From Treponema sp. (GTDB taxonomy: Bacteria; Spirochaetota; Spirochaetia; Treponematales; Breznakiellaceae): a stretch of 34,111 nucleotides of DNA. Under the pieces are notes generated by a model. That model was not told where the DNA came from. It saw nothing but the letters and a program-made list of their open reading frames with translations, and made no database searches. Location of the stretch: the NCBI GenBank assembly GCA_009781635.1, contig WQXU01000026.1:1-34111 (forward strand), written 5' to 3'. The position numbers and the translations under genes were made by a program. Positions 1 through 34,111 of this stretch are shown here, one piece after another. The stretch's first letter is position 1. Each line of letters begins with the position of its first letter.

Positions 1-127
1 CATTGTTAACCCCACATTGACCTCCGGATAGCATTCCTATCGTTTAGTCTCTAATAATTTGGGTTACATTTTCATTATGAGGCAAAACTCCTTTTCGGTT
101 ACTTTTTTCATGAGGCACCGCGCGCTA
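1..127. other. Upstream non-coding region with an imperfect direct repeat
   Basis: I see no gene here. Two related stretches, 62-84 and 97-117, both begin GGTTAC, pass through a T-rich run with TTCAT, and end in GAGGCA, so they look like an imperfect tandem duplication. The second copy ends about ten bases before the -35 box at 128. This could be a regulator site or the remnant of an upstream gene or repeat; the sequence does not decide. Confidence 0.3.
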
Positions 128-156
128 TTGACAAAACCCTATGACAGCTATATTCT
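128..156 (+). promoter_or_regulatory. Sigma-70 type promoter of the response regulator gene
   Basis: TTGACA at 128-133 is a perfect -35 box. It is followed by exactly 17 bases and TATTCT at 151-156 (one or two changes from TATAAT). Transcription would start near 163, just before the Shine-Dalgarno GGAAG at 167-171. This makes a start at 180 more sensible than the possible TTG at 165. Confidence 0.65.
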
Positions 157-179
157 TTTAAAAATTGGAAGAAAGCATA

Positions 180-536
180 TTGAAGACTATTTTCATAGTA
201 GACGACAGTGACACGAACCTGGCAAAGGCTGAAGAGGCTCTTGAGGACCACTACCGCACAATGACAGTTCCTTCAGCAGAGAAAATGTTCGCATTATTGG
301 AGAAAATGAGGCCGGATTTAATATTGCTGGATATCGAAATGCCCGTAATGAACGGCTTTGAGGCACTAAAAATGTTAAAATCCAATAATGCATGGTCAGA
401 TATTCCTGTCATATTTCTTACGGGAACGAAAGACGCTGTCATCGAAGAAAAAAGTTATAGTTTAGGCGCCAGGGATATTATTACCAAGCCATTTTCACCA
501 GACTCGCTTTTAAGCAGGATAAGTTCATATATATAG
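180..536 (+). CDS. Single-domain response regulator (CheY/PleD-type receiver)
   Basis: This is a 118-residue protein that is one receiver domain with no output domain. The acidic pair is D8/D9, the phospho-acceptor is D51 in LILLDIEMP, the switch threonine is T81 in VIFLTGT, and the conserved lysine is K103 in ITKPF. The MPVMNG...GARDIITKPF wording resembles receivers of PleD/RpfG-type regulators. I chose the TTG at 180 because GGAAG lies eight bases upstream and the protein then begins MKTIFIVDD, a normal receiver start; an in-frame TTG at 165 would sit almost at the transcription start. It lies 66 bases upstream of the hybrid kinase at 603 on the same strand, so it is probably a partner in that phosphorelay, either as diffusible output or as phosphate sink. 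Family assignment is secure; the partner is inferred from position. Confidence 0.9.
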   Translation: MKTIFIVDDSDTNLAKAEEALEDHYRTMTVPSAEKMFALLEKMRPDLILLDIEMPVMNGFEALKMLKSNNAWSDIPVIFLTGTKDAVIEEKSYSLGARDIITKPFSPDSLLSRISSYI

Positions 537-602
537 TACATTTTTCATCGTTTGTAGCTTATAATTATAGTATTGCTATAAAGTGGCAGCTGGAGGGATA
601 GT

Positions 603-3386
603 TTGCAGTCTACTTCCGGAAAAAACCGGGTGTCAAGCTCTGTCTATGTGCAAATGTTCATAGTAGTAATCGCATTTGTAATCATGGGTGTATCCAGCTT
701 TCTTTTCATAAGCCGAATAGAACACAGAAATTTGGTAAAAGACGCAAATAATACGCTAGACTTTACAGAAACAGAAATAATAGCCAACCTTCTTGAACCT
801 GAATCGATATTAAACGGTTACTCTGAAACAATACGCAGCATGGTTTTAAGAGGCGAAAACGAACAGACTGTTTCTGCGTACATGACAGCTATAACCAATT
901 TCCTTGTCAGTGAAAGAGAACATATGAAAGGTTTAATTGCTACTCACGGTTATTTCTTTGTTTGGAACGGTTTATATGTATCAGGAAGAAATTGGATACC
1001 GCCTGAGAGCTTTTTACCCCAGGAACTTCCCTGGTTTCAGGATACAATTAATTCAGAAGGAAGAATAGTAATTTCCGATCCGTATAAAGATGCGGTGACA
1101 GGAAGAGCCATCCTTACATTCTCACGTTATATTACAGATGATAACGGCGGACCTCTTGCCATTATTTGCCTTGATATTGAATTAAGCAGAATTTACATGC
1201 ATGCCATTTCCATAAACCTTACAGAAGGCAATTATGGAGTGCTTTTAAGCAATAACCTGGAAATTATTGCCCACCCGGAGCAATATTTAATAGGCGAGAA
1301 ATTATATAACATCGACAGCGGAGTAGCTTCTCTTGCAAACGATTTGTCAATGGGAATTAATATTAACGAACGCAGAGTTAGAAATTACATGTATGAAAAT
1401 TCTGTTGTGTACTTCAGGAAAATAAAATACGGCTGGTTTTTAGGCGTTATAATTCCGGTAAGGGAATATTACAGAAGCGTAAACAATATGGCTGTATTCC
1501 TTATTATCATCGGTTCATTGCTGGCTTGCGGTTTGTGCGTAATGTTGTTCTTTATTTCACGGGCGAAAATGAATTCTGATATGAAAACCCAGCAAAAAAG
1601 CATCTTTCTTGCCACAATGAGTCATGAAATACGCACGCCTTTAAACGCTATTTTAGGCATGACAGAAATTCAAATGCAGGATACATCGCACCCGCCTTCT
1701 ACAAGCGAAGCGTTTATGAAGATAAAGAACTCCGGCAACCTGCTTCTGAACATAATCAATGACATTCTTGATTTGTCAAAGATCGAGGCATCTAAGCTGG
1801 AACTGATTCCTGTAAAATATGACGTATCAAGTTTAATTAATGACATTATACAGTTGAATTATATCCGGTATGAAAGTAAACCGGTTGAATTCAAGGTTGA
1901 AGTAGACGAGAACATTCCTTCGGAACTTGTTGGTGATGAACTTAGAATTAAACAAATATTAAACAACCTGCTTTCCAATGCCTTTAAATATACAGACAGC
2001 GGAGAGATTACCTTTTCGGTTAACGCCGAGTGCGTAGGCCGCGGCGGAGCTGTTATTGTTACTCTTGTTTTTCAGGTAACAGATACGGGACAGGGCATGA
2101 CGCCCGAACAGATAAGCAAACTTTTTGATGAATATACACGCTTTGACCTTAAAGCTAACCGCACATCAGAAGGCGCCGGGCTTGGCATGACCATTACGCG
2201 AAACCTTGTTGATTTAATGTACGGAAAAATAATTGTCAAAAGTGATGTCGGCAAAGGTACGTCGGTAACTGTCCGGCTGCCGCAAAAAACGGATGGCGTT
2301 GGAATTCGCGGCATAATAGGCAGGGAAACTGCAGATAATCTGCAGCGCTACAGACAGGGCAATGCCATAAAATTGAAAAAATCGCAGATAACACATGAGT
2401 ATATGCCGTACGGCCACATTCTCATTGTAGATGACGTGGAAACCAATTTATATGTTGCAAAGGGGCTTATGGCTCCATACGGCCTTCAGATAGATCTTGC
2501 TACAAGCGGGTTTGAAGCTATAGAAAAAGTAAAAAGCAACACCGCATATGACGTTATATTTATGGATCACATGATGCCGAAAATGGACGGCATTGAAACG
2601 ACAAAACAACTCCGTAAAATGGGTTATACATTTCCCATTGTTGCATTGACAGCTAACGCCATCACGGGACAGGCGGAAATGTTCCTGAAAAACGGCTTTG
2701 ACGATTTTATATCCAAGCCGATTGACATTCGCCAGCTTAATGTTTCGCTTAACAAGTTTATAAGGAACAAGCAGTCAAGTGAAGTGATAGAAGCAGCGCA
2801 TAAAGAAAAAGAAAAAATGGATTTGAAAGCCGGCAGAAACTCAGGACATCAGCAAATTGACCCGCAGCTGGCGGAAATATTTGCACGTGACGCAAAAAAG
2901 GCGGTAAAGTCAATTAAATCAAGCATAGAAAATCATATAAACGGTAAAAATGATCTTCAAACATATATTATCAATATACATGCAATGAAAAGCGCTCTTG
3001 CAAATATAGGAGAAAAAGGCCTTTCTTCAGCTGCGTTCAGGCTTGAGCAGGCAGGCAGGGAAAAAGATATTAATGTTATACTGACAGAAACAAATGATTT
3101 TCTTGACAAATTGAACTTGGTTGTTAATGAAATTGAACCGGACAATGAAGATGATGAAAGCATAGAAGATACTGAAGAATCACTTATCCTGTTAAATGAT
3201 AAATTAATGATCATTAAAAACGCATGCATGGCACTTGATAAAAAAACAGCAAAAGATGTTTTAAACGAATTAAGAAAAAATCAATGGTCACATAAAACAA
3301 GGGAGCTGTTAAATTTAATTTCCGAACATTTACTGCACAGCGAATTTGAAGAAGCATCAGCGCTTGTAGAAAAATACAGAGAATAG
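603..3386 (+). CDS. Membrane hybrid sensor histidine kinase (Cache-HisKA-HATPase-REC-HPt)
   Basis: The 927-residue protein has an N-terminal membrane segment (about 14-37) and a periplasmic Cache-like sensor whose WFQD...ISDPYKDAVTGRAILTFSRYI stretch is typical of that fold. A second membrane segment lies at about 297-319. The H-box follows directly (MSHEIRTPLN, phospho-His H341) without a HAMP domain. The ATPase domain shows the N-box (NNLLSNAFKYT), G1 (DTGQGM) and G2 (GAGLGM). A receiver follows with D610/D611 and phospho-Asp D655, then an HPt-like segment with IHAMKSALANIG (H793). A final helical tail of about 65 residues closes the protein. All four phosphorelay residues are present, so it should run a full His-Asp-His relay. 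The start is TTG at 603 with GGAGGG five bases upstream. The ligand cannot be read from sequence. Confidence 0.92.
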   Translation: MQSTSGKNRVSSSVYVQMFIVVIAFVIMGVSSFLFISRIEHRNLVKDANNTLDFTETEIIANLLEPESILNGYSETIRSMVLRGENEQTVSAYMTAITNFLVSEREHMKGLIATHGYFFVWNGLYVSGRNWIPPESFLPQELPWFQDTINSEGRIVISDPYKDAVTGRAILTFSRYITDDNGGPLAIICLDIELSRIYMHAISINLTEGNYGVLLSNNLEIIAHPEQYLIGEKLYNIDSGVASLANDLSMGININERRVRNYMYENSVVYFRKIKYGWFLGVIIPVREYYRSVNNMAVFLIIIGSLLACGLCVMLFFISRAKMNSDMKTQQKSIFLATMSHEIRTPLNAILGMTEIQMQDTSHPPSTSEAFMKIKNSGNLLLNIINDILDLSKIEASKLELIPVKYDVSSLINDIIQLNYIRYESKPVEFKVEVDENIPSELVGDELRIKQILNNLLSNAFKYTDSGEITFSVNAECVGRGGAVIVTLVFQVTDTGQGMTPEQISKLFDEYTRFDLKANRTSEGAGLGMTITRNLVDLMYGKIIVKSDVGKGTSVTVRLPQKTDGVGIRGIIGRETADNLQRYRQGNAIKLKKSQITHEYMPYGHILIVDDVETNLYVAKGLMAPYGLQIDLATSGFEAIEKVKSNTAYDVIFMDHMMPKMDGIETTKQLRKMGYTFPIVALTANAITGQAEMFLKNGFDDFISKPIDIRQLNVSLNKFIRNKQSSEVIEAAHKEKEKMDLKAGRNSGHQQIDPQLAEIFARDAKKAVKSIKSSIENHINGKNDLQTYIINIHAMKSALANIGEKGLSSAAFRLEQAGREKDINVILTETNDFLDKLNLVVNEIEPDNEDDESIEDTEESLILLNDKLMIIKNACMALDKKTAKDVLNELRKNQWSHKTRELLNLISEHLLHSEFEEASALVEKYRE

Positions 3387-3408
3387 GAAAAGGCTTTTTC
3401 GGATTGTA

Positions 3409-3951
3409 TCAAAAGTTTTTTAAGTTTGCAAATATCTCAACGGCAATTTCTTCAGGCGTTTTTCCGCCGGCTTTGATTATAATATTGGCAAGCTGTAAAT
3501 ATGCAACTGCACGCCGTTCATGAAGAATACGATGTGTTTCCTGCGGATTACCGCTTTGCAGAAAAGGAGGCAATTCACCATTTGAGGAACTAATAATTCT
3601 GTTCCACGCAATATCTGCAGGAACATCAAGATATACTATTATATGAGAATTTTCTTTTATTAATGAAATTGCTTTTTCGTTATCTATGATTCCGCCTCCT
3701 GCTGCCATTACAAATTGCCGCCTGCGCTTTGGATTATTTTTATTTAATTTAAAAAGTGCAGCTAATGCATCTGCTTCGGCTGCCTGAAAAATATCCTGAC
3801 CTTTATTATATAACTGACGCGGACTTTCTCCGGTTCCCTGAGAAATTAATTCATCAAGATCAAGGAAATTATATGCGTAGAGTTTTGAAAAAACTTTTGC
3901 GGCGCTGGTTTTTCCGGAGTTTTTGGGGCCTGTCAGAATAATGTATTCCAT
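3409..3951 (-). CDS. Shikimate kinase-like P-loop kinase, divergent at the substrate site
   Basis: The 180-residue size and motif order fit the shikimate kinase (AroK/AroL) family, which makes shikimate 3-phosphate in the chorismate pathway. The Walker A motif is GPKNSGKT (residues 8-15), the DxD substrate/Mg site is D31-L-D33, and the GGG loop is at 85-87. Two arginines that normally hold the shikimate carboxylate are not seen: the FRxxE motif reads FQAAE (Q56), and the lid RPLL motif reads LPPFL. The third arginine region (HERRAVAYLQLA) is kept. The gene may therefore be a degraded enzyme or a family member acting on another small molecule. It is transcribed towards the hybrid kinase, with 22 bases between stop codons, and no other aro gene is in the window. 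Confidence 0.7.
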   Translation of the reverse strand: MEYIILTGPKNSGKTSAAKVFSKLYAYNFLDLDELISQGTGESPRQLYNKGQDIFQAAEADALAALFKLNKNNPKRRRQFVMAAGGGIIDNEKAISLIKENSHIIVYLDVPADIAWNRIISSSNGELPPFLQSGNPQETHRILHERRAVAYLQLANIIIKAGGKTPEEIAVEIFANLKNF

Positions 3952-4018
3952 AGCAATCTCTATTCTATGCTGCCTGAAAAGTAATTATATCTCATGGGTT
4001 ATAAACTATAAGATAATA

Positions 4019-4027
4019 TGATAAAAT
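4019..4027 (+). promoter_or_regulatory. Extended -10 promoter of the PrsW-like gene, likely leaderless
   Basis: TGATAAAAT at 4019-4027 is an extended -10 element (TGN then TAAAAT). Exactly six bases separate it from the ATG at 4034, and no Shine-Dalgarno is visible. Transcription would be expected to start at or next to the A of the start codon. The -35 region (around 3999-4004, TTATAA) is poor, as is common with extended -10 promoters. Confidence 0.4.
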
Positions 4028-4033
4028 GCTACC

Positions 4034-4783
4034 ATGCCAGGTTCTTTTATATTAGTAATTTTGATTATTGCTTCCTCATTACCTGCAATTGCAGTTTACA
4101 TTTGGTTTCGTTTTGCAAAATATCAATTAACACTTGTTCAATTTTTATCGGCGCTTCTTGCAGGCGCAGCCGCTTTCTTTCCTGCTCTTATCTTTCAGGA
4201 TTTTTTAAATATTCCATTTTCCGCCGGGGGCAGAGGGCCTTTTTTCTATCAGTTTTTTATCCGGATAGCCTTAACAGAAGAGTTAAGCCGTTTTCTGGTA
4301 TTGCTGATTTTCTTTTGGATAAGCAGCAATAAACACGGCATTGATAAATCTGAATATAATTTAAGCAGGAATCTTACTTTTAACATTGTTAAAAAAGCAA
4401 CCGCAATAGGACTTGTTGCCGGGTTTGGTTTCGCTATCCTTGAAAGCGCAAGATATGCTGCCGTACAAATGGACATTAGTATTTTACTGTTACGCATCTT
4501 CACCGCTGCCCTGCACGGAGCCTGCGGTTCCCGAATCGGCGCCGCTGTAGTAATGTTCCGTTCCAGTCCGGTACAGGCCATCCTGCGAATAATCACCGCT
4601 ATAGCCATTCACGGCATTTACAATATGATGTTAACAATGCCGGGATTCTCGCCAATAGCGGCATACCTGATTGCCGTTTCTGCCTTAATTACAGCAATTA
4701 TGACAATTCGCGGCGGCTGGACAAGCAATGCAGCCCTGCACAACACACTTGACAATACGCTTGACAAAAACAAAGAAAATTAA
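4034..4783 (+). CDS. PrsW-family intramembrane protease
   Basis: This 249-residue protein is almost entirely hydrophobic, with about seven or eight membrane helices. It carries the spaced polar motifs of the PrsW/CAAX-protease-like superfamily: TEELSRF (E82/E83), FAILESARY (E137), HGACG (H161) and HGIYN (H193). In Bacillus subtilis PrsW cleaves the anti-sigma factor RsiW, but family members elsewhere act on other membrane proteins and no anti-sigma factor is in this window. The ATG at 4034 has no Shine-Dalgarno and sits six bases after an extended -10 element, so the message may be leaderless. The gene ends 18 bases before tRNA-fMet and may be co-transcribed with it to the terminator at 4884. 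Catalytic activity is inferred from retained glutamates and histidines. Confidence 0.8.
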   Translation: MPGSFILVILIIASSLPAIAVYIWFRFAKYQLTLVQFLSALLAGAAAFFPALIFQDFLNIPFSAGGRGPFFYQFFIRIALTEELSRFLVLLIFFWISSNKHGIDKSEYNLSRNLTFNIVKKATAIGLVAGFGFAILESARYAAVQMDISILLLRIFTAALHGACGSRIGAAVVMFRSSPVQAILRIITAIAIHGIYNMMLTMPGFSPIAAYLIAVSALITAIMTIRGGWTSNAALHNTLDNTLDKNKEN

Positions 4784-4801
4784 TAGTCTTTTAAGACACG
4801 A

Positions 4802-4874
4802 CGCAAGGTAGAGCAGTTGGCAGCTCGTCGGGCTCATAACCCGGAGGTCGTAGGTTCGAGTCCTACCCTTGCTA
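4802..4874 (+). tRNA. Initiator tRNA-fMet (anticodon CAT)
   Basis: A complete cloverleaf can be drawn. The acceptor arm is 4802-4808 with 4867-4873, the D stem GAGC/GCTC, the anticodon stem TCGGG/CCCGG around loop CTCATAA (anticodon 4835-4837), the T stem GTAGG/CCTAC with loop TTCGAGT, and the discriminator A4874. Two features mark it as initiator rather than elongator Met. The anticodon stem has three consecutive G-C pairs next to the loop, and the first acceptor pair is an unpaired C1/U72 (Escherichia coli has C1/A72). CCA is not encoded (ATCACA follows), so it must be added enzymatically. The position right before a strong terminator suggests it ends a transcript, perhaps one starting at the PrsW-like gene. 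Confidence 0.95.
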
Positions 4875-4883
4875 ATCACAAGA

Positions 4884-4905
4884 AGCCCCGGAAAAGGGCT
4901 TTTTT
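4884..4905 (+). terminator. Rho-independent terminator after tRNA-fMet
   Basis: AGCCC (4884-4888) pairs with GGGCT (4896-4900) around the loop CGGAAAA and is followed by a run of T to 4905. It lies ten bases after the tRNA end and would stop the tRNA transcript. Confidence 0.85.
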
Positions 4906-4909
4906 GCAT

Positions 4910-5224
4910 TTCTAAACACCTAAAGAGGTTCGTTGAACTATTTTAGGTGAGAGACTTCCCCTAATCTGGAAGCTTCGCCATTCTGGCTCGCTGATAAGTT
5001 CCACAGGGTGTTCCTAACCATTGCAAAGACTGAATGACAAAAGAATAACATAGAAACTTGGGAATAAGTTCCCTGTTTCTAGATTTGATTTCATTGTTAT
5101 TTATTAATATAACTGAAAAACTTTCACCGATATTGTTCACCTTATACAGTATTATTAGAAAAGAGTCTCTTGAAGAATAGCCTGCTATAGGTAATATAAA
5201 GATTTGAGGAAATATTCCAGACTC
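4910..5224. other. AT-rich intergenic region with two strong hairpins
   Basis: I see no convincing gene. Two inverted repeats stand out. At 4917-4949, CACCTAAA pairs with TTTAGGTG, and GTTC pairs with GAAC inside it. At 5051-5081, TAGAAAC and GGGAA pair with TTCCC and GTTTCTA. Neither ends in a T-run, so they are not standard terminators. They may be a small RNA, the remains of a mobile element, or processing sites. The region lies between the tRNA terminator and a decaying toxin-antitoxin cluster. Confidence 0.35.
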
Positions 5225-5428
5225 TCACACCGATTGCAGCATCGCTTCCCTCAAAATAGCATTCATACGAACCTGCCAACACCTTCCTGTACTTTTTAAC
5301 CATTCAAGGATATCAGCATCTAATTGAACCCTGATGGTTTTCTTGATTGGCTTGTTTTCCGCTATATTTTGGTTATGGGGAGATTTCATCGGAGTTAATT
5401 GTTCATTGGTCTTTTCCGTAATGAGCAT
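5225..5428 (-). CDS. BrnA-like ribbon-helix-helix antitoxin, orphan
   Basis: The 67-residue protein ends in VQLDADILEWLKSTGRCWQVRMNAILREAM, which closely follows the DUF4415/BrnA pattern (DADVLEWxKxxGxGYQTRINAxLR). In BrnTA systems BrnA is the DNA-binding antitoxin of the RNase BrnT, whose gene normally precedes it. No BrnT is found here; the preceding gene is the HigA-like antitoxin, ending only 16 bases upstream, so two antitoxins stand in tandem. A cysteine replaces the usual glycine in the GRGWQ/GKGYQ turn. The nearest AGGAAGG is about 11 bases from the ATG, rather far. It is probably an orphan antitoxin that may still bind DNA, or a leftover. Confidence 0.6.
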   Translation of the reverse strand: MLITEKTNEQLTPMKSPHNQNIAENKPIKKTIRVQLDADILEWLKSTGRCWQVRMNAILREAMLQSV

Positions 5429-5444
5429 AATAAAAACTACCTTC

Positions 5445-5738
5445 CTACGCCACTGCTTTCTGTTTGATACTTAATTGATAGCCGAGGTAGTCAAGAACAT
5501 TTACTACGGTATTAAATGACGGATTACCGTCATGTGCCAGAGATCGATATAAACTTTCACGTGCCAGATTTAATTCCTTTGCTATTTGTGCTATACCTTT
5601 TGAACGAGCGATGTCTCCAAGAACTGCAAATAATAATGCAGTATCATTTTCTTCAAGAGCCGCTTCAAGATAAGCAATAACATCTTCCTTTGTGTTAATA
5701 TTTTCTGCCATATCCCATACAGTAGTTTTTTCTTTCAT
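5445..5738 (-). CDS. higA: HigA-like addiction-module antitoxin (HTH)
   Basis: This 97-residue protein matches the family of HTH antitoxins paired with Gp49/HigB-like killer proteins. It has an N-terminal acidic part (EDVIAYLEAALEENDTALLFAVLGDIARSKG), then a helix-turn-helix (IAQIAKELNLARESLYRSL, about residues 54-72) followed by GNPSFNTVVNVLDYLGYQLSI, which is very typical. The ATG at 5738 is preceded by GGAGG, seven bases away. The gene starts two bases after the stop of the broken toxin reading frame, so the two were once translationally linked. The presumed promoter and operator at 6021-6049 would still drive it. An intact antitoxin beside a dead toxin could persist as an autoregulator or as protection against related toxins. 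Confidence 0.8.
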   Translation of the reverse strand: MKEKTTVWDMAENINTKEDVIAYLEAALEENDTALLFAVLGDIARSKGIAQIAKELNLARESLYRSLAHDGNPSFNTVVNVLDYLGYQLSIKQKAVA

Positions 5739-5740
5739 AA

Positions 5741-6014
5741 TTAAACCTCCAAATCTTTTACAAGTTCTTTTGCTTTTACAATATCTTTATCTTGTGTTGA
5801 TTTATCACCGCCACATAGCAGAATAATAATTTCTCTTCCGGTTTCTTTGAAATAAATTCGATAACCTTGACCGTAATCAATACGCATTTCAGAAATGGCT
5901 TAACATCGCCTGGATTGCCAATAACGAGCCTCCTAATCCTAATATCTTTGCACGAGTATCTCTAAGAGCTCCATACCACTTTTTGTATGTATCAGTTTTC
6001 CGTATTTCCTTCAT
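5741..6014 (-). pseudogene. HigB-like toxin (Gp49/RelE superfamily), frameshifted
   Basis: Read on the minus strand from ATG 6014, the frame gives MKEIRKTDTYKKWYGALRDT then RAKIL, and then loses register. A second frame gives RIRRLVIGNPGDVKP, and a third gives SEMRIDYGQGYRIYF, continuing with KETGREIIILLCGGDKSTQ and DKDIVKAKELVKDLEV to a stop at 5741. Joined, these reproduce a normal HigB-like killer protein. The two breaks are best explained by small deletions: about four bases after the RAKI codons, and about thirteen bases before SEMRIDYG, where these proteins usually read GEGVSE. The in-frame product from 6014 stops after about 41 residues. The toxin is therefore dead unless the base calls are wrong at both places. 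The antitoxin follows immediately. Confidence 0.8.
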
Positions 6015-6020
6015 AATTTC

Positions 6021-6049
6021 ATTGTAACTTAAAAGTCACTTGATGTCAA
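6021..6049 (-). promoter_or_regulatory. Promoter and likely operator of the higBA-like operon
   Basis: On the minus strand TTGACA (6049-6044), 17 bases, TACAAT (6026-6021) form a near-consensus promoter. The ATG of the toxin pseudogene lies exactly six bases further on, so the message would begin at the start codon. An imperfect palindrome, GTAACTT-aa-AAGTCAC (6024-6039), lies between and over the boxes and is a natural site for HigA autorepression. The -35 also overlaps the upstream part of the divergent trhP promoter. Confidence 0.55.
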
Positions 6050-6071
6050 TAGGACGCATACCTGATATAAT
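6040..6071 (+). promoter_or_regulatory. Promoter of trhP, likely leaderless
   Basis: TGATATAAT at 6063-6071 is an extended -10 with a perfect TATAAT, and a weak TTGATG (6040-6045) lies 20 bases upstream. The ATG at 6078 follows after exactly six bases with no Shine-Dalgarno, so transcription probably begins on the start codon. The -35 region overlaps that of the divergent higBA-like promoter, so binding of the antitoxin there could also affect trhP. Confidence 0.5.
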
Positions 6072-6077
6072 ATCAAA

Positions 6078-7253
6078 ATGAAAAATATAGAACTTTTAGC
6101 TCCTGCCGGAGATATGAATAGATTGAGACTTGCTGTAAAATACGGAGCCGATGCCGTTTATCTGGGCGGCAGGTTCGGACTGCGGGCAAGCGCGGCTATA
6201 GAGGATGATTATCTTAAGGAGGCCGTCTCCTGTGCGCATTCACACGGCAAAAAGGCATATGTAACCGTAAATATATTTGCGCGTAACGCCGACTTTGACG
6301 CGATTGAGGTTTATTTAAAACGGCTCCGGGAAATTGATGTTGATGCGGTAATCGTATCTGATCTTGGCGTATTAAAACTTGTCCGGGAAAATACAGACCT
6401 TGAAATACACATTTCCACTCAGGCCAATGTATTAAACAAGTTTACCGCAGAGGAATACATCAAGCTTGGAGCAAAGAGGATTATCCTTGCGCGTGAATGC
6501 AGCCATACCGAGATAAAGGAAATAGCTTCTCATGTAATGAATGAATGCGATATCGAAGTCTTTGTACATGGAGCAATGTGCGTTAGTTATTCCGGACGGT
6601 GTATGATTTCCAATTACATGACAGAGCGCGAAGCAAACCGCGGCGAGTGCGCTCAGCCCTGCCGTTACAAATACACAGCCCTGGTTGAAGAATTCAGACC
6701 TTCCGAGCGCTGGGCAGCCGAAGAGGATTCTCACGGCACATATATAATGAACAGTAAAGATCTTTGTCTTATCAATCACCTGGATGAGCTTGTATCCTGC
6801 GGCGTAACAAGTTTTAAAATTGAAGGGCGCATGAAATCGGAATATTATGTTGCCGCAACAGTAAACGCATACAGAAGAGCTTTAAACGGCGAAAAGTTTG
6901 ATTATATAAAGGAAATAGATAAAGTTCCGCACAGACCCTGGACAACCGGATTTGTTTTTGAAAAGGGCAATCATCTGTTTACAGAACATTCAAATCAGAT
7001 ATCAACACATGAAGTTGCAGGTATGTGCCTTGGTAACAATAAAATACTGCAGCGAAATGTTTTTTGCGAAGGAGATGAGCTGGAAATATTGTCACCCGGC
7101 AAAAATCATAATTTGACTTTTAAGGCAAAATCCATCAAAGACGAACAGGGGCAAATTATTACGCGGGCGAACAAGGCGAATGCCGTCTATTTTATAGAAA
7201 CGGGCGGAATTACACTTGAACCTGATGAGTTCCTGCGGAAGAAAATTATTTAA
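6078..7253 (+). CDS. trhP: U32-family protein, likely tRNA hydroxylation protein TrhP
   Basis: This 391-residue protein begins MKNIELLAPAGDMNRLRLAVKYGADAVYLGG, typical of the U32 family. It contains the family signature EVFVHGAMCVSYSGRCMISNY. The cysteines C168, C175, C191 and C195 (GAMC, GRC, GEC, QPC) are expected to hold an iron-sulphur cluster. In Escherichia coli TrhP (formerly YegQ) is needed for prephenate-dependent hydroxylation of U34 in tRNA. Other U32 members (RlhA, UbiU/V) are alternatives, but length and the NRGECAQPCRYKY motif favour TrhP. The C-terminal part (about 300-391) resembles the usual beta-barrel extension. It runs towards pheS with eight bases between stop codons. No ribosome binding site is seen; the start is set by the promoter spacing and the conserved N-terminus. 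Confidence 0.85.
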   Translation: MKNIELLAPAGDMNRLRLAVKYGADAVYLGGRFGLRASAAIEDDYLKEAVSCAHSHGKKAYVTVNIFARNADFDAIEVYLKRLREIDVDAVIVSDLGVLKLVRENTDLEIHISTQANVLNKFTAEEYIKLGAKRIILARECSHTEIKEIASHVMNECDIEVFVHGAMCVSYSGRCMISNYMTEREANRGECAQPCRYKYTALVEEFRPSERWAAEEDSHGTYIMNSKDLCLINHLDELVSCGVTSFKIEGRMKSEYYVAATVNAYRRALNGEKFDYIKEIDKVPHRPWTTGFVFEKGNHLFTEHSNQISTHEVAGMCLGNNKILQRNVFCEGDELEILSPGKNHNLTFKAKSIKDEQGQIITRANKANAVYFIETGGITLEPDEFLRKKII

Positions 7254-7261
7254 AAATTGTT

Positions 7262-8878
7262 TTACGCCTTTGCTCTTCTTAATCTTACATTTTCAATGTC
7301 ATAACTGAAAAGTTCGCGAAGATCGTTAAGGCCAAGAGCCATAAGCGCCATGCGATCGATGCCGATTCCCCAGGCGGCGACAGGCACGTTTACTCCAAGG
7401 CTTTCTGTAACTTCGGGGCGGAATATGCCGGAACCTCCAAGCTCAAACCAGCCAAGTACAGGATGCTTGATGTGCACTTCCACAGACGGTTCTGTAAACG
7501 GAAAGTATCCTGGTACATATTTAACTTCTTTTGCGCCGGCAACTTCGCAGGCAAACATTTCCAGCATGCCCAAAAGCGTGCGGAGATTGACATTTTCACC
7601 TAACACAATGCCTTCCGTTTGGTAAAAATCCGGCAGGTGGGTTGCATCCACGCGGTCATAACGGAAACAGCGCGCAATTCCAAAGTACTTGCCGGGGATT
7701 TTTGCATCAGGCAGTTTTTTTGCGGAAAGAACAGTTCCCTGTGAGCGTAAAATAAGACGGCGCGTAAAATCACGGTCAAAGCTGTAGTTCCAGCCGCGGC
7801 TTCCTGTTGCGCCTCCGTTCTCATGAGCGGATGCGACATTGGAAAGCCACGGCTCGTCTATTGAGTTTGCGCGCGCAACCTTGCGGCTTGCGCCAGGCTC
7901 TGCAATGCTGTACGCATCATGAATATCCCTTGCCGAATGGAATTGCGGCATAAAAAGAGCGTCTGAATTCCAGAACTCCGTTTCAACCAGGGGGCCGTCA
8001 AATTCTTCAAAGCCAAGAGAGGCAAGTTTATCTTTTACATTTTCAAGGAATTTTGCATACGGGTTACTGCGCCCGGGGGTCAATCTTACAGGCGGCGTTT
8101 TTACATTGTAAGAGCGGAATGTTTTACCCTTCCAGCTGCCGTCTTCCAGCATAGCCTGAGTCAGAGCGCCGATTTCATCGCCTGTAATTCCTGCAGCTTT
8201 TAAAGCGGCCGCAGCATCGGCAGCGGGAACTGTTCCGTTATCTGCAACAGTAAAACCAAAGAAAACTGTTTCCCTGTCTATCTGGCGGAAGGGCGCATCC
8301 GCTGCTCCGCGTTTTTTTGCAATGCCGGACATGATTTTTTTTTCATCGTCATTAAGCGATGCTTCCGCAAGCAGGCCGTCCTTTTTTAAAAGGCCCCGTA
8401 TAATATTAAAGTGAGCCAGCACAGGATTTTTTTTTGGATCATCAAGATGCTCAAGAGGCAAAGCGGTAATAACTTTTTTATCGCTGTCCATTGCCAGAAC
8501 GCCAAGTTTTGAAAGGCTTCCAAAAGCGCTGCCAATGTCTTTATTTTCCATTTTTAACTCTTGCGCAATATCGGGCAAACTCGGCTTTTCCGTCCTCTGC
8601 CGGACTAATTCCAGTATCCGCTCTTCGGGGCTGCCCTTGTCTTTCCATTCCTGACCAAGACCTGTTAATTCGTAATAAACCGCCGCTTCCCGTCTTAATT
8701 CACTTACAAGCCCCTTCCCGGCAAGCCAGGACAGCGCCTGATTTCCATTTCCCGGTTTAAAACCCAGGTCCTTCTCAACTTTTTCGATTGTAAGTTCATC
8801 GCCTTTTTTGTAAAAAAGAAGAATTCGTATTTCAAGCGGGTGAAGATTTTTAATAATATTTTTAATCTCAACAGACAT
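7262..8878 (-). CDS. pheS: Phenylalanyl-tRNA synthetase alpha subunit, archaeal/eukaryal type
   Basis: This 538-residue protein charges tRNA-Phe together with a beta subunit (pheT), which is not in the window. The long N-terminal part (about 1-250) holds winged-helix-like segments (EIRILLFYKKGDELTIEKVEKDLG; ILELVRQRTEKPSLPDIAQEL) found in the archaeal/eukaryal form rather than the coiled coil of the usual bacterial PheS of about 330-350 residues. The class II core shows motif 2 (FGIARCFRYDRVDATHLPDFYQTEG), the Phe-binding loop FTEPSVEV, GWFELGGSGIFRPEV and motif 3 (GIGIDRMAL). I start at ATG 8878 (MSVEI) because GAGG lies five bases upstream; an in-frame ATG at 8911 lacks one. Spirochaete PheRS is known to be of this type and is thought to be an old transfer. 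Confidence 0.93.
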   Translation of the reverse strand: MSVEIKNIIKNLHPLEIRILLFYKKGDELTIEKVEKDLGFKPGNGNQALSWLAGKGLVSELRREAAVYYELTGLGQEWKDKGSPEERILELVRQRTEKPSLPDIAQELKMENKDIGSAFGSLSKLGVLAMDSDKKVITALPLEHLDDPKKNPVLAHFNIIRGLLKKDGLLAEASLNDDEKKIMSGIAKKRGAADAPFRQIDRETVFFGFTVADNGTVPAADAAAALKAAGITGDEIGALTQAMLEDGSWKGKTFRSYNVKTPPVRLTPGRSNPYAKFLENVKDKLASLGFEEFDGPLVETEFWNSDALFMPQFHSARDIHDAYSIAEPGASRKVARANSIDEPWLSNVASAHENGGATGSRGWNYSFDRDFTRRLILRSQGTVLSAKKLPDAKIPGKYFGIARCFRYDRVDATHLPDFYQTEGIVLGENVNLRTLLGMLEMFACEVAGAKEVKYVPGYFPFTEPSVEVHIKHPVLGWFELGGSGIFRPEVTESLGVNVPVAAWGIGIDRMALMALGLNDLRELFSYDIENVRLRRAKA

Positions 8879-8933
8879 GACAACCTCAATTTGACGCCAG
8901 AAACGGATCACTCATTAAGATTCTGCCGCTAAT

Positions 8934-8961
8934 TTAATATGATAAAACTACCAAAAATCAA
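8934..8961 (-). promoter_or_regulatory. Possible pheS promoter
   Basis: On the minus strand TTGATT (8961-8956), 16 bases, TATTAA (8939-8934) form a fair sigma-70 promoter. The leader would be about 50 bases before the pheS ATG. I see no T-box or attenuator hairpin in that leader. Confidence 0.35.
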
Positions 8962-9013
8962 CAGTGCGGTCAATAGAGTTGCCTGGAAACCGTACAACTA
9001 TTTATTAAAGACA

Positions 9014-9041
9014 TTGATTTTTATATATATGGTAATATAAT
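9014..9041 (+). promoter_or_regulatory. Promoter of the second hybrid kinase, likely leaderless
   Basis: TTGATT (9014-9019), 16 bases, and a perfect TATAAT (9036-9041) end exactly six bases before the ATG at 9048. No Shine-Dalgarno is present, so the transcript probably starts at the start codon. Confidence 0.5.
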
Positions 9042-9047
9042 TATATC

Positions 9048-12000
9048 ATGAAAAAGTACACGAGTATAAAAACAAAAACAACCATTTACACAGTAACTTT
9101 AGTTGTTGTCGGTTTCATAATAATATGCCTTATAATGTTTATCACGCTGTTTAGCTCTCAGCAAAATACAGTAAGGGCGGAGTTCAGAGAAATTATCAGA
9201 AAGCATGCATGGAACTTTGAAAGGAGAATCTACAATGCGATTGATTACCTTTCAGTAATTTCCAATATTGTGGAATTCCAGGTTATCGAAGGCGTAACCG
9301 ACAGAGAAGCGCTGCAAAATTTTATACCCGGTATCTTTAGTCAATATCCCGACATAAACAGTTCCAGTCTCTACTTTGAACCAAATATGTACGACGGCAA
9401 AGATACTCAATATGTTGGTACAGAATACGGAACCGCTCTTTCAGGCAGGATAAGTTATTATTACAGGCATAATAACGGTGAAACAATCATCCTTCCGGAA
9501 TCAATAGAAAACGAGCTTGAATTTTCATATCCGTTTTACATTGCTTCAAGGGAATTAAACGCTCCTTTATACACAGAACCTGCAATCTATAACATCGAGG
9601 GGAAAGATACTCTGATGTTTATCATCATATATCCGATACACAGCCGGAACGGAGAATTTATAGGCGCGGTTACGGCGGATATTTATCTTGGCGATATTTA
9701 TGAACAGCTTGAGCAGGAAAAAATATTCAATACAGGATATATAATTATCGCAACAGACAAGGAAAAAATTGTTTACAGTCCGCGGTATGAAGATGTTGGC
9801 AGAACACGGGAAGAGGTTGGCATCATTCACGCTCTGCCGGAAGACACAGAAGGAATATTGATTTTTAATTCCAGATCCATCCTGAATGATAAAAAAACAT
9901 TAAAGGCGATAAATACTATCTTCATTCCGGAACTTAACAGCCGGTTTTTCGTTTCAATTTCCGCTCCTGTTGACGAGATTAATGCGCATGGAACAAGAAT
10001 TGCACTTATCATTTTATTCTTAAGTATAATTACAATTATCTTTGTGACATTGCTGCTTTATTACCTTATTGGCAGAATGACAAAACCCTTAAAAACATTT
10101 ACAGAAATCGCAAGAAATTTCGGACAGGGTAATTTTTACACAAGAATACCGGGTGAATATAATGATGAGTACGGCATTCTGAAAGACACAGTTAATTTAA
10201 TGGCGGAACAGATCGAAGCTCAAATTAAAGAATCCAAATTGAATCTTCGCGTACTGCAGACAATATTAAACGGCATTGACTCATTTATTTATGTCACAGT
10301 TCCGCAAACCGGAGAAGTGCTTTTTATAAACGAAAAGATGAAGAAGATGTTCAACATGAAAGGCAACGAGGGAATCGGAGAATACTGCTATAAGATTTTC
10401 AGGAAGGATCAGGATAAGATGTGCGATTTCTGCCCGTGTATTGAACTTGATAAAAACCCGGATAAAGTTATTGTATGGGAAGAGCGGGTTCCGGAATTGA
10501 ATCGTGACATCCGGCATATAGACTGTTATATCGATTGGCCCGGAGACTTAAAAGTTCACATGCAGCAAGCCATCGATATTACCGATATAAAAACAATTAC
10601 AGAAGAAAAGTTTAAGGCGGAACGCGAGGCGCAGGATCTGGCGGAAAAGAAAGCTCACGCCGAAGAGACATCACGCATGAAATCAGTTTTTCTTGCCAGC
10701 ATGAGCCACGAAATAAGAACGCCTATGCACGGAATCATAGGATTTTCAGATCTTGCGCTGGATGATAACCTGCCCCAGAAAGCAAAAAACTATTTAACAA
10801 AAATAAAAGCAAGCGCGGAGAGCCTTTTAATAATACTTAATGATATTCTTGATGTATCAAAAATAGAAGCCGGAAAAATAGAGCTTGAGAATATTCCGTT
10901 TAACATTGGAGAAGTAATAAAGCTCTGCCGTATTATCGCCACGCCCAATGCCAGTGAAAAAGGCCTTACGCTTTTCTTTTATGCCGAGCCTTCTGTCGGC
11001 AAACTCCTGCTTGGTGATCCTACAAGGCTGCGGCAGGTGCTTCTTAACCTGTTGTCAAATGCCGTCAAATTTACAAATAACGGCATGGTAAAACTCCTTG
11101 CCGCAATTGTTGATTCCAAACCGGACAGTATCACTATGCATTTTGAAGTTAAAGACAGCGGCATTGGAATGACAGAAGATCAAATTAAAAAAATATTCCA
11201 GCCGTTTATACAGGGAGATGACAGCACCACGCGCAAATACGGCGGAACAGGCCTTGGCCTTACAATAACAAAAAGTTTTATAGAACTTATGGGCGGAGAT
11301 TTAAAAGTTGAAAGCAACCCCGGCGTTGGCAGCAGGTTCAGCTTTAATTTAACATTTAAAACAATAGATGCGGATGTCAGCCAGTCTAATCTGGACATTT
11401 CGGTGAACTGTAATGAAAAGCCTTTTTTTAACGGCGAAGTATTGATCTGCGAAGACAATGATCTTAATAAAATGGTCATAAGTGATCATCTGAATAAAGT
11501 GGGATTAAAAACCGTCATTGCAGAAAATGGCAAGGTTGGCGTAGAACTTATAAAAAACCGCATGAAAAACGCTGAAAAACCGTTCGATCTGATATTTATG
11601 GATATACATATGCCGGTAATGGACGGCCTGGAAGCTGCAAAAAATATTATAAAAATAGGAAGCAGGGTGCCCATTATCGCATTGACAGCTAACGTTATGA
11701 CCAATGACAAGGAAGCATATTTTGCATCAGGTATGGTTGACTGCCTGCCAAAACCTTTTGTCGTACAGGAATTATGGACAATACTTTTAAAGTACATAAC
11801 TCCTGTCAGCATGATGACAATAAACAGGAATGCAGATACTAACGAAGAAGAAGATCATCGCATGGAAATAATGGCCGCTTTTGTAAAGGGTAACAGGGAT
11901 ACTTTTAAGAATATAAGTGATGCGCTGGAGGCGGGAGATATAATTCTTGCGCACAGGCTTGTACATACATTAAAGGGCGTTGCAGGTTTAATTGGCATGA

Positions 12001-12386
12001 CAACGCTTGCAGAGGCCGCAAAAGTCCTTGAGCAGACAATTTCCCTTGGCAAGACAGAGCAATTGGATGATGAGATGAACGCGCTTGAAACAGAGCTGAA
12101 AACGGCGCTGGAAAAACTTGCGCAGCTTACGGATAAATACACAAATAATATTACAAAAAAAACAGCAAATGCGTTATCATTAAGCAGAGATGATGCTATA
12201 AAGTTTCTTGAAAAACTTGATAACCTTCTTGAATCCGACAATTATGACAGCCTGGATATGGCAAAAGAATTAAGCTCTATTCCGGGATCACAGGAGCTGG
12301 CAGAACAAATTGAAAATCTGGAATTTAAGAAGGCGCGTGAAACACTTGCCGCAATAAAATCACAAATAGCTGCAGGGTGGCAGTAA
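9048..12386 (+). CDS. Membrane hybrid sensor histidine kinase (dCache-HAMP-PAS-HisKA-HATPase-REC-HPt)
   Basis: The 1112-residue protein has membrane segments at about 12-34 and 317-341 that enclose a large dCache-type periplasmic sensor. A HAMP linker follows (about 342-394), then a PAS-like domain (about 400-520) with an unusual cysteine set C447, C459, C462, C464 (CYKIFRKDQDKMCDFCPC). After a short coiled coil come the H-box MSHEIRTPMHGI (H554), the ATPase N-box (LLNLLSNAVKFT) and G2 (GGTGLGLT), a receiver with phospho-Asp D852, and an HPt domain with HTLKGVAGLIG (H973). A helical tail of about 70 residues ends it, much like the kinase at 603. The cysteines could bind metal or sense redox state, which is inference. 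The diguanylate cyclase gene begins 12 bases later and is the likely phosphorelay output. Confidence 0.92.
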   Translation: MKKYTSIKTKTTIYTVTLVVVGFIIICLIMFITLFSSQQNTVRAEFREIIRKHAWNFERRIYNAIDYLSVISNIVEFQVIEGVTDREALQNFIPGIFSQYPDINSSSLYFEPNMYDGKDTQYVGTEYGTALSGRISYYYRHNNGETIILPESIENELEFSYPFYIASRELNAPLYTEPAIYNIEGKDTLMFIIIYPIHSRNGEFIGAVTADIYLGDIYEQLEQEKIFNTGYIIIATDKEKIVYSPRYEDVGRTREEVGIIHALPEDTEGILIFNSRSILNDKKTLKAINTIFIPELNSRFFVSISAPVDEINAHGTRIALIILFLSIITIIFVTLLLYYLIGRMTKPLKTFTEIARNFGQGNFYTRIPGEYNDEYGILKDTVNLMAEQIEAQIKESKLNLRVLQTILNGIDSFIYVTVPQTGEVLFINEKMKKMFNMKGNEGIGEYCYKIFRKDQDKMCDFCPCIELDKNPDKVIVWEERVPELNRDIRHIDCYIDWPGDLKVHMQQAIDITDIKTITEEKFKAEREAQDLAEKKAHAEETSRMKSVFLASMSHEIRTPMHGIIGFSDLALDDNLPQKAKNYLTKIKASAESLLIILNDILDVSKIEAGKIELENIPFNIGEVIKLCRIIATPNASEKGLTLFFYAEPSVGKLLLGDPTRLRQVLLNLLSNAVKFTNNGMVKLLAAIVDSKPDSITMHFEVKDSGIGMTEDQIKKIFQPFIQGDDSTTRKYGGTGLGLTITKSFIELMGGDLKVESNPGVGSRFSFNLTFKTIDADVSQSNLDISVNCNEKPFFNGEVLICEDNDLNKMVISDHLNKVGLKTVIAENGKVGVELIKNRMKNAEKPFDLIFMDIHMPVMDGLEAAKNIIKIGSRVPIIALTANVMTNDKEAYFASGMVDCLPKPFVVQELWTILLKYITPVSMMTINRNADTNEEEDHRMEIMAAFVKGNRDTFKNISDALEAGDIILAHRLVHTLKGVAGLIGMTTLAEAAKVLEQTISLGKTEQLDDEMNALETELKTALEKLAQLTDKYTNNITKKTANALSLSRDDAIKFLEKLDNLLESDNYDSLDMAKELSSIPGSQELAEQIENLEFKKARETLAAIKSQIAAGWQ

Positions 12387-12398
12387 CACGGAGAAGGA

Positions 12399-13301
12399 AT
12401 GAGCGACGTAAAGAAAATACTTATTGTGGACGACGAAAAAATTAACATTATGGCGCTGGCTCAATTTCTAAAACCCAAATATGACATTATCATCGCTACA
12501 GACGGCGCATCTGCGCTGGAAGCTGCCGCAAAACACCTTCCGGATATAATTTTACTGGATATAATCATGCCTGACATGAACGGTTATGAGGTTCTTATTA
12601 AATTAAAAGATTCCTCCAATACCATGGCTATACCGATTATTTTTTTGACCGGACTTAACAATGCAGAGGACGAGGAAAAGGGCCTATCGCTCGGCGCTGT
12701 TGATTATATTACAAAGCCGTTTAATCAAACTATTGTAAAAGCAAGAATCGGGACGCATTTAAAGATGGCGGATTATATAAAAACAATCGAGAAACTATGC
12801 ATGCTCGATGCGCTTACAGGCCTGCCAAACAGGCGGGGTTTTGACATTCGCGTCGAAGCTGAATGGGGACGCGCTTTCAGAGAAAAAAAATCCCTTGGCC
12901 TTATCATGATGGATTTGGATAATTTTAAAAAATACAATGACACATACGGGCATCCGCAAGGTGATGTCTTATTGCAGACAATTGCAGAAATCCTGAATAA
13001 TACCCTTCAGAGAGCATCGGATGTTGCGGTAAGATGGGGCGGAGAAGAGTTCTGTGTTTTACTGCCGGACACAGACATTAAAGGTACATACAATATTGCA
13101 GAACAAATACGGATAAACGTAATGAAGACCAACATTCAAATTTCCAACGAAAAAGGCACGACCGTAACAATCAGCCTTGGCGCTCACTCAAAAATTCCCG
13201 GCACAAACGATTTAATCGCCGATTATATATCTGAAGTTGACCAATTACTCTATACCGCAAAGAAGAACGGCAAAAATATGACATGCACTTTGTCAGGCTG
13301 A
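12399..13301 (+). CDS. Response regulator with GGDEF diguanylate cyclase output
   Basis: The 300-residue protein has an N-terminal receiver (DD at 11-12, phospho-Asp D54 in IILLDIIMPDMNG, ITKPF near residue 108) joined by a helix to a GGDEF domain. The catalytic motif is intact as GGEEF (214-218), and the allosteric product-binding I-site RxxD is present as RASD (205-208). It should therefore make c-di-GMP from two GTP when phosphorylated and be inhibited by its own product, as in PleD/WspR-type proteins. The start ATG has GGAGAAGG just upstream and lies 12 bases after the hybrid kinase, so the two form an operon. In spirochaetes c-di-GMP commonly affects motility and surface properties; the target here is unknown. 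Confidence 0.93.
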   Translation: MSDVKKILIVDDEKINIMALAQFLKPKYDIIIATDGASALEAAAKHLPDIILLDIIMPDMNGYEVLIKLKDSSNTMAIPIIFLTGLNNAEDEEKGLSLGAVDYITKPFNQTIVKARIGTHLKMADYIKTIEKLCMLDALTGLPNRRGFDIRVEAEWGRAFREKKSLGLIMMDLDNFKKYNDTYGHPQGDVLLQTIAEILNNTLQRASDVAVRWGGEEFCVLLPDTDIKGTYNIAEQIRINVMKTNIQISNEKGTTVTISLGAHSKIPGTNDLIADYISEVDQLLYTAKKNGKNMTCTLSG

Positions 13302-13368
13302 GATATTGACTTAAAACAGAAACCACTACCACTTATAGCGTTATACTGCGTTAATACACGCTACATCT

Positions 13369-13475
13369 AGTGTCATGTAATATTCGGTTACCAAAATAGC
13401 ATTATGCGTTAATTCCTTATTACATAAGGAATTAACTTAACATATAATTGTGTCATTTGAATATTACATGACACT
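13369..13475. repeat. 107-bp palindromic repeat element, copy 1
   Basis: The element is bounded by a perfect 17-bp inverted repeat (AGTGTCATGTAATATTC and its complement). It holds a central hairpin at 13408-13436: GTTAATTCCTTA, a five-base loop, then TAAGGAATTAAC. A further GTGTCAT at 13450-13456 repeats the left end and can pair with ATGACAC at the right end. Copy 2 at 23274-23380 has exactly the same length and about 83 percent identity by eye. It is not coding. It is flanked by TA on the left and TT on the right. It sits between the diguanylate cyclase and grpE. Confidence 0.85.
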
Positions 13476-13502
13476 TGTGTCTATATTTATATCGGAATTT
13501 CC

Positions 13503-13531
13503 TTGACCCAAACGCAGTTTTTTTGTATTTT
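13503..13531 (+). promoter_or_regulatory. Possible promoter of grpE-dnaK-dnaJ
   Basis: TTGACC (13503-13508), 17 bases, TATTTT (13526-13531) could be a housekeeping promoter with a leader of about 45 bases. I found no CIRCE element (TTAGCACTC-N9-GAGTGCTAA) and no hrcA gene, so HrcA control is not supported here. Confidence 0.3.
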
Positions 13532-13583
13532 CTATATAAGAAGGGAATTTTACTCATTAAAAAATGGATATGTGGGAATTGTA

Positions 13584-14192
13584 ATGTCAAGACATGAATC
13601 TCAAAACGAACAGCCTGATGTTGTACCGTCAGAGGAGGGCTTATCTCAGGCTGATAATGGCGCTGCGGAGCCTGGAGTAAACGAACAGGAAAACACAGCC
13701 ACTCCGGAAGAAAAAATAACTGAGCTGGAAATCAGACTTGCAGATAAACACGATCAGCTTCTCCGGAAAGCGGCGGAATTTGAGAATTTCCGCAAGAGAA
13801 TAAATCAGGAAAAAATCAGCGCAATTGAATACGCAAACCAGAGCCTGCTTCTGGACATCATCCCGGTAATTGACGATTTTGAAAGGGCCATTCAGGCCGG
13901 GGAAAGCGGCATACAAACATGTTCTGCAGAATACACAAGCTTTCTGGAAGGAATCAAAATGATTGAGAAACGCCTAGTCAATCAGCTTGAGTCAAAATGG
14001 GGGCTTAAACGTTTCAATTCCGCAGGAGAACTATTCGATCCAAACCTGCACGAAGCGCTGATGATGGAAAAATCTCCCGATGTAAATGAAGCAACAGTAC
14101 AGGATGATTTAATAAAAGGATACATGTTAAAAGAAAGAGTTATCCGGGCAGCAAAGGTAAAAGTTCTCATGCCCGATACAGAGAAAGCATAA
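13584..14192 (+). CDS. grpE: Nucleotide exchange factor GrpE
   Basis: GrpE releases ADP from DnaK. The protein is 202 residues from the ATG at 13584 (MSRHES). An acidic, disordered N-terminal stretch is followed by the long dimerising helix (EEKITELEIRLADKHDQLLRKAAEFENFRKRINQEK, about 42-80) and a C-terminal beta domain with FDPNLHEALMMEKSPDVNEATVQDDLIKGYMLKERVIRAAKVKV, the family signature. An upstream in-frame ATG-less extension could be read from 13503, but its residues (MTQTQFFCIFYIRREFYS) are unlike GrpE and overlap the presumed promoter. Ribosome binding site support for 13584 is weak. It lies 51 bases before dnaK, the usual heat-shock order. Confidence 0.93.
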   Translation: MSRHESQNEQPDVVPSEEGLSQADNGAAEPGVNEQENTATPEEKITELEIRLADKHDQLLRKAAEFENFRKRINQEKISAIEYANQSLLLDIIPVIDDFERAIQAGESGIQTCSAEYTSFLEGIKMIEKRLVNQLESKWGLKRFNSAGELFDPNLHEALMMEKSPDVNEATVQDDLIKGYMLKERVIRAAKVKVLMPDTEKA

Positions 14193-14243
14193 AAAATAAT
14201 TATAAATATAGCGGCAATACAGCCGCTTAATAAGGAGAGGAAA

Positions 14244-16178
14244 ATGGGTAAAATTATTGGTATCGACTTGGGAACCACCAACTCTTGCGTGTCCGTTCTT
14301 GAAGGCGGAGAACCCATAGTCATTCAAAGTTCAGAGGGCGGGCGCACTACCCCTTCCATAGTTGGCTTTACAAGCAAGGGAGAAAGGGTTGTCGGCGCAA
14401 CTGCCAAAAACCAGATGATCACAAATCCGGAAAATACAGTTTACTCAATGAAACGTTTTATGGGACGCCGTTACTCGGAAGTTACCAATGAAATGAAACT
14501 TGTTCCATATCGCGTAACAGAGCAGGGCGATGATGTGCGCATTGACATTGACGGAAAAAAATATTCGCCGCAGGAATTGTCCGCCTTCATTCTGCAAAAA
14601 ATGAAAAAAACTGCCGAAGACTACCTAGGCGAGAGTGTCACAGAAGCTGTAATTACAGTTCCGGCATATTTTAACGACTCGCAAAGACAGGCAACCAAGG
14701 ACGCCGGAAAAATAGCAGGCCTTGATGTTAAACGTATTATCAACGAGCCTACCGCCGCATCACTTGCGTTCGGCTTTAATAAGGATTCAAAAAAAGACAA
14801 AATTATCGCCGTTTACGATCTTGGCGGCGGTACCTTTGACGTTTCCATTCTTGAATTGGGCGACAATGTTTTTGAAGTAAAAGCCACAAACGGCGATACT
14901 CACCTTGGCGGGGATGATTTTGACCGCCGTATTATGGAATGGCTGATCGCAGAGTTCAAAAAAGACACAGGCATCGATCTTGCGCAGGATCGCATGGCGC
15001 TTCAGCGCCTCCGCGAAGCATCGGAAAAAGCCAAAATTGAATTATCATCGATGCAGAGCACAGAAATCAACCTGCCCTTTATTACTGCCGATCAAAGCGG
15101 CCCCAAGCATCTTCAAAAATCATTGACAAGGGCAAAGTTTGAACAAATGGTCGAGGATCTTCTTGCGCGCTCAAAAGAGCCATGCAAGAAGGCGCTTGCA
15201 GATGCAGGCCTTAACGCAGATCAGATTGATGAAGTCATCCTTGTAGGCGGCTCAACCCGCATTCCCGCTGTTCAGCAGATTGTAAAGGAACTGTTTAAAA
15301 AAGAACCCAACAAGGGCGTTAATCCCGATGAAGCTGTCGCAGTAGGCGCGGCTATTCAGGGCGGCGTTCTTGGCGGCGATGTAAAAGACGTACTGCTTCT
15401 TGACGTTACGCCTCTTTCGCTTGGCATTGAAACGCTTGGCGGCGTAATGACAAAATTAATTACACGTAACACAACCATACCTACGCGCAAGAGCCAGACA
15501 TTCTCCACCGCAGCAGACGGCCAGACTGCAGTTTCCATTCAGGTACTGCAGGGTGAACGCGAAATGGCAAACCAGAACCGTCTTCTCGGCCGCTTCGATC
15601 TTATTGGCATTCCTCCCGCTCCGCGCGGAGTTCCGCAGATTGAAGTAACCTTCGATATTGATGCAAACGGTATTGTCCAGGTCAGCGCAAAAGATCTTGG
15701 CACCGGCAAGGAACAGAAAATCCGCATAGAAAGCTCAAGCGGCTTAAGCGATTCTGATATTGACCGGATGGTCAAAGAAGCGGAACTCCACGCTGAAGAA
15801 GATAAAAAAGAGCGTGAAAGAGCCGAAGTGCGCAACGAAGCCGATTCTATGATTTACAGCACAGAGAAAAATATTAAAGACCTTGGCGATAAAGTTAACG
15901 CCGAAGATAAATCCAAAACAGATGAAGCAATTGCAGAATTACGCAGGGCGCTTGAAAGCGGTGATATCCAGTCCATAAAAGACAAGACAGAAACGCTCAA
16001 ACAGGCTTCCTATAAAATTGCAGAAGAAATTTATAAACAGCAGGCAGCGTCAGGCCAGCAGCCCGGCCCCGATATGGGAGGCTTTAATCCCGGCGAACAA
16101 AATCCTGGCGGCGGCGATTCCAACACAAAAGGCGCCGAAGATGCGGATTACGAAGTAGTGGATGACGACAAGAAATAG
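14244..16178 (+). CDS. dnaK: Chaperone DnaK (Hsp70)
   Basis: The protein is 644 residues, normal for DnaK. The ATPase domain (about 1-380) begins [17 protein letters not shown] and includes [16 protein letters not shown] and the phosphate-binding [13 protein letters not shown]. The linker [16 protein letters not shown] leads into the substrate-binding beta domain and an alpha lid. The tail ends [15 protein letters not shown], the conserved acidic end that favours DnaJ/GrpE cooperation. A strong AAGGAGAGG precedes the ATG. It works with GrpE and DnaJ, encoded on each side. Confidence 0.98.
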
Positions 16179-16294
16179 GGGGAAGAGAGGATAAAGAATT
16201 TAAGGGTTAAGGGATTAAGAATCGTTATTTGAAATTTAAGCGTGTAAAAATCGGTTTCTTACTCCCGGCCCCTGATACTGACTCCTGAATAAAA
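16179..16294 (+). other. dnaK-dnaJ spacer
   Basis: These 116 bases hold no gene. A short G/A-rich tandem (AAGGGTTAAGGGATTAAG, about 16201-16219) is visible. There is no clear terminator, so dnaJ is probably read through from dnaK. No good Shine-Dalgarno precedes the dnaJ ATG. Confidence 0.35.
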
Positions 16295-17407
16295 ATGGCA
16301 AAAAGAGATTACTACGAAGTTCTGGGCGTACAAAAAAATGCTTCCAAAGATGATATAAAAAAAGCATACAGAAAACTCGCTGTTCAGTATCACCCGGATA
16401 AAAATGCCGGCGATAAAAAAGCAGAGGAAAAATTCAAGGAAGCAACTGAGGCTTATGAAATACTCGCCGATGACCAGAAGAAGGCCGCATATGATCAATT
16501 CGGTTTCGCCGGAGTTGAGGGTATGGGCGGCACTCATGACTGGAGCAACTTCCGTGGTTTTGAAGATATTTTCGGCGAAGGCGGTTTTGGAAATATATTT
16601 GAAAGTTTTTTCGGCGGCAGTTTCCGCAGAGGCGGCAGCAGCGTAAGACAGGGCGCCAATCTTCGCTATGATATAGAGATTCCTTTTAAAGACGCAGTTT
16701 TCGGCACAAAGGTTGAAATACAATATTCACATAACGAGTCATGCAAATCATGTAACGGCGCAGGCACATCAGACGGTTCGGGCAAGAAAACCTGCCCTGT
16801 CTGCCGTGGTTCAGGCCAGGTAAGGCACAGTCAGGGATTTTTCTCTGTTGCAACGACATGTCACCAATGCCACGGAGAAGGCTCAATAATTGAAAAGCCA
16901 TGCAGCGATTGCGGCGGTTCCGGAACTCAGAAAAAACGGCAGAAGATCATGGTTACTATTCCTGCGGGAGTAGAAAACGGCAAACGCATTGTTATACCAA
17001 GACAGGGTGACGCTGGCCCCAATAACGGCCCTCCCGGAGACTTGTATGTTTTTATCAGGGTAAAACCTCATGAATACTTTGAACGCCAGGGTTACGATCT
17101 TTACTGCGCGGTTCCCATCTCCATAAGCCAGGCAGCTCTTGGCGCCGACATTCATGTATCAACACTGGATAACAAAACCATAAAAGTAAAAGTTCCTTCC
17201 GGAATCCAGAATGGAAAAATGCTGCGGATTCGCGACGAAGGCGTTCCTGCAGGAAGCCAGCGGGGTAATTTATATATAAAGCTTATGGTGCAAATCCCGG
17301 AAAAACTTTCACGCCGCGGAAAAGAGCTGCTTGAAGAACTTGCAAAAATTGAAGGTCAAAACGACAGTCCCAAGCCTATTTCCTTATCACAGCTTGGAGA
17401 TGTGTAA
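16295..17407 (+). CDS. dnaJ: Co-chaperone DnaJ (Hsp40)
   Basis: This 370-residue class I DnaJ has a J domain (1-70) with HPD in QYHPDKNAG, followed by a Gly/Phe-rich region ([18 protein letters not shown]). Four zinc-binding CxxCxGxG repeats follow: [24 protein letters not shown] and CSDCGGSG. The C-terminal substrate-binding domains include [22 protein letters not shown]. It stimulates DnaK ATPase and delivers substrates. Its last 21 bases overlap the 3' end of sppA, which is read from the other strand, so the two messages are complementary at their ends. Confidence 0.97.
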
Positions 17408-19066
17408 GTCCAAAGGCAGAATTGGCATAACGCGGCCGTTATTCTTAAGAAGATATTGAATATCAGTGTTAATAACGTCTCTGGAGCTTCCCCAAAAAAA
17501 CGACCTTATAGTAAGCATGCTTTGCATAAGCCTGTCAATGAATTTGGGTTCCGGATAACTTCTGTATTGTACTTTTGCATCATCAGGAATTCCAGCCATG
17601 TTACGCGCTATTCTTATCGCATCGTAAAGTCCGCCTACACTGTCTGTTAACCCGGCATCAAGCGCGCGTATGCCGGAAAATATCCGCCCCTGCGCGGCTT
17701 CTTCAACTTTTTCAATTTTCATGCCGCGGCCGGCTGCAACCTTCGTTACAAATATATCGTATATATCTTTTATGTATGTTTTATAACGGCTCTCTTCATG
17801 TTCGGTTAAGTTCCTGTAGGGAAAAAGAAAACCGGAATAAAGATCGGAATGCTCGCCGCGCTTTAAAATATCAATATTAAATCCAAGCCTGGAACTCAAT
17901 CCATTGTCATAAAACCAGCTGCCAATTACACCTATAGAACCTGTAATCGTATATGGATTTGCAACAATGTGGCTGGCATTCATTGCAGCCCAATAACCTC
18001 CTGAAGCGGCCATGCTGCCCATGCTCACAACAACAGGCTTCTTGAGTTTCGCATAACGCACTGCTTCATCAATATTATCCGCTGCTTCTGCGCTTCCTCC
18101 GGGTGAGTTTATTCTTATTACAATCGCTTTGACCCGTTTGTTATCTGCTAATTCAATAATTTGCCGCGAGAGTTTAGCTGTCTCCATTCCCGTTTCCATA
18201 TCTGTTTGGCCGTCCGCATAGACAATCGCAACAACCGGAGGCCTGCTGAAAAGACCGCCTGCTCTTGGAGCAGCGTAAGATATACTGCTGCGCATCAAAC
18301 TGGAATCTGAATTTCCATATAAAACAATCTGACTTATTTCTTCGCCTTCCATATCACTGATGGCTTTAAGCGCCGCTTCTCTTCTGCCAATATAGTCAAC
18401 AAGGCCTCTTTCATGCGCGTTTTTTGCAGAATAAAAAAACTCATGGTTTAAAATTGTGTCAAATTCTTCGGTTGTCCAGTTCCGGGCATTCATCAAGGTC
18501 TCGCGTGTAAGATTGAAAATGTCATCCAGGTAATCATTGTATTGCCTCTTGTCCGCTTCCGACATTGAATCCCTTGTAAATGTCTCCACTGCGGATTTGT
18601 ATTCAAAATAATTAAGTTCTCTGACACCTATTCCCAATTTTTCCAGTGTCTGCCGGACATATCCCCTTCCCATTGAATAACCCAGTACGGTTAATATGCC
18701 AAGTTCATCCATAATTATTTTGTCCGCCACTGACGCAAGAAGATAAGTGTCTGTATCGGCGAAACTAATGTAAGCGCAGATTTTTTTTCCGCTTTCTTTA
18801 AACTGCTCCAGAGCGGTACGCAATTCCCAAAAATAGTCTCTGCCGGCGGAAACTGAACCTATATTTAATACTATGCCGCGCACTTTGCTGTCATTTGCTG
18901 CCTTATTAATTACATTGAAAATTTCAAACGGCTGCCTGGAAACAGCAAGGGGATTATTGATTCTCTTTTCATTCAGGTTTAACTCAAGATACATTTCCTG
19001 TGAAAAAAGCGGGAAAGAAATAATAAAAAGCAGCCAAAAAATTATAAATTTGCAGCTAACTCTCAT
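17387..19066 (-). CDS. sppA: Signal peptide peptidase SppA, long (67 kDa) type
   Basis: This 559-residue protein starts with a signal or membrane anchor ([17 protein letters not shown], about 6-22) and contains two tandem S49 peptidase domains, as in the long SppA of Gram-negative bacteria. The catalytic lysine is K157 ([13 protein letters not shown]) in the first domain and the serine is S355 (SMAASGGYW) in the second. [12 protein letters not shown] and ITGSIGVIG are also conserved. It degrades cleaved signal peptides in the membrane. Its ATG overlaps the stop of the GH13 gene (ATGA at 19063-19066), so translation is coupled to that unusual upstream partner. Its 3' end overlaps dnaJ by 21 bases. 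Confidence 0.93.
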
Positions 19067-22000
19067 TTTTTTGTTTTGCCTCTGGTTCCGGTCTTTTTTG
19101 CGGCTGCTTTAGCTTTTTTTACCGTTGATTTTTTTACAGTCACACTTGTAGTTTTTGGCGCGGCCTTTTTTGATACTGCTTTTTTTGCTGTTGTCTTCTT
19201 TGCTGCAGCTTTTTTTGGCTGCGCTTTTTTTACAGTTGCCTTTGCTTTTGGCGCGGCTTTTTTTGCTTTTGTTGCAGGTTCAGTTTTTTTCACAGCGCTT
19301 ACTTTCTTCTCAACTTGTTTGGTTTTTGGCGCAGATTTTTTTGTCTTTGCTGCAGGTTTAGTTTTTTTCACAGCGCTAGCTTTCTTCTCAACTTGTTTAG
19401 TTTTCGGCGCAGATTTTTTTGTCTTTGCTGCAGGTTCAGCTTTTTTCACAGCATCTGCTTTCTTTTCGGCCTTTTTTATTTTCGGCGCGGCTTTTTTCGT
19501 CACTGGAGCTTTTTCAGCAGGAACTTTTAAACCGGATGTTTTTTTCTTTGCTGTTCCGGCTTTTGGTTTTGCAGTCAGAATATCCAGCAGGTTGTCAAAC
19601 CGATATTCAGATTTTTTTTCCGCTTTTGTCAGCGCATCATAAATGCCGGAAATGCGGTTTATCCGCTCTTCGACCGGCATTTTTATTGAACCTTCCATCA
19701 TAAAGAAAAATGATGAATAATAAACAGCATTTTCAAAACCTTCCTTGTTAAACCACATAACATCATTAAAGAAGTTTATTCCAAGAATGCGCCTGAAGTC
19801 CTCACTAAGATAATTTTCTTCAATAATCAGAGCGGCAAACTCAGAAGGTGATAATCCGGAAATATCTTTCTTTGCAGGGCGATCCCAGCTATGCGGAACA
19901 TTTGTCCGGCCAAGACTGGCTTTTAAAAGGTCTGTTATCTGCCATGCTTCCACATCAGAAGCACCGAAGTTTTTGTATGTTTGCCTTAACTTGCGGCCAA
20001 GATCCCAGTGATCAAAAGCAAGATCCGCAGCGTGAAGCCCCGTTGCTCCCTTTCCGTTCTGCAAACGGCCTATTATCAGGCGCAGAAGAGACAGCACACC
20101 GTAGCTTAGCGCAACGGCGTAAAGCATCTGTCTTTCTGCCATGCATTTAGTTATTTGATCAAGCAGCGGAGATTTGGTCTTTTTAAGCGTATCTGTAATA
20201 CTTTTAAACCTGTTTATAAACATTTCAAATTCTTTCCAGATTGCATCAGTTTTAACAGGTGTAAATTTTATATCTGTGTTTTTTGCCTGATCTTTTGCTG
20301 TCCATGGATCCCAGGAACCATTCGCGCCGGTTATAAAGAAAGAAGCTGTTTTTATAAACTCTTCAACGGGCGTTTTAAATGAATCGGCAAAAGATTTTTT
20401 GTTTATGGATTCCTTTAAACCAATTATAAATTCCGGGTTTAAAATTTCCATGAACCGGTAATAAAGATCGCCAAGAAAAATATCTTTTATCGCTGCATGA
20501 GGACAGGGTACGCCTCTTCCGTTCAAGTCATTGTTCAGTCTTGCCCAGCGTCCTTTTGCGTCATCTTCAACTTCGCATACATCAAGATAAACCTGAGTTT
20601 CGTATCCTCTAAGGCCGATGAAAAAACCGTCTTCGCTGATTGCCTTGGAAGAGCGGATGAACCAAAGATTGGATATCTGCTCGCGCAGCAGCGTAAAGTA
20701 TTGAGCTTCGCCGTGCAGGGCAAGCGCCTCACTCAAACTGTCTCTGCGCGTATTGCCTCCGTCATTGCCCGTTCCGGCAGGTACCGGCACAGGCGGATCG
20801 CTTACTTTAATCCAGCCCGATGTTTCGTAGTAGGAGTTGTTATAGAATATAAGCGCTTTTTCTTCACGGGCGCCTATCCAGGTACGGTTTGAATAGGCAA
20901 AAACATTTTCGTTAACAGAACCGCCGTTACAGTAAAGATCGTATATTCTGAAGTTGGCGCTGCCGGAAAACAGGGAACGTTTTTTCATTAGCGGAAATAT
21001 TTCACGCTCATGACGGTCTACAAGATACCCGTCTGGTTTTTCGTCTTTATAAGAGCGGCGGTATTCCATGCCGTATTTTTCTTCAAAGCCGTCTATTTGA
21101 CCGTGTCCGAACATTGGCAGACCCGGCATTGTAACAAGCAATGTACAAATGCCGAAATATTTATCGCCCTTGCCGAATTGCGCTACAGCGGTATCTTCAT
21201 CCGGATTGTTCATAAAGTTTACAAAACGTTTTAAGATTTCAGGATCGAACTCCATTGTGTTTTTAATGGTAGCGCGATACTTGTCGTTTTCTTCGTTCTT
21301 AAGCATGTTCATAAATGCCGAGTTGTAAACACGGTGCATGCCTAAAGTACGCACAAAGTATCCTTCCATCATCCAGAAAGCCTCTGCAAGCAGCAAGGTA
21401 TTCGGCGCTTCTACGGCGCAGCGATCAACAACTTCGCGCCAGAATTCATTTGGAATACGGCGGTTAAACTCTTCGGTAGAGATTGCATGTTCTGCGCGGC
21501 TTGCAATTGCTCCGCCTGTGCCTGGCGCGGGATACCAAAGGCGCTGAATGTGACGCTTTGCAAGCGTCATGGCGGCATCGAAGCGCACTATCGAGAACTG
21601 CTGGCAAACGCCGATAATCGTACGGATTACAGCCTCGCGCGCTTCAGGATTAAGAAAATCAATCTGCGCAGTATCGTTCCAGGGCATAGAAGTGCCGTCA
21701 TTACCATGATAGATATAGCGCGTTTCTCCTGTGCGATTATCTGCCCTTTTAAAAACGACAGCAGCATCGCTTCGTGAAAAATAATGTTCCTCAATCTGGA
21801 CAGTGATATCGCCCCGGCCTGAAAGATTGCCGCAGTTATAGTTATACGTGGGAAAGGGCGGATGCTGGAGCTGAAGAAAGCGGTCTGGATGTTCTACAAT
21901 CCATTTACTGTCAAGACCTGTGTGATTGGGAACCATATCAGAACCAAGCCTAATACCCCGGTGCATGCAGCGATCGCGCAGATTACAAAGCGCGCCCCAG

Positions 22001-23178
22001 CCGCCCAGTTCGTTTGCTATGTCGTAATCGTACAGACTGTAAGCAGAGGCGGCAGCTTCGGGATTTCCTGTCCACTGCTTTATAGTTTTGCTGGCCTGAC
22101 TTCTCTCCCATACGCCGATTAACCAAAGACCTGTAAAACCGCGGCGGGCAAGCTCATCAAGTTCTTCATCCGGAATTTGATCAAGGCGGACAATTTCCTT
22201 GTTGTATTTTTGCGATAATTGAAAAAGCCATACAAGCGTGCTCTTTGCCATCAATACAGTTTTGGGCATCCAGTCCTGATCGGGACTGAATCTTTCATAT
22301 TCATCGAGGCCGGCAAAAGTCAGCACTTCGCTCGGACCGGGGCCAAAGAAAACGGATTTATCTTCCTCGTTTATTACATCAAGACTCATTAGAAGACGCG
22401 ACATGAATTTTGAAATTAAAAGCCCCCAGTGTTTTCGCATATAATCAAGCTGTCCTAAAAGAGAATCTGGACACGCAAGGGCAGGAGAGCGAAGGAAGTC
22501 CCAAAGATTCATTCCATCCGGGCCGAAAGACGGCATGTCTTTTAAGTGGGCTTTTAATTCCTCAATTGCATCCGGATAGACAGTTGTTTTGGACAGAATG
22601 CTGTCGTCAAACATAAACTTAAATGGTTTAAAAGCAGGGTTTAAATTTGCAAGAGACAGGAGCATTGTTTCTTCGATGGAAAGAGCGCGGCAGCTTTCAC
22701 CTTCTTCCTTACTCTTTAAATACTGCTCAACATTTTTCTCGCCCCTGTACACAGAGCGCGGCGGAAACTGTGCGGAAAATCCTTTTAATAAGCCGCCTGT
22801 TCTGTCTTCACCAAGATTGGTTTCCAGCCTTTCAAGCGCTGTATCAAAAATATCGCCCTGAACTTCCTCACGGTAGAGGGATACGACATAGTGAAGGATT
22901 TCATCAATAAGGCCCATGGCATAGAGCTGGCCGGCTTTAATATAACGCTCAGGATGAGCGGGATCCTGCTTCAGGTTGAATTTATTCGCAAGCTCCCGGC
23001 ACTGTTTAAGGTCGGCAAAAACTACATTTCCGGTTAATGAAAAAAGGCTGTCTCTTAATTCATATTCTATGCGGATATTGCTGTTTATGTGGAATTCCAT
23101 GCGTGTCTTGCGATTTTTCGCCCATGATACCTTGCCTGCTTTTTCAAGTTTGGTTAGTTTAAGGGATATTTTATTCAT
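19063..23178 (-). CDS. GH13 (alpha-amylase family) protein with a histone H1-like Lys/Ala-rich tail
   Basis: The protein has 1371 residues and no signal peptide, so it is probably cytoplasmic. GH13 landmarks are visible: region I SDMVPNHTG (D414), region II FSIVRFDAAMTLAKR (nucleophile D534), region III LLLAEAFWMMEG (acid/base E599), and region IV in an atypical form, FMNNPDED, in place of the usual NHD. A catalytic barrel thus lies at about 370-740, between a long N-terminal domain and a helical C-terminal region (about 900-1200). From about residue 1203 to the end it becomes a Lys/Ala/Pro/Thr tail resembling histone H1 or bacterial KA-repeat proteins, with tandem 26-residue repeats. The start ATG has AAAGGAG five bases upstream and a good promoter. 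The substrate is unknown; glycogen or another alpha-glucan is the natural guess. sppA is translationally coupled downstream. Confidence 0.85.
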   Translation of the reverse strand: MNKISLKLTKLEKAGKVSWAKNRKTRMEFHINSNIRIEYELRDSLFSLTGNVVFADLKQCRELANKFNLKQDPAHPERYIKAGQLYAMGLIDEILHYVVSLYREEVQGDIFDTALERLETNLGEDRTGGLLKGFSAQFPPRSVYRGEKNVEQYLKSKEEGESCRALSIEETMLLSLANLNPAFKPFKFMFDDSILSKTTVYPDAIEELKAHLKDMPSFGPDGMNLWDFLRSPALACPDSLLGQLDYMRKHWGLLISKFMSRLLMSLDVINEEDKSVFFGPGPSEVLTFAGLDEYERFSPDQDWMPKTVLMAKSTLVWLFQLSQKYNKEIVRLDQIPDEELDELARRGFTGLWLIGVWERSQASKTIKQWTGNPEAAASAYSLYDYDIANELGGWGALCNLRDRCMHRGIRLGSDMVPNHTGLDSKWIVEHPDRFLQLQHPPFPTYNYNCGNLSGRGDITVQIEEHYFSRSDAAVVFKRADNRTGETRYIYHGNDGTSMPWNDTAQIDFLNPEAREAVIRTIIGVCQQFSIVRFDAAMTLAKRHIQRLWYPAPGTGGAIASRAEHAISTEEFNRRIPNEFWREVVDRCAVEAPNTLLLAEAFWMMEGYFVRTLGMHRVYNSAFMNMLKNEENDKYRATIKNTMEFDPEILKRFVNFMNNPDEDTAVAQFGKGDKYFGICTLLVTMPGLPMFGHGQIDGFEEKYGMEYRRSYKDEKPDGYLVDRHEREIFPLMKKRSLFSGSANFRIYDLYCNGGSVNENVFAYSNRTWIGAREEKALIFYNNSYYETSGWIKVSDPPVPVPAGTGNDGGNTRRDSLSEALALHGEAQYFTLLREQISNLWFIRSSKAISEDGFFIGLRGYETQVYLDVCEVEDDAKGRWARLNNDLNGRGVPCPHAAIKDIFLGDLYYRFMEILNPEFIIGLKESINKKSFADSFKTPVEEFIKTASFFITGANGSWDPWTAKDQAKNTDIKFTPVKTDAIWKEFEMFINRFKSITDTLKKTKSPLLDQITKCMAERQMLYAVALSYGVLSLLRLIIGRLQNGKGATGLHAADLAFDHWDLGRKLRQTYKNFGASDVEAWQITDLLKASLGRTNVPHSWDRPAKKDISGLSPSEFAALIIEENYLSEDFRRILGINFFNDVMWFNKEGFENAVYYSSFFFMMEGSIKMPVEERINRISGIYDALTKAEKKSEYRFDNLLDILTAKPKAGTAKKKTSGLKVPAEKAPVTKKAAPKIKKAEKKADAVKKAEPAAKTKKSAPKTKQVEKKASAVKKTKPAAKTKKSAPKTKQVEKKVSAVKKTEPATKAKKAAPKAKATVKKAQPKKAAAKKTTAKKAVSKKAAPKTTSVTVKKSTVKKAKAAAKKTGTRGKTKK
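19274..19507 (-). repeat. 78-bp tandem repeat encoding 26-residue Lys/Ala units
   Basis: Three units begin at 19274, 19352 and 19430, exactly 78 bases apart. The first two are nearly identical and the third is more diverged. Each encodes a unit of the type VKKxxPAAKTKKSAPKTKQVEKK inside the H1-like tail. The in-frame period means copy number could change by recombination without breaking the gene. Confidence 0.85.
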
Positions 23179-23202
23179 GAACGCTCCTTTACCGACTAAA
23201 AC

Positions 23203-23231
23203 ATTATATTACATTTTCTGCCTGCTGTCAG
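23203..23231 (-). promoter_or_regulatory. Promoter of the GH13-sppA operon
   Basis: On the minus strand CTGACA (23231-23226), exactly 17 bases, and a perfect TATAAT (23208-23203). The start point would fall near 23196, leaving about 18 bases of leader that hold the AAAGGAG ribosome binding site. Confidence 0.6.
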
Positions 23232-23273
23232 TAAGAAAGGCATTTGATATACACCGCGTTATTTCACATCACT

Positions 23274-23380
23274 AGTGTCCTGTAATATTCGGTTTGTAAA
23301 ATAACAAAATGCGTTAAATCCTTACTTCGCAAGGATTTAACTTAACAGACCATTGTGTCATTTGAATATTACAGAACACT
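23274..23380. repeat. 107-bp palindromic repeat element, copy 2
   Basis: The terminal 17-bp inverted repeats (AGTGTCCTGTAATATTC against AGTGTTCTGTAATATTC) match at 16 of 17 positions. The central hairpin is at 23313-23341: GTTAAATCCTT, a seven-base loop, then AAGGATTTAAC. Compared with copy 1, the hairpin has a T-A to A-T pair swap and the outer arm an A-T to C-G swap, so pairing is kept while sequence changes. TA dinucleotides lie at both borders (23273-23274 and 23380-23381). It lies between the GH13 promoter and the toxin-antitoxin promoter. Confidence 0.85.
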
Positions 23381-23453
23381 ATAGTAAAAATATGAAACAA
23401 ATTTATAAAAAAATTGTTTAATATTTAACCGCGCAGTATTAAAATCAGCATAC

Positions 23454-23488
23454 TTGACACAAACAGACTAGCTGATTAAACTAGTTTA
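23454..23488 (+). promoter_or_regulatory. Promoter and palindromic operator of the Phd-PIN operon
   Basis: A perfect TTGACA (23454-23459), 17 bases, and TAAACT (23477-23482) make a strong promoter. The -10 box is the left half of a perfect 12-bp palindrome TAAACTAGTTTA (23477-23488). A second ACTAG lies a few bases upstream (23467-23471). This is the expected layout for autorepression by the Phd-like antitoxin or its toxin complex. Confidence 0.6.
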
Positions 23489-23512
23489 CAAGAACTGTCC
23501 GGAGAGGAAAAA

Positions 23513-23764
23513 ATGTTAACTCACAAAATAGGTGCATTCGAAGCCAAAACGCATTTTTCGCAGATTTTAGAAAAGGTGGAAAATGGCGCCGATTTTATTA
23601 TCACAAAAAGAGGAAAACCGGTAGCAAAGATTATCCCCTTTGAACAGGAAAATAAAATGACTGCAGAAGAAGTGATTAACGGCTTTAGGGACCTGCGAAA
23701 ACACTATCGCGCTAAACCTGGTGATTTTAACATCCGGGAAGCGGTTGAAGAAGGCAGGCGATAA
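23513..23764 (+). CDS. Phd/YefM-family antitoxin
   Basis: This 83-residue protein has the N-terminal DNA-binding fold of the Phd/YefM family: IGAFEAKTHFSQILEKVENGADFIITKRGKPVAKIIPF (about 5-43). A C-terminal segment (EEVINGFRDLRKHYRAKPGDFNIREAVEEGRR) would wrap and inhibit the toxin. GGAGAGG precedes the ATG. Its stop overlaps the toxin start by one base (TAATG at 23762-23766), the usual coupled arrangement. It probably binds the palindrome over its own -10 box. Confidence 0.9.
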   Translation: MLTHKIGAFEAKTHFSQILEKVENGADFIITKRGKPVAKIIPFEQENKMTAEEVINGFRDLRKHYRAKPGDFNIREAVEEGRR

Positions 23765-24177
23765 TGATACATGTATACGATTCATCATTCGTTAGCGCGC
23801 TGGTCATTCCCGACGATAAAATTATCAGTGTTGAAAAAAACCATATCAGAATTGCAAAGTCCGGTGAAATATTTACCACTCCTTTATTTAATTATGAAAT
23901 AGCAAATATCTTCAGAAACCTGGTTCGGCGTAAACGCTATACATCAAATGAAGTTGTTCAGTTTTTTCCATTTATATCTGCTATCGGTTTAAAAATAGAT
24001 TTTGAAGAAGGTGTAAATTATCAACGTAGAATTTGGAACCTTAGCAACGATTATAATCTTTCAACTTACGACGCTGCTTATCTGGAACTTGCAGATCGAA
24101 AAAAAGCAGTTTTATGCACATTGGACAACAACTTAAAAAATGCCGCAAAAACACACGGTATAAAAATAATTGATTAA
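23764..24177 (+). CDS. PIN-domain toxin (VapC-like ribonuclease)
   Basis: The 137-residue PIN protein keeps the acidic residues that bind the metal: D6 (VYDSSF), E45 (NYEIANIF), D103 (STYDAAYLELA) and D121 (CTLDNNL). VapC-type toxins cut specific RNAs, for example initiator tRNA in enteric bacteria or the sarcin-ricin loop in mycobacteria; the target here is unknown. It is paired with a Phd/YefM-type antitoxin, a known combination. All catalytic residues are intact, so the module looks alive, unlike the higBA-like locus at 5741-6014. The next gene's ribosome binding site (AAGGA at 24176-24180) overlaps this stop codon. Confidence 0.9.
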   Translation: MIHVYDSSFVSALVIPDDKIISVEKNHIRIAKSGEIFTTPLFNYEIANIFRNLVRRKRYTSNEVVQFFPFISAIGLKIDFEEGVNYQRRIWNLSNDYNLSTYDAAYLELADRKKAVLCTLDNNLKNAAKTHGIKIID

Positions 24178-24187
24178 GGATATGAAA

Positions 24188-25111
24188 ATGAAAACAAAGA
24201 TTTTTTTAATTTCATTACTGACAGCGCTTATGCTGACAGTTGGCTGCAGCCGCGGTGAATCTCTGTATTCGGGTCAATCAAGGACAATGGCATTAGCTCT
24301 AAATGATTCGGTTGAATACGAATCAATGCACCGCGGACGAACCACCGGTGCGGCTATTGCAATGGATCACGGCGACTTCCATGATGGATCAGATTTTTCA
24401 CAATCGGCAGACCTTACTAACCATGAACGAAAACTGGTAAAAAATGCATTTTTAGTAATCAGAGTTGATAATCTGGAAGCTGCAGATGCTTCTATAGCCG
24501 GCTTGTTGGAGAGGTACAATTCATATTCTGCATCAACTAGTATTTCAGAAAACCATTATTTTTACTCCCTGCGGGTTCCGGCGCCTCAATATGATGCATT
24601 CCTTTCAGATATGAATGGCATAGGAAGATTGATTCAGCGCTCAGAAAGTACAGAAGATGTAACGCTTCGTTATTATGATCTTGAGGGACGGCTTGAATCA
24701 AAGAGGGAGTTACTAAGAACCTTTCAGTCGTATCTTGGAAGGGCAAGTAACATAGAAGAAATACTATCGGTGGAAGCAAGAATCGCCGATTTACAGCATG
24801 ATATTGAACGTACCGGATCTCAATTGCGTAATCTTTCAAACAGGGTTGACTATGCCACAATAGACCTTCAATTAATGGGGCCTGTAACATCATCGCCTAT
24901 TCAAAACATTACCTTTGGAGAACGGATTAAACAATTATTCGGACACTTTGGCAGCTTCCTGTCCACAGTGGCAGTAATCCTGCTTGGCTTTATTATTTAT
25001 GGGATTCCATCTCTTGCGCTATTGGCGTTGTTATTCTGGGTGCTGTTTGGCAAGCTTGGGTTAATGAAAAAGTTATGGAAACTGGTAAAAGGAAAAAATC
25101 AAACTGAATGA
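24188..25111 (+). CDS. DUF4349 lipoprotein with C-terminal membrane helix
   Basis: This 307-residue protein starts with a lipoprotein signal (KTKIFLISLLTALMLTVGC, lipidated Cys at about residue 20). The conserved DUF4349 body follows, with LVKNAFLVIRVDNLEAADASI, YNSYSASTSISENHYFYSLRVPAPQYDAFLSDMNGIGRLIQRSESTEDVTLRYYDLEGRLESKRELLRTFQSYL and a coiled coil (NIEEILSVEARIADLQHDIERTGSQLRNLSNRVDYATIDLQL). A membrane segment lies near the C-terminus (about 261-290) with a basic tail. I chose ATG 24188 because AAGGA lies seven bases before it and it gives a normal signal peptide; TTG 24170 and ATG 24182 are in frame but poorly spaced. The function of the family is not known. It sits inside a toxin-antitoxin transcript and overlaps arfB by four bases. 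Confidence 0.85.
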   Translation: MKTKIFLISLLTALMLTVGCSRGESLYSGQSRTMALALNDSVEYESMHRGRTTGAAIAMDHGDFHDGSDFSQSADLTNHERKLVKNAFLVIRVDNLEAADASIAGLLERYNSYSASTSISENHYFYSLRVPAPQYDAFLSDMNGIGRLIQRSESTEDVTLRYYDLEGRLESKRELLRTFQSYLGRASNIEEILSVEARIADLQHDIERTGSQLRNLSNRVDYATIDLQLMGPVTSSPIQNITFGERIKQLFGHFGSFLSTVAVILLGFIIYGIPSLALLALLFWVLFGKLGLMKKLWKLVKGKNQTE

Positions 25112-25530
25112 ACATTAACTTGCTGCGGCAATCCATTCATACATTTGCAGATGCAGCGTTCTCCCGTTCCGGCGGGCCGGGAGGACAAAATGTAAACAAG
25201 GTAAATACCAAAGTAACATTGAAGCTTCGTTTGGAAGAATTATCAGGGCTTTCCGAAACAGAGCTGGAGCAAATGAAATTTCTCCTTGCCAATCGCATTA
25301 ATGCAGACAATGAAATAATTATAACATCGGATGAGGAGCGTTCTCAGCGTATTAATCTTAAGAGGGCGTATTTCCGCATGGAAACAATGATCGCTGCCGC
25401 AGCAAGGCTCCCCAAGCGCCGTAAACCAACAAAACCAAGTAAAGCATCGAAGGAAAAGCGTCTGCAGGCAAAAAGAAGACAAAGTGATAAAAAGGCGGAA
25501 AGAAAAAATAACCGGTATACCCTGATTTAA
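25108..25530 (+). CDS. arfB: Ribosome rescue peptidyl-tRNA hydrolase ArfB (YaeJ)
   Basis: This 140-residue protein has the class I release-factor catalytic domain without codon-recognition domains. The motif SRSGGPGGQNVNKVNTKV is intact, with the catalytic GGQ at residues 25-27. The C-terminal tail (about 105-140, KRRKPTKPSKASKEKRLQAKRRQSDKK) is rich in Lys and Arg and would enter the empty mRNA channel of a stalled ribosome, as known for ArfB. It frees ribosomes stuck without a stop codon. The ATG overlaps the stop of the DUF4349 gene (ATGA, 25108-25111), so it is the last gene of the operon that starts with the antitoxin. The hairpin at 25508-25554 covers its end. Confidence 0.93.
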   Translation: MNINLLRQSIHTFADAAFSRSGGPGGQNVNKVNTKVTLKLRLEELSGLSETELEQMKFLLANRINADNEIIITSDEERSQRINLKRAYFRMETMIAAAARLPKRRKPTKPSKASKEKRLQAKRRQSDKKAERKNNRYTLI

Positions 25531-25554
25531 CCTTAATCAGAGCTTACCGGTTAT
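25508..25554. terminator. Large hairpin between convergent genes, possible bidirectional terminator
   Basis: ATAACCGGTA (25508-25517) pairs perfectly with TACCGGTTAT (25545-25554), and inside it CTGATT (25522-25527) pairs with AATCAG (25535-25540). It lies at the end of arfB and faces the META lipoprotein gene from the other strand. There is no T-run, so its termination efficiency is uncertain. It directly touches the parS site. Confidence 0.5.
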
Positions 25555-25569
25555 GTTTCACGTGAAACA
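25554..25569. promoter_or_regulatory. parS centromere site (ParB binding)
   Basis: TGTTTCACGTGAAACA is a perfect 16-bp palindrome and equals the bacterial parS consensus (TGTTNCACGTGAAACA). ParB loads here and spreads to organise and segregate the origin region with ParA and SMC. It lies between convergent genes, about 7 kb from the candidate oriC at 32499-32725, the expected distance. I found no second copy in the window. Confidence 0.93.
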
Positions 25570-25632
25570 TTTTTATATGGCAGAAGTCGCAAGATATTTA
25601 AAAATACACATGTATATACTTTTATCGTGTTT

Positions 25633-26094
25633 TTACAGCTCGAAAACCAGCCGAACATCATTGCCATCTTCGGTTTTTGAATTAATTTCAAGGTTTTTAT
25701 TCACAATATTCCATGAATACGCATTTTGTAAATATAGAAAATAGACGTGTTCCTGCAATTTTTCCGGTTGAATCAAAGACGCCATCATTGTTGAACGTAT
25801 GTCTTTTATCTCGATCCCCAGGTTTTCTCTAATAGAATACGGAGCGGAATACCGGTTCGGCGCTCCAACCCCGTTGATATTTTCGGCATCAAAGTTCAGG
25901 GTGTATATGTTTCCTATACTCTCTCTTCTAAGATCGTTTCGATCGTAGATGACAGTTCTGTTAACCGGCGAACCGCTGACATGAACCTGGATTAATTTCC
26001 ATTCTTTTCCTGTTACATTTGCAAAATTCGGAGCGCCTGCGCATCCTGATAAACAAATAGCAACTGCCAAAATTGAAATAGTAAATACCCTCAT
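25633..26094 (-). CDS. META-domain (HslJ-like) lipoprotein
   Basis: The 153-residue protein starts with a lipoprotein signal peptide ending in the lipobox LSGC (Cys near residue 18). It then shows the META/HslJ pattern: GKEWKLIQVHVSG near the front, YTLNFDAENINGVGAPNRYSAPYSIRENLGIEIKDIRSTMMA in the middle, and LEINSKTEDGNDVRLVFEL at the end. Such proteins sit in the periplasm or on a membrane surface and some are linked to stress or novobiocin resistance; the exact role is unknown. GAGGAG precedes the ATG, and the gene begins 18 bases after gyrA, so it is probably co-transcribed with it. Confidence 0.8.
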   Translation of the reverse strand: MRVFTISILAVAICLSGCAGAPNFANVTGKEWKLIQVHVSGSPVNRTVIYDRNDLRRESIGNIYTLNFDAENINGVGAPNRYSAPYSIRENLGIEIKDIRSTMMASLIQPEKLQEHVYFLYLQNAYSWNIVNKNLEINSKTEDGNDVRLVFEL

Positions 26095-26112
26095 TTTTAT
26101 CTCCTCTTTTTA

Positions 26113-28629
26113 CTAAGCGTCCTGAAACGGAAGCTCTGCTGCTACTTCTTCTGTATTTGTAGAATTTTCGTCTTCTTTAACAATCCTGTCAAGACCAATT
26201 ACAAAATCCGGCTTGTCAATGCTAAGCAGACGCACACCCTGCGCTGAACGGCCCATAACCCTTATTTCATTTACTTTAAGTTTTATCGACTTGCCCTGGC
26301 TTGTTATGCACATAATATCTTCATTTTCCAGTACATTAACGCAGCCGACAATTTCACCTGTTTTTTCTGTTACTGTATAGATTCTTTGACCGCCGGTGCC
26401 GCGTCCATGCGATGAAAACTCGCTAAACTCAACCCGTTTGCCGTAGCCGTATTCAGAAATGATCAGCATCTTTTCTGAAACAACAACCCTAAGCATTCCG
26501 GTCAGTTCATCGCCTTTTGCAAGCTTCATGCCGGTTACGCCGCGCGAGGAACGTCCCATTGCGCGGACATGATCCTCGTGAGTACGAAGAGCCTGCCCTC
26601 TGCGGGAGATAAGCACAACTTCATCGTTCCCCTTTGTTAAAAGAGCGCTGACAAGCTTGTCGCCGTCATCAAGATTTATTGCGACAATGCCCCTTGTTTT
26701 TGCATTGATAAATTCACTTGTTTTCACTTTTTTTACTACGCCGCACGCAGTACCCATAAAAAGATATTCGCTGTCGCTGAAGTCTTTCAGTGAAACAATC
26801 GCTGTGATATCTTCGTTTGGCGAGACTGTAAGCAGACTCTTGATGTGCGAGCCCTTGCTTGTGCGGCTGCCTTCGGGCAGTTCGTGGACTTTCATCCAGT
26901 ATGCTTTACCTGCGCTTGTAATAAACATAATGTACTCATGAGTAGAAGCGACAAAAATTTGTTCTACAAAATCATCCTCGGCAAGCTTAGCGCTTTGCAT
27001 ACCCTTGCCTCCGCGTCCCTGATTTTTATATGCAGAAACAGGTACTCGTTTTACATAACCAAGATTGGAAATGAGTATCATCATTTCTTCTTTTTTTATC
27101 AGATCTTCAATATTGATATTTTCAACTTCGCCTGCGATTATTTCGGTTCGCCTTTTGTCTCCGAATTTTTCGGCAATTTCCCTTGTCTCGTCTTTTATTA
27201 CTCCGCGTAATTTTTTTTCATCTGCAAGCAGGGATTTATAGTATGCGATGCGTGTTTTTAATTCTGAAAGTTCCTGTTCAATCTTTTCAACTTCAAGGCT
27301 TGTAAGCCGCCCAAGACGCATTTCAACAATCGCCTCAGATTGAGCTTCGGAGAGCAGGAAGCGTTCCTGTAACTTAAGCCGCGCAGTTGCAACATCGCGG
27401 CTTGCTTTTATGATAGCGATAACTTCATCGATATTTGCAAGCGCAATAATAAGCCCTTCAAGGATATGTGCGCGCTCCTCGGCTTTACGTAAATCATAAC
27501 GGGTCCGGCGGGTCACTACATCAATACGATGTTCTACAAAGTGGCGCACCAATTCTCTCAATGTGAGTAACTGCGGCTTACCCCCGGCAAGCGCCAGATT
27601 GATGATGCCAAATGTTGTTTGAAGCTGTGTATTCGAGAAAAGCTGATTTAATATTACTTTTACAATTGCGCCTTTTTTAAGCTCAACAACAATGCGTATA
27701 CCTTCACGGTCTGACTCGTCATTTGCATTTGCTATACCGTCAATGACTTTATCACGCATCAACTGGCCGATTTTTTCCAGCAGGAGGGCTTTGTTTACAT
27801 TGTAGGGAACTTCCGTAAAAACAATTTTTTCCTTGCCCTGTTTATTGGTTTCTATGTTAAACTTGCCGCGAACAAGCAGCTTGCCCCTTCCTGTTTTGTA
27901 GGCTTCTTTTATACCCTTTCGTCCGAATATTACACCGCCTGTCGGGAAATCCGGTCCCTGCACAAAACGCATTAGATCTTCGCTGCTGGCATCGGGATTG
28001 TCGATAAGCGCACAGATAGCATCACAGACTTCGCCAAGGTTATGAGGCGCCATGTTTGTTGCCATACCTACTGCTATACCGCTTGCGCCGTTAATCAAAA
28101 GATTTGGAATTGCAGAGGGCATAACCGTTGGCTCTTTTAATGATTCATCGTAGTTTGGCGCAAAATCCACAGTTTCCTTGTGAAGATCCTGCATAACTTC
28201 ATCGCCAACTTTTGATATCTTCGCCTCGGTATAGCGCATGGCCGCCGGAGGATCATCGTCAATAGAGCCGAAATTCCCCTGGCCTTTTATAAGCGGGTAA
28301 CGAAGGGAAAAGTCCTGCGCCATGCGTACAAGTGCATCGTACAGTGACAAATCGCCGTGCGGATGATATTTACCCATCGCATCGCCGACTATAAGCGCAC
28401 TCTTCTTTGTCGCTCCGCCCGGGCGCAGCCCCAGATTATCCATGGAGTAAAGAAGCCGCCTGTGAACCGGTTTAAGGCCGTCTCTTACATCCGGCAGGGC
28501 GCGGCTTACAATAACTGACATTGCATAATTGAGGTAGTCTGTTTTTACTTCGTCTTCTATCGCTATAGGGATAACCTTACCGGAAGGCAAGCTGCCCGGT
28601 AAAACATCAGTTGTGTTCGTCTTGGCCAA
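26113..28629 (-). CDS. gyrA: DNA gyrase subunit A
   Basis: This 838-residue protein is the cutting and rejoining subunit that introduces negative supercoils together with GyrB. The catalytic tyrosine is Y133 ([10 protein letters not shown]). The C-terminal beta-pinwheel carries a GyrA-box QGRGGKG (537-543), which separates gyrase from topoisomerase IV; the usual second Arg/Lys is Gly here. The quinolone-binding helix reads [18 protein letters not shown], so the position equal to E. coli Ser83 is Leu94, while Asp87 is kept (D98). The start is TTG at 28629 with AAGGA upstream. gyrB is not adjacent, as I recall for Treponema pallidum. A lipoprotein gene follows after 18 bases. Confidence 0.97.
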
Positions 28630-28675
28630 TTTATATATCCTTAGTTTGAGAAAAATTATGAATTAGACAAGGCTC

Positions 28676-28704
28676 ATTGTATCATTTTTAATTATTTTAG
28701 TCAC
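28676..28704 (-). promoter_or_regulatory. Likely gyrA promoter
   Basis: On the minus strand GTGACT (28704-28699), 17 bases, TACAAT (28681-28676), with TGA just before the -10 as an extended element. The leader would be about 40 bases long. Confidence 0.5.
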
Positions 28705-28765
28705 GCCTGTATACGCTTTGCATTAAAGGCAGATATTTAGTTTTTCCTGCAGACCGGCAGTTTAT

Positions 28766-29251
28766 CTACCGTTTTTCCCTGTCGGAAATTGTCTGTCCCA
28801 GCTTTTTAAGGGTTTCTTTTAATTCTTCGTCATTAATGGCATCTATACCTTTTACAGCAAAGCCGGTGACTTCTGGCTCTTCTTTTAAAACGGGCGCTTC
28901 AATCTCTTTAGCAGTTTGTGTTTTTTCATCATTTTGGTTTTTATCCTGCGTTTTACCCTGCCCCAGTATTAAGGCAATGCCGGATATTTCAAGTTCCGGA
29001 AACCGGCAGCGAAAATCATTTAACAGCTTGCTTTGTTTTGTTTGTAAAATCTGTTTCCAGCCCGGGTGATCCATTTCAACTAACAGAATGCCCTTATCAA
29101 GGTCTTTTATGCGGGAATGATCCGCCGCAGCTGCAATTCCGTTTTTTGCGGTTATATCTGTCCAGGAATCAAAAAGTTTTGAGCAGCCCTGGGCTTTTTT
29201 CATGAACCGCTCGTCAAAGAGAGCGGATAGTATATCGCCGGCTTTTTTCAT
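28766..29251 (-). CDS. dciA: DUF721 protein, probable replicative helicase-loading factor DciA
   Basis: The 161-residue protein has an N-terminal DUF721 domain (about 1-95): LFDSWTDITAKNGIAAAADHSRIKDLDKGILLVEMDHPGWKQILQTKQSKLLNDFRCRFPELEISGIALILG. This fold (W...iA.h...i..l..g.L.v......W...L) is that of DciA, which helps load DnaB helicase in bacteria lacking DnaC/DnaI. The C-terminal half is charged and probably disordered. The position close to dnaA, dnaN and recF agrees. No good ribosome binding site precedes the ATG; the OmpA-lipoprotein gene ends 63 bases upstream. Confidence 0.82.
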   Translation of the reverse strand: MKKAGDILSALFDERFMKKAQGCSKLFDSWTDITAKNGIAAAADHSRIKDLDKGILLVEMDHPGWKQILQTKQSKLLNDFRCRFPELEISGIALILGQGKTQDKNQNDEKTQTAKEIEAPVLKEEPEVTGFAVKGIDAINDEELKETLKKLGQTISDREKR

Positions 29252-29314
29252 TTATTAAACTATTAAACGTTGCGGCCTCCTGCCCTTTTGCTGCAAAAGA
29301 CCGCACTTATTAAC

Positions 29315-30208
29315 TTATCTTGCCAACAGGAATTCCACGCGGCGGTTCTTCCAGTTTTCTTCAGAGTCATCGTAATCGGCAACTGTTCTGTCTCCGCCAA
29401 CGCCTATAGCGCTTAGCCGCTGCCTGCTAATGCCGTTATTGTTAACAAGAAAATCTACAACCGCTCTTGCTCTTTGTTCGCTTAAGTTTCTAAGGATTGA
29501 GTTTTCATTGGTTCGTTGTGTTGTATTCGGCGGAGTAGTCGGATTAGCATGACCTTCTACAATTATCCTGTAATCGCCGAACTTGTTCAGCGCTCTTGCT
29601 ATCATGTTCATTATTCTTGTATTGGCTCTTTGTTCGTCCTGGCTTAAAAGATTAAAGTTTGCGGCGTTTGGAGGAAAAACAATGGAAGGAACAATTATTC
29701 TTAAATTATTTCCTTCCCGTCTTACAATAATATCAACTTCGATAATACCTTCTGTTACCGTGTTGTTTCCAAAAACATCATCAACAGATATTGTAAACCG
29801 GTAATCCATAGCGGACATAACCATTTCGCCGGATGTTCCCCTTCCGTTCCACTGCCATGCCGCAGGCGGAGTTCCCGTTCCGCTTTGTTCAAAGAAAGCG
29901 CGGCGCTGACGTCCCTGGCGCTCTCCAGCCTGGCGTTCCGTTGACTGCCCTGATGTCTGCTGCCGGTTTGGCTGAATTGTTATTGTCCAGTCCTTAATTT
30001 GAACAGGATGTTCAACAGCAATATTTATTGTCATTTTATCATCTTCAATATCCGGATCCGGACTGAATAATTCCGGTATAGTTACCGTTACTTTTGGCCC
30101 TGCATTCGGATTTTGAACAGGAGCGGGAGCCGGAGGCGGTGTTTGACACGATAGAGTGATGCCCGCAATCAATGCAATTGTTAAAATCAAAGCTAGAATC
30201 TTTTTCAT
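29315..30208 (-). CDS. OmpA-family lipoprotein (peptidoglycan-binding)
   Basis: The protein is 297 residues from ATG 30208 (MKKILALIL), which has AGGGG five to six bases upstream; an in-frame ATG at 30235 would add nine residues before the signal peptide. The lipoprotein signal ends ITLSC (Cys 21) and is followed by a Pro-rich linker. A middle beta domain (about 50-180) contains a Gln/Arg-rich insert (RQQTSGQSTERQAGERQGRQRR). The C-terminal OmpA domain (about 190-297) contains YRIIVEGHANPTTPPNTTQ, LSEQRARAVVDFLVNNNGI and NWKNRRVEFLL, the peptidoglycan-binding motif. It should link the outer membrane or lipid layer to the cell wall. It interrupts the recF-dciA order of the replication operon. 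Confidence 0.88.
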   Translation of the reverse strand: MKKILALILTIALIAGITLSCQTPPPAPAPVQNPNAGPKVTVTIPELFSPDPDIEDDKMTINIAVEHPVQIKDWTITIQPNRQQTSGQSTERQAGERQGRQRRAFFEQSGTGTPPAAWQWNGRGTSGEMVMSAMDYRFTISVDDVFGNNTVTEGIIEVDIIVRREGNNLRIIVPSIVFPPNAANFNLLSQDEQRANTRIMNMIARALNKFGDYRIIVEGHANPTTPPNTTQRTNENSILRNLSEQRARAVVDFLVNNNGISRQRLSAIGVGGDRTVADYDDSEENWKNRRVEFLLAR

Positions 30209-30261
30209 AAATACCCCTAATAATTTAGTAATCACCTTAAAAGCGATGTAAATATATTATT

Positions 30262-31383
30262 TTATATTTTTTTTTCCTTGTCCAGCACTAATATAAGGAT
30301 TCCGTTTTCAACCTTATACACAAGTGTATCGTCCTTTTGATAACGCTGGTACGGCTCTTCCGGAAGAAATGTATAAAAGGCCTGATCATAACCTGGCAAT
30401 ACAGAAAGAAATCTGCGTCTTTTTTCACCGTCCATTTCCAAAAGGACATCGTCAAGCAGCAGCACCGGTTTTTGATTCGTCTCCGCCGAATAACGGCATG
30501 CCTGGGCAGACCTTAAAAGCAGCGCCAAAAGCCTCTTTTGCCCCGTAGAAGCCTGTACTGTAAAGTCCGTGCCGTTATGCGCAAATTGATACCTGTCACG
30601 GTGCGGCCCTGAAAGGGAAATTCCTGCGGCAATATCTTTGGCGCGCTGCTGCTGCAAATGTTTATCAATATCATCACTTTTCCAGGATTGATTATATTGC
30701 ACTGTTACTCCATTTATGCCTGAGACTTCGTTATACAAGGGACAAAAAATACCGGAAAACTCTCCTGCGGCCCTTGATCTTTTTTCCATAATTTTTTGTC
30801 CGTATTCTGCAAACTGCGGATCCAGAGCATCCAGTATTGATTCAATGCAGCCGGAGCTTTTTCCCTGCGCATGATCGCGAAGGACAGTGTTACGCGATTT
30901 TAAAACACGGCGGTAGCGGCGAAAGTCCTCAAGATAAACAGGGTCATAAAGACTTAATGTCTGATCAAAAAACCAGCGCCGCCTCTCCGGGCTTCCGCTT
31001 ATAAACTCCATGTCTTCGTGGCAAAAGATAATACTTGGCGCGATAGAAAGAAGTTCCTTGCGATCTTCGGCCCGTTTGTTATTTATTAATACGATTTTTT
31101 TCCCGCTTTCGTATTTTACAAGTATTTCATCATTTATAGACTCTGATAATTTTACTTCTGCAGAAAAGTCCTTTTCACCGCTTTTTAACAAGGCGTTACT
31201 TGCCATTTCCGTGTCGCGGACAGCTCTAAAAGATGATGCATAAGCGCAAAAATACAGGGCTTCCAGAAAATTTGTTTTACCCTGTCCGTTTTCCCCAACA
31301 AGAAAAACATCCCTTGCTCCTGTAAAAACTTCTGAATCGCTTAAGTTTCTAAATGCAGTTGTCCGCAATGAAGAAAAAAACAT
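30262..31383 (-). CDS. recF: DNA replication and repair protein RecF
   Basis: This 373-residue SMC-like ATPase has Walker A GENGQGKT (30-37), the ISLSGPHRDRYQF segment, the ABC signature-like STGQKRLLALLLRSAQA and Walker B KPVLLLDDVLLEMD. RecF helps RecR and RecO load RecA at single-strand gaps, especially at stalled forks. It starts 14 bases after the dnaN stop codon and has no clear ribosome binding site, so translation probably continues from dnaN. Length and motifs are normal. Confidence 0.96.
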   Translation of the reverse strand: MFFSSLRTTAFRNLSDSEVFTGARDVFLVGENGQGKTNFLEALYFCAYASSFRAVRDTEMASNALLKSGEKDFSAEVKLSESINDEILVKYESGKKIVLINNKRAEDRKELLSIAPSIIFCHEDMEFISGSPERRRWFFDQTLSLYDPVYLEDFRRYRRVLKSRNTVLRDHAQGKSSGCIESILDALDPQFAEYGQKIMEKRSRAAGEFSGIFCPLYNEVSGINGVTVQYNQSWKSDDIDKHLQQQRAKDIAAGISLSGPHRDRYQFAHNGTDFTVQASTGQKRLLALLLRSAQACRYSAETNQKPVLLLDDVLLEMDGEKRRRFLSVLPGYDQAFYTFLPEEPYQRYQKDDTLVYKVENGILILVLDKEKKI

Positions 31384-31397
31384 CTTATACTATGCAA

Positions 31398-32498
31398 TTA
31401 CGATTGCATTGGCATAACTATGTGGAAAAAGTCTTTTTCCGGAACAGGTTCTATTGTTATGGCCTTAATGGCGCTGCTGAATTTTACCTTAATTTCATCT
31501 TCTGTCATTATTTTAAAAGGCTCTTCCAAATAACGGTAGTTAAGCGCAATATTTATATCCTCTCCGTCATATTTGCATGGAATTTCATCTTCTACAGTTC
31601 CTAGTTCGCTTTCATCAGAATAGACAGACATTCTGCCGGGTGAAACGCCAAGAAAAATTCTGTGGGATTTTTTTTCAACCATAAGCGATACGCGGCGCAA
31701 AGCAGCCAGCATTTCTTCGCGTTTTACTGAGAGGCTGAACTCCTGCTTGTCCGGAATAACTTTTTTGTAATTGGGAAACATTCCTTCAATCAATACAGAC
31801 GAAAATTGATACGATGCAAAATTAATAAAAATCATTTTATCACTTATTGAAATATTAATAAGTCCTTCGTCTCCCGATCTTTTTATAACTGTTTGAAGAA
31901 TCTTGGGCGGAATAATAATTCCCTGAAAGTCCTTTATTTTTTTATCAGCCGTTTTTCCGATAAAAGCAAGGCGTCTTCCGTCTGTTGCTACCATATTTAT
32001 TTTATCTTCGCTTTTTTCAAGATATACGCCGTTCATAAAATAACGTGTTTCATCATCTGACACTGCAAAAACGCTTTGCTGTACCATCTCTTTAAAATCC
32101 TTAATAGGCATTTCAAAAAATTTTTCAGAAGAAACAGGGAGCGCCGGAAATTTATCGGATGCTATACTTTTTAATTTATATTCAGGTTTTTTCTTTGTAG
32201 TTGGTTTAATAATTGCCACGTTATCTTTTTGTAAAAATTCAATTTCATCATGGGGAAATGAATTTATAATACCTAAAAATTTATCACCGTAAACAGTTGT
32301 CGATCCGCTCTCTATTACATTAACAGGCACTTCGGTCTGAAAATTTACTTTCATATCCTTGGCTTTAATAATCAAACTGTTATTTACAGCTTCCAGGTAG
32401 ATATTCGACAATATTAAAACAGCGTTTTTTGAAGATATTATTTCCTGCGCTATGGAAATTTCTTTTAGAAGTACTTCTTTATTGCATGTAAACTTCAT
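31398..32498 (-). CDS. dnaN: DNA polymerase III sliding clamp (beta subunit)
   Basis: The 366-residue protein has the three-domain clamp fold: KFTCNKEVLLKEISIAQEIISSKNAVLILSNIYLEA at the N-terminus, FFEMPIKDFKEMVQQSVFAVSDDETRYFMNGVYLE and MVATDGRRLA in the middle, and the C-terminal end FFHIVMPMQS, a normal clamp ending of the MPMR type. It tethers polymerase III to DNA and binds DnaE, MutS and others. GAGGAGG lies seven bases before the ATG. It is separated from dnaA by the 227-base candidate origin and is followed by recF. Confidence 0.97.
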   Translation of the reverse strand: MKFTCNKEVLLKEISIAQEIISSKNAVLILSNIYLEAVNNSLIIKAKDMKVNFQTEVPVNVIESGSTTVYGDKFLGIINSFPHDEIEFLQKDNVAIIKPTTKKKPEYKLKSIASDKFPALPVSSEKFFEMPIKDFKEMVQQSVFAVSDDETRYFMNGVYLEKSEDKINMVATDGRRLAFIGKTADKKIKDFQGIIIPPKILQTVIKRSGDEGLINISISDKMIFINFASYQFSSVLIEGMFPNYKKVIPDKQEFSLSVKREEMLAALRRVSLMVEKKSHRIFLGVSPGRMSVYSDESELGTVEDEIPCKYDGEDINIALNYRYLEEPFKIMTEDEIKVKFSSAIKAITIEPVPEKDFFHIVMPMQS

Positions 32499-32725
32499 TT
32501 TTAGTCCTCCTCTTATTATTATATTAATATATATATACAGTAGTAATAGTAATAGACAGTATAATATGTGGAAAAATCAGTTATTTCTATACCTGCTGTA
32601 CACTTACTGCCTTAATAAGTAAAGGTTAATCATGCAATGTTTTCCACAATTTCTACAAGCCTGACAAAAAGCCTGTCTTATACCCAGGCTTTTACTATCT
32701 TTTCCACATTATAATAACATCTTTT
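32499..32725. other. Candidate chromosomal replication origin (oriC) between dnaA and dnaN
   Basis: Three 9-mers TTTTCCACA, one base from the DnaA box TTATCCACA, lie at 32567-32575 (minus strand), 32640-32648 and 32700-32708 (plus strand). Beside the first box is TAGTAATAGTAATAG (32541-32555), five in-frame TAG/TAA triplets in the orientation expected of a DnaA-trio when read away from the box. Next to it is an A/T-only tract (about 32511-32537) suited to unwinding. The order box, trio, AT-rich tract resembles the Bacillus subtilis unwinding region, which also lies between dnaA and dnaN. The G/C stretch usually found between box and trio is weak here. Confidence 0.7.
32666..32691 (-). terminator. 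Rho-independent terminator after dnaA
   Basis: On the minus strand AAGCCTG (32691-32685), a nine-base loop, CAGGCTT (32675-32669) and then T residues down to 32666. It would end the dnaA transcript inside the origin region, so dnaN likely has its own promoter. Confidence 0.7.
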
Positions 32726-34111
32726 TCAGTGTTTTGCACTATAATCTTTTATGGCTCTTTTTAGGTTTTCTATGGTAGATTCCAAGGTAGGATCTGTAAG
32801 AAGTTTCCCTTTTATCTTGTCGATAGAATGTATAACCGTAGTATGATCCCTGCCTCCAAAATCCTGACCTATTTCTGTCATTGAATTGTCAGTCATATCC
32901 CGCCCTATATACATGGCTAACTGGCGGGCAAATACAATATTTTGAGATCTTTTTTTACCCTTAAGATCGTTTGGAGTAAGTCCAAAATACTCCGCAGCTA
33001 CTCTCATAATATTATCCATGGATAAATTAGCCTGTCTTGGCGCGTTAAAAATATTTTTTAAGTGCTTTTGAGCAATTTCCAGAGTTATTGCCTCTCCCAT
33101 AAGTTCTGCGTATTTAATCAAATTATTCAGAGCGGAAATTAAGTCGCGGACATTGGAAGCAATATTTTTTCCCATCAAGTCGAAGACCTCATCAGGGAAC
33201 GACACGCCGTGGGCTTGAGCTACAGATTTAAGAATTGCGCGGCGTTCCTCGTAACGGGGCGGCTGAAGATCCGCTTTTATGCCAAGCCCAAAACGGGAAA
33301 TAAGCCGTTCTTCAAATTTCTTTAAATCCTCTATCGGGCGGTCGCATGTAAAAATAAGCTGCTTTTTTGCGTCCAGCAGGGCATTGAAGGTATGAAACAA
33401 TTCATCCTGTACCCCAGGCTTATCAGTAAGAAATTGAATATCGTCAATCAGAAGAACATCCGCCTGACGGTATTTATTTCTGAAAACGCTCATTTTATTT
33501 TGGCCAATTCCCTCAATGTAGCCATTAAGAAAATTCTCGGAAGTTACACAAATAACACGGCTGTCGGAGTTTTCATGAATGGAATTTCCGATTGCCTGCA
33601 TTAAATGGGTCTTTCCGAGCCCAACTCCGCCGTAAATCAGGAAGGGATTGCATACTTTTCCGGGATTTTTGCAAATAGCAAGCGCCGCATTTGCCGCATA
33701 CTTGTTATTTTCTCCGATAACATACCTGTCAAAGGTGTAATCGTCCCTCATTTGAGGGTGTTGCCCCCTTTTTTCCTTTGTTTTGGGTGTTTTTTCGCTT
33801 GTATTGGCAGTTGTATCTTCATTTTTTGACGTAGAAGCAGGTTGCAAAGCGGATTTTTTCGCCGCTTTGCCGATAATTTCCATTTCAAGGGCAATTTCCT
33901 GGCCGGAAAGCAGCTTTAATTTTGAATTTATGGTACTCAAATACCGGGATTTCACCTTATCACGGTGAAAAGCGGAGGGAATTCCTATAACGATGCTGTT
34001 ATCACCAGCACGCAGGTATTTCATATCTGAAAACCAGCCGCTGAACTCCTCCTCCCCCAGGTCATTCCGCAGTTGGATTAGGGTCTCATTCCAGAAACCC
34101 TCATAATCCAA
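32726..34111 (-). CDS. dnaA: Chromosomal replication initiator DnaA
   Basis: The protein has 461 residues as read from TTG at 34111, the last base of the window, so a longer start outside cannot be excluded; the N-terminus MDYEGFWNETLIQLRNDLGEEEFSGWF is normal for domain I. A low-complexity linker (about 85-120) leads into the AAA+ domain with YTFDRYVIGENNKYA, Walker A GGVGLGKT (161-168), Walker B VLLIDDIQFL, and SRFGLGI. The C-terminal DNA-binding domain ends with QDFGGRDHTTVIHSIDKIKGKL, the DnaA-box-reading signature. It binds the boxes seen downstream at 32567-32708 and unwinds the origin. The dnaA promoter lies beyond the window. Confidence 0.96.
   Translation of the reverse strand: MDYEGFWNETLIQLRNDLGEEEFSGWFSDMKYLRAGDNSIVIGIPSAFHRDKVKSRYLSTINSKLKLLSGQEIALEMEIIGKAAKKSALQPASTSKNEDTTANTSEKTPKTKEKRGQHPQMRDDYTFDRYVIGENNKYAANAALAICKNPGKVCNPFLIYGGVGLGKTHLMQAIGNSIHENSDSRVICVTSENFLNGYIEGIGQNKMSVFRNKYRQADVLLIDDIQFLTDKPGVQDELFHTFNALLDAKKQLIFTCDRPIEDLKKFEERLISRFGLGIKADLQPPRYEERRAILKSVAQAHGVSFPDEVFDLMGKNIASNVRDLISALNNLIKYAELMGEAITLEIAQKHLKNIFNAPRQANLSMDNIMRVAAEYFGLTPNDLKGKKRSQNIVFARQLAMYIGRDMTDNSMTEIGQDFGGRDHTTVIHSIDKIKGKLLTDPTLESTIENLKRAIKDYSAKH

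Follow-up and report, generated by a model that had tools for sequence, protein, structure and literature searches.

A probable IS630-family MITE of treponemes and a palindrome that it has in common with other genomic sites

Background

Two described bacterial repeats come closest to the element reported here. RUP of pneumococcus is about 107 bp long, lies between genes in about 100 copies in one genome, uses a TA target and shares its ends with IS630-Spn1 (PMC2229807). The Correia elements (NEMIS) of Neisseria are MITEs of 105-155 bp with TA ends, and their 155-bp form binds IHF in vitro (PMC2229807).

We analysed 34,111 nucleotides of DNA from Treponema sp. (contig WQXU01000026.1 of assembly GCA_009781635.1), called the window throughout, in which a first-pass annotation made from the letters alone had pointed out a 107-bp sequence present twice. 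Compared by architecture only, this element is like RUP in its size, intergenic siting, copy number in its richest genome, TA target and IS630-family ends; it differs in that its target is narrowed to CTAG and that a conserved 25-bp palindrome occupies its centre, whereas no internal DNA motif has been reported for RUP. The Correia elements, like ours, are MITEs with TA ends that carry a site for a host factor (IHF there, a putative site here), but the treponeme site is a perfect palindrome that is common to the dnaA region, integrase junctions, sigma-54 promoters and a second type of MITE. To our knowledge, IHF sites are not palindromic. With insertion sequences (ISs) of the IS630/Tc1-mariner group, such as ISY100, the element has in common a TA target, terminal inverted repeats and, in its source elements, a DDE_3 transposase; unlike them it has no gene and would need a transposase made elsewhere. 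Among open-licence papers, we found nothing on the MITE or the palindrome, on this combination of features, or on one site common to the dnaA region, integrases, sigma-54 promoters and two MITE types.

The duplicated sequence

The two 107-bp sequences, at 13369-13475 and 23274-23380, were confirmed, with 18 differences between them. Both are intergenic, as had been claimed. Copy 1 lies between a gene for a GGDEF response regulator, which ends at 13301, and grpE (ATG at 13584), with grpE-dnaK-dnaJ starting about 110 bp downstream of it (GrpE and HSP70 by Pfam, dnaJ by sequence). The neighbours of copy 2 are a divergent gene that starts at 23178 and, on the other side, a small pair of genes, one of them with a PIN domain. 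The copies do not belong to a larger duplication: their flanks are unrelated, and further copies exist elsewhere.

We prefer to define the mobile unit as 105 bp rather than 107 bp long (Table 1), because the outer A or T belongs to the TA target. The terminal inverted repeats, described in the first-pass annotation as 17 bp long, are exact in copy 1, but one end position of copy 2 is unpaired (column 5/101). The paired changes noted between the copies are real: A-T became C-G at columns 6/100, and T-A became A-T at columns 44/62. An internal GTGTCAT, which had been thought to offer an alternative fold with the right end, is indeed present; however, only about half of the copies retain it, and many others have CCGTCAT, so that such a fold is not conserved.

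Table 1. Positions of the MITE copies and their parts in the window
Feature	Position	Strand	Remarks
MITE copy 1	13370..13474	+	105 bp, GTGTCATG...CATGACAC
Left TA of C-TA target, copy 1	13368..13369	.	right side is TT, 13475-13476
Left terminal inverted repeat, copy 1	13370..13385	+	
Right terminal inverted repeat, copy 1	13459..13474	-	
Shared palindrome, copy 1	13410..13434	.	TAATTCCTTA-TTACA-TAAGGAATTA; 0 mismatches to motif; arms extend to 13408-13436
MITE copy 2	23275..23379	+	105 bp
Left TA of C-TA target, copy 2	23273..23274	.	
Right TA, copy 2	23380..23381	.	
Left terminal inverted repeat, copy 2	23275..23290	+	
Right terminal inverted repeat, copy 2	23364..23379	-	
Shared palindrome, copy 2	23315..23339	.	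TAAATCCTTA-CTTCG-CAAGGATTTA; 3 mismatches to motif

Copies, ends and target site

The window's genome (2.77 Mb, 99% complete) contains eight near-full copies at 82-100% identity, along with internally deleted forms of 38 bp (C31:23636) and 25 bp (C7:41151). Full copies are also found in several other members of the genus, and a sister species (G004) has about 100. A search for the ends in G004 returned 96 and 104 matches on the two strands, that is, 200 for the true ends, versus 0 for reversed ends used as a control. Viral contigs searched for the MITE ends had none.

Across these copies the boundaries are sharp, and compensatory changes are present. The element has the form GTGTC...GACAC, is 103-105 bp long and is inserted at C^TA^G, flanked by TA left and right. 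When each element is counted once, TA is found at the left of 53 of 61 elements, at the right of 45 and on both sides of 39; C occupies position -3 in 56 and G position +3 in 47 of the 61, and there is no constraint farther out. From these flank statistics we infer that TA is duplicated upon insertion. Because CTAG appears on both flanks, we considered a 4-bp CTAG duplication of the IS5 type, which is ruled out by elements with T-TA...TA-A flanks (for example, L096), where the outer bases mirror each other and do not form a repeat. These elements also show that the terminal G and C are part of the mobile unit and that what is duplicated is TA rather than CTAG. The two sides are not equally regular: TG replaces TA on the right flank of 12 of the 61 elements, and on the left flank of only 3.

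Relation to IS630-type elements

A DDE_3 search of the window's own genome found no transposase. Related genomes do have DDE_3 (IS630-type) transposase genes, with fragments that match Pfam DDE_3. Most 3' ends of these relatives' elements read ...AGAACAC or ...GGACAC, or close variants of these, immediately before TAG, and terminal repeats of the form GTGTYC... beside TAG are common to them and the MITE. For example, the complete element L369 (1135 bp) runs from GTGTCCTGTAAAAAACAG, preceded by CTA, to TTTTTTACACCACAC, followed by TAG, and a second complete element, L371 (about 1280 bp), has matching ends next to CTA and TAG. Among the relatives' elements we found no intact IS carrying every base of the MITE ends; the best match is a remnant, L171, whose right end is identical to that of the MITE at 24 of 28 positions, a stretch to which the subterminal ATTGTGT belongs. 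The palindrome was absent from the three source ISs that we checked.

Since its ends are those of DDE_3 elements, the MITE appears to be a non-autonomous derivative of the IS630 family. It is short and non-coding, occurs in several dispersed copies with unrelated flanks, has terminal inverted repeats in common with an IS that encodes a DDE_3 transposase, and has a TA target duplication as judged from the flanks of the 61 elements and from adjacent copies in G004 that are separated by about one TA. On this evidence from sequence comparison, the repeat is almost certainly an IS630-family MITE. The first-pass annotation had suggested a MITE moved by a TA-duplicating enzyme of the IS630/Tc1 kind, and the many copies, the sharp TA-flanked ends and the DDE_3 relatives all support that suggestion. 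Movement would account for the copy number, the divergent flanks and the ends. A transposase made elsewhere would recognize the 16-bp ends (GTGTYCTGTNNTATTC), excise the element and insert it at a TA within CTAG, leaving TA on both sides. The MITE is now non-autonomous and, because no IS630-type transposase was found in the window's genome, probably inactive there.

The palindrome inside and outside the MITE

At the centre of the MITE lies a 25-bp palindrome, TAATTCCTTA-N5-TAAGGAATTA, which has two matches in the window versus 0.01 expected. A scan of 84,980 genomes returned at least 118 stretches; the matches listed contain 119 sites, come almost only from Treponema and Spirochaetaceae, and yield proportions that are not to be read as frequencies.

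One recurrent location is the region upstream of dnaA. The palindrome is present there with at most three mismatches in 24 of the 27 genus members with enough upstream sequence, at a distance of 109-232 bp, mostly 127-146 bp before the start. As a control, 2 of 1080 dinucleotide-resampled sequences had a match with at most three mismatches; resampling preserves dinucleotide composition and not the relatedness of the species, and the 24 cases are not independent. At L357, DnaA boxes accompany the palindrome in the region that separates dnaN from dnaA. The site is not universal: it is absent upstream of dnaA in G028, in G029 and in G004, the most MITE-rich species. Three assemblies (G015, G034 and G003) gave two dnaA matches each, perhaps because of contamination.

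A second location is the 3' end of tRNA genes. Among the matches listed, 36 of the 119 sites are found 2-8 bp after a tRNA 3' end; in viral contigs, 4 of 12 palindrome sites likewise abut tRNA 3' ends. These solo palindromes directly follow tRNAs of many isotypes, and in many cases the next gene encodes a tyrosine integrase (Pfam Phage_integrase). In the window's genome, a 394-aa tyrosine integrase is preceded by AACCTACAA / TTGTAGGTT repeats with two degenerate palindromes among them, at G000:C49:276-388 (L011).

Ten solo sites, from the listed matches and the window's genome, are 15-48 bp from an exact sigma-54 promoter, TGGCAC-N5-TTGCW, a place that a sigma-54 enhancer (UAS) ahead of a -24/-12 promoter might take. 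The genes behind these promoters encode glutamine synthetase III (the sites L252 and L323), sigma-70 family proteins (L026 by Pfam, the others by sequence) and Hsp20-like proteins (by sequence). We saw no sigma-54 promoter beside the palindromes near dnaA, near integrase genes or within MITEs; the sites are therefore perhaps not all of one function, and the palindrome may serve more than one. It also occurs in a second type of repeat, about 130-150 bp long with CAGGGC terminal inverted repeats, which holds two copies of it. Repeats of this second type, MITE-like with CAGGGCCAGCGC ends and two palindromes each, are present at L257, L271, L301, L363, L340, L287 and L359.

These sites bear on whether the centre of a plain IS630 MITE might be nothing but DNA-hairpin ballast, and the sites elsewhere leftover pieces of MITEs. 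The internally deleted derivatives make such debris possible. Against this, the solo palindromes lack the MITE end sequence, recur in set positions (before dnaA, immediately behind tRNAs of many isotypes, ahead of sigma-54 promoters) and have a counterpart inside the unrelated CAGGGC-ended repeat, and we consider the explanation unlikely. Outer inverted repeats were found around only 5 of 54 solo palindromes, little above shuffled sequences.

Slightly less likely still, in our judgment, is that the tyrosine recombinases of tRNA-integrated elements use the palindrome as a core or arm site, which the MITE would carry as a recombination site. Its two inverted arms of 10-12 bp around a variable 5-bp spacer, and its nearness to tRNA ends (2-8 bp) and to an adjoining integrase gene, would suit such a site. 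However, partial tRNA repeats at L190, L214 and L215 suggest that the crossover takes place inside the tRNA, and the motif also occurs, with no integrase, at dnaA and sigma-54 promoters.

Two other identities, a LexA box and an integron attC site, seem unlikely. The neighbours read at non-MITE sites in the window's genome (dnaA, a sigma factor, an integrase, rny and purH) include no DNA-repair genes, and the palindrome arms do not fit the attC core by eye.

DNA or RNA

In 41 aligned MITE copies, both helices covary, with 14 pairs double-changed, a level reached by none of 500 shuffles. The central helix has 37 double-changed cells versus 4 wobble cells. RNA helices usually pass through G-U pairs. 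The scarcity of G-U intermediates and the symmetric changes in the arms thus favour a DNA palindrome over an RNA hairpin; hairpin-templated correction could likewise give symmetric changes.

We therefore regard as improbable an element that acts as RNA, in which a transcribed double hairpin would serve as a terminator or as a processing or stability element for the flanking mRNAs. Stable predicted folds (-33 to -41 kcal/mol) and the covariation of the stems speak for it, but besides the rarity of G-U intermediates, the region of copy 1 has no terminator (a G+C-rich stem and then a T-run), the whole window has no Rfam match, and the palindrome is also present at places (among DnaA boxes, in front of sigma-54 promoters) that make a role as RNA unlikely. 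The central hairpin seen in the first-pass annotation accordingly finds no support as part of a conserved RNA double hairpin.

It is very improbable that the palindrome is parS or another segregation site spread by the MITE: it is near dnaA in most genus members, but it does not match the parS consensus TGTTTCACGTGAAACA, an exact canonical parS exists separately in the window, and a centromere would hardly be tolerated in about 100 dispersed copies, the number in G004. The canonical parS is at 25554-25569; the end of the window that carries dnaA is about 8.5 kb away.

A candidate host-protein site

An IS630-family MITE with a separate candidate site for a host protein at its centre is, overall, the explanation that we hold to be quite probable. 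As to the palindrome itself, we lean, by a little, toward a putative site, bound by a dimeric DNA-binding protein of the host, that mobile elements have repeatedly picked up, a reading that draws on sequence patterns and would explain the conserved arms, the variable spacer, the symmetric changes and the mixed locations. The centre of the MITE would then be a separate module, a 25-bp DNA palindrome that treponemes retain elsewhere, and its putative binder would be a global regulator or a nucleoid factor. Each insertion would add a site, and so may tie the mobility of the element or the expression of its neighbours to that protein.

More tentatively, and with rather more doubt than belief, we propose a hitherto undescribed global treponemal DNA-binding protein. 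Its putative site would be found upstream of dnaA, at sigma-54 promoters of stress and nitrogen genes and next to integrase genes, and would have been adopted independently by at least two MITE types and many integrative elements; mobile elements would be timed by one host regulator and would also rewire it.

The MITE adds a spirochaete example, probably from termite-gut spirochaetes, to an established class, and the IS family that is its source has been identified. Of greater consequence is the shared palindrome, which points toward an as yet unnamed DNA-binding factor of treponemes with links to the dnaA region, to promoters of stress and nitrogen genes and to integrases, and which suggests that unrelated mobile elements have captured one host site repeatedly. 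It offers a marker for finding the putative regulon and raises the question of what binds it.

Placement of copies within genomes

Three of the eight copies in the window's genome (those at 13370 and 23275 of the window and at G000:C7:109141) are within about 25 kb of the presumed origin, at dnaA, where contigs C26 and C7 appear to meet. Such clustering was not obvious on the dnaA contigs of other species. On contigs C141, C52 and C106 of G004, adjacent copies follow one another with a period of about 105 bp and 2 bp between them, as if new insertions enter the TA of older ones.
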